Assembly (NCBI GenBank): GCA_014801585.1
Contig: JAAVDX010000021.1
Span: 1 to 64,000 of the forward strand
Source: Bacteroides sp.
GTDB lineage: Bacteria; Bacteroidota; Bacteroidia; Bacteroidales; Muribaculaceae
DNA: 64,000 nt
Direction: 5' to 3'
In this document: positions 1 to 64,000 of the stretch, in pieces
Layout: every line of letters begins with the position of its first letter
How positions within the stretch are numbered: position 1 is the first letter of the stretch
Position numbers and translations under genes: made by a program
Notes under the pieces: generated by a model
Told to the model about the DNA's origin: nothing
The model's database searches: none
The model's input: the letters and a program-made list of their open reading frames with translations, nothing else

Positions 1-11
1 CCATTTTTCTG

Positions 12-626
12 ATGAGACTTTACCGAGACTTTTTTAAACGGGCGATTGATATTACGGCTTCGGCCGGAGTGTTGGCCGTGTTGGCTGTGCCGCTCGCGGC
101 TGTGACTCTTTGGTTGCATTTTGCGAATAAGGGGGCCGGGGCTTTCTTCCGGCAGGAACGGCCGGGGAAGGATGGTAGGATCTTCCGTGTCGTTAAGTTC
201 AAGACTATGTCGGATGAACGGGATGCCGAGGGACGATTGCTTCCGGATGCTCAGCGTCTGACAAAGGTCGGACGATTTGTACGCTCTACTTCTATCGATG
301 AACTTCCGCAGCTCTGGAATGTGCTGAAGGGTGATATGTCGCTGATCGGTCCGCGACCGTTGCTGCCACAATATCTGCCGCTTTATTCACCGGAACAGGC
401 CCGCCGACATGAGGTGCGCCCGGGAATTACGGGCTGGGCTCAGTGTCATGGCAGAAATGCGATCTCATGGGGGAAGAAGTTTGAACTGGATGTGTGGTAT
501 GTCGACAATATCTCTTTTCGGACGGATTGTCAGGTGGTATGGACTACTTTAATGAAGGTATTGAAGCGGGCTGATATCTCGGCTGCCAATCACGTAACTA
601 TCGAACCTTTCAATGGCAACAATTAA
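12..626 (+). CDS. PglC/WcaJ-type initiating sugar transferase
   Basis: A 204-residue monotopic phosphoglycosyl transferase. Such enzymes move a sugar-1-phosphate from a UDP-sugar to undecaprenyl phosphate at the cytoplasmic membrane and so start assembly of a surface glycan repeat unit. An N-terminal hydrophobic segment (about residues 13-36) is followed by the family blocks FRVVKFKTM (58-66), the catalytic Asp-Glu pair in STSIDELPQ (D96, E97), LIGPRPLLP and VRPGITGWAQ. The length fits the minimal PglC form, without the extra N-terminal helices of WbaP. It overlaps the acetyltransferase gene by 14 nt, as pglC and pglD pairs often do. The actual sugar substrate cannot be told from sequence; a diNAcBac-like sugar is suggested only by the neighbour. 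The upstream part of the operon lies outside the window. Confidence 0.93.
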   Translation: MRLYRDFFKRAIDITASAGVLAVLAVPLAAVTLWLHFANKGAGAFFRQERPGKDGRIFRVVKFKTMSDERDAEGRLLPDAQRLTKVGRFVRSTSIDELPQLWNVLKGDMSLIGPRPLLPQYLPLYSPEQARRHEVRPGITGWAQCHGRNAISWGKKFELDVWYVDNISFRTDCQVVWTTLMKVLKRADISAANHVTIEPFNGNN

Positions 627-1206
627 TATCTTCGGGGCAAGCGGTCATGCCAAGGTCATAGCCGATATTATCAGGGCTTCGGGTGATATGGTCGGGGAAG
701 TGTTCGATGACTTACCCGAAGATAAGATAATCGATGGCAGAAAGGTATATTCTCCCAAGGAGAAGGATGTGGAAGGTCCGATGATCATCGCCATCGGTTC
801 CAACAAAATCCGCCGACTTCTTGCGGAGCGATATGAGGTAGACTATGCGAAGGCACTCCATCCGAATACGTCCATCAGCAGTTCGGTAGAAATCGGGAAC
901 GGAAGCGTGGTGATGGCCGGGGTAGTGATTGAGGCGGATACGCTGATTGGGAAACATTGTATCATAAACACCTCCTCTTCTATCAATCATGAGTGCAGAG
1001 TCGGAGATTTCGTGCATATCTCTCCCAATGCCACTCTTTGCGGGGGCGTAGAGGTCGGAGAGGGTTCATGGGTTGGAGCGGGAGCGGTAGTCATTCAGGG
1101 GATAAGGATCGGGAAGAACTGCATGGTCGGAGCCGGAGCGGTCGTCATCCGTGATGTGCCGGACGGCACTATGGTTGTCGGGAATCCGGGGAGAAGAATT
1201 AGGTGA
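613..1206 (+). CDS. PglD-like sugar O/N-acetyltransferase (left-handed beta helix)
   Basis: A 197-residue acetyltransferase of the NeuD/PglD family, which uses acetyl-CoA to acetylate the amino group of a nucleotide-activated amino sugar. The N-terminal part has a small Rossmann-like start with a glycine motif (FGASGHAK, residues 8-15). From about residue 86 it turns into hexapeptide repeats of a left-handed beta helix. H126 in INHECRVGDF is in the position of the PglD general base and H135 follows it. The ATG lies inside the upstream transferase gene, so the two are probably translationally coupled. No PLP aminotransferase partner (PglE type) is visible downstream; it could lie upstream of the window. 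The exact substrate is inference. Confidence 0.88.
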   Translation: MATINIFGASGHAKVIADIIRASGDMVGEVFDDLPEDKIIDGRKVYSPKEKDVEGPMIIAIGSNKIRRLLAERYEVDYAKALHPNTSISSSVEIGNGSVVMAGVVIEADTLIGKHCIINTSSSINHECRVGDFVHISPNATLCGGVEVGEGSWVGAGAVVIQGIRIGKNCMVGAGAVVIRDVPDGTMVVGNPGRRIR

Positions 1207-1235
1207 GATATAGAGCATTACGGAATTTTTTGAGA

Positions 1236-1266
1236 AATCCTTTGGGCTGACCAAAGGATTTTTTAT
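1236..1266 (+). terminator. Intrinsic terminator after the acetyltransferase gene
   Basis: A perfect 10-bp stem (1236-1245 with 1251-1260) around the pentaloop GCTGA, followed by TTTTATTT. It ends the pglC/pglD-like transcription unit, 30 nt after the stop codon. Confidence 0.9.
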
Positions 1267-1297
1267 TTGTCTATATCTCCGATTTGTATTAATTTCG
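1266..1297 (+). promoter_or_regulatory. Bacteroidetes-type promoter for the UbiA-like gene
   Basis: TTTG at 1266-1269, a 20-nt spacer, and TAATTTCG at 1290-1297 match the TTTG / TAnnTTTG consensus with one change. It sits just behind the terminator and about 60 nt before the start codon, so the UbiA-like gene begins a new transcript. Confidence 0.65.
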
Positions 1298-1356
1298 CGG
1301 GGAGATCTCCTTTGGTATGGCGGTGTGGCCGCTGTTTCTGTTTTTGAATCGTATAT

Positions 1357-2262
1357 ATGAGTTATTTGGATATAATAGGATTGCTGCGGCCCCGGCAGTG
1401 GGTGAAGAATGTGTTTGTCGTGCTGCCTCTGTTCTTTTCCGGAGGATTGTTTGTATGGCAACTTTGGATTCCGGCTCTTGTGGCTGCTCTGGCGTTTTGC
1501 TTTGCTTCGAGTGGCGTCTATTGCTTCAACGATATCATGGATTGCAGGGCGGATCGGTTGCATCCGGTGAAGGCGGCTCGTCCGGTTGCTTCGGGGCGGG
1601 TGTCGGTCACGATGGCACGCGGAGTGATGGGGGTTTGCTTGATTGTCGCCGGACTGCTGTGCGTATTGCTTGATAAGTTGGAGATGGTTGGGCTCGGCGG
1701 TAAGGGGGGGGATACGGGGTTGGTAATAGCCGGATATGTTGTGCTCAATTACGCTTATAGCCGATATATCAAACGGATCGCTATCGTGGATGTCTTTACG
1801 TTGGCTTTGGGATTCGTGCTCCGACTATTTGCCGGGGCTTTTGCCTGTTGTATATGGCTGTCGCCGTGGATTGTCAGTCTTACTTTTCTGTTGGCTCTCT
1901 TCCTTGCTTTTGCCAAGCGGAGGGATGACGTGATTATGAATGAGCAGGGAGGGGTAGTCACCCGCCGGAATACGTTGACTTATAACCGGACGTATCTGGA
2001 TCTTACGTTGGGAGTGTTGTGTGCGGTGACGATCGTCTGCTACGTGATGTATTGCATGTCGCCGGAGGTCGTGGAGCGTCTGGGGAGTGAGTATGTCTAT
2101 ACGACGGCTGTCTTCGTGCTGTTGGGGATGCTGCGCTATATGCAGTTGGCAATTGTAGAGAACCGGAGCGGGGCTCCGACTGAGATTATTCTTCGCGACG
2201 GGATGATGCGGTTTTCACTGATTGGCTGGATCGTAAGTTTTGGCGCTATATTGTATTTTTAA
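1357..2262 (+). CDS. UbiA-family prenyltransferase (decaprenyl-phosphate phosphoribosyltransferase-like)
   Basis: A 301-residue polytopic membrane protein of the UbiA superfamily. The N-terminus LLRPRQWVKNVFV and the Asp-rich motif NDIMDCRAD (about residues 54-62, followed by HPVKAARPVASG) are typical of the subgroup related to mycobacterial 5-phosphoribosyl-1-pyrophosphate:decaprenyl-phosphate transferase. A second Asp-containing block (YIKRIAIVDVFTLALGF) supplies the other metal-binding face. Such proteins are frequent in Bacteroidetes polysaccharide clusters, where they are thought to load a ribose-type or other sugar phosphate on a polyprenyl carrier. That role here is inference from family and context. 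The ATG is followed within 10 nt by the next gene, so the two are likely co-transcribed. Confidence 0.85.
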   Translation: MSYLDIIGLLRPRQWVKNVFVVLPLFFSGGLFVWQLWIPALVAALAFCFASSGVYCFNDIMDCRADRLHPVKAARPVASGRVSVTMARGVMGVCLIVAGLLCVLLDKLEMVGLGGKGGDTGLVIAGYVVLNYAYSRYIKRIAIVDVFTLALGFVLRLFAGAFACCIWLSPWIVSLTFLLALFLAFAKRRDDVIMNEQGGVVTRRNTLTYNRTYLDLTLGVLCAVTIVCYVMYCMSPEVVERLGSEYVYTTAVFVLLGMLRYMQLAIVENRSGAPTEIILRDGMMRFSLIGWIVSFGAILYF

Positions 2263-2272
2263 GGAATCGCTG

Positions 2273-3529
2273 ATGAAAGATACGTTTCGCTACGACAGAT
2301 GGTATGCAGATGGCCGACGGAGATTGATCGTCGGGGGGTGCATGGCGATTCTGCTGCTTATAGCGGTGGGGATTCCGTGGTGGTATTCAACTACCTCTAT
2401 GAGTATGGGATGGTTTTATAATCCCTGGGGAGTGCCGGAATGGCTTATCAATTATGAGGGGGGATTCGTAAGACGCGGACTGACGGGGGAAGCGCTGTAT
2501 GCTGTCTGTAGGGTGACGGGGGTATCCCCTATTCTGCTTGTTTACGTTATTTCGTATGCTTTATATGTGGCGGTGACCGGGATTATGCTCAGGCGATTTG
2601 GGGATAAGCATTGGGCATGGTGGATAGTGTTTGCGCTGCCACTCTGCGGCTATGTGCAGAGTATCGTGCGCAAAGATTATTTTATGTATCTGCTGATTAT
2701 CGGAATCTTTGCATTGCTCGGGCGGATTAAGAGAGGGAGTCGAGAGGGGGGATGGGAAGTAGCCATGATATATCTGCTGACGTCGGTCGGTATGCTGAGT
2801 CATGAAGGGTTTGCTTTCTTCGGGGTCGGGGGAGCCTGCCTGTATCTATGGCGGGTAGCTGATATGCGACGCGCTTCTTTAGGATTGGGATTGCTGACAT
2901 GTCTGCTTTTCGGAATAGCGGTCATTGCCAGGGGGGACGCGGTAACTGCCGACGGCATCGAGGGAGCGCTTAATGCCTTAGGCACCCTCCCACCCCTACC
3001 GACGGAGGGGGCGATCGATGCGCTTCGATGGCAGACGGGGGAGACTTTTCTCAATCATATGCAGATAAATTTCCGGGCGCCATATAAGTTGCTGACAGAT
3101 TATCCGGGGCTTAATTATGCTGTAGGGGCCGGGGTATGGCTGGTGAGGATTTTGATTGTCTACTACACGATGACGAATCTTCCGGCAGTGTGCAGCGCAG
3201 GAGTGACGGAGGATGAGCGGATAAAGACGCGCGACACTTTGGGCTCGATGATATTGCTGACATGGCTGACGATGCTTCCGATGTTTACGATACTCTGCTG
3301 CGACCGTAGCCGGACTACACAGTTCTGGATTATGGGGGCTTACATTCCGGTAATGATGATTTCGCTGCAAAAGGCAGAGCGGATGATACCGAAGGCGTTG
3401 GCCCGGTTCACCCGCTCGCTCAACAATCGCCTCACGGGATTAGTGGCACCGCGGGGTGGATTGCTTATATTTCTGATGTTGCTTCTGTTGTCGTCGGAAG
3501 TGCTGACTGTAGTCAGGAAACTGCTGTAG
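2273..3529 (+). CDS. Polytopic membrane protein of polysaccharide locus (possible Wzy-like polymerase)
   Basis: A 418-residue protein with about ten hydrophobic segments. I do not recognise a named family with certainty. The start at 2273 is chosen because AAGGAA lies just before it and because the longer reading would begin inside the UbiA-like gene. Near the N-terminus it has WLINYEGGFVRRGLTGE, with charged residues in a predicted periplasmic loop, a pattern I associate with uncharacterised membrane proteins of capsule clusters. Size, topology and location after an initiating transferase and a UbiA protein fit a repeat-unit polymerase or a lipid-linked sugar handling protein. This is context, not proof. 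Its 3' end overlaps the convergent antiporter gene by 17 bp. Confidence 0.7.
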   Translation: MKDTFRYDRWYADGRRRLIVGGCMAILLLIAVGIPWWYSTTSMSMGWFYNPWGVPEWLINYEGGFVRRGLTGEALYAVCRVTGVSPILLVYVISYALYVAVTGIMLRRFGDKHWAWWIVFALPLCGYVQSIVRKDYFMYLLIIGIFALLGRIKRGSREGGWEVAMIYLLTSVGMLSHEGFAFFGVGGACLYLWRVADMRRASLGLGLLTCLLFGIAVIARGDAVTADGIEGALNALGTLPPLPTEGAIDALRWQTGETFLNHMQINFRAPYKLLTDYPGLNYAVGAGVWLVRILIVYYTMTNLPAVCSAGVTEDERIKTRDTLGSMILLTWLTMLPMFTILCCDRSRTTQFWIMGAYIPVMMISLQKAERMIPKALARFTRSLNNRLTGLVAPRGGLLIFLMLLLLSSEVLTVVRKLL

Positions 3530-5006
3530 CGACTTCGGGAGAGGGATCTTCCCGATGTAAATATTTATGGGCCTTATCAACCTGCTTGATTTTGAAGCCT
3601 GTAATCGCTACCAACAGGCTCATCAGGGGGCTCATATAATTGAATACGCAGAAGGGGAGGTAGGTCAGTGTGGCGACGCCGAGCACTGACGACTGCGCCA
3701 CGCCACATGAATTCCAGGGAATAAGCACGGATGTGACGGAGACGGAATCTTCAAGGGTACGGCTGAGGAGTCGGCCCTCAAGCCCTTGCTGCTGATAGAG
3801 ATTCTTATAGATGTTGCCACCGATGATGAGCGACAGGTACTGGTCGGCCGTAGCGGAGTTGAAGAACAGGCCGGAACCGACAGTGGCGGCTACGGTAGAC
3901 ACACGATTTTTCAGGAGGGAGGTGAAACGGGAGGTAATGACGTTGAGCAATCCTGTGCCCATCATAACTCCACCGAAGGTCATTGCACTGAGTACGAGTC
4001 CGACCGTCGGGAGCATTCCGGCCATTCCTCCTGTCTCCACGAGTTGGTCGAGAGAGGGATTGCCGGTGGAGAGAGTGGTAGAGGTGACTATCATCTTCAC
4101 GGCAGCCACTACGTTGGAGATTATGTCGCCTTGACCGGCGAGGGAATGAATCTGCGAAAGGAGGTGGGGCTGGAAGATGAATACTCCGGCGAGGCCGAGC
4201 AGAGAGCTGACGGCGAGGGTGATAAGGGTATTAATACGCAGGGCTATCAATATGAGGGTGATAGCCGGGATGACGTAGATCCATGGATTGAGATCGAAAG
4301 TGGAGGCGAGAGCCTTCACCATTGCCGATTCGGTATGGGCGGGGGTAAGATCAGTCATGAAGCCTGCCACGCCGAACACTAAGAGGGCGATTACGATTGA
4401 GGGAATCGTAGTCAGGAGCATGTAGCGGATATGTTGGAAAAGTTCGACGCCGCATGATGAGGAGGCGATGACGGTAGTGTCGGAGAGGGGTGATACTTTG
4501 TCGCCGAAATAAGCTCCGGAGATGATCGCTCCGGCGATCCAGCCGAGATGGTAGCCGAGGAGCGTACCGATACCGATGAAGGCTACGCCGATGGTGGCGA
4601 TAGTGGTCCATGAAGAGCCGGTAAGGATCGATATGAAAGCGCATACCACGCAGGTAATCACGAGAAACAAGGGAGGATTAATGACCCGGAGTCCGGCTTC
4701 AATGAGCAGGGGGACTACTCCGGAAAGCATCCATGTAGCGGAAACGGCTCCGATGAGGAACAGCATCGGGACAGCGGGAAGGGTCTGGACGGCTGATCGG
4801 ATAAGGCCGCGTCGGAGATGGCGGTCGGAGGCGCGGGTGATGAAGAACCCTACACCAAGGCCTACGATAGAGGCCATCAGGAGACTGGCCCAGCTGTAGG
4901 ACGCAACCGTTTCAGAACCGCCGAACACCAGCATGGCGCCGACCGAGAGGAGGAGAAACACGATGGGAGCGAGAGCAGCCCATAAGAGTATCTTCTTATT
5001 TGTCAT
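3513..5006 (-). CDS. nhaC: NhaC-family Na+/H+ antiporter
   Basis: A 497-residue inner-membrane antiporter of the NhaC family, which exchanges Na+ for H+; some members exchange malate for lactate. Eleven or more hydrophobic segments are present. The signature region TGSSWTTIATIGVAFIGIG, GAIISGAYFGDKVSPLSDTT is well conserved, and a second inverted-half match (ATADQYLSLIIGG, PWNSCGVAQSSVLG) lies near the C-terminus. I start at the ATG at 5006, since the longer reading adds 17 residues (Arg/Ser-rich) that do not resemble the family. It runs toward the polysaccharide locus and overlaps its last gene tail-to-tail without room for a shared terminator. Confidence 0.9.
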   Translation of the reverse strand: MTNKKILLWAALAPIVFLLLSVGAMLVFGGSETVASYSWASLLMASIVGLGVGFFITRASDRHLRRGLIRSAVQTLPAVPMLFLIGAVSATWMLSGVVPLLIEAGLRVINPPLFLVITCVVCAFISILTGSSWTTIATIGVAFIGIGTLLGYHLGWIAGAIISGAYFGDKVSPLSDTTVIASSSCGVELFQHIRYMLLTTIPSIVIALLVFGVAGFMTDLTPAHTESAMVKALASTFDLNPWIYVIPAITLILIALRINTLITLAVSSLLGLAGVFIFQPHLLSQIHSLAGQGDIISNVVAAVKMIVTSTTLSTGNPSLDQLVETGGMAGMLPTVGLVLSAMTFGGVMMGTGLLNVITSRFTSLLKNRVSTVAATVGSGLFFNSATADQYLSLIIGGNIYKNLYQQQGLEGRLLSRTLEDSVSVTSVLIPWNSCGVAQSSVLGVATLTYLPFCVFNYMSPLMSLLVAITGFKIKQVDKAHKYLHREDPSPEVATAVS

Positions 5007-5271
5007 TTTTTGGGATGTGACGGAAAGGCGACGATGGTAGAACCGACCGGCCTTCATCGGTGATTATGATTGGTAAATATGGTAATATTTAAGTTGTTGA
5101 AACAACTTCATCAATTGACAGAGGACATTTCTCTGCCGGTGTTCATAACGAGTCTTAACTATTAACGCCGGTTTTGGCGGGATATTGCTTTGGTTAGGGG
5201 ATTTTCAGAATACGTCGGTCGTTGGGAAGATGGCTAAAATATTCTGACTCATGCGGATTATTGGGTATTAT
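5007..5271. other. Gene-free stretch upstream of nhaC
   Basis: About 265 bp between the divergent nhaC and RluB-like genes. It holds an 8-bp inverted repeat (AAGTTGTT at 5091-5098 and AACAACTT at 5101-5108), which would form a small hairpin in the nhaC leader, read on the minus strand. I found no clear TAnnTTTG promoter for nhaC on the minus strand and no open frame worth calling. Confidence 0.5.
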
Positions 5272-5302
5272 TTTGTTTTTTCGCGGATTTATATTATCTT
5301 TG
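5272..5302 (+). promoter_or_regulatory. Promoter for the RluB-like gene
   Basis: TTTG at 5272-5275, a 19-nt spacer, and TATCTTTG at 5295-5302, an exact TAnnTTTG match. Transcription would start near 5309 and give a leader of roughly 190 nt. Confidence 0.8.
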
Positions 5303-5375
5303 CATCTGAATTCGCTATGGTAAACGAGAATTCGCACATTCAAATCAGTAACAACACAAAATAATTATTATCTCA

Positions 5376-5414
5376 GGGTCTGAAAGACCCGCAGGATCCG
5401 AAGGCCTTGAGGCC
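5376..5414 (+). promoter_or_regulatory. Paired hairpins in the RluB-like leader
   Basis: Within the long untranslated leader, GGGTCT/AGACCC (5376-5381 and 5385-5390, loop GAA) and GGCC/GGCC (5403-5406 and 5411-5414, loop TTGA) form two compact GC-rich hairpins. No U-run follows either one. The function is unknown. A protein-binding or autoregulatory leader is possible because the gene product modifies structured RNA. Confidence 0.4.
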
Positions 5415-5500
5415 GCCGATCAACCCTAAAGATTTATACCGAAATTTACTCAGGCAGAGATGCCGTATGACCCATTAATTCAAAGATTATCAAAAAAGCA

Positions 5501-6973
5501 ATGGACGAAAAGAAACCGAAAAGACCTCGCATAGGTTCGCTAAATGCATCAATCGATGCCAATGACCAGGAAAACCGCTATCAATCATTGAATCCGACCT
5601 CTTCCGACTCTACGGGCTCGGATGCTTCTTCTACCGGCTATCAGCCCCGCCAGCAGAGTTATCAGCCCTATCAGCGTCGCGAAGGGAGCTATCAGCCCCG
5701 CACCACAGGCTATCAGCAGCGCACTCCCGGCACCGGCTATAATCGTGAGGGAGGCTATCAGCCCCGTCAGCAGGGTGGCTATCAGCAGCGCCCGAACAAC
5801 GGTTATCAGCAGCGCAACAACGGCTATCAGCAGCGTCAGGGCGGCTATCAGCAGCGCAACAACGGGTATCAGCAGAACGGCTATAACCAGCAGAATCAGC
5901 AGGGAGGCTATCAGCCCCGTCAGCAGGGCGGCTATCAGCAGCGCCCGAACAATGGTTATCAGCAGCGCCCGAACAACGGATATCAGCAGCGCCCGAATAA
6001 CGGTTATCAGCAGCGCCCGAACAACGGTTATCAGCAGCGCAACAATAATGGTTATCAGCAGCGCCCGAACAACGGTTATCAGCAGAACGGCAACCGCAAC
6101 GGTTATCAGCAGCGTCCGCAGAACAACCGCAACGGCTTCAACCGCAACGGCGGTCAGCAGCGCCCGCAGGGCGGCTTCAACCGTAATCAGCCCAACCGCA
6201 CATTCACTCCGCGTCCGAAGCAGATCGATTACGTCATCGAAGATATCGATCCGACTGCAGAAGTACGCTTGAACAAATATATGGCCAACGCCGGCATCTG
6301 CTCGCGTCGTGAGGCCGATGAATACATCCAGGCCGGTAAGGTCACTGTCAACGGCAAGGTCGTGACGGAATTAGGTGTGAAGATCACTCGTCAGGATGTC
6401 GTCGAATATGACGGCAAGGTCGTGACTCCCGAACGTAAGTGCTACGTGCTCCTCAACAAACCGAAGGATTGCGTCACTACCAGCGATGATCCCAACGGAC
6501 GTCTGACAGTGCTTGACCTCGTGAAGAATGCCTGCCAGGAACGTATATATCCCGTAGGACGCCTCGACCGCAATACTACCGGCGTGCTCCTGCTGACCAA
6601 CGACGGCGATCTGGCTTCCAAACTGACTCATCCGAAATTCGTGAAGAAGAAAATCTATCACGTATGGACTGATAAGGATATCGCTGAGGAAGATATGCAG
6701 CGCATCGCTGACGGTATCGAACTCGAAGACGGTGAGATCCATGCCGACGCAGTAAGCTATGTCAGCGATACTGATCGTAATCAGGCAGGTATCGAGATCC
6801 ATAGCGGTCGCAACCGTATCGTGCGCCGTATCTTCGAGCATCTCGGCTATCGTGTGACGAAGCTCGACCGCGTCTACTTCGCCGGCCTTACGAAGAAGAA
6901 TCTTCCCCGCGGCCGCTGGCGCTATCTCACTCAAGAAGAAGTAAACTTCCTCCGTATGGGAAGCTTCGAATAA
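5501..6973 (+). CDS. RluB/RsuA-family rRNA pseudouridine synthase with Q/N-rich repeat head
   Basis: A 490-residue protein. The C-terminal half is a standard RsuA/RluB/RluE/RluF-type synthase, which isomerises a specific uridine in rRNA. An S4 RNA-binding domain (about 252-300, RLNKYMANAGICSRREADEY) is followed by the catalytic domain with D356 in VGRLDRNTTGVLLLTNDGDL. The first ~235 residues are unusual: a basic start, a Ser/Thr-rich stretch, then many copies of GYQQRPNNGYQQR-like units with almost only G, Y, Q, R, N and P. Repeat-rich heads occur on this enzyme in other Bacteroidetes. The head should be disordered, RNA-binding and prone to condensation. The exact rRNA target cannot be told from sequence. 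An intrinsic terminator begins at the stop codon itself. Confidence 0.92.
   Translation: MDEKKPKRPRIGSLNASIDANDQENRYQSLNPTSSDSTGSDASSTGYQPRQQSYQPYQRREGSYQPRTTGYQQRTPGTGYNREGGYQPRQQGGYQQRPNNGYQQRNNGYQQRQGGYQQRNNGYQQNGYNQQNQQGGYQPRQQGGYQQRPNNGYQQRPNNGYQQRPNNGYQQRPNNGYQQRNNNGYQQRPNNGYQQNGNRNGYQQRPQNNRNGFNRNGGQQRPQGGFNRNQPNRTFTPRPKQIDYVIEDIDPTAEVRLNKYMANAGICSRREADEYIQAGKVTVNGKVVTELGVKITRQDVVEYDGKVVTPERKCYVLLNKPKDCVTTSDDPNGRLTVLDLVKNACQERIYPVGRLDRNTTGVLLLTNDGDLASKLTHPKFVKKKIYHVWTDKDIAEEDMQRIADGIELEDGEIHADAVSYVSDTDRNQAGIEIHSGRNRIVRRIFEHLGYRVTKLDRVYFAGLTKKNLPRGRWRYLTQEEVNFLRMGSFE
5634..6200 (+). repeat. Coding tandem repeat (GYQQR units)
   Basis: Irregular in-frame repeats of about 15-27 bp built on GGCTATCAGCAGCGC plus CCGAACAAC. 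Four nearly identical 24-bp units are consecutive around 5949-6046. The repetition also keeps a second frame open over 200 codons, which is a shadow. Copy number should vary between strains by slippage without breaking the frame. Confidence 0.9.
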
Positions 6974-6998
6974 AATTCGGCTTGCCGAATTTTATTCA
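6971..6998 (+). terminator. Terminator overlapping the RluB-like stop codon
   Basis: A perfect 11-bp stem, 6971-6981 (TAAAATTCGGC) with 6984-6994 (GCCGAATTTTA), joined by a TT loop. The left arm starts in the TAA stop and the right arm supplies the U-run. Confidence 0.75.
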
Positions 6999-7112
6999 AG
7001 TAATAAGTAATAAGTTATAAGTAATATTTGCTTCACTTTATTTGGACTGAAGAATAGACTTATAACTTATTACTCATTGAATTATTACTTATTACTTATA
7101 ACTTATTACTTT
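6998..7112. repeat. AT-rich direct and inverted repeats upstream of asnS
   Basis: Units of TAAGTAATAAG / AAGTTATAAGTAATA at 6998-7026, then their reverse complement twice: ACTTATAACTTATTACT near 7059-7075 and a longer copy at 7081-7112. The first block can pair with either later block, giving alternative long hairpins between the RluB-like terminator and the asnS start. The same unit recurs before gltX at 18736-18796. Confidence 0.8.
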
Positions 7113-7122
7113 AATTTTTTTC

Positions 7123-8520
7123 ATGGAAAAAATTAAGATGACTCCGGTGAAGACTCTCTTCGCTCATCCTGAGGAATACGTCGGGAAGAAGGTCGACGTG
7201 AAGGGGTGGGTACGCTCTCGCCGTGGCAACAAATATGTGCAGTTCGTGGCTCTCAACGACGGGTCGTCGATCAAGTCGCTTCAGATTGTGTTTGATCTGG
7301 CGAAATTCTCCGATGAGGCCCTGAAGGATATCACGACCGGCAGCTCTATCCACGTGCAGGGACTCCTTGTAGAATCGCAGGGTAAGGGTCAGAGCATTGA
7401 GGTGCAGGCTGAGGAACTTGAGGTCTATGGCACTGCCGATCCGGAGACTTATCCCCTGCAGAAGAAGGGCCACTCTCTGGAATTCCTCCGCGAAAAGGCT
7501 CATCTGCGTCCGCGCACAAATACGTTTGCAGCAGTGCTACGTATCCGCCACGCACTCGCATATGCAATCCATAAATTCTTCAACGATAAAGGATTCTATT
7601 ATTTCCACACTCCGCTGATCACGGCTTCCGACTGTGAGGGTGCCGGCGCACAGTTTCAGGTGACTACGCTGCCTCTCAACGATCTCCCCACCGATAAGGA
7701 GGGAAAGATCGATTACTCGAAAGACTTCTTCGGCAAGATGGCATCGCTGACTGTCAGCGGCCAGCTGGAGGGTGAACTCGGTGCTACGGCTTTGGGTTGC
7801 ATCTATACCTTTGGCCCGACATTCCGAGCGGAAAACTCCAACACTCCGCGCCACCTCTCGGAATTCTGGATGATCGAGCCCGAGATGGCCTTCTATGAGA
7901 TCGAAGACAATATGGATCTCGCTGAGGAATTTATCAAATATTGTATCAATTACGCTCTTGAGCACTGCAAGGATGATATCGAATTCCTCGCAGAGCATTT
8001 CGATAAGGAACTTCCGGAACGCCTGAAGTTTGTAGTGGAGAACGACTTTGTGCGTCTCCCCTACACGGAAGGTATCAAGATACTTGAAGAGAGCGGCAAG
8101 AAGTTTGAATTCCCGGTATATTGGGGTGTTGACCTTGCGTCGGAGCATGAACGCTACCTCGTGGAGGAACATTTCAAGAAGCCCGTGATTCTTACCGATT
8201 ATCCGAAGGAGATCAAGGCTTTCTATATGAAACTCAACGACGACGGCAAGACAGTCCGCGCAATGGACGTGCTCTTCCCGAAGATCGGTGAAATCATCGG
8301 CGGATCGCAGCGTGAAGAGAGCTTCGAGAAGCTCAACGGCCGCATCGAAGAGATGGGTCTTGAAGGTATGGACTGGTATCTCGACACACGCCGCTTCGGC
8401 AGCGTGCCCCACTCCGGTTTCGGCCTTGGTTTTGAGCGTCTGGTGCTCTTCGTCACCGGCATGCAGAACATCCGCGACGTAATACCCTTCCCCCGCTATC
8501 CCAAGAACTGCGAATATTGA
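7123..8520 (+). CDS. asnS: Asparaginyl-tRNA synthetase
   Basis: A 465-residue class IIb aminoacyl-tRNA synthetase that charges tRNA-Asn in the cytoplasm. The N-terminal OB fold ([18 protein letters not shown], about 25-42) binds the anticodon. The C-terminal catalytic domain shows class II motif 2 ([19 protein letters not shown]) and motif 3 ([16 protein letters not shown]) near the end. Length matches bacterial AsnRS. Asn-specific features (no GAD insertion, unlike bacterial AspRS) support the call. The ATG is preceded by a T-rich stretch and the AT-rich repeats; I found no exact TAnnTTTG promoter close by. Its stop codon overlaps the start of the next gene. Confidence 0.97.
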
Positions 8521-9896
8521 TCACATCAATCATCCATAGAATAGTAACCCTGCTGGGAGTATTGCTCTTCGGAGCGATACTCCCCGCTTCGTATGCCGCC
8601 GGGACGCAGCAACCGTCGGCCGAGATTCACTCCGAAACAACCGACCGACCGGCTACGGCCGACTCTACCGACTACACTCCGGGACGATCACGACTGACAG
8701 CGAGTCTGCTGACATGCAGTCCGGGAGCGGAGGTCTATGAGCTTTTCGGCCATGAGGCAATACGCATCCGCGGCATCGATGAGAAGGGTCTGCCGGTAGA
8801 TACCGTATGGAATTACGGTGTCTTTGACTTTGCGGCTCCAAATTTCCTCTACCGATTCGTGAAGGGGGAGACAGACTATATGGTCGAGCCTTGCCCGATG
8901 GATTGGTTTATGGCAGCGTATATCCATCGCGGAACGGGGGTGACAGAACAGGACCTCAACCTTTCGCAGCAGGAGACCTATACCCTGCGCCGACTGCTAC
9001 AGATCAACTCACTTCCGCAAAACCGCACCTACCGCTACAATTATGTGCGCGACAACTGCGCCACACGCATAGTAGATATGATAGATGCGGCGGTGGCTCC
9101 GCGTAAGGTCGTATTTCCTGACACGATCTATTACCCGACATTCCGCACCGCAATGCGCGAATTTCATAAGGACTATCCGTGGTATCAGTTTGGGATTGAT
9201 CTGGTGTTGGGAGGTGGACTTGACGTGGCGGTGACTACCCGCGAGGAACTCTTCGCTCCGCTTCTGCTTGAACAGAAAGCTGCGTTCGCACGTTTTGAGG
9301 ATGGCGCTCCGCTTGTCAGCAATACACATATCCTCTATCCCGGGCCGCTGACGGCAGTGAGCGATCAGCAGATGATGGAGCGGCTTGCCACGCAGGCTCC
9401 CGACTTGCCCACGCTGCGGCAGATGGGACACACGCTCGCTCCGACCACTTGGATACTGTCGCCTATGTGTGTGGCAATCATTCTGATGCTGGGGAGTTTC
9501 TGGATCGGATGGTGGCAATTCCGCAACGCCCGCATTATCCGCTGGGCATACGCTCTCTTCTTCACCTTATTAGGACTGGCGGGGTGTGTGGTATGGTTTC
9601 TCGTATTCTGTTCGAGCCACGACTCCACTTCTCCCAATCTGCTATCGCTCTGGCTCAATCCGATACAGTTGGCAGTCGCATTGTTTATCTGGTGGGACCG
9701 CACACGGGGTATAGCCGTAGCAATGGCAGCCGTCGACGTGATCATCATGATAATGCTGATTGCGGCGTGGCCTTTGCAGACGCAGGTAGCCAATCCGGCC
9801 GTATTTCCGCTATGGGCGGCCACGCTTACTCTCTCATTCTCACTCGTCATGGTAGAGATCATCAACCGACGTAAAATAGCAAACGCAACGAAATGA
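8517..9896 (+). CDS. lnb: DUF4105 membrane protein, Lnb-type lipoprotein N-acyltransferase
   Basis: A 459-residue protein with an N-terminal signal-anchor (about 8-27), a periplasmic DUF4105 domain (about 55-310) and four hydrophobic helices at the C-terminus. DUF4105 proteins of Bacteroides have been described as Lnb, which adds the third acyl chain to lipoproteins in organisms that lack Lnt. Conserved residues are visible: [29 protein letters not shown], and [11 protein letters not shown] with its Cys. The start is a TTG at 8517 that overlaps the asnS stop (TTGA). No in-frame ATG precedes the signal segment, so I accept it. The stop overlaps the next ATG by 4 nt. The family is clear; the acyltransferase role rests on published homologues as I recall them. 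Confidence 0.82.
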
Positions 9897-11479
9897 AACA
9901 TAAACTGCTGAGTTCAATCCTCATGGGCCTGATGACCATCAACGTGGTCGCAGCCGCCGACACCGCCTCAGGCCGACCGAAGCTTGTGGTGGGAATCGTC
10001 GTTGATCAGCTCCGCAGTGACTATCTCGAATATCTCCGTCAGCTTTTCGGCGAAAAGGGTTTCCGGCGCCTGATGGAGAAAGGGGTCTACGTAAAAGACC
10101 TTGATTTCAATGCCGAGCTGACCGATCCTGCATCGGCTACGGCGCTGCTCTATACCGGAGCGCTTCCCAGAGTCAACGGAGTGCCCTCGGCAGAGATCTA
10201 CTCGACAGCTGATTCCAAGCTCATTCCGGCACTGGAGGATGCCAATTCGATGGGCAACTTCACCCGCGAGTCGCTTTCACCGGTGAAGTTGCGCGTATCT
10301 ACGCTCGCTGATGAAGCTGCAATCGACGGGGTCGGTCTGACGTCGGTCTACGCTATCTCTCCCGACCCTCAGCAGGCCATAATCATGGCCGGACATGCGG
10401 GCAATTGCGCGCTCTGGATCAATGACGTCGACGGACAATGGTCGTCGACAGCCTACTATCGCGACTTTCCGCAATTCATCTCCCGCCGCAACCGCACAAT
10501 GCCCCTGCGTCAGCGGCTCGACACCCTGCGTTGGACACCCGCCATGCGCACGGACCGCTATCCCGGACTCTCACTGACGGAACGCGAGGGGAGTTTCCGG
10601 CATACCTTCTCCAAATCCGATCGTAATCTTTTCCGGCAGTATAAGACGTCGGCTCCGGTAAATACGGAGGTGACCGATGTGGCTATCGCCGCTCTGTCCG
10701 ACCTATCGTTAGGTCAGCATAAGGATGCGGTAGACATGCTGTCGATCGGCTACACTGCCGCTCCTTTCCAGGCTCCCAAGGGGGACGCCGGAGAGCTTGA
10801 GCTACAGGATATCTACGTGCGCCTCGATTCGCAGATCGGACGTCTGCTCGACGAAATCGACCGCAAGGTAGGACTGGAAAATTCAGTAATATTCCTCTCT
10901 TCTACGGGATATTACAATGATCCGACCCCTACGGATCCGAAATACCGTATTCCTACGGGCGACGTCACGCTACGCCGGGTAGAGTCGTTGCTAAATTCCT
11001 ACCTTTCTGCAAAATACGGCAATGGCGACTACGTCAAAGGGATTGCAGGCAATCAGATTTTCCTTGACCGCCAGACGCTTGAGACCAAAACGCGCGATGC
11101 GGATGAAGCTATTCGGGATGCGCGCGATTTCATAGTAAAGATGAGCGGCATTGCGGATGCACGCACGCTTTCCGACATACTTTCCGACCCCTCTCAGGAG
11201 GGAGCGCAGACCCGCAACTCTATAGATCCGAAGAGTGCGGGCGATATTATTATCACTTTTAATCCGGGATGGAACGTAGTAGATGACACGCGCTATCCTT
11301 CGGTCGTAGTCCATCAACGTGCTTCGGCAGCTCCGACTCCATTCTTCCTGTTAGCTCCCAATGTGGAGGCACAGGTAGTCACGACTCCTGTCGATGCCGT
11401 CCGGATAGCTCCGACTATCTCCTCGACCATCCATATCAGAGCTCCCAACGGTAGTTCGGCGCGACCACTGGCCTTCTGA
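9893..11479 (+). CDS. Alkaline-phosphatase-superfamily secreted protein, DHG motif absent
   Basis: A 528-residue periplasmic protein with a signal peptide (1-21, ending VAAA). The fold is that of type I phosphodiesterase/PafA-like phosphatases: VVGIVVDQLRSDYLEYL (first metal-site Asp at about 43), DPASATALLYTGALPRVNGV around the usual nucleophile Thr/Ser, AGHAGNCALWI in the middle, and a C-terminal IAPTIS-IRAPNG block. Where active relatives carry Asp-His-Gly for the second metal, this protein reads SSTGYYNDP (about 336-344). I therefore suspect altered metal binding or a non-catalytic role. It overlaps the Lnb gene by ATGA and is probably co-translated with it. Confidence 0.8.
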   Translation: MKHKLLSSILMGLMTINVVAAADTASGRPKLVVGIVVDQLRSDYLEYLRQLFGEKGFRRLMEKGVYVKDLDFNAELTDPASATALLYTGALPRVNGVPSAEIYSTADSKLIPALEDANSMGNFTRESLSPVKLRVSTLADEAAIDGVGLTSVYAISPDPQQAIIMAGHAGNCALWINDVDGQWSSTAYYRDFPQFISRRNRTMPLRQRLDTLRWTPAMRTDRYPGLSLTEREGSFRHTFSKSDRNLFRQYKTSAPVNTEVTDVAIAALSDLSLGQHKDAVDMLSIGYTAAPFQAPKGDAGELELQDIYVRLDSQIGRLLDEIDRKVGLENSVIFLSSTGYYNDPTPTDPKYRIPTGDVTLRRVESLLNSYLSAKYGNGDYVKGIAGNQIFLDRQTLETKTRDADEAIRDARDFIVKMSGIADARTLSDILSDPSQEGAQTRNSIDPKSAGDIIITFNPGWNVVDDTRYPSVVVHQRASAAPTPFFLLAPNVEAQVVTTPVDAVRIAPTISSTIHIRAPNGSSARPLAF

Positions 11480-11555
11480 CCGGGCCATAATGAAGAAAAA
11501 TCCACTCAAAAACCTGCCAAAATCTTAATAAAAAATTAAGTTTAAACAACTTCAA

Positions 11556-11587
11556 TTTGGTCGCTACCTAAATAATCGTTAACTTTG
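11556..11587 (+). promoter_or_regulatory. secA promoter
   Basis: TTTG at 11556-11559, a 20-nt spacer and TAACTTTG at 11580-11587, both exact. The leader is about 80 nt and contains a GC-rich self-complementary stretch around 11611-11635 before the ATG at 11674. Confidence 0.85.
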
Positions 11588-11673
11588 CATAATTATAATG
11601 GTCTTTTCAGGCGCCGCGTTCTCCGGAAGGCGGAGTAGGGAAAGCCCGGATTCATATATTTATACTAATCCCG

Positions 11674-14600
11674 ATGGGACTCAATTCAATACTTAAAAAA
11701 ATATTCGGCAATCAGAGCGAGCGCGCAGTGCGCCCTCTCTGGAATCGTCTTGCCAACGAAATCAACCCTATCTCCGAACAGCTCGTCAATGAGTCGAACG
11801 ATGATCTGCGTCATCGCATCAACGTGATCCGCGATGATATCCGTGGTGAGGCTCAGAACTATAAGAACCAGATCGCTGAGATCCGCACCGAAATCGAGAC
11901 TCTCGACTACGATAAGCGCGAACCGCTCTGGAAAAAGATCGACGATCTGCGCGACGATTGCTTCAAGATGTATGCCCGCAAACTCGACGCGGCTCTTCCG
12001 GAGGTTTTCGCCGTAGTAAAGGAGACAGCCCGCCGCTTCGCCAATAATGAGACTATCGAGGTCACTGCCTCTGAGGCCGACCGCGAACTCGCGGCTGCCG
12101 GCAAGGACTTCGTAAGCATCGACGGCGATAAGGCGATCTATAAGAACTCCTGGATGGCAGGTGGCAACCTGATGACTTGGGATATGGTGCACTACGACGT
12201 GCAGCTTATCGGCGGCATGGTGCTTCACGGTATGCTCAACGGCGATACCACCACCAACAACATCGCCGAGATGGCTACGGGTGAAGGTAAGACACTTGTC
12301 GCAACCCTTCCGGTATTCCTCAACGCCCTCACGGGCGAGGGAGTCCACGTAGTGACCGTCAACGACTATCTCGCCAAGCGTGACTCCGAATGGATGGGTC
12401 CGCTTTATCAGTTCCACGGCCTGAGCGTGGATTGCATCGACAAGACTCAGCCCAACTCCGAAGAGCGACGTAAGGCATACCAGAGCGATATCACTTTCGG
12501 AACGAATAATGAGTTCGGTTTCGACTATCTTCGCGACAACATGGCGACGATGGAGAGCGATCTCGTGCAGCGCAACGACCATTATTACGCGATCGTCGAT
12601 GAGGTTGACTCAGTGCTTATCGATGATGCCCGCACGCCGCTTATTATCTCCGGTCCGGTGCCTAAAGGCGACGACCAGATGTTCAACGACTTTAAGCCCA
12701 ACGTAGAAAAGGTAGTCAACGCTCAGCGCAAACTCGCGCAGGCCTATCTGCTTGAAGCGAAGGATATGATCGCGGCCGCACAGAGCGGAGATCCGGAGAG
12801 AATCGCCAAGTTTGACACCGAACGCCAGGCTGATCCCTCCAAAAAGCCTATGACAGCCGATCAGCTCCTTGAAAAGGGAGGTCTGTCGCTCTTCCGCGCC
12901 TATAAAGGTCTGCCCAAGCATAATCCGCTTATACGCTATCTGAGCGAAGACGGCATCAAGCAGATTCTGCTTAAGACAGAGGCAAAATACATGCAGGACA
13001 ACAACCGCGAAATGCCCGTGGCCGTAGAGCCGCTCTATTTCGTAATCGATGAGAAAAACCATTCGATCGAACTTACGGATAAGGGTATCGCAGTGCTGAC
13101 CGATACTACTCAGGATCCTTCATTCTTCGTGCTTCCCGACATCGCAAGCCAGCTTTCAACCGTCGACACAGAGGATGACCTCACTGCCGAACAGAAGCAG
13201 GAGAAGAAAGATTCACTCCTCGCCGATTATGCCGTAAAGGCGGAGCGTGTGCATACCGTCAATCAGTTGCTCAAAGCTTATACGCTCTTCGATAAGGATG
13301 TGGAATACGTGATCGACGACAACAAGATTAAGATTGTCGACGAACAGACCGGACGTATCATGGAAGGTCGACGCTACTCCGACGGTCTGCATCAGGCTAT
13401 CGAGGCGAAGGAGGGTGTGAAAGTAGAGGCTGCCACGCAGACCTATGCCACTATCACTCTTCAGAATTACTTCAGAATGTATCGCAAGCTCGCGGGTATG
13501 ACCGGTACGGCCATGACCGAAGCAGGCGAATTCTATGATATCTACAAACTGGAAGTTGTAGAAATCCCGACCAACCGTCCGGTGATACGCAACGACCAGA
13601 ACGATCGTGTCTATCGCACTAAGAAAGAGAAGTATGCGGCCGTAATCCAGGAGGTTGAGGATATGGTGAAGATAGGCCGCCCGGTGCTTGTCGGCACTAC
13701 TTCGGTAGAGATCTCCGAACTTCTCTCCAAGATGCTTCAGCTCCGCAAGATTCCTCATCAGGTGCTCAACGCGAAGCTCCATCAGAAGGAGGCTGACATC
13801 GTGGCTCAGGCGGGTAAGAAAGGCACTGTGACCATCGCCACCAACATGGCAGGTCGTGGTACGGACATCAAGCTGACTCCGGAAGTGAAAGAGGCAGGCG
13901 GCCTTGCCATCATCGGCACCGAGCGCCATGAGTCGCGTCGTGTCGACCGTCAGTTGCGCGGTCGTGCCGGACGTCAGGGCGACCCCGGCAGTTCCGTATT
14001 CTTCGTATCGTTTGAAGACACCGTGATGCGACTCTTCGCCAACGAGCGCGTCGTGAAGACTCTCGACAAACTCGGCTTTGAAGAGGGCGACATGATCGAG
14101 TCGAAGATGGTGACAAAATCTATCGAGAACGCTCAGAAGCGCGTAGAGGAGAACAACTTCGGTATCCGTAAGCGCCTTGTGGAATATGACGACGTGATGA
14201 ACGCCCAGCGTAAGGGTGTCTACGGCAAGCGTCAGAACGCTCTCAAGGGTGAGCGTATCGGTTCGGATATCGCGAATATGATCTATGAAGTGGCAGCCGG
14301 ACTCGCAGAAGGATATTATGAAGGCGGATTTGCGGAATTCAAGGATTCCGTGCGCAAGGCTTTCGCGATGGATGTAGATTTCTCTGAAGAGGAATACGCC
14401 AAGATGAATCGCGAGGAGCTGACCGAGCGTCTCGGCGAAGCAGCCATCAACCATCTCAAGCGCTCGAAAGAGAAGATGGAGCAGGGAGCGATGCCCTATA
14501 TCAAGGAGTTTGTGGAAGAGAGAGGTGCTACGGGTCCTGTCGGTGTTCCAGTATCCGACGGCCGCCGGATATTCAACGTCCGCGCGGATATCACTGAAGC

Positions 14601-15174
14601 TTATGAGCAGGGTTGCAAACCTATCTCGAAGTCGTGGGAGAAGACAGTGCTCCTCTCCTCTATCGACAAGGCCTGGCAGGAACAGCTCCGCGAGATGGAC
14701 GAACTTCGCAAATCGGTGCAGAATGCTTCGTATGAGCAGAAGGATCCGCTCGTAATCTATAAGCTTGAGGCTTATGAGCTCTGGAAAAATATGCTTGAGG
14801 GAATGAATTCAAAGGCTGTCGCCACTCTGATGCGCGGACGCCTCGCAGTGCCCGACTATGAGGAGGCAAAAGAGGCGGAACGTCAGGCAGCAGCGGCTGA
14901 GGAACAGCGCCGTCAGGCTCAGGCGGCGGCCAACCATGCTCAGGAGATCCGCCGGGAGATGCCGCGTCAGGCAATGCCTAATCCCTACGCCAACTATTCC
15001 ACTACCCGCGATGCTTATCCCGGAGAATCGGCTCAGCGCGCGGCAGCTCAGAATGTCAACCGCAGTGCGCAGCCGGCTCAGCCCGCAAAGGCCGAACCGA
15101 AAGTGGGGCGCAACGATCCGTGTCCCTGCGGCAGCGGTAAGAAGTATAAAAACTGCCACGGCAAGAATCTGTAA
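11674..15174 (+). CDS. secA: Preprotein translocase ATPase SecA
   Basis: At 1166 residues this is the long Bacteroidetes form of SecA, the motor that pushes unfolded preproteins through SecYEG. Walker A MATGEGKT (about 200-207) and Walker [16 protein letters not shown] (about 309-323) define NBD1. NBD2 carries the [10 protein letters not shown] and [16 protein letters not shown] motifs. The extra length lies in an insertion after the DEVD motif and in a Gln/Ala-rich linker near 1070-1130. The C-terminus ends in the zinc-binding SecB/ribosome contact motif [13 protein letters not shown]. It has its own promoter and is followed after 3 nt by a small membrane protein gene. Confidence 0.98.
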
Positions 15175-15177
15175 GCA

Positions 15178-15780
15178 TTGAAATTTTTCGCAAGAATTGA
15201 TGATACTCAGGTCGGACCGCTCGGCCTCGGTCAGTTGATCGAGGCCGGCGTTCGCCCGTCGACCTACGTCTGGCATAAAGGCATGGCCGATTGGGAAAAG
15301 GCTGAGGATGTCCCGGAGGTATGCCGCGCTATGCGCCGCGCTCTTGCCGGTCTCGACCCGGAGACGGGCATGGAGATCGAGCGACAGAATAATGCGTCGG
15401 ATTCGGCCCTTCCTTCACAGGAGGAAATTGCCGAAGCCGAGCGCGAGGCCGCCTCGCAGGGGTTGCGCGGATTGCGCGGTCTGCCCGAACCTGGGATAAC
15501 TCCCGACTATAGCCGGCGTCCGCAGGGGGTATCTGTGATCGGAGCAATCATCGCTACGTTGATGTGTTTCCCTCTGACCGGGCTGGTCGCCATCTGGTAT
15601 GCCATGAAATGTCAGGCTCATTGGAAGATGAGTGAGGACCCGCAGATAAAGACTGTGACTGCCGAGCAATTACGCCGGCAGGCTCATGAGGATGCCCGAA
15701 TCTATAGGATGATGATGGGAATCACTTTCTGTCTGGGAATTATCATGGTAGGATTTGCGTTTTCCCGAATGATGGTGTGA
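15178..15780 (+). CDS. GYF_2 plus CD225-like membrane protein
   Basis: A 200-residue protein. The N-terminal ~60 residues fit the GYF_2 domain (YFARI-type start, LGQLIEAGVRPSTYVWHKGMADWEKAEDV), a putative peptide-binding module. The C-terminal part has two hydrophobic segments with the spacing of CD225/dispanin proteins (GAIIATLMCFPLTGLVAIWY, then LGIIMVGFAFSR). GYF_2-CD225 fusions are common in Bacteroidetes, with unknown function. The start is TTG at 15178, three bases after the secA stop; no ATG is available before the conserved region. Close linkage suggests co-transcription with secA, but a role in secretion is only a guess. Confidence 0.8.
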   Translation: MKFFARIDDTQVGPLGLGQLIEAGVRPSTYVWHKGMADWEKAEDVPEVCRAMRRALAGLDPETGMEIERQNNASDSALPSQEEIAEAEREAASQGLRGLRGLPEPGITPDYSRRPQGVSVIGAIIATLMCFPLTGLVAIWYAMKCQAHWKMSEDPQIKTVTAEQLRRQAHEDARIYRMMMGITFCLGIIMVGFAFSRMMV

Positions 15781-15805
15781 AAAAATCTGCAACGTAAAGA
15801 TATCT

Positions 15806-15832
15806 AAAATCCGCGTTTTAAACGCGGATTTT
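15806..15832. terminator. Palindromic terminator after the GYF/CD225 gene
   Basis: A 13-bp perfect palindrome, AAAATCCGCGTTT with AAACGCGGATTTT, around a single T. A-run and T-run on both sides would let it act in both directions. It closes the secA unit. Confidence 0.85.
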
Positions 15833-15883
15833 AACATTTTAGGCCCTCCGCGCGTTATAATAGAGGAATTACGATTACTAATG

Positions 15884-15939
15884 GAAGTTGCTACAACTTC
15901 ATCTATAAATAACCCATTGGAAGCCTTAGCGGCTTCTTT
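15884..15939 (+). promoter_or_regulatory. Two-hairpin leader of the DEAD-box helicase gene
   Basis: GAAGTTG/CAACTTC (15884-15890 and 15894-15900) and GAAGCC/GGCTTC (15920-15925 and 15931-15936, followed by TTTA) lie directly before the helicase ATG, which has no clear Shine-Dalgarno. The second hairpin resembles a weak terminator. Structured leaders on cold-induced helicases are known elsewhere. Function here is inferred. Confidence 0.45.
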
Positions 15940-15959
15940 ATAAAGACACACATTTTCAC

Positions 15960-17795
15960 ATGAAAAGTTTTGAAGAATTGGGAGTGGCTCCTGAGCTGCT
16001 CCGCGCTATAAATGAATTAGGATTTGAGAATCCTATGCCTATCCAAGAGATGGTCATTCCCCATCTGCTGAGTGAAGACGGCGACGTAGTCGGTCTGGCC
16101 CAGACCGGCACTGGCAAAACGGCGGCTTTCGGTCTGCCCGTATTGCAGCGGATAGATCCCGACTCCGATCATGCGCAGGCTCTAGTCATCGCACCGACTC
16201 GCGAACTATGTCTGCAGATCGCAGGTGATCTCGCCGATTTCTCCAAATATCAGGATAAGATCAAGATCCTTCCTGTCTATGGCGGTTCGAGTATCGATTC
16301 TCAGATCCGTGCGCTCCGTAAGGGGGTGCAGGTGATCGTAGCCACCCCGGGCCGACTTATCGATCTCATCAAGCGCGGTGAGGTGAAACTCGACGACGTT
16401 CACACCGTGATTCTCGACGAGGCTGACGAAATGCTCAACATGGGCTTCCTTGACGACATCAACGAGATCCTGTCACACGTGCCGGAAGAGAGAAAGATGC
16501 TTATGTTCTCGGCCACGATGCCTAAGGAGATTGCCAATATTGCCAAGCGCTTCATGAAAGATCCGGTGGAATTCGTAGCCGGCAACAAGAATGAGGGTTC
16601 GAAGAATGTGAAGCACATCTATTACATGGTGAAGGCTCATGATAAGTATCTTGCTCTCAAACGTATCGCCGATAACAATCCGGATATCTACGGCATCATT
16701 TTCTGCCGTACGCGTAAGGATACCCAAGAGATCGCCGACAAACTTATCAACGACGGCTACAACGCTGATTGTCTGCATGGCGATCTTTCGCAGCAGCAGC
16801 GCGACCTGGCGATGAAGAAATTCCGCGACCACGTGACGCAGCTTCTCGTAGCTACCGACGTCGCAGCGCGTGGACTGGACGTGGATGATCTTACCCACGT
16901 AATCAACTATGGTCTGCCCGACGACGTAGCAGTCTATACCCACCGCTCCGGACGTACCGGACGTGCCAATAAGACCGGTGTCAGCGTAGCCATTATCCAT
17001 TCTCGCGAAAAGCATAAGCTTCGTGAGATTGAGAAGATTATCGGAAAGGAGTTTGAATATCGCAAGGTGCCGACTCCGGAGCACATCATCGAGAAACAGC
17101 TTTATAATCTGGCCGATCGTCTGGAGCGTGTGCAGGTCAATGAGGATGAGATCAACAAGTATCTCCCGGGAGTGCGCAAGAAACTCGAATGGCTCTCAGA
17201 GGAAGACCTTCTGAAGAGAGTTCTCTCTTTGGAATTCAACCGATTGCTCGCTTACTATCAGCACATGCCGGATATCGATCTTAATGAATCCGACAAGGGT
17301 GGCAAACGCGACAAGGCCGGTAAGCGCGAACGCGGTGAGAAGGGCGACAAGGATCGTCGCACAGCACCCGACGGAATGGAGCGACTGATGGTCAACATAG
17401 GTAAGGCCCAGGGCTTCTTCCCCGGCAATCTGATGGAACTCGTCAATCGCTCGGTCAATGGTCCGAAACCCGAAATCGGACGTATCGACCTGCTCCCCGA
17501 TTATACCCTCTTTGATGTTCGTAAGGATGATGCGCGTCGGATCCTCGACGCTCTGAAACATGCCGATTTCTTCGGTCAGAAGGTAAGAGCCGAGATCGCT
17601 ACCGATCGTGATTATCGTCTCGAAGCCAAGGACCGTCGGGAAAAGGCGCGTCGCAAGAGCGAGAAGAAAGCCTCTGCCAAAGAGGGAATCCCGGCTAAAA
17701 AGAGCAGAAAAGGGGGGAAAAGCGATAAGAAAAAAGCAGAAAAACCCGACTATAACGGCAACTATGACATCTTCATCAACAAGAAGAAAAAATAA
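15960..17795 (+). CDS. DEAD-box RNA helicase with DbpA-type RNA-binding domain
   Basis: A 611-residue ATP-dependent RNA helicase of the DeaD/CsdA group. Q motif region (FENPMPIQEMVIP, about 21-33), Walker A AQTGTGKT (about 46-53), DEAD box LDEADEMLNMGF, SAT, and the C-terminal HRSGRTGRANKTG motif are all present. Residues about 470-560 match the DbpA C-terminal RNA-binding fold (RLMVNIGKAQGFFPGNLMELVN, then DVRKDDARRILDAL). A Lys/Arg-rich disordered tail follows (about 560-611). Such proteins remodel structured RNA and help ribosome assembly, especially in the cold. The E. coli name is uncertain, so no symbol is given. Confidence 0.95.
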   Translation: MKSFEELGVAPELLRAINELGFENPMPIQEMVIPHLLSEDGDVVGLAQTGTGKTAAFGLPVLQRIDPDSDHAQALVIAPTRELCLQIAGDLADFSKYQDKIKILPVYGGSSIDSQIRALRKGVQVIVATPGRLIDLIKRGEVKLDDVHTVILDEADEMLNMGFLDDINEILSHVPEERKMLMFSATMPKEIANIAKRFMKDPVEFVAGNKNEGSKNVKHIYYMVKAHDKYLALKRIADNNPDIYGIIFCRTRKDTQEIADKLINDGYNADCLHGDLSQQQRDLAMKKFRDHVTQLLVATDVAARGLDVDDLTHVINYGLPDDVAVYTHRSGRTGRANKTGVSVAIIHSREKHKLREIEKIIGKEFEYRKVPTPEHIIEKQLYNLADRLERVQVNEDEINKYLPGVRKKLEWLSEEDLLKRVLSLEFNRLLAYYQHMPDIDLNESDKGGKRDKAGKRERGEKGDKDRRTAPDGMERLMVNIGKAQGFFPGNLMELVNRSVNGPKPEIGRIDLLPDYTLFDVRKDDARRILDALKHADFFGQKVRAEIATDRDYRLEAKDRREKARRKSEKKASAKEGIPAKKSRKGGKSDKKKAEKPDYNGNYDIFINKKKK

Positions 17796-17830
17796 ATAGC
17801 CAAGCTCGCGGTCGGCAAGCGAAAATTTAG

Positions 17831-17838
17831 TAATTTTG
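17831..17838 (+). promoter_or_regulatory. Promoter -7 element for the DUF3256 gene
   Basis: TAATTTTG is an exact TAnnTTTG. No TTTG is found 20 nt upstream. Its position rules out the longer reading that would start at 17836 and supports the ATG at 17926. Confidence 0.6.
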
Positions 17839-17925
17839 CAGTCGGAAAATCTTCCGGCTGCATTTTTTAAATATGCAATCGGCCGACTAAACCCTTTCTC
17901 ATGTAAATCAGTTTATTCCGTTCTT

Positions 17926-18741
17926 ATGAATAACAGAATCCAGAAAACCTCGAAATCTGATCGGCACATGTCATTCGGATTCCACATATTGCTCCCGATG
18001 ATGCTGGTAGCGTTGATCGGCATGGCGGCAAGTATTCCTTCTTCAGCCGAGTCGGTAGCAGCCCCTGAAGAGCAGGCGGTTGAAGCAAAGGATACCGCCA
18101 CATCGGTCGTGGCGGAGGCTTTTGAATTGATACCCGACCGCGATCTTGACATTCTGACACCGTCGATGCGTTCGGATATGATCATCTATATGCAGCAGAC
18201 CGACAGCGCCTATCATATCCGCAACATCTATGCCGGACAGTCGTGGATCGAGAGGATGACGGAAGATTATCTGCGTGTGCATCTGACTGATGTAAGCGAT
18301 ATTCAGATCAAGGAACTCCCCTATTCCAAAAAGGGTCAGAAACTGGTGATGACTATCTATACCGTAGCCGGAGAGGCTGATACGGCCGACAGCACCATCA
18401 AATTCTATACACTCGGACCTAACCGCAATGATTCGACCGTGCTGACGGAAGTGCCGGCGAAGAAGTTCTTCGATCTCCCGAATCCGAAGGATTTCTATGA
18501 TATCAAGGCCGGAGATGAACGCACAACGGGTCGACACCTGTCGATGGATGACATAATGGAGGAGATGCCTTTCCATACGGTTGCTTATACGATTGAACCG
18601 GGAAAGAATGTACTGACCGGCCATCTTACGATAAGCAATTATCTCACTCTGGAGACCCGGCGGAAAATCGAACCCTATCTCAGGCCGGAACTTCAATGGG
18701 CTTGGGACGGAAAGAAGTGGCGCAAATGCGCCACCAAGTAA
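17926..18741 (+). CDS. DUF3256 family secreted protein
   Basis: A 271-residue protein with an N-terminal hydrophobic segment (about residues 17-39) ending near SSAES, so it is probably exported. The body resembles DUF3256, a Bacteroidetes family of unknown function: FELIPDRDLDILTPSMRSDMI, then TEDYLRVHLTDVSDIQIK and a beta-rich repeat of similar strands. The start at 17926 is chosen because a promoter element lies at 17831-17838. It precedes gltX without overlap. No function is proposed. Confidence 0.75.
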   Translation: MNNRIQKTSKSDRHMSFGFHILLPMMLVALIGMAASIPSSAESVAAPEEQAVEAKDTATSVVAEAFELIPDRDLDILTPSMRSDMIIYMQQTDSAYHIRNIYAGQSWIERMTEDYLRVHLTDVSDIQIKELPYSKKGQKLVMTIYTVAGEADTADSTIKFYTLGPNRNDSTVLTEVPAKKFFDLPNPKDFYDIKAGDERTTGRHLSMDDIMEEMPFHTVAYTIEPGKNVLTGHLTISNYLTLETRRKIEPYLRPELQWAWDGKKWRKCATK

Positions 18742-18763
18742 TAAGTAATAGGCGCATTCGCGC
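18720..18763 (+). terminator. Hairpin across the DUF3256 stop codon
   Basis: GCGCAAATGCGCC (18720-18732) pairs with GGCGCATTCGCGC (18751-18763), one G-U wobble. The loop holds TAAGTAATAAGTAATA, including the TAA stop. No U-run follows, so it may protect the mRNA end rather than terminate. Confidence 0.5.
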
Positions 18764-18796
18764 TAAGTATTAAGTAATAAGTATTAAGTAATAAGG
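18736..18796. repeat. AT-rich TAAGTAATAAG repeats upstream of gltX
   Basis: AAGTAATAAGTAATA at 18737-18751, then AAGTATTAAGTAATAAG twice over 18764-18795. The unit is the same as that upstream of asnS at 6998-7112. Confidence 0.8.
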
Positions 18797-18867
18797 TTTG
18801 CTTTGGTGGTTGGATTTGGGGGAATTGAATTAATAATCTGTAAATTAAGATAATACCAAATATAGAA

Positions 18868-20400
18868 ATGGATAGAAAAGTACGTGTGCGCTTCGCGCCA
18901 TCTCCCACCGGACCGCTCCACATTGGAGGTGTCCGCACTGCACTCTTCAATTATCTCTTCGCCCGCGCTAACGGCGGCGATATGATTCTGCGTATCGAGG
19001 ATACCGATAGCAACCGCTTCGTACCGGGTGCGGAAGATTATATCAACGAGTCGCTCAAATGGCTCGGAATCGGAATCGATGAGGGTGTCAGAGAGGGTGG
19101 CGAATATGGTCCCTACAAGCAGTCGGAGCGTCGCGATATTTATCGTGAATACGTGAAGCGGCTCCTCGATGCAGGTAAGGCTTATATCGCTTTCGACACT
19201 CCCGAAGAATTGGCTAAGGCTCGCGAGGAACATCCTAATTTCCAGTATGACTCCCACACGCGCGGCAACATGCGCAATTCTCTCACTCTGGGCGAGGAGG
19301 AGACCAAGCGTCTGATCGATGCCGGTGAGCAGTACGTAGTCCGCTTCAAGATCGAACCGGATCAGATCGTAAAGGTCAACGACCGTATCCGCGGAGAAGT
19401 GACCGTAAACTCCAATATTTTGGATGATAAGGTGCTGTATAAGAGTGCTGACGACCTGCCCACTTACCACCTTGCCAATATCGTCGACGACCATCTGATG
19501 AAGGTGAGCCATGTAATCCGCGGTGAGGAATGGCTTCCCTCGGCTCCCCTCCACGTGCTGCTGTACGAGGCTTTCGGCTGGCATGACACAATGCCGGAAT
19601 TCGTGCATCTCCCGCTTCTGCTCAAGCCTGTAGGCAATGGTAAACTTTCAAAGCGCGACGGCGACAAACTCGGATTCCCCGTATTCCCTCTCGAATGGCA
19701 CGACCCCAAATCGGGCGACGTCTCTTCAGGCTATCGCGAACAGGGTTATCTCCCCGAGGCGGTCGTAAACTTCCTCGCCCTTCTTGGCTGGAACCCGGGC
19801 GACGATTCGGAAGTAATGTCGATGGACGAACTTATCTCTAAGTTCTCTTTCGACCATTGCTCGAAGTCGGGTGCCAAGTTCGATTACAATAAGGGTAAAT
19901 GGTTTAATCACGAGTATCTTATGGCTCGTCCGGACTCCGAACTCGCCGAACTCTTCATGCCCGTCCTTAAGGAGAAGGGAATCGAAGGTTTCGATAAGGA
20001 GTATGTCGCAAAGGCTCTCGGCATGGTGAAGGGACGCGCCAATCTTATCCCCGACCTCTGGGAACAGGGTTCTTTCTTCTTTGAAGCTCCGACGGAGTAT
20101 GCTCCGAAGGATGTCAAGAAGCGCTGGAGCGCACAGACTCCGGCTATAATGGAGGAACTGATAGTCGTGCTTGAAGGTATCGACGACATGACCTCGGCCA
20201 ACGCTGAAAAGATCGTGCTCGACTGGATCGCATCTAAGGAATATCATCTCGGCAACGTGATGAATGCCTTCCGTCTGGCCGTAGTCGGTCAGTGTAAGGG
20301 TCCGCACATGTTTGATATTACCGAACTTATGCCCAAGTCGGAAGTAATCGCACGCATCCGTCGCGCTGTCGAGAATATTCCGGCTCCGGCGGCTGAGTGA
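18868..20400 (+). CDS. gltX: Glutamyl-tRNA synthetase
   Basis: A 510-residue class Ib synthetase that attaches glutamate to tRNA-Glu. The HIGH-type signature [12 protein letters not shown] is at about 10-21 and the KMSKS-type signature GKLSKRDG at about 258-265. The C-terminal anticodon-binding region is all-helical, as in bacterial GluRS. Whether it is discriminating or also charges tRNA-Gln is not decided here; no gatCAB genes are visible. It ends 70 nt before waaA and may share a transcript with it. Confidence 0.97.
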
Positions 20401-20469
20401 ATCCGGCCCTGTCAGCCGCTCGATGGCAGTACCCCCCGTTTCACGTCCGTATACCCCCTTCTTTAGGAT

Positions 20470-21738
20470 ATGCTACTTTACGATCTCGGAATCTATCTCT
20501 ATCGTCAGGGAATCCGAATTGCAGCCCATACATCCCGCCACGCCAAGCCCCGACTTCTCAACGAGGGGCTCGGCGAGGTATGGGATCGTCTGCTCCCGCT
20601 GAAAAGCGGTGAAGGTCGCAATGTATGGATTCACGTCGCTTCATTGGGAGAGTTTGAGCAGGGCCGACCCCTGATCGAACGTCTGAAGCGCGAACATCCC
20701 GAACTGCGCATCATTCTTACCTTCTTCTCCCCTTCCGGCTATGAGGTAAGAAAGAATTACAAGGAGGCCGATATCGTGGCTTACCTCCCGATAGATACTC
20801 CGCGCAATGTCAGCAGATTTCTGGATATCGTCAGGCCTGAGATGGCAATCTTCGTGAAATATGAGTTCTGGCTCAATTATCTGAAGGAGTTACGCCGACG
20901 CGAGATTCCGACCTATCTCATCAGCGGCATTTTCCGCCCGGATCAACTCTTCTTCAAGTCGTATGGCGGTTTCTACCGCAATGCGCTCCGTACATTCCGC
21001 CGACTCTACGTGCAGGATGAACGCAGCCGCCGACTGCTTGACGGAATCGGCATTACTGACGTGACGGTCGCCGGCGACACTCGTTTCGACCGTGTGACCG
21101 ATATTATGCGCGGAGTCAAACCCCATCGCATACTCGACCTCTTCTGTAAAGCTCCCGGCGATGAGCGTCTGACATTTCTCGCCGGCAGCTCCTGGCCGGA
21201 GGATGAGGCAGTCTACGCGGAATGGCTGAGGGAGTCAGGGGATTCAGTCAAAGGTGTGATTGCGCCGCATGAATTCGATGCCGAGCGTCTGAAGCGATTG
21301 CTCGGACTATTCGGAGATAAGGCTGTGCTGATGAGCGAGGCAGAAGGAAATCCTGAACTGTTGGAGGGGAAACAGGTTCTTATAATCGATTGTTTCGGGT
21401 TGCTTGCTTCGGCCTATTCCTATGCCGACATAGCCTATGTAGGAGGTGGATTCGGAGCCGGACTCCACAACATCAACGAAGCCGCCGTCTATGGCATACC
21501 GGTCTTTTACGGCCCGAACCATTCGAAATTCATCGAAGCGGAGGAGATGAAAACGCAAGGGGGTGGCATTGCGATCAATTCCAAAGAGGAATTCCGCGAG
21601 AAAGCCGACCGACTCCTTGCCGACCCCTCCGAACGCAAGGCGCTCGGCCAACGCTCCGCAACCTACATCCGCTCCAAACTCGGAGCGACCGACATAATCT
21701 ACTCCGACCTATTTGCGACCACTGCGAATATGAGATAG
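20470..21738 (+). CDS. waaA: 3-deoxy-D-manno-octulosonic acid (Kdo) transferase
   Basis: A 422-residue GT30 enzyme that adds Kdo from CMP-Kdo to the lipid A precursor at the inner membrane. An N-terminal membrane-associated helix precedes the GT-B fold. Conserved blocks are WIHVASLGEFEQGRPLI (contains the catalytic Glu, about 60), FFSPSGYEVRKNY, VKYEFWLNYL, and in the C-terminal domain LAGSSWPEDE and YVGGGFGAGLHNINEAAVYGIPV. Length is normal. It shows that the organism makes lipid A with at least one Kdo. It is followed by a hairpin and then by the first copy of the 88-bp repeat that bounds the accessory segment. Confidence 0.96.
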   Translation: MLLYDLGIYLYRQGIRIAAHTSRHAKPRLLNEGLGEVWDRLLPLKSGEGRNVWIHVASLGEFEQGRPLIERLKREHPELRIILTFFSPSGYEVRKNYKEADIVAYLPIDTPRNVSRFLDIVRPEMAIFVKYEFWLNYLKELRRREIPTYLISGIFRPDQLFFKSYGGFYRNALRTFRRLYVQDERSRRLLDGIGITDVTVAGDTRFDRVTDIMRGVKPHRILDLFCKAPGDERLTFLAGSSWPEDEAVYAEWLRESGDSVKGVIAPHEFDAERLKRLLGLFGDKAVLMSEAEGNPELLEGKQVLIIDCFGLLASAYSYADIAYVGGGFGAGLHNINEAAVYGIPVFYGPNHSKFIEAEEMKTQGGGIAINSKEEFREKADRLLADPSERKALGQRSATYIRSKLGATDIIYSDLFATTANMR

Positions 21739-21784
21739 AATCTACCGCCTCTATTCTAAAACATAAGGATACAGGCGGTAGATT
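21739..21784 (+). terminator. Hairpin after waaA (copy 1 of an island-linked hairpin)
   Basis: AATCTACCGCCT (21739-21750) pairs perfectly with AGGCGGTAGATT (21773-21784), loop 22 nt. The 47-bp unit is aligned without gaps to 25792-25838, with about eight differences, many of them in the loop. It abuts the 88-bp repeat directly. Confidence 0.75.
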
Positions 21785-21785
21785 A

Positions 21786-21873
21786 ATTATACACAAGGGT
21801 CAGAAAGTATTGAAACGTTAGACTCACATAATCCGTAAAAACTCAGAGAAATAATCGATTAATGGTATGACGG
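21786..21873 (+). repeat. 88-bp direct repeat, left copy (gene scar)
   Basis: Identical to 26991-27078 except for G21869 versus A27074. In the right copy the first 36 bp encode the last 11 residues and stop of an LRR protein (IIHKGQKVLKR). Here the same codons stand without a gene in front. The left copy is thus the 3' remnant of a gene that was deleted, or the boundary of a duplicated or inserted segment. Confidence 0.92.
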
Positions 21874-21894
21874 ATCTGATTTATTACCTTTTAA

Positions 21895-21926
21895 TTTGCT
21901 TTTACAGATATTTTAAATTACATTTG
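21895..21926 (+). promoter_or_regulatory. Promoter for the first LRR gene
   Basis: TTTG at 21895-21898, spacer 20 nt, TACATTTG at 21919-21926. Transcription would start near 21933 and give a leader of about 200 nt. The leader holds a 7-bp hairpin (22043-22049 with 22059-22065) and repeated CTATTATAC words. Core and following bases (CATTTGCACT) resemble the promoter of the paralogue at 34787-34818. Confidence 0.8.
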
Positions 21927-22132
21927 CACTCGAAAAGTAGTGTCACTTATTCTTCACAATTCTGCACTCTTTTTTCATTATAATTTCTAACACCTCAACA
22001 CCTCTGTATATTCGTAATGATTCCCATCTTATACAGTCTATTATACGGAGATTAATATTCCGTATTCTATTATACAGGATGGAGAAGTTGTATATAACAA
22101 GAAAATTATAAAACATTAATATTGCATCAATT

Positions 22133-23209
22133 ATGAGAACTCTAAATTATGGCAGATGGATTCAATATGTTTCCGTTCTCATACTCCTATTTCTCGTGGA
22201 AATGCCTGTCGTTGCTGAGACTGTAGTCATTGAACATGAGGCGAGGGTGTTCCAACACGAAGGACTGACTTATAAAGTAATAGATCCTTATGCCAAACCT
22301 CTCAAGCTCGCCCTTATTGACGTAAGAGAGGATTTACGGGGTAATATAGTAATTCCTGAAGAGTTATATATTACAACTACATTACGGCTTGACAAAGAAC
22401 CCGTAAGAGCAATAGTTGTTAGAATCGCTGATAATTTCTTAGCCAATTGGAATGAGAAAAATAAAAATGCTGAAGCAACTTTTCTTATCAAATTTGATTT
22501 ACCCTCCACTGTGAGAAGTATTGGTGACAACGCATTCGCAAGTTGGGATCGAGTGAATAGAATTATACTCAAAGAAGGATTAGAAAATATAGGAGCTTTC
22601 GCATTTAAGAATTCAGAGTTATGGGATATAACGATTCCGGAGTCTGTAATATACCTCGGATACGGATGCTTCCAGGACTCAAGAAATCTAAGAAAAATCA
22701 TTCTCCCTTCAACTTTAAAAGCATTAGGCGGAAACGTTTTCTCATATACTATACTTGAGGATATTTATTGCTATGCTGCAACACCACCTATTGCCGACGA
22801 ATCCGATTTCGGATTGGATGAATCTTTAAGTCTATATCTTCCCTTAGAAACCAAGCGGGTTGACTTCGCAAGGTGTAGAATTCACGTACCTGCGGAGTCG
22901 GTCGAACTCTACAAAAATGCTCCGGGATGGGAAATATTCTTCAATATCGTTCCGCTTACTGATGAGGATATTCTTTCCTCAACGGAGAGAATTGAGGAGT
23001 CATTAGCTACCGCCGGCAATATTGACTATACGGTAAATGACGGGAACCTAACCGTAGCAACTCATGCAGGAGATAAATTGACCGTATATGACACCAACGG
23101 AATTTGCTTGCAACAGGCATCTTTCGCTTCCGATGATACTTTCTCCTACAAAGGCTCAGGCATAGTAATACTTTACGTCAACAATAACAGCGTAACAGTT
23201 GCCCTGTAA
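22133..23209 (+). CDS. Secreted BspA-like leucine-rich-repeat protein with putative T9SS tail
   Basis: A 358-residue protein with a signal peptide (about 1-30, ending VVAE). The middle has LRR_5/BspA-type repeats of about 23 residues: STVRSIGDNAFASW, GLENIGAFAFKNS, ESVIYLGYGCFQDS, STLKALGGNVFSY. A segment with the FARCRIHVPAESVELYKNAPGW motif ends the repeat domain. The last ~65 residues (KLTVYDTNGICLQ...GSGIVILYVNNNSVTVAL) resemble a type A type IX secretion C-terminal signal. BspA-like proteins often bind host or bacterial surfaces; the ligand here is unknown. It is a full-length paralogue of the protein at 34900-35955 and differs from the LRR protein at 25851 in its tail type. Confidence 0.82.
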   Translation: MRTLNYGRWIQYVSVLILLFLVEMPVVAETVVIEHEARVFQHEGLTYKVIDPYAKPLKLALIDVREDLRGNIVIPEELYITTTLRLDKEPVRAIVVRIADNFLANWNEKNKNAEATFLIKFDLPSTVRSIGDNAFASWDRVNRIILKEGLENIGAFAFKNSELWDITIPESVIYLGYGCFQDSRNLRKIILPSTLKALGGNVFSYTILEDIYCYAATPPIADESDFGLDESLSLYLPLETKRVDFARCRIHVPAESVELYKNAPGWEIFFNIVPLTDEDILSSTERIEESLATAGNIDYTVNDGNLTVATHAGDKLTVYDTNGICLQQASFASDDTFSYKGSGIVILYVNNNSVTVAL

Positions 23210-23326
23210 GATCATCTCAACAAGAAATGTAAAACCTTTCTAATTGAAGATATACTTCAAAGTTCACCATTTATATTAGATCATTCTCTATTTCTTCTAT
23301 TTTTTTGGGATATTGTTTAAATTTTG

Positions 23327-23357
23327 TTTGGATAATCATATAATTTGATTATCTTTG
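23327..23357 (+). promoter_or_regulatory. Promoter for the C25 protease gene
   Basis: TTTG at 23327-23330, spacer 19 nt, TATCTTTG at 23350-23357. The start codon follows 35 nt later, so the leader is short. The protease has its own promoter and need not depend on the upstream LRR gene. Confidence 0.82.
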
Positions 23358-23392
23358 CATTCGATATCATTTTTTAACTAAACCTCATTTAT

Positions 23393-25783
23393 ATGAAACG
23401 CTTATTGTTCATCCTATTAATTTTGCCTTTCGTTGCGCTATGCTACGGGAAGGTAAAACACATGGGTTACAGTGAATCCGGAATTGTGATTGAATACGAC
23501 TTTTCTGATTTCACTTCAACTCCGGATCCTGCAGATCCCAGTCTTTCACACTTCATAGTTCAAGGATGCTCGATCATGAAAGGTGAGGGGCTACCTGCAC
23601 TCCCATTCAAAGGGGAAAGTTTCGAAATTCCTAAGGGGATTACTCTTGGCGAAATCCAGATTGAGGAAATTACCGACACCATAATAGGCAAATGTGCGCC
23701 GGCTAGATTATTTTATTCAGACAGCGAACCTATTCCTACAACAAATGAAAATAATATTATTCCCTATGACGGAATATGGCCATCGACTTCGGCTTGTCTT
23801 GGAGAAACTGGGACATATAGAGACCGGCAGATAGGTAAAGTAATTATCTATCCGGTTCGTTATGATTATAATAACGAAATGGCAGTAGTTAGTAAACGTC
23901 TTAAAATAACAATCCCTTTTATTAACTCTCCAGTCACATATAATTTATCGGAAGATGAATCTGAACATTCTTTACCCAAAGATATGTTTTCCGCGTATTG
24001 TCCTCTAAATCTTCAAGTATCTAATGAAGTCACTCCAGTGGGTTCTGCTTATCAACCTCCGGTATTACTTCCAACTTTGATGATGGTTACACCTAAAAGA
24101 TTTGAAGAACCTATAAGAACATTTGCTAAATGGAAACAGCGAATGGGGTACTCCGTATATATTGAAGTAGTATCTGACGAATCTAAACTTTTAGATCCTA
24201 ATTATACCAAATCTCTTATTACAAACAGATACAAAACTGACAAGAATCTCGAGTATGTACTTCTCGTGGGAGGTGGAGATATTATCCGGCCTTGTGAGGG
24301 GAAATATACCGTAAAGTTTGACAATGTTACAAATCCAAGAAAAGTTTATACAGATTTTTATTTTTGTTGTATGGATGGAGATAATGACTTTACTCCAGAT
24401 TTGGTAATTGGCAGATTCCCCGCTCATAATGTTGAGGATTTAAATGCTATGATTTCTAAAACCATGCACTATGAAAAGAATCCTCCCGTTTCATATCCCA
24501 ATTTTTATCAAACAGGCATTCATATTGGCGAATGGGAGGACCAAGCAAAATCAACTGGTAAAGCTGGCTTCGAAAGACGTAATTTTATATGGACATCCGA
24601 ATGGTTCCGTAACCAATTAATTACAAATTTTGGATTAGACGTAAAAAGACTATATTACAAATATTCCACGGCGACTCCTACTCATTACGCTAATGGAATC
24701 GGCCTTACACAAGATTTAAAGGATTACTTCTTAACTAATAATCTTACCACCTCACAAATCAATGGCGCCATAAATACAGGGGCTCTTTATATCCTTGCAA
24801 GGTGCCACGGAGGTGTAAGCGTTTGGACTAACCTCGGATATAACGAGAATTACGTTCGAAATCTTATAAACTTAAACAGACTTTCATTTGTATATGCCGT
24901 CAATTGCAACTCTGGAATAATCTACAATCCTGAAATTAAAGCGGAACAAAGTAGATACATAGATTATTCACTTTGTGAAGAATTCTTACGTAATAATCAT
25001 GGTGGTGCGGTATGCGCGCTGGGTGCCAATGGGGAATCAGATAGTGATTACAACGATTTCTTAGCAGCTGCAATCTTCAATGCCACCTATGTCAATAGTG
25101 CCTTAGGATTTGAAATACCCAATGCATTAGATTTTATGAATCAATTTGGCTTATTTTCTGAGTTCGGCAAAATATGTCAGGCGGCTATAGAAAATATGGT
25201 AGTTCAAGCGGACGGATATTCCGTAATTGGAAAGCGATTTGACCAAGCAAGGTATAATCGAGAATGCTATAATTGCTTGGGAGATCCCACTGTAAGATTC
25301 AATATATCTGCCCCAATTATAAAAGATGCGGAACATTTAAGAACAGAAAATAATGAGGCAAGATTAGATCCGCGCATGATAGTGGATGCAAGATTAGATC
25401 AATTAACCTTTGGTTATTCTAATCTTGCTTTATGGGGTCCTGAATTTCTTGGGAAGGATGCTGATGGCAATGAACGAGACTTGACCGGGTATTCTCTGAT
25501 TGGTGATGGTTATGTTCCCATACTATTAGAAGAATATCAAGAATCTCATTCATTATCAAAACCTATCATATCCTCAATTAAAGGAGATGATTCAAATATT
25601 TTTATTAACCTCACTGGACCAACAACAAATACCTACGTATGCTTATATGACATATACGGGAATAGGGTTAATATAACTGAGGTTTCGAATGAATCTATGA
25701 TAGTTCCCAAACCAAATGGGATGAGCATTATTACCCTTGAAAAGGATGGAGTCATTTTAGACTCTGCTAAACTTCATAAATAA
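23393..25783 (+). CDS. Gingipain-family (C25) secreted cysteine protease
   Basis: A 796-residue exported protease. Signal peptide (1-19, LCYG), a propeptide-like region (about 20-210), then the C25 catalytic domain beginning LLPTLMMVTPKRFEEPIRTFAKWKQRMGY. The catalytic pair is visible: H472 in ARCHGGVSVW and C505 in VNCNSG, 33 residues apart, the same spacing as His211/Cys244 of Arg-gingipain. An Ig-like or beta region follows, and the C-terminal ~65 residues (YVCLYDIYGNRV ... GMSIITLEKDGVILDSAKLHK) look like a type IX secretion signal. PorU also contains C25 but is longer and lacks a secretion tail, so I prefer a secreted effector. Arg or Lys specificity cannot be read from sequence. Confidence 0.88.
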   Translation: MKRLLFILLILPFVALCYGKVKHMGYSESGIVIEYDFSDFTSTPDPADPSLSHFIVQGCSIMKGEGLPALPFKGESFEIPKGITLGEIQIEEITDTIIGKCAPARLFYSDSEPIPTTNENNIIPYDGIWPSTSACLGETGTYRDRQIGKVIIYPVRYDYNNEMAVVSKRLKITIPFINSPVTYNLSEDESEHSLPKDMFSAYCPLNLQVSNEVTPVGSAYQPPVLLPTLMMVTPKRFEEPIRTFAKWKQRMGYSVYIEVVSDESKLLDPNYTKSLITNRYKTDKNLEYVLLVGGGDIIRPCEGKYTVKFDNVTNPRKVYTDFYFCCMDGDNDFTPDLVIGRFPAHNVEDLNAMISKTMHYEKNPPVSYPNFYQTGIHIGEWEDQAKSTGKAGFERRNFIWTSEWFRNQLITNFGLDVKRLYYKYSTATPTHYANGIGLTQDLKDYFLTNNLTTSQINGAINTGALYILARCHGGVSVWTNLGYNENYVRNLINLNRLSFVYAVNCNSGIIYNPEIKAEQSRYIDYSLCEEFLRNNHGGAVCALGANGESDSDYNDFLAAAIFNATYVNSALGFEIPNALDFMNQFGLFSEFGKICQAAIENMVVQADGYSVIGKRFDQARYNRECYNCLGDPTVRFNISAPIIKDAEHLRTENNEARLDPRMIVDARLDQLTFGYSNLALWGPEFLGKDADGNERDLTGYSLIGDGYVPILLEEYQESHSLSKPIISSIKGDDSNIFINLTGPTTNTYVCLYDIYGNRVNITEVSNESMIVPKPNGMSIITLEKDGVILDSAKLHK

Positions 25784-25791
25784 AACTAATA

Positions 25792-25837
25792 AATCTATCG
25801 CCTTTATTCTAAAACGCTTAGATAAAGGCGGTAGATT
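25792..25837 (+). terminator. Hairpin between the protease and second LRR genes (copy 2)
   Basis: A 16-bp stem with one G-U pair: AATCTATCGCCTTTAT (25792-25807) with ATAAAGGCGGTAGATT (25822-25837), followed by AAAATC. It begins 9 nt after the protease stop and ends 13 nt before the next ATG. It likely terminates or attenuates read-through, because no separate promoter for the next gene is evident. Confidence 0.75.
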
Positions 25838-25850
25838 AAAATCAACATAC

Positions 25851-27026
25851 ATGAAACAAAAATTATTTATAACACTTAGCATCCTTTGTTCCGCTATGGC
25901 TATTTATGCAGAGGAGAATAATAGCGACCGTACATGGTGGGATAAAGACAATTGTCTGTTAGACGGGGAATGCTATTATATAGAAGAGGATGTAGTGTAT
26001 GATCCTTGGACAAAAACGGAATATCGCCTCGATGACTGGATTGAATTTTATGGCGAGTACGGTGCAGGCATTAAGTATGGATTTCATATAGAGAACAAGG
26101 ACAGATTGGAAGTCTCCATAACTGCACCTTTCGTAGCTCATGCCACTGAACCGGACAACTTTGTAGAGAAACATATTATTCTCCCGGATAGAGTTGAACA
26201 TAATGGGAAAACCTATTCGGTAACAGCTATTCAGAATAGTCCTGCCTTTAGAGCAAACCGGATAGAACTGCCTTCTTCCATCAGATATATCAGTTCGAAT
26301 AATTATTCCACTAATGAGGAAGATTCAGAATATTCCATATATGATAGATGTAAGGCAGAGTTCATCTTTAACGAGGGTCTTGAGACAATTATGGATAACG
26401 TATTCTTCCGTGCGGATATTTCCTCGCTTAAATTACCGGGGTCATTGCGGTCGATTGGTAGCGATTTCGCGGGGAAATGTCGAAATCTTGAGTCTGTGGA
26501 TTTTAACGAAGGCCTGATTTCTATCGGAGAAAATGCACTCTCAGACTGTCCGAGAATTACAGAAATAGATCTCCCTTCCACTCTGCTCACCTTAGGGCGC
26601 AACTCGTTCAATTCATGCGAAAACCTCGAAAAGCTCCATATCTCACGCTGGATTCGCAACCGCAACGGTTTTGAAGGAATTGCCAACAACTGTCCTAACA
26701 TCAAAGAGATTGTCTACGACAGCAATACTCCCTATCCCGCCGTCAACTCCTTCAATAAGGTCAATAAGGAGGAATGTACCCTCTACGTTCCCTATCGTCG
26801 CGGATATGTATATGCACAGACAGAAGGATGGAAGGAATTCAGAAATATCGTAGAGATGGACGAACTTACCACTGCTCTACATCCTGCTGACGTAGCCCAA
26901 AATGCAAACTCAACTACAGATGAGGATGTCTATACGACCCTTGAAGGTATCCGCTATGAGGAATGGAACGAGATTCCTTCTAACACCATCATTATACACA
27001 AGGGTCAGAAAGTATTGAAACGTTAG
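25851..27026 (+). CDS. Secreted leucine-rich-repeat protein with short sorting tail
   Basis: A 391-residue protein. Signal peptide 1-20 (SILCSAMAIYAE). An N-terminal acidic region of about 90 residues is followed by LRR_5-type repeats (GLETIMDNVFFRA, GSLRSIGSDFAGKC, GLISIGENALSDC, STLLTLGRNSFNSC) and a VPYRRGYVYAQTEGWKEF end motif of the kind found in BspA-like proteins. The tail VYTTLEGIRYEEWNEIPSN then IIHKGQKVLKR is like the short type IX-type tails common in Bacteroidales (GiYIinGkKvlvK). The last 11 codons and the stop lie in the 88-bp direct repeat. No promoter is seen, so expression probably depends on read-through past the hairpin at 25792. Confidence 0.82.
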   Translation: MKQKLFITLSILCSAMAIYAEENNSDRTWWDKDNCLLDGECYYIEEDVVYDPWTKTEYRLDDWIEFYGEYGAGIKYGFHIENKDRLEVSITAPFVAHATEPDNFVEKHIILPDRVEHNGKTYSVTAIQNSPAFRANRIELPSSIRYISSNNYSTNEEDSEYSIYDRCKAEFIFNEGLETIMDNVFFRADISSLKLPGSLRSIGSDFAGKCRNLESVDFNEGLISIGENALSDCPRITEIDLPSTLLTLGRNSFNSCENLEKLHISRWIRNRNGFEGIANNCPNIKEIVYDSNTPYPAVNSFNKVNKEECTLYVPYRRGYVYAQTEGWKEFRNIVEMDELTTALHPADVAQNANSTTDEDVYTTLEGIRYEEWNEIPSNTIIIHKGQKVLKR

Positions 27027-27078
27027 ACTCACATAATCCGTAAAAACTCAGAGAAATAATCGATTAATGGTATAACGG
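26991..27078 (+). repeat. 88-bp direct repeat, right copy
   Basis: Covers the final 11 codons and stop of the LRR gene and 52 bp downstream. It is 87/88 identical to 21786-21873 and in the same orientation, 5205 bp apart. Flanking bases diverge at once on both sides. Confidence 0.92.
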
Positions 27079-27110
27079 CTATAGGGAGCCTACCGATTAT
27101 GATCGGAATA

Positions 27111-27142
27111 TTTGGAAACGCGGAGAAATTTTTGTAACTTTG
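27111..27142 (+). promoter_or_regulatory. greA promoter
   Basis: TTTG at 27111-27114, spacer 20 nt, TAACTTTG at 27135-27142. Predicted start near 27149, giving a leader of about 145 nt that contains a terminator-like hairpin. Confidence 0.85.
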
Positions 27143-27187
27143 CATTGTAGTTCTTAAGTAGACTATTAAAAGGTTTGAGATATGAAA

Positions 27188-27240
27188 GGGTCTCTTCCCG
27201 GATGCTCGCTGCATATGGGAAGGGGTTCCTTCTTTTTTAA
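27188..27240 (+). terminator. Terminator-like hairpin inside the greA leader
   Basis: CTCTTCCC (27192-27199) pairs with GGGAAGGGG (27217-27225), with an inner ATGC/GCAT stem (27202-27205 and 27211-27214, loop TCGCT) and possible outer G-C/G-U pairs. It is followed by TTCCTTCTTTTTTAA. This is an intrinsic terminator or attenuator placed before the greA start; it would release a ~90-nt RNA from the greA promoter. Confidence 0.65.
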
Positions 27241-27293
27241 CCTCTTATTAATTCTAACCGGTATTAATCCGATAATCAACAAAAATCATAACC

Positions 27294-27755
27294 ATGGCAT
27301 ACCTCACACAAGAAGGATACGACAAGAAAATGCAGGAACTCGCCGAACTCGAGGCACAGCGTCCCGCCATCAAGGCTGCTATCGCTGAGGCACGCGACAA
27401 AGGCGACCTTTCCGAAAATGCTGAATACGATGCGGCCAAGGAAGCTCAGGGTCTTCTCGAAATGAAGATTGCCAAACTGAAGGAACTCGTAGCCAACGCA
27501 CGCATCATCGACGACTCTCAGCTCAACACCGACGAAGTGCAGCTTCTCAATAAAGTGACTATCAAGAATCTCGCTAACGGAATGGTAGTGACCTACACTA
27601 TCGTCACTGAGAGCGAGGCAAACTTCCGCGAGAACAAACTCGCATCGACCACACCCATCGCAGCCGCTCTGATCGGTCATAAGGTGGGCGACGTAGTCAC
27701 CTGTCAGGTGCCGGTCGGCGAGATGAAGTTTGAAATCATCAAGATCGAAATCTAA
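27294..27755 (+). CDS. greA: Transcription elongation factor GreA
   Basis: A 153-residue Gre factor. It enters the RNA polymerase secondary channel and stimulates cleavage of backtracked RNA. The N-terminal coiled coil holds the tip motif with acidic residues (ARDKGDLSENAEYDAAKEAQ, about 33-52), and the C-terminal FKBP-like domain ends KVGDVVTCQVPVGEMKFEIIKIE. Length is close to the usual 157. It has its own promoter and a long leader with a terminator-like hairpin. A HIT-family gene follows after 13 nt with a strong Shine-Dalgarno, so they form an operon. Confidence 0.97.
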   Translation: MAYLTQEGYDKKMQELAELEAQRPAIKAAIAEARDKGDLSENAEYDAAKEAQGLLEMKIAKLKELVANARIIDDSQLNTDEVQLLNKVTIKNLANGMVVTYTIVTESEANFRENKLASTTPIAAALIGHKVGDVVTCQVPVGEMKFEIIKIEI

Positions 27756-27768
27756 GGAGGCCGCAGAA

Positions 27769-28161
27769 ATGACTATTTTCTCAAAAATCATAGCCGGAGA
27801 GATCCCCTGCTATAAGATTGCTGAAAATGATAAATTCTTCGCATTTCTCGATATCAACCCGGTCAACTGGGGTCACACCCTGGTAGTGCCCAAGCAGGAG
27901 ACCGATTATATCTTCGACCTCTCCGACGACGAAATCGGCGAGATGATGAAGTTTGCGAAGAAAGTGGCCGTAGCGATTAAAGAAGCTATGCCCTGCCGCA
28001 AGGTCGGAATGGCCGTAATCGGCCTGGAAGTGCCCCACGCCCATATCCACCTCATCCCCCTCAAGCAGGAAGGCGACATGGACTTCTCCAAAAAGATCTC
28101 CGACCCCGACCCGGAAAAGATGAAGCAGATCGCCAAAGCAATCTCCGGTGCCGTAAAATGA
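27769..28161 (+). CDS. HIT-family nucleotide hydrolase/transferase
   Basis: A 130-residue histidine-triad protein of the HinT group, which hydrolyses purine nucleoside phosphoramidates and related adenylates in the cytoplasm. It opens with TIFSKIIAGEIPCYKI and carries the active-site triad HAHIHLIP near residue 90. The start at 27769 follows AAGGAGG at 27754-27760; the longer reading from 27730 lies inside greA. The physiological substrate is unknown. Confidence 0.93.
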   Translation: MTIFSKIIAGEIPCYKIAENDKFFAFLDINPVNWGHTLVVPKQETDYIFDLSDDEIGEMMKFAKKVAVAIKEAMPCRKVGMAVIGLEVPHAHIHLIPLKQEGDMDFSKKISDPDPEKMKQIAKAISGAVK

Positions 28162-28279
28162 CGTCGTAAAATTATTCTTGCATAATAAGTCAAGGACTTG
28201 CTCTTACCCTCCCTAAGGGACTCTGAGCGGGTCCTTAACTTATTTTAGGAAGGATGATAAGGATTTTGGAGGGCGGAAT

Positions 28280-28310
28280 TTTGGGAAGTTGAATTTTTTC
28301 GCTATTTTTG
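28280..28310 (+). promoter_or_regulatory. Promoter for the sufE gene
   Basis: TTTG at 28280-28283, spacer 19 nt, TATTTTTG at 28303-28310. The start codon at 28337 follows closely and rules out the longer reading from 28289. Confidence 0.75.
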
Positions 28311-28336
28311 TAGCTCAATCACTAAACGACTGCAAA

Positions 28337-28768
28337 ATGACAGTAAATGAAGTTCAAGACGAGATCGTAGAGGAATTCTCCGAGCTCACCGATTGGATGG
28401 ACCGATATGCCTACATCATCGATTTAGGCAATACGCTGCCGGAATTTCCGGAAACCGAAAAAACTCCTGCCAACCTCATCGAGGGTTGCCAGAGCCGAGT
28501 GTGGATCACGGCCAAAAAGGCCGACGACGGCCATATCGATTTCCACGCCGACTCCGACGCCATGATCGTGAAGGGTATCGTATCGCTGCTCCTCAAGGTG
28601 CTCGACCATCGCACTCCCGATGAGATCCTCGACGCCGACCTCTATTTCATCGACAAGATCGGACTCAGCAGCCATCTCTCCCCTACTCGCTCCAACGGGC
28701 TTGTAGCGATGGTAAAACAGATCCGCAACTACGCCCGGGCCTTCAAAGCCCTCGAAGCGGCAGGCTAA
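28337..28768 (+). CDS. sufE: SufE-family sulfur acceptor
   Basis: A 143-residue SufE protein, which accepts persulfide sulfur from the cysteine desulfurase SufS and hands it to the Fe-S scaffold. The active-site Cys is C51 in EGCQSRVW, the same number as in E. coli SufE. The rest of the family pattern is present (DWMDRYAYIIDLG, LSPTRSNGL). The start at 28337 is set by the promoter at 28280-28310. It stands alone here, with no other suf genes next to it. Confidence 0.93.
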   Translation: MTVNEVQDEIVEEFSELTDWMDRYAYIIDLGNTLPEFPETEKTPANLIEGCQSRVWITAKKADDGHIDFHADSDAMIVKGIVSLLLKVLDHRTPDEILDADLYFIDKIGLSSHLSPTRSNGLVAMVKQIRNYARAFKALEAAG

Positions 28769-28904
28769 GACAGCTTACGAAAAAAATCAGTGGACTGTTT
28801 CCATACACCCCCCACTTCCGGAGCTCCGCGTATTATCGGAGTTTCCCCGTGAATCGACCTTAACTCAATACCAACTAATTCTTTATCTCTAACACATCTA
28901 ACGA

Positions 28905-30455
28905 ATGTTCAAAAATCAACCCAAAGGCCTTATTCCGGCCGCGTTGAGCAACATGGGTGAGCGCTTCGGCTACTACATCATGAACGCCGTGCTCGTGCTT
29001 TTCCTTTGCTCAAAATTCGGATTGAAAGAGGAGACTGCTACTATCGTCTACTCCTGTTTCTATGCCGGCATCTACGTGTTGTCACTTGTCGGCGGTCTGA
29101 TCGCCGACCGTACTCAGAACTATAAGGGCACTATCATCTCAGGCCTCTTAGTGATGACTTTAGGCTATGTAGTGCTGGCAATTCCAATATTTGCCGACGG
29201 CAACAACACTGCGTGGCTCCTTACCCTCACTTGCTGCGCACTCTTCATGATCGCATTCGGCAACGGTCTGTTCAAGGGAAATCTGCAAGCTCTTGTAGGT
29301 CAGCTCTACGACAATCCCAAATATGCTTCGCAGCGCGACTCCGGATTCCAGATCTTCTACGTCTTCATCAACATCGGCGGACTGATTGCCCCGTTCGTGG
29401 CTCCGATGCTCCGTTCATGGTGGCTTGAGGCTCACAACCTCCTCTATAACGCTGATCTTCCGGCTCTCTGCCATCAGTATCTCAGCGTGACCGACAGCAT
29501 GGTCGGCATGGAAAATATCAACAACCTCTATGCACTGGCAACTCAGGTAGGCCACTCAATGGACGCTACCACCAACGCTGCTGAAATCAGCGCATTCTGC
29601 TCGGAATATCTCAAGATCTTCAATGAAGGTATCCATTATTCCTTCATTGCTTCCGTAGCGGCTATGCTGATCTCTCTCTGCATCTTTATCGCCACTAAGA
29701 AAGGTCTTCCCTCTCCCGCTAAAAAAGAAGCCGCAGAGACTGTCAAATACACTGCCGAAGAAAAGCAGGCAATGGCAAAGGAAATCAAGCAACGCATGTA
29801 CGCTCTCTTCGCAGTGCTGGGCATCGCTATCTTCTTCTGGTTCTCTTTCCATCAGAACGGCACTTCTCTCTCCCTTTTCGCCCGCGACTTCGTAAAGACC
29901 GATTCCATCGCGCCTGAAATCTGGCAGGCTCTCAACCCACTCTTCGTGATTCTGCTGACTCCGGTCATCATGTGGTTCTTTGCCTCTCTCGCACGTCGCG
30001 GTAAGGTCATTTCCACTCCCCGTAAGATCGCTATCGGTATGGGATTGGCGGCTATGGCCTACATATTCCTGACTGTAGTCTGCGCGATCGATATGTTCCC
30101 CTCCGGCGAAGAGTTCCGCAATATGCCTATTGAGGCCCGCGAGGCCGCGAAGACAGGACCGTGGGTACTGATCCTGCTCTACTTCTTCCTGACTGTAGCC
30201 GAACTGTTCATCTCTCCTCTCGGTCTCTCTTTCGTATCGAAAGTGGCTCCGAAACATCTTCAGGGTCTCTGTCAGGGTCTGTGGCTCGGCGCTACAGCCG
30301 TCGGCAACCTTCTCCTCTGGATCGGCCCGCTGATCTATAACGCTTGTCCCATCTGGGAGGCATGGGTGGTATTCGCCGCCGTATGTTTCATCTCTATGGG
30401 CGCAATGCTCGGAATGGTGAAATGGCTTGAACGCGTCACTGACGAACCGCAATAA
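28905..30455 (+). CDS. POT-family proton-dependent oligopeptide transporter
   Basis: A 516-residue inner-membrane symporter (PTR2/POT, DtpT-like) that takes up di- and tripeptides with protons. The N-terminal signature SNMGERFGYYIMNAVLVLFL has the conserved ExxER-like charged group, and GGLIADRTQNYKGTI follows in the loop after TM2-3. About 12-14 hydrophobic segments are seen, with a larger loop at about 270-300. The C-terminal PTR2 pattern (ELFISPLGLSFVSKVAPKH) is present. Uptake of host or dietary peptides fits a gut Bacteroidales. No clear promoter was found; a strong hairpin lies just after the gene. Confidence 0.93.
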   Translation: MFKNQPKGLIPAALSNMGERFGYYIMNAVLVLFLCSKFGLKEETATIVYSCFYAGIYVLSLVGGLIADRTQNYKGTIISGLLVMTLGYVVLAIPIFADGNNTAWLLTLTCCALFMIAFGNGLFKGNLQALVGQLYDNPKYASQRDSGFQIFYVFINIGGLIAPFVAPMLRSWWLEAHNLLYNADLPALCHQYLSVTDSMVGMENINNLYALATQVGHSMDATTNAAEISAFCSEYLKIFNEGIHYSFIASVAAMLISLCIFIATKKGLPSPAKKEAAETVKYTAEEKQAMAKEIKQRMYALFAVLGIAIFFWFSFHQNGTSLSLFARDFVKTDSIAPEIWQALNPLFVILLTPVIMWFFASLARRGKVISTPRKIAIGMGLAAMAYIFLTVVCAIDMFPSGEEFRNMPIEAREAAKTGPWVLILLYFFLTVAELFISPLGLSFVSKVAPKHLQGLCQGLWLGATAVGNLLLWIGPLIYNACPIWEAWVVFAAVCFISMGAMLGMVKWLERVTDEPQ

Positions 30456-30483
30456 ATCCGCCTTAAACGCAAACACATTATAG

Positions 30484-30530
30484 ATTGTCGGCTATCGGAA
30501 GATGTTATTTTTTTACCGATAGCCGACAAT
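30484..30530. terminator. Terminator after the peptide transporter
   Basis: A perfect 15-bp stem, 30484-30498 with 30516-30530, around a 17-nt T-rich loop. It could act on either strand, though the U-run after the right arm is short. Confidence 0.7.
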
Positions 30531-30584
30531 TTCAACATTCTCTCATTGTGAAAAGTCTATAACTTCTTTCTCTTCTTGATAGAA

Positions 30585-31181
30585 ATGAACTGTAACGCTT
30601 TCCGATCCTACACCGGCGCGTCATTCGGCGTTGTGGTCGTATTGGCTATGCTTGCATCCTGCACATCCGGACAATCCGAACATCATGACTCGGATTCCGC
30701 TACTGTCATCACGGAATTTCACGCCGATAATGATATCGCGATGAATGTACGCTCGATTATCGACGCTATCAATGTCGGCCAACCGCTTGACAGTGCTGAC
30801 TATAACTATACCGGTATCCTGACCGATGGCAACGGCACTCCTCTATACACCGACGTACAGGGGGCTCCCGGAATATGGGAAATCAAGGTGCTGACCGATA
30901 AATCGGCCGTTATCCGCAATATCTATCTCGGCGATCTGCTCCCCGACGAACTCGTGCAATACGTTCTTGAAACTCTCGCGATAGAGGATATACCCCTCCT
31001 GCAGGCAGAAGACGGCAAAAAGGGTCTTGACAACATAGCGGTCTACAAATCAGGCGCTACCGACATCTTCATCGAACGCCAGACCGCAAAGGCCGCCAAC
31101 GGAAGTGAAGGTCCTCTTCTCAAAATCATACTCCGCCGCACTGAGATAGTTCCCCCCGATTCAATCAGCTCCTCCGAATAA
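30585..31181 (+). CDS. Putative lipoprotein of unknown function
   Basis: A 198-residue protein with a lipoprotein signal: a hydrophobic stretch and the lipobox LASC with C26 as the lipidated residue. No recognised domain follows. The mature part is acidic, with Asp/Glu/Ser near the start, then mixed alpha/beta. The ATG at 30585 is preferred over the TTG at 30576. It sits between two strong terminators as a single-gene unit. I do not recognise the family. Confidence 0.72.
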   Translation: MNCNAFRSYTGASFGVVVVLAMLASCTSGQSEHHDSDSATVITEFHADNDIAMNVRSIIDAINVGQPLDSADYNYTGILTDGNGTPLYTDVQGAPGIWEIKVLTDKSAVIRNIYLGDLLPDELVQYVLETLAIEDIPLLQAEDGKKGLDNIAVYKSGATDIFIERQTAKAANGSEGPLLKIILRRTEIVPPDSISSSE

Positions 31182-31206
31182 CCGGAATCAGTGCCTGATC
31201 CAAAAT

Positions 31207-31248
31207 AAACATCACCGCGAAAGATGACCATCTTTCGCGGTGATGTTT
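31207..31248. terminator. Bidirectional terminator between convergent genes
   Basis: A 19-bp perfect stem, 31207-31225 with 31230-31248, and a 4-nt loop (GACC). T-run after one side and A-run before the other let it serve the lipoprotein gene on plus and the hydrolase gene on minus. Confidence 0.9.
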
Positions 31249-31308
31249 TCATACATGCAATTAATTTAGCAAAAATTATCAGATAACTCTTCAGGAGTGG
31301 TTATTGAC

Positions 31309-32316
31309 TCAAGGGCGGAAGACGTACCAGCGGGTTGGTTCGAAACGTGGCAGGGGGAGTAGCTGCACGTCGGCCTCGCGGTCGGAAAGAGTCTCCTGAC
31401 CTCCTCCTATCTTTATTCCTCGCTCAAGCAATGCCTCGGAGATCGTAGACATCGCTTTCTCGGGGGTATTGTTATCCTTCGAAAGATGGCAAAGGAATAT
31501 GTATTTCAGCGACGGATTCCATATCTCGCGCAGAAAAGCAGCCGTAGCCGTGTTGTCAAGATGACCATGCTCCGTCCGGATTCTTGCCTTCAGATATTCG
31601 GGATACGGACCGTTGAGCAACATCGACAGATCATAATTGGCCTCTATCACAAGGTAGTTGGCGCGACTCATATAATAGTGCGCCCGCTCGGTTACGGCTC
31701 CCAGGTCGGTGGCAATTACAAAATTACGGTTGTCGTAATTGATCGAAAATCCCATATTGTCAGTGCCGTCGTGAGGCACGTCAAACGCCGTAATCTCAGC
31801 TCCCGCAAGCTTGAAAGGGATCTCCTTAAAGATCGGGATATGATAGTCTTTTATACGCTTCGATATGCCATGACGTCGCAGCAGACCGTTGAGGACGCGA
31901 TTCGTGCAGAAAAGGCGCATGTGCTTGTGATTGCGCAGAAGGGTATAGGTATACTTCACATGGTCGGCATGATCATGCGTTAGCAATATACCCTTCACTT
32001 TTTCCCATCTGACTCCATTTGCCTGCAACTGCGTCTCGACGAAATCAGCCTTCACACCGGCATCCACCAGCAATCCGCCATGCTTCGTGCCGATATAGCA
32101 GCAGTTGCCGCTCGATCCGGAACCGAACGATATATAGTTGAACACTCTTGAGGCCGGATTATCAGTAGGATCGGTATCGGCCGGCCGACGGGAGGGCACG
32201 ACACTGCCGGGCGACGCAACTCCCCTCACGGGCGGTTGCGCTGCAACATTGCTTGATTTAAATTCTTCAAACGGGATCTCCATCTGTCCCGAAAATTTTA
32301 TTATAGGTCGACTCAT
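31309..32316 (-). CDS. Metallo-beta-lactamase-fold hydrolase (WalJ/YycJ-like)
   Basis: A 335-residue MBL-fold hydrolase. An N-terminal extension of about 60 residues is followed by YISFGSGSSGNCCYIG, the metal motif LTHDHADHVK (HxHxDH), and later ATDLGAVTE and EANYD. This is the YycJ/WalJ pattern; those enzymes are probable single-strand nucleases linked to cell-division control. The start at 32316 is chosen because it follows the upstream gene's stop by 1 nt, as expected of an operon; longer readings enter that gene. Exact substrate unknown. Confidence 0.88.
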   Translation of the reverse strand: MSRPIIKFSGQMEIPFEEFKSSNVAAQPPVRGVASPGSVVPSRRPADTDPTDNPASRVFNYISFGSGSSGNCCYIGTKHGGLLVDAGVKADFVETQLQANGVRWEKVKGILLTHDHADHVKYTYTLLRNHKHMRLFCTNRVLNGLLRRHGISKRIKDYHIPIFKEIPFKLAGAEITAFDVPHDGTDNMGFSINYDNRNFVIATDLGAVTERAHYYMSRANYLVIEANYDLSMLLNGPYPEYLKARIRTEHGHLDNTATAAFLREIWNPSLKYIFLCHLSKDNNTPEKAMSTISEALLERGIKIGGGQETLSDREADVQLLPLPRFEPTRWYVFRP

Positions 32317-32317
32317 G

Positions 32318-33136
32318 TCAGTTGTTTCTTCTGTATTTTTTTGAATGTCGGGAGATGGCGGAGGTATGCCGCTTCGACTTCGTCTGCTGCACATCCTCTT
32401 TCCCTCCGGCATAAATCAGGAAGACCGCGGGACGCTTGTCAAGATTCAGTCCGTGGTCGGAAGCTCCTAACAAGCGGCGCCACTGCTGCGCGGTCAAAGT
32501 GCGGATATATTCTTTATCGGGGTCAGTAAGATCGCAAGCCACGCAGATTCGCGTGGCATCCCCGAGGCGCTCCGCCATGAAGCGCAGCAGCGACATATTG
32601 CGGTAGGGGGTCTCGATAAAGATCTGAGTCATGGAATTGCGACGCGATTCATTCTCCAGACGCTTCAGAGCGTCGGCTTTCTCAGAGTCCTCAATCGGCA
32701 GATAACCATGGAAGGCAAACCCCTGGCCATTGAAACCGGAGCCCATCACAGCCATCAGTATGCTCGACGGACCCACCAACGGTCGGACTCTGAACCCCTC
32801 CTCCTGAGCAAGGGCTACGGGCAACGCACCCGGATCAGCCACAGCCGGACATCCGGCATCGCTCATCACTCCCATGCTTTCGCCGCGACGAAGCGGAGCA
32901 AGAAATTCCCCTACCGCAGCGAGATCCGTATGGCGGTTGAGTTCGAAAAAAGTAAGGGAATCGATATCAATCGACGAGTCGCAACGCTTAAGAAAGCGCC
33001 GTGCCTCCCGCAGATTCTCCACGATAAAATAGCGGAGTGAGGTTATAATATCGATATTGCCGGCCGGGAGCACGGCAGAGTAAGGTGCGTCAGACATTCC
33101 TACCGGAATGAGATAAAGGGTCGCATTTTTGTCCAT
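32318..33136 (-). CDS. RsmI-like rRNA methyltransferase
   Basis: A 272-residue SAM-dependent methyltransferase of the tetrapyrrole methylase fold. It opens ATLYLIPVGMSD, and has VMSDAGCPAVADPGALPV and LVGPSSILMAVMGSGFNGQGFAFHGYLP, the hallmark blocks of RsmI, which makes 2'-O-methyl-C1402 in 16S rRNA. The early IGNLGD-type loop of E. coli RsmI is less clear, and several Bacteroidetes carry a second, divergent RsmI-like protein, so I leave the symbol empty. A basic tail (KRHTSAISRHSKKYRR) may help RNA binding. It is transcribed with the downstream MBL hydrolase. Confidence 0.85.
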   Translation of the reverse strand: MDKNATLYLIPVGMSDAPYSAVLPAGNIDIITSLRYFIVENLREARRFLKRCDSSIDIDSLTFFELNRHTDLAAVGEFLAPLRRGESMGVMSDAGCPAVADPGALPVALAQEEGFRVRPLVGPSSILMAVMGSGFNGQGFAFHGYLPIEDSEKADALKRLENESRRNSMTQIFIETPYRNMSLLRFMAERLGDATRICVACDLTDPDKEYIRTLTAQQWRRLLGASDHGLNLDKRPAVFLIYAGGKEDVQQTKSKRHTSAISRHSKKYRRNN

Positions 33137-33142
33137 ATCTTA

Positions 33143-33150
33143 CAAATATA
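33143..33150 (-). promoter_or_regulatory. Possible promoter -7 element for the rsmI-like operon
   Basis: Minus-strand TATATTTG (plus-strand CAAATATA). The -33 element would be CTTG, one change from consensus. It lies only 6 nt from the start codon, so the transcript would be nearly leaderless. Confidence 0.45.
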
Positions 33151-33204
33151 CGGCTTTTTTAACGCAATTTCAAGAGCATACTCCATTTTTATCCTAAAAT
33201 TTCG

Positions 33205-33212
33205 TAAATTTG
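33205..33212 (+). promoter_or_regulatory. Promoter -7 element for the RsmF-like gene
   Basis: TAAATTTG, exact. No TTTG at the -33 position. The leader would be about 20 nt. Together with the minus-strand element it forms a compact divergent promoter region of 104 bp. Confidence 0.6.
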
Positions 33213-33240
33213 CATTGTCTTATTAGCAATACCCTATGAA

Positions 33241-34686
33241 ATGATCCCCCTATCTGAAGATTTCATTGATTCTCTAAAGAATATTCCGTCGGTAGATCGG
33301 GCGGCTCTCGCGGCAGCCCTCGACACTCCTCCATCCGTAAGTATTCGACGCAACCGCCGCAAGTCGGCAGTCTGCCCCGATGTGGCCACGACCGATGGGC
33401 TTACTACCGCTCCGGTCCCCTGGTGTGAAGAGGGGATCTATCTGAATCCCCGGCCGGTCTTTACGCTCGATCCGATGCTGCACGGGGGAGCCTATTACGT
33501 GCAGGACGCCTCTTCCATGATCTATCAGCAGGTAGCCGACCGACTTTGCAGCGTCCTTGCCGAGGAGGGAATTTCCGAACATCCGCTCACTCTCGACTTC
33601 TGCGCTGCACCGGGCGGTAAGACTACTTCTCTTATCAATGCCCTCCCCGACGGATCTACGATCGTAGCCAACGAATTTGTGGCCGCGCGCGGAAAGATTT
33701 TGCGGGAGAATCTTGAGAAATGGGGCTATCCCAACGTCATCACTACCGGCTGCGACTCTTCCCGCTATGCGGCACTGCCCGAGATGTTCGACATCATAGC
33801 TATTGACGCACCCTGCTCCGGAGAAGGGATGATGAGAAAGGATGAAGACGCACGCCGCCAATGGAGCAAGTCGCTCGTAGCCAACTGTGCCTCTCTCCAG
33901 CGCGAAATACTGTCGGATCTTGTCGGCACGCTCCGCCCCGGCGGTTTTCTCATCTACTCCACCTGTACTTTCAACACCTCCGAAGATGAGGAGAACTCTC
34001 TCTTTATCAGTGAGCAGCTCGGTCTGGAGCCGGTAGCCATAGATTCCCTGAATCTCTCGGGAATCGAAAAGGCCGGACGTGCAGTGCTGCCCGGTGTAGA
34101 GGGTCTGCGGTTTATGCCTCATCTTACTCAGGGAGAGGGATTATATATCAGTGTGTTCCGACGTCCGATCGGATGTCATACCGAGCCCGAACCTCGGACA
34201 CCCGGGAAGAAGAGTCGCAACAAAAACCGTTCTCAGAATCCCGAACTTACGGAGGCCATGAGGATGGAACTCAAGGGGTGGTTTGATCCAAAGATCTCAC
34301 CTCGCTTCGAACTCTCCGACACCATGATTACGATGCTTCCCGAATCAGCAGCGGAAGTTGCTGATATGCTGCGTCGCTACGGAGTGAAGGTTACCGGCGC
34401 CGGATTGCCGGTGGCCGAGATTAAGGGTCGTATGCCGAAAGCGGAGGTAGTGCCCGATTCACGCCTTGCGCTCAATCAAGCCATGAATCCTACAGCCTTC
34501 CCCACAGCTCCCCTGAGCAAGGAGGACGCATTGCGCTTTCTCCGACGCGAATCATTTCCGCTCGATGGAAATATTCCAAAGGGTTATGTAATTGTAACTT
34601 ATCAAGGCCTCCCGCTTGGGATAATGAAAAATCTGGGCAATCGTGCCAACAATCTTTTCCCTACCGCATGGAAAATCCGGCTTTAA
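33241..34686 (+). CDS. RsmF/NSUN-type rRNA cytosine-C5 methyltransferase
   Basis: A 481-residue m5C RNA methyltransferase. The SAM-binding motif FCAAPGGKTTSL (about 120-131), the DAPCSGEG motif with the first Cys and the STCTFN motif with the catalytic Cys are all present. C-terminal to the Rossmann domain come a linker rich in basic residues (about 318-335) and an RsmF-like PUA-type region (DALRFLRRESF ... GYVIVTYQGLPLGIMKNLGNRANN). The target is probably 16S rRNA, but the position is inference. Divergent from the RsmI-like gene, so two rRNA methyltransferases share a control region. Confidence 0.92.
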   Translation: MIPLSEDFIDSLKNIPSVDRAALAAALDTPPSVSIRRNRRKSAVCPDVATTDGLTTAPVPWCEEGIYLNPRPVFTLDPMLHGGAYYVQDASSMIYQQVADRLCSVLAEEGISEHPLTLDFCAAPGGKTTSLINALPDGSTIVANEFVAARGKILRENLEKWGYPNVITTGCDSSRYAALPEMFDIIAIDAPCSGEGMMRKDEDARRQWSKSLVANCASLQREILSDLVGTLRPGGFLIYSTCTFNTSEDEENSLFISEQLGLEPVAIDSLNLSGIEKAGRAVLPGVEGLRFMPHLTQGEGLYISVFRRPIGCHTEPEPRTPGKKSRNKNRSQNPELTEAMRMELKGWFDPKISPRFELSDTMITMLPESAAEVADMLRRYGVKVTGAGLPVAEIKGRMPKAEVVPDSRLALNQAMNPTAFPTAPLSKEDALRFLRRESFPLDGNIPKGYVIVTYQGLPLGIMKNLGNRANNLFPTAWKIRL

Positions 34687-34786
34687 GAGCCTCCCCCAAA
34701 GCATCGCTTCGCTCGCTATTGCGGATTACGCCCCCGGAACTGCAGACAGCTATTTTTCTAAGAACGTGACAATTATTAAACATTTA

Positions 34787-34818
34787 TTTGGAATTAAAAC
34801 TTTTTTAACCTATATTTG
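34787..34818 (+). promoter_or_regulatory. Promoter for the third LRR gene
   Basis: TTTG at 34787-34790, spacer 20 nt, TATATTTG at 34811-34818. The bases after it (CACTTGAAA) match those at the promoter of the paralogue at 21895-21926 (CACTCGAAA). Confidence 0.82.
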
Positions 34819-34899
34819 CACTTGAAACAGATATTCTTATTGTCACAACACTTTAATACACGTTTCAAATTTATTATCAACACTTTTAATGACTAACTC

Positions 34900-35955
34900 A
34901 TGAAAGTAACTACATTATCAAAAAATTGGTTATTCCGAGCAGTGGCTCTAATGTTTGGAATAATCTGCTGCGGTTTCACTTATGCGGCCTCGGTTGAGAT
35001 AGAGAATCCAAAAGTAAGTTATTACGTTGACTATGAGGGAATGACTTTCCAAGTGCTTAATGAAGCTACTGAACCTTTGCATCTTGAGCTCATAGAAGTA
35101 AGCGAAGATGTCAAGGGTGACGTTATTCTCCCTGACGAATTCATAATGACATGGTGGGAAGGGAGTATATTCAAACCGATAAAAGCAGTTATTAAGAGAA
35201 TTGCCGACAACGCATTTGAAAAAGGGTCCCCAAAACAAATCTCTATACCTTCCTCAGTTAAGAGTATAGGTGCATATGCACTTGCTCACGCTCCGAATAA
35301 AGTCACTCTTAATAAAGGTTTGCAATATTTGGGATGCCGTGCATTTATCGGATCATATATATCCTCAATTGATCTTCCCGAATCCCTAATGTATATAGAC
35401 TATGGCTGTTTTATGCACTGCTCATATTTACGCCGTATCTATCTTCCATCTACATTAAAGGCTTTTGCCGGGGCGACATTCAAATGGTGTATACATTTGG
35501 AAGATATCTATTGTGCTGCCTCGGTTCCTCCGGAAGCTGATGATTCAGATTTCGGCTTTGAACCTTTTGTGGGAACTCCGTACTGCCAACTGGAGACTAA
35601 TCCAAATGTAAATAAATATTGCGTGATCCACGTACCGGAGGAATCTATCGAACTATACAAGAACGCTCCGGGTTGGAAAAATTTTGTAACTTTTGTTCCT
35701 CTGACGGAAGCTGATATCATCGCATCCACTCAGCAGATAGAAGAGTCTGCTGCGACGCCGTCTCAAATAGACTATACGACCGACAATGGCCAACTACTCG
35801 TGACGGTCAAGCCCGGTGATAACGTAAGCGTATATGATACAAATGGCTTATGCCTGCAGAAAGCTTCTTACTCCGCACCTGATACTTTCTCTTTCAAAGG
35901 CTCGGGTATCGTGGTCTTACACGTCAACGGAAACAGCGTAAAAGTAGTTTTGTAA
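34900..35955 (+). CDS. Secreted BspA-like LRR protein, paralogue of the 22133 gene
   Basis: A 351-residue protein with signal peptide (about 1-29, ICCGFTYAAS). It aligns over its full length with the protein at 22133-23209: the same N-terminal domain (YEGMTFQVLNEATEPLHLELIEVSED), LRR_5 repeats (SSVKSIGAYALAHA, LMYIDYGCFMHC, STLKAFAGATFKW), the VPEESIELYKNAPGW motif and the T9SS-like tail (VSVYDTNGLCLQ ... VVLHVNGNSVKVVL). Codon use is AT-rich like the island genes. It stands alone, away from the island, with its own promoter and terminator. Surface or secreted location is likely; the ligand is unknown. Confidence 0.84.
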   Translation: MKVTTLSKNWLFRAVALMFGIICCGFTYAASVEIENPKVSYYVDYEGMTFQVLNEATEPLHLELIEVSEDVKGDVILPDEFIMTWWEGSIFKPIKAVIKRIADNAFEKGSPKQISIPSSVKSIGAYALAHAPNKVTLNKGLQYLGCRAFIGSYISSIDLPESLMYIDYGCFMHCSYLRRIYLPSTLKAFAGATFKWCIHLEDIYCAASVPPEADDSDFGFEPFVGTPYCQLETNPNVNKYCVIHVPEESIELYKNAPGWKNFVTFVPLTEADIIASTQQIEESAATPSQIDYTTDNGQLLVTVKPGDNVSVYDTNGLCLQKASYSAPDTFSFKGSGIVVLHVNGNSVKVVL

Positions 35956-36017
35956 ACGAAACTGAGAGATTCATTCTACCCTTATCATCTAAAGAATGCG
36001 GTTGAAGAATCATCGAT

Positions 36018-36064
36018 AAATACAGGGATATGTCTTCAAATGGTGAAGACATATCCCCGTATTT
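36018..36064 (+). terminator. Terminator after the third LRR gene
   Basis: A 20-pair stem with one A/C mismatch, 36018-36038 with 36044-36064, loop AATGG. The outer pairs are A-T, giving A-run and U-run at its ends. Confidence 0.8.
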
Positions 36065-36106
36065 ATGATATTCTGATTTTGAGAACTTTTCCAAAAATCA
36101 GCGCGT

Positions 36107-36114
36107 TATATTTG
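36107..36114 (+). promoter_or_regulatory. Promoter -7 element for the 72-aa protein gene
   Basis: TATATTTG, exact. The nearest TTTG (36078-36081) is 25 nt away, longer than usual. It supports the start at 36139 rather than 36040. Confidence 0.55.
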
Positions 36115-36138
36115 TGTAATTATAATTGTTATATCATT

Positions 36139-36357
36139 ATGTTGTTCACGGTTAACGCTCAGGATGAGGCTTCTCGCGACGCTCTCCTGAATCATGTACA
36201 GTCTCAGTTTCCCAACGCTATGTGGAATCATGACCTTCAGACGGCCGACGGCTGGCTGGAAGTCCACGGTATTCCGGAGAATGCCGAATCTGCCGCACAA
36301 GTTATCAAATCTATCGAAGAGACCGGCTTTAAGGGTGCCTGGGTAGAAAATTCCTGA
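36139..36357 (+). CDS. Small 72-residue cytoplasmic protein, unknown
   Basis: Reading from the ATG at 36139, a 72-residue protein MLFTVNAQDEASRDALLNHV... with alternating strand and helix predicted by eye (beta-alpha-beta-beta-alpha-beta), close to a ferredoxin-like fold of heavy-metal-associated size, but without CxxC. No signal peptide or membrane segment. It is acidic with two Trp. A promoter stands before it and the convergent GT2 gene behind it. I do not recognise it. Confidence 0.65.
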   Translation: MLFTVNAQDEASRDALLNHVQSQFPNAMWNHDLQTADGWLEVHGIPENAESAAQVIKSIEETGFKGAWVENS

Positions 36358-36375
36358 CCATTCCGACCCAAAGGT

Positions 36376-37434
36376 CTATTTCGATCGACCTTTGAGGTAG
36401 TGGTCGGCCACGATATAGCGGTCGGCTCCGGGGAGTGTGCTCATATAGTCTTCTTTCGGAAGGTCGGTGTATTTACGGCGCATTTTCCGGAAATCGGAGT
36501 GCGCCCTCAGAATAGCCTTCGCATCGCCCCATTGCCCTTTCAGAAGAAACATTCCGAATGCAAGCGTATCGGCAAGCCGCCGGAGAAAGAGCACTTTCCG
36601 CCCGCGCTTCCTCGGGAGATTCTTATGGAGCAGCAGGAGATTATTCCGGAAGTTCAGATAGGTTTTCTTCGGATTTCCCTTAGGCAGCGAGGCTCCTCCG
36701 ACATGATACACCGTAGACGACATATCGGCCATCACCTTATATCCGGCCCCAATCATCCGGCAACACAAATCAATCTCTTCCATGTGGGCGAAAAAGTCGG
36801 CATCAAGTCCGCCAAGACGCAGATACACCTCTGTACGCACACACATAGCGGCTCCCGTAGCCCAAGCCACCTCTATGGGAGCCCCGTCATACTGCCCTCT
36901 ATCTTCCTCTACCGAATCGAATACGCGCCCGCGACAATACGGATAGCCGAGCCTGTCGATATACCCTCCGGCCGCCCCGGCATATTCAAACATGTTTTTC
37001 TGCCGGTAGGAAAGTATCTTGGGCATTACCGCCCCTACCTCCGGGCGCTCTTCGAGCAGCTTGACAAGCGGGCGCGTCCACCCCTCCGTCACCTCCACAT
37101 CACTATTGAGCAGAAGAGTGAAGGGATAGTCAGTCGTGCGGATAGCGATGTTGTAACCCTCGGCAAAACCGTAATTTTGGCCGAGCTCCAGAATCTTCAC
37201 CGCAGGGAAATGCGTCCTGACAAATTCCACGGAATCATCCGTCGAACCGTTGTCGGCAACCCAAAGATCAGCATCCGGCGAGATAGTGTGTTTCACAGCC
37301 GCCGGCAGAAATTGTTCAAGCAGACTCCGGCCGTTCCAGTTAAGGATGATTACGGCCAATTTCTTACGGTCGCTATTCAAATCGCTATTCAAATCGCTAT
37401 TCTTGCCAACATTCATATCATCCGCTTTTTTCAT
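36376..37434 (-). CDS. Family 2 glycosyltransferase
   Basis: A 352-residue GT-A enzyme of the rhamnosyltransferase-like GT2 group. Visible: VIILNWNGRSLLEQFL, DNGSTDDSVEFV, the DXD-like SDVEV after LLLN, and ATGAAMCVR with HMEEIDLCCRM as the base region. A C-terminal basic region (LPRKRGRKVLFLRRL) with a hydrophobic patch could touch the membrane. The N-terminus has a tripled NSDL/NSDR motif encoded by a 12-bp repeat. Donor and acceptor unknown. It overlaps mtaB by 4 nt and lies downstream of it. Confidence 0.92.
   Translation of the reverse strand: MKKADDMNVGKNSDLNSDLNSDRKKLAVIILNWNGRSLLEQFLPAAVKHTISPDADLWVADNGSTDDSVEFVRTHFPAVKILELGQNYGFAEGYNIAIRTTDYPFTLLLNSDVEVTEGWTRPLVKLLEERPEVGAVMPKILSYRQKNMFEYAGAAGGYIDRLGYPYCRGRVFDSVEEDRGQYDGAPIEVAWATGAAMCVRTEVYLRLGGLDADFFAHMEEIDLCCRMIGAGYKVMADMSSTVYHVGGASLPKGNPKKTYLNFRNNLLLLHKNLPRKRGRKVLFLRRLADTLAFGMFLLKGQWGDAKAILRAHSDFRKMRRKYTDLPKEDYMSTLPGADRYIVADHYLKGRSK
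37369..37404 (-). repeat. Three 12-bp tandem repeats in the GT2 gene
   Basis: Plus-strand unit ATCGCTATTCAA repeated three times (first unit starts GTC, last ends CTT). On the minus strand it encodes NSDL-NSDL-NSDR near residue 12. Unit length is a multiple of 3, so slippage changes length but not frame. Confidence 0.9.
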
Positions 37435-38756
37435 ATTCTTTCCCCTATCATAGTCTCTTCACGATCGGTATCGACAGCGGTTATCTTCACTTCTGTCACG
37501 CTGTTGAGCAATTCCTCATCAGCCGGAGCTACTACCCGAATGTAGTTATCGGTCAGTCCCGACATAAGCGAGGGATCATCATGCAGAGTGTGTTCCCAAA
37601 GCACCCTTCTCTGCTGACCGATCATACCCTCCATATATTCACTGAGTTTCTTATCCGAAATATTCTGCAGCTCGCTGCCGCGACGATGGCGTTCTCCCGC
37701 CTCGACGCTTTCCGCCTGAAGTTTCAGAGCGGCCGTCCCGGGGCGCTCCGAGTAGGGGAAGACGTGAAGCCGCGTTATGGGCAACGACTCTACAAACTCT
37801 ACCGATTTCCGCCACTCCTCCTGCGTCTCCCCCCTCGCACCGGCGATGATATCCACTCCGATGAAAGCATCCGGAATCAGACTGCGTATAAGATCAATGC
37901 GCGACCGAAAAAGATCGGTGTCGTAGCGGCGGTTCATCAGCCTAAGCACGGTATCCGACCCCGACTGCAACGGAATATGAAAAGAAGGCATGAAGGCGCG
38001 TGCCTCTGAAGCTATCCACCGGATTATCTCCGGAGTCAGCAGATTCGGTTCGATACTCGAAATGCGATAACGCTCAATCCCCTCTACTGCATCCAGAGCC
38101 TTGAGCAGGTCGAAGAAACTTTCACCCGTATCAAGACCGAAGCAACCGACGTTGACCCCCGTCAGCACAATCTCCTTGCCTCCCTGCTCCGCAACGTCCC
38201 GGGCCTGCGCTACAAGATCTGCGATACGCCCTGAGCGCGAACGCCCGCGAGCAAAGGGGATTGTGCAATATGTGCAGTAATAGTCGCATCCGTCCTGCAC
38301 TTTCAGCCAGAATCGGGTACGGTCGCCACGCTCACACGAAGGCATAAAGGTAAGGATCTCGCGCGAACCTACAGTCTCCGTGATTTTCGTCCGTGAGGCT
38401 TCCCATTCATCAATGTATTGGGCTATACGCAGTTTCTCGTTGCTGCCGAGCACGATATCTACCCCTTCTATCGAAGCAGCCTCATCGGGCTTAAGCTGGG
38501 CGTAGCAACCGGTCACGACTATCGTAGCCTCCGGCCATTTCCTCACCAGGCGGCGTATCAGCGACCTGTCTTTCTTATCGGCCATTTCAGTCACTGAGCA
38601 GGTATTGACGACACAGATATCGGGCCTTTCATCGGGGCGCGCACGACGAAAACCCTTATCGGCAAGAATCTTGCCGATTGTCGAAGTCTCGGCGAAATTC
38701 AGTTTGCAGCCGAGAGTGAAATAAGCCGCTTTGCGCGGAGTAAGATCTGGAGTCAT
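37431..38756 (-). CDS. mtaB: tRNA t6A37 methylthiotransferase MtaB
   Basis: A 441-residue radical-SAM methylthiotransferase that converts t6A37 to ms2t6A37 in tRNAs. N-terminal UPF0004 domain with Cys residues (TLGCKLNFAE, VVNTCSVTEMAD, VVTGCYAQ) binds the auxiliary cluster. The radical SAM motif CDYYCTYCTIPFARG (CxxxCxxC) follows, then IPLQSGSDTVLRLMNRRY, and a C-terminal TRAM-like region. MtaB is preferred over MiaB/RimO on the KLN after the first Cys and the CSVT pattern. It is read with the GT2 gene. Confidence 0.93.
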   Translation of the reverse strand: MTPDLTPRKAAYFTLGCKLNFAETSTIGKILADKGFRRARPDERPDICVVNTCSVTEMADKKDRSLIRRLVRKWPEATIVVTGCYAQLKPDEAASIEGVDIVLGSNEKLRIAQYIDEWEASRTKITETVGSREILTFMPSCERGDRTRFWLKVQDGCDYYCTYCTIPFARGRSRSGRIADLVAQARDVAEQGGKEIVLTGVNVGCFGLDTGESFFDLLKALDAVEGIERYRISSIEPNLLTPEIIRWIASEARAFMPSFHIPLQSGSDTVLRLMNRRYDTDLFRSRIDLIRSLIPDAFIGVDIIAGARGETQEEWRKSVEFVESLPITRLHVFPYSERPGTAALKLQAESVEAGERHRRGSELQNISDKKLSEYMEGMIGQQRRVLWEHTLHDDPSLMSGLTDNYIRVVAPADEELLNSVTEVKITAVDTDREETMIGERI

Positions 38757-39072
38757 TAACTTTATGAATTGACGGGCCGTAAGCCCGCAGCATTTATGAT
38801 GAAATCGACCCTTATTCGAGGGTCAGAGAAGGAGATATCCCCCTGCAAGGGGGAATTTTCACCTAATTCTAATGCAAATTTACAAAAAAATCGCGAAAAT
38901 ATTGACAACGCCTTTTTTAAGTGTTATCTTTGCAGTCGAAGCTGTCGGCGACTTTTTCTCGTGAAAGCAATAGTCTTTCCGCAACTTCATCGCGAGGATA
39001 TCCCATATCCTCCGCTCCGCGCGACTATCTCCGCAACTCAGAACCCCGGAATTCTTCCGCAATCTCTGACTG
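38757..39072. promoter_or_regulatory. Divergent promoter region of mtaB and ftsX
   Basis: 316 bp without a gene. On plus, TATCTTTG at 38925-38932 with ATTG 20 nt before it serves ftsX. On minus, TAAATTTG (plus-strand 38875-38882) serves mtaB. A compact hairpin (CCCCCT/AGGGGG, 38839-38853) lies in the mtaB leader. A 105-codon frame crosses it on plus but spans the ftsX promoter and has no homology signal. Confidence 0.65.
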
Positions 39073-39951
39073 ATGAAAAAAGGTAAAGAAGTACAGATAT
39101 CATATTGGGCCGCTCACGCCACGACGATCGTTTCCGTGACGTTAGTGCTCCTTATTCTCGGCATTATAGCCCTCATCACTTTAGGTGCCCGCAAAGAGAC
39201 GGCGCGAATCCGCGAGAGTCTTGAAGTGAGCGTCATTATGGCCGACTCCGTAAGCAACGACGCCGCCCTCCGGCAGATGGCAGAGATGAAATCCCTCCCT
39301 TACTGCCGCAATCTCGCTCTGATATCCAAGGAGAAGGCTCTCGCTGAATGGAAGGCCGAGACCGGCGAAGACCTTGAGGAACTCTTCGGAGTCAATCCCC
39401 TCTCGCCGGAAATCACATTCACAATGCCGGAGAAATATTCTTGTCAGGACTCGATCGCGATGATCGAGAAGCAATTGAGCGCTCTTCCGGGAGTGGAGGC
39501 CGTGGCCTCTCCGCAAGGGAGCATGATCGAATCCATGAATTCCAATATCGCCCGCCTCGGAGCGATCCTCGGGGCAATCGCAATAGTGCTCCTGATCATC
39601 TCTTTCGTATTGATCAACAACACCGTACATCTCACTGTATATGCGCGGCGATTCACTATACACACAATGCAACTCGTCGGAGCCACCGACGGCTTTATCC
39701 GGCGCCCGGTAGTAGCCCGTAATTTCCTTGCAGGAGTCCTCGCCGGACTCTTCGCTTCCGGCCTGCTCTGGATAGCAATCGGATTCGCTCCGAAAGCCGG
39801 ATATGCCGAACTCGAACCGGCTTCGATGTGGCCCGTACTATCGCTGATTTGCGGCGGACTGATTGTATTGGGCGGACTCCTGTGTGCTATCGCAGCCGCT
39901 ATCGCCACTCAGCATTATCTCCGGAAAGATTACGACAAATTATTCCGCTGA
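39073..39951 (+). CDS. ftsX: Cell-division protein FtsX
   Basis: A 292-residue ABC-type permease-like protein that with FtsE links peptidoglycan hydrolase activation to division. The topology is standard: one TM near 15-37, a periplasmic domain (about 40-170), three TMs at the C-terminus with the FtsX-domain signature (VHLTVYARRFTIHTMQLVGAT). FtsE is not adjacent. It is the first gene of a run with DUF3098, uppP, truB and queA, an arrangement kept in many Bacteroidetes. Confidence 0.94.
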   Translation: MKKGKEVQISYWAAHATTIVSVTLVLLILGIIALITLGARKETARIRESLEVSVIMADSVSNDAALRQMAEMKSLPYCRNLALISKEKALAEWKAETGEDLEELFGVNPLSPEITFTMPEKYSCQDSIAMIEKQLSALPGVEAVASPQGSMIESMNSNIARLGAILGAIAIVLLIISFVLINNTVHLTVYARRFTIHTMQLVGATDGFIRRPVVARNFLAGVLAGLFASGLLWIAIGFAPKAGYAELEPASMWPVLSLICGGLIVLGGLLCAIAAAIATQHYLRKDYDKLFR

Positions 39952-40002
39952 TTATTCCGTCCCCGCTCACCCGGATTCAACCTCTTTATCTCAACGACTC
40001 AA

Positions 40003-40305
40003 ATGGAAAACAATACCCAACCAACTCATTCTGCTCCCCTCTCGAAGGAGCAGATTACTTCAAAAGATTCCAACCCTAACCCCAATCGTCTCTTCCCGAA
40101 AGCCAATCTGCTGATGATGCTCGGATGTCTCGCGCTTATCATCGTCGGGTTTCTGCTGATGACGGGAGGGTCGAGCAGCGTGGAAGAGGGTTTCAATCCC
40201 GATATATTCTCTACCCGGCGTATAGTCGTAGGGCCGACAATAGCCTTCCTCGGATTTCTCCTGATGGCCTTCGCGATAATTATCAATCCCAAGCGTAAAA
40301 AATAA
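40003..40305 (+). CDS. DUF3098 small membrane protein
   Basis: A 100-residue protein with a Ser/Thr/Asn-rich N-terminus and two hydrophobic segments (LLMMLGCLALIIVGFLLM and IVVGPTIAFLGFLLMAF) around FNPDIFSTRR. It fits DUF3098, a family found between ftsX and uppP in Bacteroidetes. Function unknown; conserved context suggests division or envelope work. Confidence 0.88.
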   Translation: MENNTQPTHSAPLSKEQITSKDSNPNPNRLFPKANLLMMLGCLALIIVGFLLMTGGSSSVEEGFNPDIFSTRRIVVGPTIAFLGFLLMAFAIIINPKRKK

Positions 40306-40318
40306 CTGACATTATAAT

Positions 40319-41164
40319 ATGGAATGGCTTGACGCTTTCATTCTCGGACTCGTACAGGGCCTCGCTGAATATCTTCCGATATCCTCAAGCGGCCACCTCG
40401 AGATTTTCCGTGAAATACTCGGAATCAATATTCCCAAAGACGAGATTCTGCAATTCGATATAATGGTGCATGCCGCTACGGTCTGCTCTACAATCGTAAT
40501 CCTTTGGCCGATGTTCCGCCGATTGTGTGCCAGTTTCTTCACATTCAAGCGCGATGCGGATTTTTGGTATGTCTGCAAGATTCTGCTTTCGTGTATCCCT
40601 GTCGGAATCGTCGGGGTCTTCTTCAAGGAGTATGTGGAATCTTTCTTCGGCGACGGACTTAAAGTAGTAGGCGTCTGCCTGCTCGTAACTGCCGCCCTGC
40701 TCGCTTTCGCTCACTACAGCGACCGACTTGCTTCGGGCCGCATGGCCAAGGCCTCGGCGGGCCATCCCATAACGTGGCTCGACGCTTTCATAATTGGGTG
40801 TGCTCAGGCAGTAGCCGTACTTCCGGGCCTCAGCCGCTCAGGCACTACGATTGCTACCGGCATCCTGCTTGGCGACCGACGTGACGACGTCGCTCAGTTC
40901 TCTTTCCTCATGGTCATCATTCCGATTCTCGGCGAAGCACTCCTCGACGTAAAGGATATGCTGGGAGAGACGGTCGCTCAGACCGCTCAGGCCGCAGAAG
41001 TCACCTGGATTACTCTTCTGATAGGCTTCGTGACGGCTTTCGTCGTGGGCTGCGCGGCTTGCAAATGGATGCTCGCCCTCGTCAAGAAAGGGAAGCTCGT
41101 ATGGTTCTCAATATATTGTGTGGTAATGGCTATCATCTGCCTCCTCTGGCAGACTCCCGCGTGA
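40319..41164 (+). CDS. uppP: Undecaprenyl-diphosphate phosphatase
   Basis: A 281-residue BacA-family enzyme that removes a phosphate from undecaprenyl diphosphate, recycling the carrier used for peptidoglycan, O-antigen and capsule. Eight hydrophobic segments. Active-site blocks are GLAEYLPISSSGHL (Glu-rich first repeat, about 14-27) and PGLSRSGTTIATG (second repeat). It follows DUF3098 by 13 nt. Confidence 0.96.
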   Translation: MEWLDAFILGLVQGLAEYLPISSSGHLEIFREILGINIPKDEILQFDIMVHAATVCSTIVILWPMFRRLCASFFTFKRDADFWYVCKILLSCIPVGIVGVFFKEYVESFFGDGLKVVGVCLLVTAALLAFAHYSDRLASGRMAKASAGHPITWLDAFIIGCAQAVAVLPGLSRSGTTIATGILLGDRRDDVAQFSFLMVIIPILGEALLDVKDMLGETVAQTAQAAEVTWITLLIGFVTAFVVGCAACKWMLALVKKGKLVWFSIYCVVMAIICLLWQTPA

Positions 41165-41297
41165 TAGGCTGATCATAAGGAGCCGACAACCGATATCACA
41201 TCGACTGTCTGATAAAAGCGATCGTCGACAGAATCAGATAGTCTCTATTATAATTATAGATTTCAATTTTAGAAATAATTCTTTAATATCTGATTAC

Positions 41298-42035
41298 ATG
41301 GATTTTGTAACCGGAGAAATTATAGGAATAGACAAGCCTCTGGGCTGGACCTCGTTTGATGCCGTAAAGCGTATTCGCGGTGCTATTCAGCGCCGGCTGG
41401 GCGTCAGGAAGTTCAAAGTGGGCCATGCCGGGACTCTCGACCCCTTGGCCACGGGCGTACTGATCGTATGCACCGGCCGGGCCACCCGCCGCATTGACCT
41501 TCTTCAGCAAGGCCGAAAGGAATATATCGCCACTATGCGTCTGGGCGCCACGACCCCGAGTTTCGACCTCGAAAAGGAAATAGATGCGACTTATCCTTAC
41601 CAACACGTAAGCCGCGAGATGATTCTCGAGACTCTCCCGCAGTTTACGGGCCACATCATGCAGGTGCCCCCGGTATTCTCGGCAGTAAAGGTAGATGGCA
41701 AACGCGCCTATCTCCATGCCCGCAAAGGGCATGACGTCGAACTGGTAGCCAAACCTCTTGAAATTGACGAGTTTGAACTGCTCGATTTCGATGGACGCGA
41801 CATGACTCTGCGCATCGTATGCAGCAAAGGCACTTACATACGGGCGCTTGCACGCGACCTCGGGCAGGCTCTCCAATCGGGCGCACATCTCATCGCACTG
41901 CGCCGCACTGCCGTCGGACCGATTACGGAAGCCCAATGCCTCACAATCGACGAAGCCGTCGCAACTATCGCAGAATGCGAACTGACCGGCGAGGCCGCAG
42001 AATTGGTAAAAGCCGACCCCCGGCCTGCAAACTGA
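41298..42035 (+). CDS. truB: tRNA pseudouridine-55 synthase TruB
   Basis: A 245-residue TruB that makes pseudouridine 55 in the T-loop of tRNAs. The catalytic Asp is D48 in GHAGTLDPLATG, the same number as in E. coli. Later motifs KGTYIRALARDLG and IGIDKPLGWTS-type start are present. It is shorter at the C-terminus than E. coli TruB, with no PUA domain. It is separated from uppP by 133 bp that hold a partial inverted repeat (about 41202-41243). Confidence 0.96.
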   Translation: MDFVTGEIIGIDKPLGWTSFDAVKRIRGAIQRRLGVRKFKVGHAGTLDPLATGVLIVCTGRATRRIDLLQQGRKEYIATMRLGATTPSFDLEKEIDATYPYQHVSREMILETLPQFTGHIMQVPPVFSAVKVDGKRAYLHARKGHDVELVAKPLEIDEFELLDFDGRDMTLRIVCSKGTYIRALARDLGQALQSGAHLIALRRTAVGPITEAQCLTIDEAVATIAECELTGEAAELVKADPRPAN

Positions 42036-42133
42036 ATATGAAAAGTTCCCCCTTAACTGATTCATAATCGCAAATGACAGATTTCAACCCTCAATCATCC
42101 CCCTATACACCTCTCACTCCATTTTCTCTGAAT

Positions 42134-43186
42134 ATGAAATTATCCCAGTTTAAATTCAAGCTTCCTGATTCTCAGATTGCTCAATATCCTTCTGAAAACC
42201 GTGATGAATGTCGGCTGATGATCGTCGACGCCAAGACCGGCGACATCACCCATCGCATATTCAAGGAGATTATCGATTATTTCGACGATGGCGACGTAAT
42301 GGTCTTCAACGACACAAAGGTCTTCCCGGCACGTCTCTACGGCAATAAAGAGAAGACAGGCGCGCGAATCGAGGTGTTCCTGCTTCGCGAACTCAATGAG
42401 GAAAATAAATTCTGGGATGTGCTTGTGGAGCCGGCCCGGAAGATCCGCATCGGCAATAAGCTCTATTTCGGCGAAGATGATTCGATGGTGGCCGAGGTCA
42501 TCGACAATACGACTTCCCGCGGACGCACACTACGCTTCCTCTATGATGGTCCGCATGATGAATTCAAGGAGGCATTGTATGCCTTGGGCGAGACTCCGCT
42601 CCCCGAGTATATCACACGCCCGGCCGAACCCGAGGACGCAGTCCGCTATCAGAACATTTTCGCTGAGAAGGAGGGGGCCGTAATGGCTCCGGCTGCCGGT
42701 CTGCATTTCAGCCGCGAGCTCATGAAACGCCTTGAAATCAAAGGCGTAGAGCGCGGATTCCTCACTCTCCATTGCGGCAAAGGCAACTTCCGCGATATCG
42801 ACGTGGAGGATCTGACGAAGCATCGCATGGACAGCGAGGATATGGAGGTCGACGGCGATCTGGTCGACATCGTCAATGAAGCCAAGGACAACGGCAAGCA
42901 TGTATGTGCCGTCGGAGCCAGCGTATTGCGCGGCATCGCCTCGTCAGTCTGCATGAACGGGCATATCATGCCCTATAAGGGATGGACCAACAAGTTTATC
43001 TTCCCTCCCTACGACTTCACCGTCTGCGACGCTCTGGTCACCAACTTCCATCTCCCCCTATCCACGATGCTGATGATGGTATGCGCATTCGGAGGCTACG
43101 AGAACATTATGAACGCCTACAGCGTTGCTCTTAAAGAGGGATATCAGTTTGGAGCCTACGGCGATGCAATGCTCATCCTCCGATAA
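42134..43186 (+). CDS. queA: tRNA queuosine ribosyltransferase-isomerase QueA
   Basis: A 350-residue enzyme that transfers the ribosyl part of SAM to preQ1-tRNA, forming epoxyqueuosine. Family blocks: [35 protein letters not shown] region, [13 protein letters not shown] and [14 protein letters not shown]. The start at 42134 matches known QueA N-termini ([12 protein letters not shown]); a longer reading to 42074 adds 20 Pro/Thr-rich residues without support. Closes the ftsX-uppP-truB-queA run. Confidence 0.95.
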
Positions 43187-43212
43187 AAACTTTCTTCAAA
43201 AATGAGAAGGCG

Positions 43213-43230
43213 GGCTTCATTTTTGAAGCC
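43213..43230 (+). terminator. Weak hairpin after queA
   Basis: GGCTTCA (43213-43219) pairs with TGAAGCC (43224-43230), loop TTTT. No tight U-run follows. Possible terminator. Confidence 0.4.
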
Positions 43231-43258
43231 TACACCCTCTAACTTCAATTTTTTTTGT

Positions 43259-43266
43259 TAAATTTG
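43259..43266 (+). promoter_or_regulatory. Promoter -7 element for the aldolase gene
   Basis: TAAATTTG, exact, 31 nt before the ATG at 43297. It rules out the longer reading that would start at 43255. Confidence 0.65.
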
Positions 43267-43296
43267 CAATCTAATTCTAATAGAATTTATATAAAC

Positions 43297-44298
43297 ATGG
43301 TAGATTACAAAGAACTTGGTCTGGTAAACACCAAAGAAATGTTTGCCAAAGCCGTACACGGTGGCTATGCCATCCCGGCCTTCAACTTCAACAACATGGA
43401 GCAGCTTCAGGCTATCATCAAAGCCGCTGCCGACACAAAGTCTCCCGTTATTCTTCAGGTGTCGAAGGGTGCCCGCAACTATGCTAACCCCATCCTTCTC
43501 CGCTACATGGCACAGGGCGCTGTAGACTATGCCAAGTCTCTCGGCTGGGAACACCCCCAGATCGTACTTCACCTCGACCACGGTGACTCCTTCGAACTCT
43601 GCAAGGACTGCATCGACCACGGTTTCTCTTCCGTTATGATCGACGGTTCTCACCTCCCCTACGAGGAGAACGTAGAGCTCACTAAGAAGGTAGTTGACTA
43701 CGCTCACAAGTATGACGTCACTGTAGAAGGCGAACTCGGTGTGCTCGCAGGTGTGGAAGACGAAGTAAGTTCAGACCATCACACATACACTGATCCCGAG
43801 GAGGTTATCGACTTCGTGACTCGCACAGGATGCGACTCTCTCGCTATCTCTATCGGCACATCTCACGGTGCTTACAAGTTCACTCCCGAACAGTGCACCC
43901 GCGACCCGAAGACCGGTCGTCTCGTTCCCCCGCCTCTCGCATTCGACGTGCTTGAGGCAGTTGAGGCTAAGCTCCCCGACTTCCCCATCGTACTCCACGG
44001 TTCTTCAAGCGTTCCTCAGGAATACGTTGACATCATCAACGCCAACGGTGGCAAGCTTCCCGACGCTATCGGTATCCCCGAAGAGGAACTCCGCAAAGCT
44101 GCGAAGATGGATGTCTGCAAGATCAACATCGACTCCGACAGCCGTCTCGCTATGACTGCCGCTGTCCGCAAGGTCTTCAACGATAAGCCCGCTGAGTTCG
44201 ACCCCCGTAAATACCTCGGCCCGGCTCGCGACGAAATGGAAAAACTCTACAAGCACAAAATTCTCAACGTGCTCGGTTCTGAAGGTAAGGCTGAGTAA
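43297..44298 (+). CDS. Class II fructose-bisphosphate aldolase
   Basis: A 333-residue zinc-dependent aldolase that splits fructose-1,6-bisphosphate in glycolysis. Zinc-binding motifs: HLDHGDS, GELGVLAG with Glu, and SHGAYKF, HGSSSVP. The start NTKEMFAKAVHGGYAIPAFNFNN is typical. Codon use is strongly biased (CTC, GGT, ACC), as in highly expressed genes. It is a single-gene unit with promoter before and strong terminator behind it. The fba/fda naming varies, so no symbol is given. Confidence 0.94.
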   Translation: MVDYKELGLVNTKEMFAKAVHGGYAIPAFNFNNMEQLQAIIKAAADTKSPVILQVSKGARNYANPILLRYMAQGAVDYAKSLGWEHPQIVLHLDHGDSFELCKDCIDHGFSSVMIDGSHLPYEENVELTKKVVDYAHKYDVTVEGELGVLAGVEDEVSSDHHTYTDPEEVIDFVTRTGCDSLAISIGTSHGAYKFTPEQCTRDPKTGRLVPPPLAFDVLEAVEAKLPDFPIVLHGSSSVPQEYVDIINANGGKLPDAIGIPEEELRKAAKMDVCKINIDSDSRLAMTAAVRKVFNDKPAEFDPRKYLGPARDEMEKLYKHKILNVLGSEGKAE

Positions 44299-44360
44299 TC
44301 ATTGCCTCTACTGAAGTTCTTGTAACATAGAATTTTTTGTTCTCATATTATGTAACTGAG

Positions 44361-44408
44361 GGATTGAGCGCCCGGGGTTGTCGCCCCTGCGCCCAATCCT
44401 TCTTTTTT
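44361..44408 (+). terminator. Terminator after the aldolase gene
   Basis: GGATTG-GCGC-GGGG on the left pairs with CCCC-GCGC-CAATCC on the right (44361-44399), with small mismatches, loop TTGTCG. CTTCTTTTTT follows. A strong Rho-independent terminator just before the GT4 gene. Confidence 0.9.
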
Positions 44409-44415
44409 CCTCATT

Positions 44416-45690
44416 ATGCGACTGCTGATTGTCATACCGCATTTCATGATCGGGGGCGCACAGCGTCTCCTGAGCGATCTCGTGCCGCTGATGGCCCGGC
44501 GCGACGATCTTGACATCACTATAGCCCTCTATCAGAATCCGGAGGGAGCAATGATGCTGCATCCCATTCTGCGGAATCCTATGGTAAAAATCAGAGTCCT
44601 GAATATCCCTCTGAGCCATAAGGCATTTCTCAATCCCCTCATAAGAAGAAGAGCAATCAGCGGCCTGAGAGATTTAATGAAGGAAGCCGACGTCTGCCAC
44701 GTCCATCTTTTCCCTGCCCTCTACGACGCGGCTTTAGCAGCCCGCGGATTACCGGTCAGACTCATCTTCACTAATCACAATACGACCAACCGGCGCCGTC
44801 GCTATCCTCTCCTGCGCCCCCTGGAGCGACTGATCTATTCACGCTACGATGCTCTTGCATGTATCTCTCCCGCTTCTGCCAGGTCGCTATCCGCGTGGCT
44901 CTCTCTCCATCCTACCGATGAACGCCTCAGCATAATCCCCAACGGTATTAATTCCGACATTTTTAATTTCCACTCCCGAGCCAATGACTCTTTTGATTCC
45001 TCAGTCATTCCGCCGGATGACAATACGGATTTTCTGACTTCTTTTGCCATAGGCCCCGATCTCGACCGCCGACGCCGCATGGAAAGGGCCGGAATAAGAA
45101 ATGAAGAGGAAGTGTTCGGACGTAAAGGCCATGCTGTGCTTATGATCTCTCGCTTTGTCGACAATAAAGATCAGGATTCTCTGATTCGCGCACTTTCTAT
45201 TCTGAAGCACGACCCCGTATATGCCGATCTTATTCCGGCGGATACATTCATAGTGTTTGTAGGCTCCGGTCCGCGAATAGAGATATGTCGCCGGTTAGCC
45301 CGAGAATATGGCGTCGCTGATGATGTCGCGTTTCTTGGCGACCGCCACGACCTCCCGCGTCTCATAGCGGCAGCTTCCGTCGGTTGTCAGATTTCTCATT
45401 GGGAAGGGTTCGGATTGACGGCATGCGAGATAATGGCAGGCGAACTCCCGCTCATAGCAAGCAATGTCAGCGGGATGGGTGACCTCGTGAAGGAGGGTGC
45501 CTCACTCGTGGCGCCGGAGAATCCCGAAGAAATAGCCCGGGCTATCGCCGATATACTCGCTCCCGTATCTCCTGACGCTTTCAACGATCAGCTTCTCCGG
45601 CAGGCCGCCGGCCGACGTATTGCCGACCGCCACCATATACGTCACACCCTCGAAAGATATATGGACCTCTACCATAAATTGACCAAATAA
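44416..45690 (+). CDS. Family 4 glycosyltransferase
   Basis: A 424-residue GT-B enzyme. N-terminal MRLLIVIPHFMIGGAQRLL with the glycine loop, FTNHNT, PNGIN, and in the C-terminal domain VSRFVDNKDQ-like MISRFVDNKD, VGSGPRIEICRRLA, and WEGFGLTACEIMAGELP with the E-x7-E pair. Role in envelope or extracellular glycan synthesis is likely; sugar unknown. It begins immediately behind the aldolase terminator; its promoter is not evident. Confidence 0.9.
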   Translation: MRLLIVIPHFMIGGAQRLLSDLVPLMARRDDLDITIALYQNPEGAMMLHPILRNPMVKIRVLNIPLSHKAFLNPLIRRRAISGLRDLMKEADVCHVHLFPALYDAALAARGLPVRLIFTNHNTTNRRRRYPLLRPLERLIYSRYDALACISPASARSLSAWLSLHPTDERLSIIPNGINSDIFNFHSRANDSFDSSVIPPDDNTDFLTSFAIGPDLDRRRRMERAGIRNEEEVFGRKGHAVLMISRFVDNKDQDSLIRALSILKHDPVYADLIPADTFIVFVGSGPRIEICRRLAREYGVADDVAFLGDRHDLPRLIAAASVGCQISHWEGFGLTACEIMAGELPLIASNVSGMGDLVKEGASLVAPENPEEIARAIADILAPVSPDAFNDQLLRQAAGRRIADRHHIRHTLERYMDLYHKLTK

Positions 45691-45764
45691 GCTCATCCAA
45701 GAATAAATACGGATGCATCTTTATCTGATACTCTAATTGCGAGAACTTTTAACACCTCTTACGT

Positions 45765-45795
45765 TTTGTCGGCTCATATTTTTTTCGTAAATTCG
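45765..45795 (+). promoter_or_regulatory. Promoter for the 149-aa lipoprotein
   Basis: TTTG at 45765-45768, spacer 19 nt, TAAATTCG at 45788-45795, one change from TAnnTTTG. Confidence 0.65.
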
Positions 45796-45837
45796 CATCA
45801 ATATATAATCGAAACTTGGAGATAAACGGCTCTTAAT

Positions 45838-46287
45838 ATGAAGAAGGCAATATTCGATAGATTTTTCAGCCTTTTGGCTGTCGTGATGCTGATGGTTATG
45901 ACCTCTGCAATAGTATCGTCATGCAGTAAGGACAATTCGATGGGACCGCTACGCGGACAATGGCAGCTTCTCTCCATTACGTATCCCGACGGAAAATCGG
46001 TTGAGCCTTCTCAGCCCCGACTCTACATCTCTTTCGATCAGAATCTGCTCCAACTGACATCGAGCGATGATCTCGAAGGATTCAACTCCCGCTATATAGG
46101 TCAGGTCACGGGTGAATCTCCCGACCTTACCTTCTCCTTCCCGGCTTATACGGGCCAGGACAAATTGGACATCATCTCCCGCTGGGGAATAGAAAGCGAC
46201 CCGGCTGTAGTGAAGGTCGAAAACATTTCAGGAAATTCCATGACTCTGAAAGTAGGGACCAATATCCTGTCGCTCAGAAAATTCTAA
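45838..46287 (+). CDS. Lipocalin-like lipoprotein
   Basis: A 149-residue protein with lipoprotein signal and lipobox IVSSC (C29). The mature part is beta-rich (LRGQWQLLSITYPDG at its start) and resembles short lipocalin-like proteins of Bacteroidales. Function unknown. It has its own promoter and is followed by murF-alr after 122 nt. Confidence 0.78.
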   Translation: MKKAIFDRFFSLLAVVMLMVMTSAIVSSCSKDNSMGPLRGQWQLLSITYPDGKSVEPSQPRLYISFDQNLLQLTSSDDLEGFNSRYIGQVTGESPDLTFSFPAYTGQDKLDIISRWGIESDPAVVKVENISGNSMTLKVGTNILSLRKF

Positions 46288-46409
46288 GAATACGTCTCTG
46301 AGATTTTACTTCTCATAAATATATCCGGGAATATTGCTCTTAGAGTATATGACCGACTCTAAGTTTCTAAAGTTTCTACAAAAAATAAGGACTCAACGTA
46401 CTAAGGAAA

Positions 46410-48971
46410 ATGCAACTTACCATAGGTGAAATTCGTTCGATTCTCGGCCTTTCCGACCCGGAATCCGCTCACGACGCTACCGGAGTTCCCCTTTCCGGAG
46501 AGCGTGACGGCTCACATGAGAATGATATAATCCGGAATCTGCTTACGGATTCCCGTTCGCTGCTCGAAGCCGACGCCACAATCTTTTTCGCAATCCCTAC
46601 CTCCACCAACTCCGGCGTAAATTATATCCGCGATCTATATTCCCGCGGAGTAAGATATTTCGTCATCCCTGCCGGTCTCTCAGAGCAGCAGAAGAATACT
46701 CTTCGTTCCGACATGCCGGAAGCGGTAATGCTGGAAGTAGCCGATCCGGTAGAGGCGCTCCAGAAAATCGCGTCCCGACGTCAGGGCCTTGGAGGAGAGG
46801 TTGTCGCAATCACCGGTTCGAAAGGCAAAACCACGGTGAAAGAGTGGATCTTCCAGTTGCTCGAACCGATTCGCGAGATTGCCCGTTCACCCCGAAGCTA
46901 CAATTCGCAGATCGGAGTTCCGCTTTCGATGTGGGGAATCAACTCCGATACCGACCTCACTCTGATCGAGGCCGGAGTGTCCCGCCATGGCGAGATGGAA
47001 AGCCTCGCGGAATGTATCCGCCCCGACAGCGTCATAATCACCGATATCACCCGCGAACACGACGGGGGCTTTTCCTCTCATGAGGAAAAGGTAAAAGAGA
47101 AAGTCAGTCTTGCCGACGCTGCGAGTGTCAGCAAAATAGTCTATTGCGCCGACGACGCGGAGGTAGCTTCAGAAGTGGAGCGTATCAGCGACGGAAAGGA
47201 ACTCATCAGCTGGAGCGATAAAGGCAATCCCGCCTCCCTGCTGATTATATCGGCCGTAGCCGCCGGAAATTCAGCCACTGAGATTACCTATCGATGGACC
47301 GACGGAATCGGCGAGACCTCCGAGCATCGTCTGCGTATTCCGCTTACCGAGCCGAATGACCTCCGAAATGCCTATCCCGTGCTTGCCTTTTTGCTCACTG
47401 AGGGCCTCTCCGACGAAATAATCCAGCGTCGCTTCGCTTGCCTGCATCCGATCACGACACGCCTCAGTGTCAGCGACGGCGGACGCGGAGTCAACGTAGT
47501 CTACGACTCCTATACGTCGGATTTCACATCTCTGCTCCCCGCTGTCGACTTCATCAAGCGCCGTCAGGTGCCGGGTCAGCGCGCAATCGTCATCATGAGC
47601 GACCTCCGCCATGAAGCCGGAGAAGAAGCCCGCGACTATCAGAAGATTGCCGACCTTATCGAGTCGAGGAATATCGACCTCTTCGTAGGAGTAGGCGAAC
47701 GCCTGCGCAGTCATGCTCATCTATTCCGTCAATCCGACCTTTTCTTCTCCGACACCGCCGAACTTCTTAAAGAGATCCGCACCAATCCCACGTCGGATGC
47801 CGTAGTGCTCCTGAAAGGTTCTCCCGAGTTCGATTTCGAGAGCGTAAAGGAGGTGCTCGAGGAACGCACCCATGAGACCCTTCTCGAAGTCAATCTCGAC
47901 GCTATTATAAAGAATTACAATTATTTCAAGAGTCATCTCCCGGCCTCCACGGGCATGATTGCCATGGTAAAAGCCTCAGGCTACGGAGCCGGAAGCTATG
48001 AAATTGCCAAGACGCTTCAGGATGCCGGAGCAGCCTATCTGGCCGTAGCAGTGCTCGATGAGGGTATCGCCCTGCGCCATCGGGGCATTACGATGCCTAT
48101 AATGGTGATGAATCCGCGTGTGGCCGACTATCGGGAGATGTTTGCCAATCAGCTTCAGCCGGAGATTTATGCCGTGCAGATGCTTAAGGATGTAATCGCG
48201 CAGGCTGCCCGCTACGGTGTCACCGATTATCCGATTCATGTCAAACTCGACACCGGCATGCATCGCATGGGATTCGTAGAAGAGGAACTCCCCGAGGTGC
48301 TGGAGATTCTCTCCGGTCAGAACAATGTCAGAATCTCTTCCGTATTCTCTCATCTCGCCACTGCAGATTGCCCCGACATGGACGACTACACCGAGATGCA
48401 ACTCGCCACGTTTGAACGTGCCTCCTCTTTTCTCCTCGATAATTGCGGCTATCATTTCAAGCGCCACATTCTGAATTCAGCCGGTATTCTGCGTTATCCG
48501 CAGTATCATTACGACATGGCACGTCTCGGAATCGGACTCTACGGAGTCAATACTCTTCCGCCGGATATGGAAGCCCCTCTTGCGGTAGTCTCCTCATTGA
48601 AGACCGTCATCATCAACCTTCGCGACTGGCCGGCCGGAGCCTCTATCGGCTACGCTCGCAAAGGGATGCTGAAACGCGACTCCCGGATAGCGACCATTCC
48701 GATAGGATATGCCGACGGCATGAGCCGACATTTCGGCAACGGCCGTATCCACGTGCTGGTCAACGGTCGGGAAGCTCCCACAATCGGAAATATATGCATG
48801 GATGCCTGCATGATCGACGTGACGGGCATAGATTGCGAAATCGGCGACAGCGTAGAGATTTTCGGTGAGACGGCACCCGTCAGTCGTCTGTCGGACGCTC
48901 TCGACACTATCCCTTACGAAATTCTGACCTCCGTCTCTCCCCGCGTAAAGCGCGTCTATTTCCGAGAGTAA
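46410..48971 (+). CDS. Bifunctional MurF / alanine racemase
   Basis: An 853-residue fusion, standard in Bacteroidetes. The N-terminal part (about 1-490) is MurF, which joins D-Ala-D-Ala to UDP-MurNAc-tripeptide; ATP loop ITGSKGKTTVKEW is visible, followed by the Mur ligase middle and C-terminal domains (RLSVSDGGRGVNVVYDSY). The C-terminal part (about 490-853) is alanine racemase, which supplies D-Ala: PLP Lys K521 in MVKASGYGAG, HVKLDTGMHRMGF, and IGYADGMSRHFGNGR with its Tyr. The fusion ties substrate supply to ligation. Ends before a strong terminator. Confidence 0.96.
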   Translation: MQLTIGEIRSILGLSDPESAHDATGVPLSGERDGSHENDIIRNLLTDSRSLLEADATIFFAIPTSTNSGVNYIRDLYSRGVRYFVIPAGLSEQQKNTLRSDMPEAVMLEVADPVEALQKIASRRQGLGGEVVAITGSKGKTTVKEWIFQLLEPIREIARSPRSYNSQIGVPLSMWGINSDTDLTLIEAGVSRHGEMESLAECIRPDSVIITDITREHDGGFSSHEEKVKEKVSLADAASVSKIVYCADDAEVASEVERISDGKELISWSDKGNPASLLIISAVAAGNSATEITYRWTDGIGETSEHRLRIPLTEPNDLRNAYPVLAFLLTEGLSDEIIQRRFACLHPITTRLSVSDGGRGVNVVYDSYTSDFTSLLPAVDFIKRRQVPGQRAIVIMSDLRHEAGEEARDYQKIADLIESRNIDLFVGVGERLRSHAHLFRQSDLFFSDTAELLKEIRTNPTSDAVVLLKGSPEFDFESVKEVLEERTHETLLEVNLDAIIKNYNYFKSHLPASTGMIAMVKASGYGAGSYEIAKTLQDAGAAYLAVAVLDEGIALRHRGITMPIMVMNPRVADYREMFANQLQPEIYAVQMLKDVIAQAARYGVTDYPIHVKLDTGMHRMGFVEEELPEVLEILSGQNNVRISSVFSHLATADCPDMDDYTEMQLATFERASSFLLDNCGYHFKRHILNSAGILRYPQYHYDMARLGIGLYGVNTLPPDMEAPLAVVSSLKTVIINLRDWPAGASIGYARKGMLKRDSRIATIPIGYADGMSRHFGNGRIHVLVNGREAPTIGNICMDACMIDVTGIDCEIGDSVEIFGETAPVSRLSDALDTIPYEILTSVSPRVKRVYFRE

Positions 48972-49020
48972 GCCCCGAGATTAATCATCTCCGAGTTCTC
49001 TCCGGACAATCTAAACTATA

Positions 49021-49062
49021 AAAAGAGAATTCCCGCGAAGTTTTTCGCGGGAATTCTCTTTT
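49021..49062. terminator. Bidirectional terminator between murF-alr and rubrerythrin
   Basis: A 19-bp perfect stem, 49021-49039 with 49044-49062, loop GTTT, A-run and T-run at the ends. Serves both convergent genes. Confidence 0.93.
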
Positions 49063-49083
49063 ATATATATCTGTAGGAAGATA

Positions 49084-49677
49084 TTATACGTTGTCTTCTG
49101 CAGGCATGAAGTGCTGATAGGGATGGTAACATGCCGGGCATTTCTCAGGAGGCGTGGTGCCTTCGTAAATGTAGCCGCATACGAGACACTGCCACTTGAT
49201 GGGCTGGTCACGCTTCCAGACTGTCCCTGTCGCGATACGCTCCGACATCTTATTGAAGCGGGCTTCGTGATGAGCCTCGATCGATGCGATAGCGAGGAAA
49301 CGCGCTGCGATTTCATCAAAACCTTCGCTCTTTGCCACTTCGGCCGCCTTCTTATAAAGGTCAACACCTTCGCTCTGCTCCTCAGCCGCTGCGATCTTAA
49401 GATTCTCTACAGTGCTGCTGAGATTGCCGCTGTCTACGCCTACAGATGCTTCACATACTCCGCCGTCGACGAGATATTTCAGGAAAATCTTGGCGTGATG
49501 GAGCTCATTGGCTGCAGTCTCATTGAAGATATTCGCATACTGGAAGTACGATTCTTTCTGACACTGCTGTGCATAGTATGTATAGCGGGTTACTGCGGTA
49601 GATTCTACTACGTATGCCTGTGCGAGATAGCCTGCTGTCTTTGTGCCTTTAAGACTCTTTTGCTGTGTGTCTGCCAT
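49084..49677 (-). CDS. rbr: Rubrerythrin
   Basis: A 197-residue non-haem iron peroxidase that protects anaerobes against hydrogen peroxide. The N-terminal ferritin-like four-helix domain has the Glu/His ligands (AQAYVVESTAVTRYTYYAQ; ANELHHAKI; IEAHHEARF). The C-terminal rubredoxin-like domain holds CLVCGYIYEG and CPACYHP for the Fe(SCys)4 site. Length and domain order are canonical. Divergent from recO with a T-rich intergenic region; no exact minus-strand promoter was found. Confidence 0.96.
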   Translation of the reverse strand: MADTQQKSLKGTKTAGYLAQAYVVESTAVTRYTYYAQQCQKESYFQYANIFNETAANELHHAKIFLKYLVDGGVCEASVGVDSGNLSSTVENLKIAAAEEQSEGVDLYKKAAEVAKSEGFDEIAARFLAIASIEAHHEARFNKMSERIATGTVWKRDQPIKWQCLVCGYIYEGTTPPEKCPACYHPYQHFMPAEDNV

Positions 49678-49727
49678 AATATAAAAAGTTTTTATAAGGT
49701 TATATTTATTTTTTTCTTTTTTTGTTG

Positions 49728-49735
49728 TAATTTCG
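49728..49735 (+). promoter_or_regulatory. Possible recO promoter -7 element
   Basis: TAATTTCG, one change from TAnnTTTG, with no good TTTG at -33. About 120 nt upstream of the recO ATG. Confidence 0.35.
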
Positions 49736-49857
49736 CATCTGTAATGGGCCGCTGTTCTTTCAGCGACCGCAGACCGCCTTCCTGCGAACGGTCAGCCCCC
49801 GGAGCTCGCCCGGATTACATTTTATTAACACCCTTAGCGAAATAATTGTTTTAGGGA

Positions 49858-50583
49858 ATGATAACAAAAATTCACGGAATTGTACTTTCCGTCGTTAAGC
49901 ATAACGACCGCAACAACATAGTGACTCTATATACTGCCGAGCGCGGACGTGTGGCGTTTCTTTCCCCGACCTCTTCGGGTAAGAGCGGACGCATGCGCAA
50001 TGCCCGTCTCTCCCCTCTGGCTCTGGTAGAATCGGAGGTAAATTTCCGCGAAAACCGCGACCTGCAGTATCTCGGCGCTATCTCTACCCCGCGTCCCTGG
50101 AAGAATCTCTATTTTGATCCTGCCAAAGCGCCGATCGTGATCTTTCTGTCGGAATTTCTCAGCAAACTCCTGCGCACTTCGGAAGCCGACTCTTCTACAT
50201 GGAATTATCTGCTGTATGCCCTTACGGCACTTGACTCCAACTCGCATACTTGTGCCAATTTCCATCTCGCATTTCTACTGCGGATGTTGCCTATCGCCGG
50301 TATATCTCCCGATGATGCCGACTGGCAACCCGGTGATCTCTTCGACATGCGTTCCGCTGAGTTCACTCCCGTCCATTCCGGCCACAGCGATATTCTGTCG
50401 CCTGACGAAACCCGTCTCATTCCCCTGCTGATGCGTATGAACTTCCGCAATATGCACCTCTACAGATTCAACATAGGTCAGCGCAGGCGTCTGCTCCGGC
50501 TCCTTATACATTACTATTCGCTCCATCTCCCCATTCCGACAGATCTGAAATCCCTCGACATCCTCGCCGAACTCTACGACTGA
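49858..50583 (+). CDS. recO: DNA repair protein RecO
   Basis: A 241-residue RecO, which anneals complementary strands and loads RecA with RecR (RecFOR pathway). N-terminal OB fold (TKIHGIVLSVVKHNDRNNIVTLYT ... GRVAF), then an all-helical C-terminal domain. The zinc-finger Cys cluster of some RecO proteins is absent here, as is common in Bacteroidetes. Confidence 0.88.
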   Translation: MITKIHGIVLSVVKHNDRNNIVTLYTAERGRVAFLSPTSSGKSGRMRNARLSPLALVESEVNFRENRDLQYLGAISTPRPWKNLYFDPAKAPIVIFLSEFLSKLLRTSEADSSTWNYLLYALTALDSNSHTCANFHLAFLLRMLPIAGISPDDADWQPGDLFDMRSAEFTPVHSGHSDILSPDETRLIPLLMRMNFRNMHLYRFNIGQRRRLLRLLIHYYSLHLPIPTDLKSLDILAELYD

Positions 50584-50696
50584 GCCGAAAAATCCCCCCG
50601 GGCAACAAGTAATCGGAAAACTTAAAAGTATAACGTGGCAAAAGGACACGGACAAGCACAGCAAATCAACACATAATATCTTATAAATCAGCTATA

Positions 50697-50815
50697 AAAA
50701 GAAAAAGATTAATTGTCATCACGACAACTAATCCTCTAACCTTAAATCTAATACCATGAAAAACACATGCAAAATTAATACTTTTCCCAATAATCACCAA
50801 ATTTTTCAGCGATAA
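50697..50815 (+). ncRNA. Leader-like element A (hairpin plus mini-ORF)
   Basis: AAAAGAAAAA, then an 11-bp hairpin with one mismatch (50707-50717 with 50723-50733), then TAACCTTAAATCTAATACC and ATG at 50756 opening a 19-codon frame (MKNTCKINTF...). No regular gene follows. It has the same order as element B with conserved flanks but a different stem sequence. A small RNA, leader peptide attenuator, or decayed 5' end of a secreted protein gene is possible. Confidence 0.45.
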
Positions 50816-51010
50816 AATTATCTATCACTTAGCACTTTAACCATTTTTTAGACTTCCATTTTGAAAGCCTCCGACCCTATTTTCCTACATTATTCCTACC
50901 TATACTTTTCACTTGGCAACTTTCATCCCGTATCAACTTGACAAACACCCCCTTTTCTCTTACTTTTTGCTAAATTAAAAAAATTTTTATCTTTTTTGAA
51001 TCCGCTGCCC

Positions 51011-51114
51011 AAAAGAAAAATGGCCGGTCTCTTTTCACAAAGAGGCCGGCCTAACCTTAATCTTAATTTAATACTATGAAAAACACATTGCTAAATTACT
51101 GCTATTTTTTCTAA
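51011..51114 (+). ncRNA. Leader-like element B (hairpin plus mini-ORF)
   Basis: CAAAAGAAAAA, then a 13-bp GC-rich hairpin with one G-U pair (51022-51034 with 51039-51051, loop TCAC), then TAACCTTAATCTTAATTTAA, TACT and ATG at 51076 with a 12-codon frame (MKNTLLNYCYFF). Hairpin-to-ATG distance is 24 nt versus 22 in element A. Downstream words (ATTTTTTAGCAGTAGAATCT) also echo element A. Confidence 0.45.
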
Positions 51115-51215
51115 TACGCAAACTTTCTCCATTTTTTTTACATTTTTTAGCAGTAGAATCTATTTTTTATTCGGGATTTTTTCCGTCGCTTCATGAATAT
51201 TCCAATCATTTTCAT

Positions 51216-51223
51216 TAACTTTG
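51216..51223 (+). promoter_or_regulatory. Promoter -7 element for the DUF2851 gene
   Basis: TAACTTTG, exact; no TTTG at -33. The leader would be about 25 nt. Confidence 0.6.
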
Positions 51224-51254
51224 GCTCCGGAAATTCTCCTAACCGAATTTACTT

Positions 51255-52622
51255 ATGGAACTCCTTTATCATTATCTTTGGCATCATCGTATGCTCGGCC
51301 GCTCTTTTTCCGACCTCCGGGGCCACCGGATTGAGGTAATCTATCCCGGACGGCACAACGAGGATGCCGGTCCGGACTTTGCCAATGCCCGTCTGAGAAT
51401 CGACGGGCGGGAATGGATCGGCAATGTTGAGATACATGTGAGGGCTTCCGATTGGTTCCGCCACGGCCATGACTCCGATCCGGCCTATGATAACGTTATC
51501 CTACATGTCGTGGCAATCGACGACACTCGCATCCTCCGCAAGAATAATGAGGAAATTCCACAAATCACTGCCGCTCTCCCTCCAAACTTTCTTCTGACCT
51601 ATGCCGCTCTGGCGCCTGATAATGCTAATTCCTCTCTTACCTCTGTCGACTCCCCCGACCGCAAAGCTATCGCCCGCAATCTGAATTCTGCCCGTTGCGC
51701 CTCCCGATTCGCCGACATCCCCCAACTCACCCGGAAGGACTGGCTCGAAACTCTGTCGGTAGAAAGGATCCACTTTAAGGCTCAGCGGCTTCTTGATTAT
51801 AGCCGGAAGCTCGGCGGCGATTGGGAACAGGCCGTCTTCGTAATGCTGGCCCGCGGATTGGGGTTCGGCCTTAACGGCATCCCTTTCGAGATGCTTGCAA
51901 TGAATCTCCCCCTGCGAATTGTCTATCATCATGCCGATAATCTCTTGCAGACCGAGGCCCTCATCTTCGGTCAGGCCGGAATGCTCGACGGCTCCAACCA
52001 TATCTTTGACGAATATTACCGGCGCCTATGCATCGAATATGGGTTTCTCGCACGCAAATACGGATTGCACCCGATGAACGTTTCGCTATGGAAATATGCC
52101 CGTACGCGCCCGCAGAATTTCCCTCACCGACGGCTTGCAATCCTCGCCCGTGCCCTTTACGAAGGGATTCGCTTCTCTTCCTCTCTGGAGGAAGCGGCCG
52201 GAGATTATGAGGCCTTATTGCGACTTTTCTCCTGGAAAGCCGAGGGATATTGGAGCAATCATTTTGATTTCGGCAGAGATCCCTCCGGGTCCGACCTTCC
52301 GCTCTCCCTCTCGCGTGGTAGCCGGAATCTTCTGATGATCAACGTGGCCGCACCTTTTTATATGGCCCACGCCCAACTCACGGGCGACCTCGAACGCGGT
52401 GAACGGGCTCTGGATCTTCTGCGTTCAATCCCGTCCGAAAAGAATTCAATAATTAAGTCGTGGGAACAGCTCGGCCTGACGTCTCCCGACGCCTTGCGCT
52501 CTCAGGCTCTCATCCATCTCCATGATGAATATTGCGTGAAAGGGCAATGTCTGCAATGCCGATTCGGCCATTTTCTACTACGCAAAGAAGCTGCGACTCT
52601 CAGTTGTGCCACAGGAATCTGA
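51255..52622 (+). CDS. DUF2851 family protein
   Basis: A 455-residue cytoplasmic protein matching DUF2851, a Bacteroidetes family without known function. The opening ELLYHYLWHHRMLG, then VIYPGRHNEDAGPDFANARLRIDG and GNVEIHVRASDW is diagnostic; the D-x13-E-x-H arrangement recalls a nuclease-like core (GPDF ... EIH), which is my inference. A C-terminal cluster CVKGQCLQCRFGHFLL with Cys and His could bind metal. Confidence 0.85.
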   Translation: MELLYHYLWHHRMLGRSFSDLRGHRIEVIYPGRHNEDAGPDFANARLRIDGREWIGNVEIHVRASDWFRHGHDSDPAYDNVILHVVAIDDTRILRKNNEEIPQITAALPPNFLLTYAALAPDNANSSLTSVDSPDRKAIARNLNSARCASRFADIPQLTRKDWLETLSVERIHFKAQRLLDYSRKLGGDWEQAVFVMLARGLGFGLNGIPFEMLAMNLPLRIVYHHADNLLQTEALIFGQAGMLDGSNHIFDEYYRRLCIEYGFLARKYGLHPMNVSLWKYARTRPQNFPHRRLAILARALYEGIRFSSSLEEAAGDYEALLRLFSWKAEGYWSNHFDFGRDPSGSDLPLSLSRGSRNLLMINVAAPFYMAHAQLTGDLERGERALDLLRSIPSEKNSIIKSWEQLGLTSPDALRSQALIHLHDEYCVKGQCLQCRFGHFLLRKEAATLSCATGI

Positions 52623-52720
52623 GTCAGATACCGCCCTCGGATTCCACCTCAAAATCAATAAATTCCGATTATTCCGAAAAATTTGTGGAAATTAAACATA
52701 ACTTTTCGTAAGAAGTTTGT

Positions 52721-52728
52721 TAATTTTG
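52721..52728 (+). promoter_or_regulatory. Promoter -7 element for the RluD-like gene
   Basis: TAATTTTG, exact; no clear TTTG at -33. About 100 nt of leader to the ATG at 52832. Confidence 0.55.
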
Positions 52729-52831
52729 TATCGAATTTGAAGCAAGTAGCGTCTACCCCGGCTCAAAGAGTAGCCGCCAACTGCCCGAAATGAATTAATA
52801 ACCAATTCGATCAGAATATTTTATCTATATT

Positions 52832-53776
52832 ATGCCCTCACAACGCTCTCGCAAGCAACATAATCACCCTGCAGGTCAGGATCGCATCATTGCTCGCCGC
52901 AACGTCACCACCGAACCGATCGGACTGATGCAATTCGTCAGCGACAACGTTGACAGCGCTCCGCGCAACGATATTAAGAAATGGTTGAAATTCGGCCATC
53001 TTATGATCAATGGCGTCGTCACCAAGCAGTTTGACGCCCCCGTAGAACCCGGGCAATGGGTCGAACTCAATCTTACCCGCCCCTTCGTCGTGTTCAAAAA
53101 CCCTCGGATGCAGTTGATATATGAAGACGACGATGTAATCGTAGTCAATAAAGGCTACGGTCTCTTGTCCGTAGGCACAGGAAGCCAGAAAAAGGAAGAG
53201 ACGGCTTATAATATTCTTAAGGAATACGTAAAGGATGTCGACTCCCGACAGAAGATTTTCGTAGTCCATCGCCTTGACCGCGCCACGTCGGGGCTGATGA
53301 TGTTCGCCAAATCTCCGGAAGCTCAGGAGGCCATGCAGCATAACTGGAACAATATGGTCCTGGAACGCAAGTATGTGGCCGTATTGGAAGGGAATGTCGA
53401 GCAGGACGAGGGGGTCATCAGAAGCTATCTGGGCGAAACCTCACAATATGAAGTATATTCCACTCAGGAGGCTGCCGAGGGACTGAAACTTGCCACCACC
53501 CGATATAAAGTCCTGTCCCGAGGATATGGCTATTCTCTCGTGGAGTTTTCGCTCGACACCGGCAGAAAGAATCAGATCCGTGTGCATGCCAAGGAGATCG
53601 GCCATCCTATCGTAGGCGACAGAAAGTATGGCGCAAAGGCAAGTCCCATCAATCGGCTCGCTCTTCACGCCCGAACTCTGCGCTTTGCCCATCCCATCAC
53701 TCGCCGCGATATGCGCTTTGAAACCCCCATACCGACTAAATTCCTCAAAATGGTCGGTGGCATCCGAAAAGCCTGA
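52832..53776 (+). CDS. RluA/RluD-family pseudouridine synthase
   Basis: A 314-residue RNA pseudouridine synthase. N-terminal basic tail, S4-like region (DIKKWLKFGHLMINGVVTKQFD), then the RluA-family catalytic motif VHRLDRATSGLMMFAKS with its Asp, and GRKNQIRVHAKEIGHPIVGD near the C-terminus. It acts on rRNA or tRNA; exact target unknown. Second pseudouridine synthase of a different family in the window, besides the RluB-like and TruB enzymes. Confidence 0.92.
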   Translation: MPSQRSRKQHNHPAGQDRIIARRNVTTEPIGLMQFVSDNVDSAPRNDIKKWLKFGHLMINGVVTKQFDAPVEPGQWVELNLTRPFVVFKNPRMQLIYEDDDVIVVNKGYGLLSVGTGSQKKEETAYNILKEYVKDVDSRQKIFVVHRLDRATSGLMMFAKSPEAQEAMQHNWNNMVLERKYVAVLEGNVEQDEGVIRSYLGETSQYEVYSTQEAAEGLKLATTRYKVLSRGYGYSLVEFSLDTGRKNQIRVHAKEIGHPIVGDRKYGAKASPINRLALHARTLRFAHPITRRDMRFETPIPTKFLKMVGGIRKA

Positions 53777-53857
53777 TATCTTGTTTGCCGGGCAGCTCTT
53801 TCGACGACGTGTCTTAAGGACCGCCCGATGAATTCCAACTTATTTTAATAGATACTT

Positions 53858-54742
53858 ATGAATATCGACACATCCGATTACTATCCGTGGGGACCCGACC
53901 GTAAACGCCCGGCCGAACAGGAGCAGCATCCCGAGCCGACTCTGACATCCGCCCCGGTCGACGATGCGACGTCCGAGTCACCCCTATCCATAACCGAAGC
54001 GCCCGATGCTGCTCCCGAAGCGAGTCAGCAGGCGCATCCGGATCCGACGGCCGCTAATTCGGCCACACCCTTAGGACTAAGCGAGAATGAACTTCCGGAG
54101 CAGGAGACTCCGCAGGCTCCCAAAGGATCTCTGACCAATCTGAGTCATCTGTTGTCCTGGATTCTCTCCCCGGTCGTCACTCCTACGCTGGGAATCATCG
54201 CCGTGTTTCAGCTGTCGATGTATTCCTACGCTCCCGCCGCCACCAAATGGCTGATAGTAGGAATCGTATTCTCGCTGACATGCGTGATCCCTTGCGCGGC
54301 GATATGGGGACTCACTAAATTCGGCGACGTCTCCGACATGGCTCTCACCCGGCGCTCCGACCGCCTTATACCCTACATCATCACCGGAGCTTGCCTTCTC
54401 GCCTGCGGATACTATCTGACCCGAACAGGCCTTCCTCTATGGGTCGGCTACTTCTACATCGGGGCCGCCGCCGCTACACTGATCAATCTGCTCATCAATT
54501 TCAGATGGAAGATTTCGGCCCACGGAGCCGGCATCGGCGGCCTGATTGCCATGCTCATGATTCTCAACCGCTACGGTCTACCCTCCTACAATCTCTGGGG
54601 GTGGGTAGTAGCCGCCATAATAGCCGCCGGACTGCTCGGGGCTGCAAGAGTATGGCTCTGGCGACATACCCCAATGCAGACCATCTGCGGAGAATTAGTA
54701 GGATTCCTGGGAGTAATCCTGACCGAATCTTTCGTCAACTGA
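53858..54742 (+). CDS. PAP2-like integral membrane protein
   Basis: A 294-residue protein. The first ~95 residues are Pro/Glu/Ala-rich and likely disordered. Six hydrophobic segments follow. Between them lies FRWKISAHGAGIGGL, close to the SxHxxG core of PAP2 phosphatases, but the KxxxxxxRP and SRxxxxxHxxxD parts are not convincing. In Bacteroidetes such proteins are annotated as PAP2-like and their activity is unclear. It stands between the RluD-like gene and ispG. Confidence 0.75.
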   Translation: MNIDTSDYYPWGPDRKRPAEQEQHPEPTLTSAPVDDATSESPLSITEAPDAAPEASQQAHPDPTAANSATPLGLSENELPEQETPQAPKGSLTNLSHLLSWILSPVVTPTLGIIAVFQLSMYSYAPAATKWLIVGIVFSLTCVIPCAAIWGLTKFGDVSDMALTRRSDRLIPYIITGACLLACGYYLTRTGLPLWVGYFYIGAAAATLINLLINFRWKISAHGAGIGGLIAMLMILNRYGLPSYNLWGWVVAAIIAAGLLGAARVWLWRHTPMQTICGELVGFLGVILTESFVN

Positions 54743-54853
54743 TTCCTCTCTCATATCAACTTCTCCTCTCTCCAAAGAGTTAGCCCCGTATTCGTCAGGG
54801 CATGTTTCGCTTGCGAAACAAACTCCCCCCAACCAACCCAACCATCCCAAATC

Positions 54854-56509
54854 ATGAAATTCAACTACCATCGCCGCTCGTCTGCCGTCGTAGCAGTAGG
54901 CAACACCATCATAGGCGGAGAGTCACCCATCCGCGTGCAGTCGATGACCAACACAAATACTCTCGACACCCCCGGCTCTGTAGCACAGATTTTACGAATC
55001 GCCGACAAAGGTGCCGATCTCGTACGTCTTACCACTCAGGGCACTCCCGAAGCTGAAAACATGCGCAACATCGAAGAGGGCATCCACGCCGAAGGTTGCA
55101 ACGTGCCGCTCGTGGCCGATGTCCATTTCAATCCTAAAGCAGCCTTCGCCGCAGCCGCGACATGTGAGAAAGTACGCATCAACCCGGGCAACTTCGTCGA
55201 CGCAGCCCGCACATTCCGTCGCCTTGAGTTCACTGATGCCGAATATGCCGAAGAGATCGAGAGAATCCGTGGAGCCTTCATTCCTTTCCTGGAGATATGT
55301 AAGGCTAATTCAACAGCTGTCCGACTCGGTGTCAATCATGGTTCTCTGTCGGATCGCATCATGAGCCGCTACGGCGACACTCCCGCCGGAATGGTGGAAT
55401 CCGTAATGGAATATCTCCGCATTGCCCGCGAGGCCGACTTCAGCAATATCGTCATCTCGATTAAAGCTTCCAACGTTGTGGTGATGGTAGCCACGGTGCG
55501 CCTGCTTGTCAGTGAAATGGAACGCGAGGGGATGAATTTCCCCATCCATCTGGGGGTCACTGAAGCCGGCGACGGTGAAGACGGCCGCGTCAAAAGTGCC
55601 GTCGGCATCGGCACTCTCCTCGCGGAAGGCACGGGCGACACTATTCGAGTGTCGCTATCGGAGGATCCTGAGAATGAGATTCCGGTAGCAATCGCTCTCA
55701 GAGATTACATCACCTCACGTGCCGGACACGCTCCTATTCCCCGGCCCGCAGAGATCGCGGATTTCCCTGCCCGTAAGTTAGCCTGCGACGTTGCCGGAAT
55801 CGGGGGCTCTGCCCAATGGCCGCTCGTTATCGGTCATGACCTTCCGATCCCTGACGCGGCAATCACTGTTGACGCTTCTTCCGACCCCGGCCAGATGACG
55901 GGAAAAGATTCCGTCCCTATTATTCTTACATCCGGCCATCAGAATCCCGTCGGCGAGATGCAGTCATGGATAGAGCGTTACATAGCGCAGGGAGGCCGGG
56001 CTCCTATTATTCTGAAGATGCGATATCCCGATGAGGATAAGGATATTATACGCCTTAAGGCCTCCGCTGATTTAGGCGCTATGCTGCTCAACGGCTATGG
56101 CAATGCTCTCTTGCTCGACGCTCCGGTTCTGACTGCTGAGGAGCAATCTTCTCTCCTGCTCTCTATCCTGCAGGCTGCCCGACTCCGTTTCAGCAAAACG
56201 GAATATATAGCCTGTCCGAGTTGTGGCCGCACCCTTTTCGATCTGCAGTCGGCTCTCGCGAAAGTAAAGGAAGCGACCTCCCACCTTACCGGACTGAAAA
56301 TCGGAGTAATGGGCTGCATCGTCAACGGACCCGGTGAGATGGCCGATGCCGATTACGGCTATGTCGGAGCCGGCCCGGGACGTGTCAGCCTATATAAGGG
56401 TAAAGAATTGAAACTCAAAAACCTCCCTACCGACGAAGCCCTTCCTGCCCTCATCAACCTCATCAAAGAGAATGGTGACTGGCAGGATGCACTAAATACC
56501 ACAAATTAG
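54854..56509 (+). CDS. ispG: 4-hydroxy-3-methylbut-2-enyl diphosphate synthase (long form)
   Basis: A 551-residue IspG/GcpE of the MEP isoprenoid pathway, converting MEcPP to HMBPP with a 4Fe-4S cluster. TIM barrel start (RRSSAVVAVGNTIIGG, RVQSMTNTNTLDT, VADVHFNPKAAF, KVRINPGNF) and the cluster domain with Cys in IACPSCGRT and MGCIVNGPGEMADADYG. The extra ~180 residues between barrel and cluster domain are the middle domain known from Bacteroidetes, Chlamydiae and plants. Together with uppP it feeds undecaprenyl carrier supply. Confidence 0.96.
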   Translation: MKFNYHRRSSAVVAVGNTIIGGESPIRVQSMTNTNTLDTPGSVAQILRIADKGADLVRLTTQGTPEAENMRNIEEGIHAEGCNVPLVADVHFNPKAAFAAAATCEKVRINPGNFVDAARTFRRLEFTDAEYAEEIERIRGAFIPFLEICKANSTAVRLGVNHGSLSDRIMSRYGDTPAGMVESVMEYLRIAREADFSNIVISIKASNVVVMVATVRLLVSEMEREGMNFPIHLGVTEAGDGEDGRVKSAVGIGTLLAEGTGDTIRVSLSEDPENEIPVAIALRDYITSRAGHAPIPRPAEIADFPARKLACDVAGIGGSAQWPLVIGHDLPIPDAAITVDASSDPGQMTGKDSVPIILTSGHQNPVGEMQSWIERYIAQGGRAPIILKMRYPDEDKDIIRLKASADLGAMLLNGYGNALLLDAPVLTAEEQSSLLLSILQAARLRFSKTEYIACPSCGRTLFDLQSALAKVKEATSHLTGLKIGVMGCIVNGPGEMADADYGYVGAGPGRVSLYKGKELKLKNLPTDEALPALINLIKENGDWQDALNTTN

Positions 56510-56572
56510 TGGATTTTATAGCGGATTCGACAAATTTTCGCATAAAATAGCGGAATAGTGAAAATTTATAGT

Positions 56573-56580
56573 TAACTTTG
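56573..56580 (+). promoter_or_regulatory. Promoter -7 element of the second polysaccharide locus
   Basis: TAACTTTG, exact; no TTTG at -33. It gives a leader of about 105 nt before the WecA-like gene and probably drives the downstream glycan genes. Confidence 0.65.
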
Positions 56581-56693
56581 CGTTTGCGAATTGACTTTCA
56601 GAAACCGATAAGCTTCCCTCCGCGGATGCTTGTTCATGGCCCCCGGGAGTGACTTACCCCACGGTCGCGTTTCGTTCGATTCGTCAATGATAT

Positions 56694-57827
56694 ATGGACA
56701 ACTGGCTGTTAAATAACATACTGACTTTCATCTTGACGATAATTGTTGTGGGTGGTCTCATCCCGCAAATCCTCATTATTGCCTATCAGAAGAAGTTGTT
56801 TGACAAGCATGACGAACGCAAAATCCATCTCGGATCCGTGCCACGCCTCGGAGGCGTATCATTCGTGCCGGGCATCATTTTCTCCGTTTTGCTCGTGCTG
56901 GGTATCGGCATTAAATGCAATGTTGCCGGAATCCAGGCGGTCATGCAGCAAGGCATGGTCGGACTCTTTTTTCTTTTCTGCTCCCTGATGCTCCTATTCC
57001 TCCTCGGTATCGCCGACGACCTGGTAGAGGTGCGATATCGTGCCAAATTCCTCTTCCAGATAATTGCCGGAGCGCTCATCATCGGATCAGGAATATGGAT
57101 CTCCAATCTCCACGGTTTCCTATGGATCGACCGGCTCCCGGATATTGTCGGATGGCTTCTCACCATCTTTATGATCGTATATATAATTAACGCTCTCAAC
57201 CTTATCGATGGCATCGATGGATTGGCAGGCGGAATAGCATTTTTCACTTTAGTCTATTTCGGCATGGCCTTCTACGATGCCTCTTATTATATATATTCGA
57301 TGGTGGCATTCGCCGGCGCAGGAGGTCTGGTCCCCTTCATCTATTATAATATCTTCGGAAAGGCAAGCAAGAACCAAAAGATATTTATGGGCGACACCGG
57401 TTCGCTCACTCTCGGAATGGTAATCGCCTTTCTTGCTGTCGAATTCACGAATGTCTCCGAACGTGGCAATGTCTTTGCCGATGTCAATCCCATAATCGTT
57501 GGGCTCTCCCCGCTTATCATACCGCTTTTCGACCAGCTCAGAGTCTTCACCCATAGGGTATTGATGCGACGCAATCCCTTTATGCCCGATCGTTGCCATA
57601 TCCACCACAAGCTCCTCTCGATCGGACTGAATGCCCGACAGACGCTTATAGTACTCTTAGCTGCCGACCTGGGATTCATCATTCTCAATTGGGGTCTCTC
57701 GGAATTGCATGTGGATTCCACTTGGATAATTCTTGCCGATTTCGCAATCTGGATTCTCGCAAATAAGTGCCTTACCCGACGCATACGCTCAATTGAAAAA
57801 GCCACAGGCAATACCCTCTACAATTAG
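56694..57827 (+). CDS. WecA/MraY-type polyprenyl-phosphate sugar-1-phosphate transferase
   Basis: A 377-residue polytopic (about 10-11 TM) transferase that moves HexNAc-1-phosphate from a UDP-sugar to undecaprenyl phosphate. Key motifs: DKHDERKIHLGSVPRLGG, GIADDLVEVRYRAK (the DD pair), NALNLIDGIDGLAGG, MGDTGSLTLG and the His-rich CHIHHKL loop (about 301-307). The family, not the exact sugar, is clear; GlcNAc is common. It initiates a glycan by a different protein fold than the PglC-type enzyme at 12-626. Confidence 0.93.
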   Translation: MDNWLLNNILTFILTIIVVGGLIPQILIIAYQKKLFDKHDERKIHLGSVPRLGGVSFVPGIIFSVLLVLGIGIKCNVAGIQAVMQQGMVGLFFLFCSLMLLFLLGIADDLVEVRYRAKFLFQIIAGALIIGSGIWISNLHGFLWIDRLPDIVGWLLTIFMIVYIINALNLIDGIDGLAGGIAFFTLVYFGMAFYDASYYIYSMVAFAGAGGLVPFIYYNIFGKASKNQKIFMGDTGSLTLGMVIAFLAVEFTNVSERGNVFADVNPIIVGLSPLIIPLFDQLRVFTHRVLMRRNPFMPDRCHIHHKLLSIGLNARQTLIVLLAADLGFIILNWGLSELHVDSTWIILADFAIWILANKCLTRRIRSIEKATGNTLYN

Positions 57828-58012
57828 CCTGATCCTAAAAATTAGGCTCTCTCTCCAATAAAATGCAGTAATAGACGTTACTAAATATGAATAATTACGA
57901 AGTTGGTCAAGCCGACCGCTTCATAATCTGATATACAACAATAACAACACAAAATAGATATAAAGAGAGGAATCTTCCGTAAGATTCCGACTCTTTCTGA
58001 CCTTTGACAGAT

Positions 58013-58864
58013 ATGAAGACTAAGAAACTTTCATGGATGGGACTCGCGATGATCGGTTGCGTCACCCTCCTCAGCAGTTGTAAAGTCCCCAAGGACGTAG
58101 CTTATTTTCAGGATATGGATCAGCAGATTGCTATCGAGGTGCAGGAGCGCCAGGCCATCAAGATCCGCCCCGACGATAAACTCCAGATCATCGTCACATC
58201 CAAGGATCCTCAGCTTGCAAGTCTGTTCAATCTCCCCGTCGTGACTACCCGCATCGGACAGAACGCCAATGCCTATGGCACTACCACCGCTTTCGGCACT
58301 ACAAATAACTCATCTGAAGGCCTGAGCAGCTATACCGTCACTCCTCAGGGGACTATCGATTTCCCCGTACTCGGCACTCTCCACGTGGCAGGCATGACCC
58401 GATATGAGCTCGCAGGTTTTATCAAGGGCGAAATTATCGGCCGCAATCTCATCAAGGATCCCACAGTCACTGTCGAATATCTCAACACCGGCGTCAGCGT
58501 CCTCGGTGAAGTCAAGACTCCCGGACGCTTTACGTTTAATCGCGATGAAATCAGCGTGCTCGATGCTATCGCTATGGCCGGCGACCTTGAATTGAACGGC
58601 AAACGTGAGAATGTCCGTGTCATCCGCAAGGAAAATGGCAAGGCTCAGGTCTACGTAATGGACCTCACCGATGGCAAATCTCTCTACAATAACCCCGGTT
58701 TCTATCTTCAGCAGGACGACGTGGTATATGTAGAACCCAACGACACCCGCAAACGCCAGACTACTATCAACGGTACGACGACCCTTACCGCCGGCTTCTG
58801 GGTATCAATGTTCTCCGTATTCACTTCGACCGCCGTTCTCGTCGTGAATCTCGTCAAGAAGTAA
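58013..58864 (+). CDS. Wza-like polysaccharide export lipoprotein
   Basis: A 283-residue outer-membrane auxiliary protein. Signal peptide with lipobox LSSC (C23). Poly_export domain (IKIRPDDKLQIIVTSKDPQ, VTPQGTIDFPVLGTLHVAGM) followed by an SLBB domain (VSVLGEVKTPGRFTF). The hydrophobic C-terminal helix would be the translocon barrel helix of Wza. Start at the ATG 58013 rather than TTG 58004. A small hairpin (about 57970-57987) lies upstream. Confidence 0.93.
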   Translation: MKTKKLSWMGLAMIGCVTLLSSCKVPKDVAYFQDMDQQIAIEVQERQAIKIRPDDKLQIIVTSKDPQLASLFNLPVVTTRIGQNANAYGTTTAFGTTNNSSEGLSSYTVTPQGTIDFPVLGTLHVAGMTRYELAGFIKGEIIGRNLIKDPTVTVEYLNTGVSVLGEVKTPGRFTFNRDEISVLDAIAMAGDLELNGKRENVRVIRKENGKAQVYVMDLTDGKSLYNNPGFYLQQDDVVYVEPNDTRKRQTTINGTTTLTAGFWVSMFSVFTSTAVLVVNLVKK

Positions 58865-58930
58865 TCCGTGCGGATTACACTCCTACATTCCAATCCTATA
58901 TAAACGTTATCAAAATTCAATCTCTGATTG

Positions 58931-61345
58931 ATGGAAAATCCTGCAAATGTGACAACACCACTGACTGACGATAACGCTTTCTCCGTGAAAGCGTTTCTCT
59001 TCAGTTGCCTCGGCCATTGGAAGTGGTTTGTCTCTGCTCTAATAATATTCATTGCTCTGGGGGTGCTTTTCCTCGTGCGCCAGCAACCGAAATACAGCCG
59101 CACGATGCAATTGCTCATTCAGGACTCGCAGTCGGGCGGCATTGCTGATGTCAGCAATGCTTTCCGCGATTTCGGTCTCGGCGGCGGTGCCAACACGAAT
59201 GTCTATAACGAACTCGTAAGCCTGAAATCTCCCGCTGTAATGCAGGAGGTCGTAAAGCGGCTTAATCTTACTGTCGACGTCTATGAGAAAAAATTGCCCC
59301 ACAATAGCGTGCTCTATGGCAAGACTTCTCCTTTCGACCTGAAGAATGAGACTCCGGGCACATTCGGTGGCATCGTGCTTAAACTCGAACTCCTTCCCGA
59401 TGATTCTTTCGTCATCACGGAAGCTTCCGCCGTCCCGAAAGGCGACACCAAGCGCATAAAGCACCCTAACTTGGCCATCAAAGGCAAGATCGGAGCCTCT
59501 CCCGTGAAAACTCCGGTCGGAACTTTCTCTTTCGCGAGCAACGGTCTCTACACCAATAATCGCGATGAGGCTCAGGAATACATCGTCACAATCGGTTCGG
59601 AACATTCCGCAATCGAGAAGTATATGAATAAACTGACGGGCGATCTTACGGATTCCGATTCGGAAGTAATCGACCTCACTATGACCGACACGAATATCGA
59701 ACGCGCTACCGACGTACTAAATACAATCGTGGAGGTCTACAATGAATTCTGGGTGCGCGACAAGAACCGTATGGCGGTCGCAACTTCCGAATTTATCAAT
59801 GATCGTCTGGCTATGCTCGTACGTGAACTCGGCGAAGTCGATTCCGACATCGCCGAATATCAGTCGGCAAATCATATCCCTGATCTTGAAGCAAGCGCAA
59901 GAATGTATCTCGATCAGTCGGCAAGCGTCAGCAAGGGTATCATCGAAGCCAATAATCAGTTGGCTATGGTGAAGTATGTGAAGGAATACATCAATAATCC
60001 CGCTAATGCAAATAAGGTGGTGCCGGTGCTGACCGGTGTAGGTAATTCCGGGTTGGAACAGCTTGTTAAGGAATACAATACTCTGCTCCTTACCCGCGAC
60101 AATCTTATCCAGAACTCCAGCCCGGAAAATCCGCTCGTCGAGTCTTATACTCTTCAGGCCAACGGCATGAGGGAATCGCTGATTCGGTCAGTCAATTCCT
60201 ACATCGGTTCGCTGGAGGCTAACCTCCGCAATCTCCAGTCGGCTCAGGGACAAAGCATGCAGGAATTGGCCTCAACTCCCAGTCAGGCAAAATATCTCGG
60301 CACCGTAAAGCGCGATCAGGCTATCAAGGAGCAACTCTATCTCTTCTTGCTGCAGAAGCGTGAGGAGAATGATCTCTCCCAAGCCTTTAATGCCTACAAC
60401 ACCCGCATAATCACTCCCCCCTTTGGATCCGATATGCCCGTGTCGCCTAAAAAGGTTTCAATTCTCGCCGTCGCTTTCATCCTCGGCCTGATGATTCCGG
60501 CATTCATTATCTATATCCTCGATAGCCTCGACAATAAGGTGCATAGCCGTAAGGATCTGGATAATCTCCCGATTCCCTTCACCGGCGAACTTCCTCAGAT
60601 CGGCTCTAAGAAGCGTTTCCGCAAACTCTTCCAGTCGAAGAAGGCTAAGCAGAAGGAAATCGACACTCCGAAGCCTATCGTCGCCGAAGGGAAGCGCGAC
60701 GTGCCCAATGAGGCGTTCCGCGTAGTGCGCTCCAATATCGACTTGATGCTTGGGCGCAATGCTACTCATAACGTATTGATGGTCACTTCGTTCAATCCCG
60801 GTTCGGGTAAGTCTTTCGTGGCCTACAATCTCGGAGCTTCCTTCGCGCTTAAGAATAAGAAGGTTCTGCTTATCGACGGCGACCTCCGCCATGGATCGCT
60901 CTCCGGCTATATCGGCTCGCCGGGCAGAGGCCTCGCTTCTTATCTGACGGGCAACACTGATGATGCCATGCGCATAGTCTATCCCGTGCCGGGCGTCGAA
61001 GGCCTGAATATCGTGCCCATCGGTAAGCGTCCGCCCAACCCCGCCGAACTCCTTGAAGGCGATCGTTTCGGTGAGTTCCTCGACGCCGTTCGCGATCAGT
61101 TTGACATTATTATGGTCGATTGTCCTCCGGTCAATGTCGTTGTCGACACTCAGTTGCTCAATCGATACGCCGATGCCACTCTCTTCGTCGTACGCGCCGG
61201 TTTGCTCAACCGCTCTGCCATCAAGGATCTCACTCAGCTCTACCACGAAAAGAAACTTCGCCGCATGAGCATCATCCTCAACGGCACAGAAGAAGCCCAC
61301 AGCAGTTATTACACTTATGGCAACTATCAGTCGCTTGAGGAATAA
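58931..61345 (+). CDS. Wzc-like chain-length regulator / BY-kinase
   Basis: An 804-residue fusion of a Wzz-type periplasmic domain and a cytoplasmic tyrosine kinase. TM1 near 35-55; periplasmic coiled-coil domain up to about 505; TM2 (VSILAVAFILGLMIPAFIIY); then the BY-kinase domain with Walker A SFNPGSGKSF, Walker A' LLIDGDLRHGSL and Walker B IIMVDCPPVN. The tail SSYYTYGNYQSLEE is a Tyr cluster for autophosphorylation. With the Wza-like protein and YwqE-type phosphatase it forms the export control unit. Confidence 0.95.
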   Translation: MENPANVTTPLTDDNAFSVKAFLFSCLGHWKWFVSALIIFIALGVLFLVRQQPKYSRTMQLLIQDSQSGGIADVSNAFRDFGLGGGANTNVYNELVSLKSPAVMQEVVKRLNLTVDVYEKKLPHNSVLYGKTSPFDLKNETPGTFGGIVLKLELLPDDSFVITEASAVPKGDTKRIKHPNLAIKGKIGASPVKTPVGTFSFASNGLYTNNRDEAQEYIVTIGSEHSAIEKYMNKLTGDLTDSDSEVIDLTMTDTNIERATDVLNTIVEVYNEFWVRDKNRMAVATSEFINDRLAMLVRELGEVDSDIAEYQSANHIPDLEASARMYLDQSASVSKGIIEANNQLAMVKYVKEYINNPANANKVVPVLTGVGNSGLEQLVKEYNTLLLTRDNLIQNSSPENPLVESYTLQANGMRESLIRSVNSYIGSLEANLRNLQSAQGQSMQELASTPSQAKYLGTVKRDQAIKEQLYLFLLQKREENDLSQAFNAYNTRIITPPFGSDMPVSPKKVSILAVAFILGLMIPAFIIYILDSLDNKVHSRKDLDNLPIPFTGELPQIGSKKRFRKLFQSKKAKQKEIDTPKPIVAEGKRDVPNEAFRVVRSNIDLMLGRNATHNVLMVTSFNPGSGKSFVAYNLGASFALKNKKVLLIDGDLRHGSLSGYIGSPGRGLASYLTGNTDDAMRIVYPVPGVEGLNIVPIGKRPPNPAELLEGDRFGEFLDAVRDQFDIIMVDCPPVNVVVDTQLLNRYADATLFVVRAGLLNRSAIKDLTQLYHEKKLRRMSIILNGTEEAHSSYYTYGNYQSLEE

Positions 61346-61383
61346 CCGCCTATTCTTCTGATATTCAATTATAAGATTTAATA

Positions 61384-61412
61384 GGGAATCCGGAGTCCGT
61401 CTCCGGATTCCC
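61384..61412 (+). terminator. Hairpin between the kinase and phosphatase genes
   Basis: A perfect 12-bp stem GGGAATCCGGAG with CTCCGGATTCCC, loop TCCGT. No U-run after it, so it looks more like an RNA-processing or stability element, or a partial attenuator, than a true terminator. Confidence 0.55.
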
Positions 61413-61442
61413 CTCACCATTTAAAACTCATTACATCTATTT

Positions 61443-62174
61443 ATGGGATTCTGGCCATTTAAAAAGAAAGTAGATACCCTGCGGGCTGCCGGCCTGCTCG
61501 ATGGGTTTACCGATTGGCACTCTCACATTCTTCCGGGGGTCGACGACGGAATTCCTGACATGGAAAAGTCGCTCGAAGTGCTGGCCGCCTATGAGGATTT
61601 AGGCGTGAAACGCGTATGGCTGACCCCTCATATCATGGAGGATTTCCCCAATGAAACGTCCTTCCTGCGCGAGCGTTTCAACGAGCTTTTGCTGGAATAC
61701 AACGGAAATATCGAACTCCGACTCGCTTCCGAAAATATGCTCGATTCTCTCTTTGAAGACCGCCTCGAAAAGAATGACTTCCTCCCTATCGGCGACGAGG
61801 GCAATCACCTCCTTGTCGAGACCTCATATTTCTCTCCTCCTATGAATTTCGATGAACTCATCGATGATATCAAGCATCTGGGATATTATCCCGTATTGGC
61901 TCATCCCGAGCGCTACCGCTATATGAAGGAGGAAGATTACGAGAAACTTAAGCTTCGCGGTGTCTTGTTCCAGACTAATATGATGTCGCTCGTCGGAATG
62001 TATGGCGATACGGCCCGAAAGAAAGCGGAATGGATGCTAAAGAAAGGGATGATCAATCTTACAGGTAGTGATCTCCACCGACTCTCTGCCACGCAGCGAA
62101 ATCTGGATGAATCTCCGCGCAACCGTGAATCGCTCGACCAGCTGCTCTCAGTGGCAAAAAATCCTGCCCTATGA
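61443..62174 (+). CDS. PHP-type tyrosine phosphatase (CpsB/YwqE-like)
   Basis: A 243-residue manganese-dependent PHP phosphatase that removes phosphate from tyrosines of the cognate BY-kinase. Metal motifs: DWHSHILPGVDDG (about 22-34), LTPHIMED, HPERYRYM and LTGSDLHRLSATQRN. Its position behind the Wzc-like kinase is the usual pairing. Its stop overlaps the epimerase ATG by 4 nt. Confidence 0.94.
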   Translation: MGFWPFKKKVDTLRAAGLLDGFTDWHSHILPGVDDGIPDMEKSLEVLAAYEDLGVKRVWLTPHIMEDFPNETSFLRERFNELLLEYNGNIELRLASENMLDSLFEDRLEKNDFLPIGDEGNHLLVETSYFSPPMNFDELIDDIKHLGYYPVLAHPERYRYMKEEDYEKLKLRGVLFQTNMMSLVGMYGDTARKKAEWMLKKGMINLTGSDLHRLSATQRNLDESPRNRESLDQLLSVAKNPAL

Positions 62175-63286
62175 CTAAAATTCTTGTGACCGGGTCGGCC
62201 GGTTTTATCGGAAGCAGATTGGCAGAGGTCCTTGCCGACGACAATTTTGAAGTGCTCGGCGTCGATAATCTCAATGACTATTACGATCCGGCTATTAAGT
62301 TGGCCAGATTGCAACGTTCGGGATTCGATAAGGCCGAACTTTCCTCCATCCTCACCGGCACTCACGACATGCTCGTAAGCCGACGCTACCCCAATCTCGG
62401 ATTCATCCGAATGGATATTCGAGATCCGGAGATGGAGCTGATCGCCAATGAATTTGAGCCGGATATCATAGTGCATTTCGCCGCTCAGCCGGGCGTGAGA
62501 TATTCTCAGTCGCATCCGGAGGAGTGTATCGACAACAACGTCCTCGGCTTCATGAAGATGATTGAGATTGCACGAAAGGCCGGTGTTCGACGCATGCTCT
62601 ATGCTTCCAGCAGTTCAGTATATGGCGATCAGAGTCCGCATGCCTTCCGGGAGACCGACAGCGTGGATTCGCCGACCTCCGTCTATGCCGTCTCGAAGCG
62701 CACTAATGAAATGCTCGCGAAGGTCTATTCCGAGATGTATGGCATCCGGATGACGGCCATGCGTTTCTTCAGCGTCTACGGCGAATGGGGACGTCCTGAT
62801 ATGGCGCCTTATCTCTTCACCGACGCTCTACTGCATAATCGCCCGATCACTCTATTCAACGGCGGACAGCTTAGCCGCGATTTCACTTATATTGATGATG
62901 TCGCTGAGTGTATCCACAGAATTATTACCCGTGGCGGAGGCGTATTCACAACTATGCCGAGCCACGACACTGTCAACATCGGCCACGGATCGCCCACTCT
63001 GATGCTCGATTTCGTTGCCAAGATTGAGGAAATCACCGGTAAGAAGGCGCGACGCGTACTTCTCCCTATGCAGCACGGCGAAGTCCACGCCACTCTGGCC
63101 GACACTTCGAAGTTTCATATTCAGTACGGTTATTATCCTCGCACGACTCTCGACACGGGGCTGCGACGTTTCATACGCTGGTTTATGGATTATCAGAATA
63201 TTTCGGCTGATTCTGTGCGGCAATCCGACCCCTCGGCCGACTCGCTCCTCTCTTCCGAAGATGAGTCACTGTCATATCCGGCTTAA
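62171..63286 (+). CDS. UDP-glucuronate 4-epimerase-like SDR
   Basis: A 371-residue extended SDR. NAD motif GSAGFIGSRLAE near the N-terminus, active site YASSSSVYGDQ and YAVSKRTNE (Tyr-x3-Lys). VDNLNDYYDPAIKLAR and FFSVYGEWGRPDMA are typical of UDP-GlcA 4-epimerases, which make UDP-GalA for acidic capsules. A short disordered Ser/Asp tail (about 345-371) is extra. Overlaps the phosphatase gene. Confidence 0.88.
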   Translation: MTKILVTGSAGFIGSRLAEVLADDNFEVLGVDNLNDYYDPAIKLARLQRSGFDKAELSSILTGTHDMLVSRRYPNLGFIRMDIRDPEMELIANEFEPDIIVHFAAQPGVRYSQSHPEECIDNNVLGFMKMIEIARKAGVRRMLYASSSSVYGDQSPHAFRETDSVDSPTSVYAVSKRTNEMLAKVYSEMYGIRMTAMRFFSVYGEWGRPDMAPYLFTDALLHNRPITLFNGGQLSRDFTYIDDVAECIHRIITRGGGVFTTMPSHDTVNIGHGSPTLMLDFVAKIEEITGKKARRVLLPMQHGEVHATLADTSKFHIQYGYYPRTTLDTGLRRFIRWFMDYQNISADSVRQSDPSADSLLSSEDESLSYPA

Positions 63287-63423
63287 TCCGGCCGACAGTT
63301 CAATTTTTAATCCTCATACCCACGCAATTATAGATAAAATTTACTCCGATAATATTCTCTCTCTTTAGGAATCCGGCTCTCCCCTGAAGAGAGATATCAA
63401 GAAAATATTCCCAACTCGAAAAA

Positions 63424-64000
63424 ATGAAGACAGCTTTAATCACCGGTGTGACCGGCCAGGATGGTTCCTACCTTGCAGAACTATTGCTTGAAAAGGGTTA
63501 CGACGTCCATGGAATTATCCGCAGATCGTCGACCGATTTCCGCGAAAGAATAGCTCATCTTGAGGGTCATAGCAATTTCCATCTACATTATGCCGACATG
63601 GCCGATTCGATGAGTCTGGTGAAGGTTGTGGGGAAGGTGCGGCCCGATGAAATATATAATCTGGCTGCTCAGAGCCACGTCCAGGTAAGTTTCGACGTGC
63701 CGGAATATACTGCGAATACGGATGCAGTCGGAGTGCTCCGCATTCTGGAAGCTGTCCGCGCCGTCGGACTTGAAAATACATGTCGCATCTATCAGGCCTC
63801 TACCTCTGAACTCTACGGTAAGGTGGAGGAAGTCCCCCAGAATGAGGATACTCCCTTCCATCCTTACAGTCCTTACGCAGTAGCCAAACTCTATGGCTAT
63901 TGGATTATCAAGGAGTATCGCGAAGCCTACGGGATGTATTGCTGCTCCGGAATCCTCTTCAATCATGAGTCGGAGCGTCGCGGAGAGACGTTTGTCACCC
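63424..64000 (+). CDS. gmd: GDP-mannose 4,6-dehydratase, 3' end beyond the window
   Basis: The first 192 residues of a 370-residue-class enzyme. GDP-D-mannose is turned into GDP-4-keto-6-deoxy-mannose, the first step to GDP-L-fucose or related sugars. The start [19 protein letters not shown] is diagnostic, and [25 protein letters not shown] and [12 protein letters not shown] (Tyr-x3-Lys) follow. The frame is open to the last base. ATG 63424 lies 138 nt after the epimerase stop. Confidence 0.95.

What the first reader, a model, noticed from the sequence alone, without database searches (positions are those of the whole stretch)
21786..27078. Protease/LRR island bounded by a near-perfect 88-bp direct repeat
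Seen: 21786-21873 and 26991-27078 differ at one base, in the same orientation, 5205 bp apart. Between them are three AT-rich genes, all with signal peptides and C-terminal tails of type IX secretion character: LRR, C25 protease, LRR. Neighbouring waaA and greA are GC-richer with CGC/CGT arginines. Inference: a mobile or duplicated secretion module that can be lost by recombination between the repeats; the protease and the flanking LRR proteins may work together on a host or bacterial surface. No integrase is present, so the mechanism of arrival is open.
Basis: partly seen in the sequence, partly recalled or inferred. Interest (0 to 1): 0.75.

Follow-up and report, generated by a model that had tools for sequence, protein, structure and literature searches.

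The report
Paired surface protease and repeat-protein genes
Between two housekeeping genes this bacterium carries a gene for a gingipain-like protein-cutting enzyme followed directly by a leucine-rich-repeat gene, a pair that two close relatives lack at that spot but that recurs side by side at other places in some related bacteria, so the two proteins likely work together at the cell surface; the DNA repeat that seemed to frame the segment is a second copy of the repeat-protein gene's tail end.

Summary
The 88-bp direct repeat is real (one mismatch, 5,205 bp apart), but copy 2 is the last 36 nt of the third gene plus 52 nt of its 3' flank. It looks like a local duplication scar, not an attachment site: no further copy was found in the own genome or in 110 other genus genomes. 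The segment is absent in the two relatives where waaA and greA were seen as direct neighbours. The unit that matters is C25 protease plus the following LRR gene. The three C25 proteins that this C25 finds in its genome all have an LRR gene directly downstream; so do 15 of 21 genus loci and 16 of 23 loci in other genera of the family, against 0 of 25 readable loci outside it. Partners are co-inherited (same nearest neighbour in 15 of 27 pairs; shuffles average 1.0). A second pair in the genome sits at another site, empty in 3 relatives, between different direct repeats. The protease model has gingipain prodomain and catalytic folds and an intact Cys/His dyad. Joint surface action, with the LRR protein supplying target binding, is inference. 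The island's first LRR gene is a stray relative of another pair's partner.

The parts
21739..21786 (+). 48-nt palindrome A directly after the waaA stop; 83% identical to palindrome B
   Evidence: seen in sequence
21786..21873 (+). 88-bp repeat copy 1: orphan copy of the LRR2 gene's 3' end (36 nt coding + 52 nt)
21895..21926 (+). Bacteroidota promoter-like site (TTTG-spacer-TAnnTTTG; motif recalled) before LRR1
22133..23209 (+). LRR1, BspA-type LRR protein, 358 aa; groups with the LRR at 34900 and the LRR partner of the own C10 C25
23327..23357 (+). promoter-like site before the C25 gene
23393..25783 (+). C25 gingipain-like protease, 796 aa; H472 and C505 align with RgpB H211/C244
25792..25839 (+). 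palindrome B, hairpin between C25 and LRR2 (-24.3 kcal/mol for the 67-nt spacer)
25851..27026 (+). LRR2, BspA-type LRR protein, 391 aa, the C25 partner; no promoter-like site of its own
26991..27078 (+). 88-bp repeat copy 2: end of LRR2 plus 52 nt
20470..21738 (+). waaA (Kdo transferase), left neighbour
27294..27755 (+). greA, right neighbour; promoter-like site at 27111-27142

Best explanation
The segment is a stretch absent between waaA and greA in two close relatives, and its core is a gingipain-family C25 protease gene followed directly by a BspA-type LRR gene, a two-gene pair that recurs in at least five genera of the family and likely acts jointly at the cell surface, with the LRR protein likely holding the target and the protease likely cutting it. 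Shown: the linkage and its persistence within one part of the C25 tree, matched family trees, an intact catalytic dyad, gingipain-like prodomain and catalytic folds in the model, and empty sites for two of the genome's three pairs. Inferred: co-transcription (no promoter-like site before LRR2), export by the type IX system that the genome appears to encode (SprA and a PorU-sized C25 found), physical partnership, and target binding by the LRR protein in place of the extra C-terminal modules (SprB, PKD, GEVED in three scanned examples) that longer C25 proteins elsewhere carry in one chain. The 88-bp repeat is probably a local duplication of the LRR2 gene's 3' end placed at the foot of a palindrome, not an integration site. 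LRR1 is a stray partner-type LRR gene without its own protease.
For: The window's C25 finds 3 C25 proteins in its genome, itself included; each has an LRR_5 gene next downstream on the same strand, in a genome with 12 LRR_5 frames (my count). Genus: 15 of 21 loci (window plus the 20 loci). Other genera of the family: 16 of 23 loci (13 of 18, 3 of 5; one search listed 24 such matches, two of them in one locus). Outside the family: 0 of 25 loci with at least 0.6 kb readable behind the C25 gene (28 loci, 3 unreadable). Spacing -35 to 204 nt over 27 pairs. LRR_5 confirmed in 31 of 37 scanned proteins, 5 of which were put in as non-LRR neighbours. C25 and LRR distances agree: Mantel rho 0.52, 0 of 9999 permutations as high; same nearest neighbour in 15 of 27 pairs, shuffled mean 1.0, maximum 7. 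The LRR label needs 4 changes on a 58-row C25 tree against a shuffled mean of 19.6, 0 of 500 as low. Catalytic His and Cys invariant in 16 of 16, aligned to RgpB H211/C244. Model matches RgpB and Kgp catalytic domains (E 5e-23 to 1e-19) and their prodomains (E 1e-9 to 4e-9). Empty sites: waaA-greA in G060 and G089; ftsY site of the C18 pair in G097, G060 and G089. SprA_N in the own genome; a C25 in a 1,185-aa frame consistent with PorU.
Against: No interaction, cleavage or secretion was tested. The C25 class is patchy: at E<=1e-30 it was found in 32 of 397 family genomes (which scored at most two candidates a genome). Pfam's C25 model has 6 matches in the own genome; besides the three pairs and the PorU-sized one, two are not in the printed list and were not looked at. 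Type IX tails are recognised in 5 of 16 C25 and 6 of 37 partner-set proteins (E<=1), not in the window's own. LRR genes also occur without a protease (LRR1, 34900-35955) and stand beside broken C25 genes (L101, L137), so the LRR protein may have a role of its own. 6 of 21 genus loci lack the LRR (L100 and L104 are fragments at contig ends, L095 ends 0.95 kb downstream), as do 7 of 23 other family loci (one runs off its contig). A further 17 more distant or partial C25 loci (L120-L136) have no LRR and L139 has none beside its C25 fragment. Part of the tree agreement reflects shared species history. The origin of the repeat is inferred; the palindromes (8 of 48 differences) and the 88-bp copies (1 of 88) differ in divergence (Fisher p 0.001), so one event does not explain both.
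Confidence: 0.55

Rival explanations
1. The LRR protein is the protease's cognate inhibitor or protective partner, as in protease-potempin gene pairs of Tannerella: it shields the cell from its own or a neighbour's C25 enzyme, and stray LRR copies act as spare protection.
For: In the own genome the three C25 proteins of this class all have an LRR neighbour, while LRR genes occur alone (LRR1, 34900) and stay open beside broken C25 genes (L101, L137). Operons of KLIKK proteases and specific inhibitors are described (PMC7296668, passages). Partner trees match.
Against: The C25 model already has a fold like the gingipain prodomains, which inhibit their enzymes (function recalled; fold). The LRR partners lie downstream and show no lipobox (0 of 27), whereas potempins are small lipoproteins encoded upstream (PMC7296668). 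No inhibition data.
Confidence: 0.22
2. The LRR protein is the dedicated substrate: the C25 enzyme matures or releases its partner LRR adhesin, a private version of what PorU does for type IX cargo.
For: The C25 proteins match the PorU model weakly (16 of 16 at E<=1); pairing is one to one in most loci; BspA is a surface LRR protein (PMC4604654, passages).
Against: PorU score 29.4 bits against a cut-off of 420, 796 aa against frames of about 1,150; the fold is closer to RgpB/Kgp than to PorU. No shared cleavage motif was looked for.
Confidence: 0.15
3. One reading: the island is a mobile or excisable module that moves or is lost by recombination between the 88-bp repeats.
For: 88 bp at 99% identity is enough homology for recombination in principle (recalled); the C18 pair is also bounded by direct repeats (about 0.65 kb, 86-89%).
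Against: Copy 2 is part of LRR2; neither empty site holds a copy and none was found in 110 other genus genomes. The two pairs' repeats are unrelated and the third pair has no flanking direct repeat of 22 nt or more in the region searched. No recombinase; no plasmid or phage match for the C25 protein.
Confidence: 0.12
4. Coincidence of genome growth: LRR and C25 genes are both AT-rich surface genes that collect in the same spots without functional coupling.
For: Partner type changes between C25 clades; LRR genes also stand alone.
Against: Order, strand and tight spacing are kept over large divergence (tree), and partners match between genomes with two or more pairs (own a with G060a, own b with G060b).
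Confidence: 0.06

Closest known systems
Gingipains RgpB / Kgp (peptidase family C25)
   Same: C25 catalytic domain, His/Cys dyad, prodomain and catalytic fold
   Different: no Arg/Lys specificity shown; 13-16% identity in the structure alignments; followed by a separate LRR gene
PorU, type IX sortase
   Same: C25 superfamily, weak profile match
   Different: far below the PorU cut-off, shorter, closer to gingipains in fold
BspA-type LRR proteins (LRR_5; e.g. PcpA 4cp6, B. ovatus 4fs7)
   Same: LRR_5 over residues 179-303; best fold matches
   Different: LRR block preceded by about 150 residues without a Pfam match, and encoded next to a C25 protease
KLIKK protease-potempin operons of Tannerella forsythia (PMC7296668)
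   Same: secreted protease beside a dedicated partner gene
   Different: other protease families; partner is a small lipoprotein encoded upstream
Long C25 proteins elsewhere in the order with fused SprB, PKD or GEVED modules
   Same: C25 plus extra modules
   Different: there the modules are in one chain, here the partner is a separate gene

Membership tests
Peptidase C25 (gingipain family) | C25 catalytic domain with His/Cys dyad | tested here: met
   PF01364 153 bits, cut-off 23; H472/C505 invariant in 16 of 16, aligned to H211/C244
Gingipains | N-terminal prodomain | tested here: met
   model matches RgpB and Kgp prodomains, E 1e-9 to 4e-9; by Pfam PF08126 alone 19.0 bits, below the cut-off of 22
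Gingipains | Arg- or Lys-specific cleavage | not testable with these tools
   no residue of the specificity pocket was placed; part of the catalytic domain is unaligned
Type IX cargo | C-terminal sorting domain | tested here: inconclusive
   not called in the window proteins; TIGR04183 in 5 of 16 C25 and 6 of 37 in the partner set at E<=1; DUF6383 on LRR1 15.3 bits, below cut-off 23.7
PorU sortase | PorU equivalog score | tested here: not met
   29.4 bits against cut-off 420
BspA-type LRR | LRR_5 repeats | tested here: met
   LRR1 77.3 and LRR2 72.8 bits, cut-off 27.7
Integrative or excisable element | recombinase inside | tested here: not met
   LRR, C25 and LRR are the genes found between waaA and greA
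Integrative or excisable element | empty site carries one repeat copy | tested here: not met
   none at the two empty sites; only the own genome among 111 holds the 88-bp sequence, one other genome matches 31 nt
Protease-potempin pair | small lipoprotein inhibitor gene upstream of the protease | tested here: not met
   partner downstream; lipobox pattern in the first 35 residues of 0 of 27

The most novel reading that the evidence does not exclude
A split gingipain system: this bacterial family keeps about thirty divergent two-gene kits in which a gingipain-type protease is teamed with its own co-evolving LRR recogniser and swapped in and out of intergenic sites, so that the LRR protein sets what the protease cuts; other clades of the same protease use a different secreted partner family in the same place.
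Probability: 0.3. Interest if true: 0.75.

Novelty: new variant of a known kind. Interest (0 to 1): 0.55.

Why it matters
Gingipains are best known from one oral pathogen (recalled); here gingipain-like enzymes occur in divergent pairs with dedicated LRR partners at changing chromosomal sites in related bacteria, of which one named record is a Muribaculaceae MAG. If the LRR protein directs or restrains the protease, the family offers about thirty natural protease-partner sets in which to learn how a surface protease chooses targets, and it gives a role to genes now named hypothetical or leucine-rich repeat protein (names).

Tried and rejected
88-bp repeat as attachment site: rejected (copy 2 is LRR2's end; no copy at the empty sites). 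One duplication explaining both repeat pairs: unlikely, since divergence differs. AT-richness as proof of foreign origin: rejected (20 of 22 pairs are AT-richer than their flanks). Three-gene module: rejected in favour of C25-LRR2; LRR1 groups with another pair's partner. Reciprocal empty site for G060's type-a pair: its downstream gene was not found in the own genome, uninformative. Intergenic hairpins as a mark of the pair: of 8 spacers of 40 nt or more, 6 fold into long clean hairpins and 1 into a long imperfect one (no shuffle control), but similar palindromes lie elsewhere in these intergenic regions, so not pursued. Fusion of C25 with an LRR: no LRR match within or beside the C25 frames of the 28 order-level loci. 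C25 protein in plasmids and phages: no match; a 32-nt piece of the repeat in viral contigs: none. A print record of the C25-LRR pair: none seen in the search listings (open-licence PMC papers; listings and starts of abstracts only).

Full report
What is there. The 88-bp repeat is exact except for one base. Copy 2 spans the last 36 nt of the third gene and 52 nt beyond its stop; copy 1 lies outside any likely gene, directly after a 48-nt palindrome that follows the waaA stop. A second palindrome, 83% identical, follows the C25 stop. The two repeat pairs differ in divergence (8 of 48 against 1 of 88; Fisher p 0.001). Promoter-like sites (motif recalled: TTTG-spacer-TAnnTTTG) precede LRR1, C25 and greA, and none lies between C25 and LRR2, so C25 and LRR2 probably form one transcript.

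The empty site. The waaA search of 111 genus genomes matched 56; the loci of 29 relatives and the own one were returned with 1.5 kb of flank or less. greA lay directly behind waaA in two, G060 and G089 (343 and 254 bp between the open frames), relatives with 98.7% and 90.2% identical GreA. Neither gap holds a repeat or an island gene; of the island region only the part just before greA aligns, in G060. Four more were read further: in G029 waaA and greA lie 6.5 kb apart with other genes and no C25 or LRR between; in G097 and G101 waaA has other neighbours, and in G096 the contig ends. The 88-bp sequence was found in no other genome of the genus; one (G067) matches 31 nt of the query.

The pair. 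The window's C25 finds three C25 proteins in its genome (the genome is 79.75% complete); each has an LRR_5 gene next downstream. Pfam's C25 model has six matches there, of which the printed list shows only a PorU-sized one and the C18 one; two beyond the three pairs and the PorU-sized one were not looked at. Among 21 genus loci (window plus 20 loci chosen, fetched) 15 have the LRR gene next, one of them (L101) behind a broken C25; misses are L095, L097, L100, L102, L104 and L105. Among 20 further genus loci, 2 C25 fragments are followed by an LRR gene (L137, L138), while L139 and the 17 more distant or partial C25 loci L120-L136 are not; the distant ones mostly have another kind of secreted protein in that place. 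In other genera of the family 16 of 23 loci have the LRR, from four genera besides the own one by the tables; misses are L150-L153, L158, L238 (runs off its contig) and L239. Outside the family none of 28 loci has an LRR match; in 25 of them at least 0.6 kb behind the C25 gene could be read. 26 of these 28 C25 frames exceed 1,000 aa. Of four such proteins scanned, all have a type IX tail above cut-off and three also SprB, GEVED or PKD modules (proteins 3-6).

Co-inheritance. For 27 pairs (broken C25 genes and the three pairs found last, L235-L237, left out) C25 and LRR tree distances correlate (Spearman 0.52; 0 of 9999 permutations as high), also within the genus alone (14 pairs, 0.54; 5 of 9999). 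Nearest neighbours agree in 15 of 27 (shuffled mean 1.0, maximum 7 in 2000). On a 58-row C25 tree (27 with and 31 without an LRR partner, 6 of the 28 order-level loci among them) the LRR label changes 4 times against 19.6 for shuffles, none of 500 as low. In the protein searches the two best non-self matches of LRR2 and of C25 come from clusters with the same longest contig lengths, 6,876 and 11,196, as expected if they are neighbours. The class is patchy: 32 of 397 family genomes matched at E<=1e-30 (at most two candidates scored a genome).

Turnover of position. The own C18 pair lies between a 761-aa gene and ftsY. In G097, G060 and G089 relatives of these two genes are about 150-190 bp apart with no pair; the other three genomes searched differ upstream or are cut short. 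The C18 pair is bounded by direct repeats of about 0.65 kb (L086 3959-4588 and 8582-9298, 86-89%), pieces of which occur elsewhere in the fetched parts of the genome. The C10 pair has no such frame in the region searched. Direct repeats thus frame two of three pairs, with unrelated sequences.

Protein anatomy. C25: PF01364 at 153 bits; AlphaFold model mean pLDDT 78.9; best solved-structure matches are RgpB and Kgp catalytic domains, then their prodomains, then PorU. LRR2: mean pLDDT 78.6, mostly above 90 over residues 171-330; best matches PcpA and gut-bacterial LRR proteins, at low whole-length TM-scores. The genome encodes SprA and a PorU-sized C25, so a type IX system is probable; tail models did not call the window proteins.

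Mechanism. I read the pair as a surface protease with a separate binding subunit. The steps shown are linkage, co-inheritance, catalytic residues and folds. The steps inferred are export, complex formation and target choice. The inhibitor reading is the strongest rival, because partner-type LRR genes occur alone while the three C25 proteins of this class in the own genome do not.

Taxon. Papers: PMC7296668, PMC5445135 and PMC4604654 were seen as passages only.

Noticed in passing
window 34900-35955: Another AT-rich (0.42 GC) orphan LRR gene that groups with LRR1 and with the LRR partner of the own C10 C25; a 23-nt 96% inverted repeat follows at 36016-36066.
   Followed up: partly
L120-L135: A second C25 clade is mostly followed by a different secreted family (start like 'YLPILEDGKSW'); within L121, L122 and L134 successive genes end in nearly the same tail, as if tails were homogenised within a locus.
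   Followed up: partly
L153:1501-4587: One C25 protein of 1,028 aa has a C-terminal extension weakly like that partner family (36% over 50 aa to the L134 2378-3355 protein): a possible fusion of protease and partner.
   Followed up: partly
L086:3959-4588 and 8582-9298: About 0.65-kb interspersed direct repeats frame the own C18 C25-LRR pair; parts recur at L086 1274-1526, L114 and L119.
   Followed up: partly
L086, L088, L090, L091, L099, L103 and window 25784-25850: Hairpins of unrelated sequence fill the C25-LRR spacer where it is long (of 8 spacers of 40 nt or more, 6 clean, 1 imperfect in L103, none in L162; no shuffle control).
   Followed up: partly
L101, L137: C25 gene broken into pieces while the LRR gene next to it stays open.
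   Followed up: no
L098: LRR-C25-LRR order as in the window, again with an upstream LRR that groups with another pair type.
   Followed up: partly
L109:8500-15031: In G029 other genes, none of them C25 or LRR, lie between waaA and greA, so this spot may take up different inserts.
   Followed up: no
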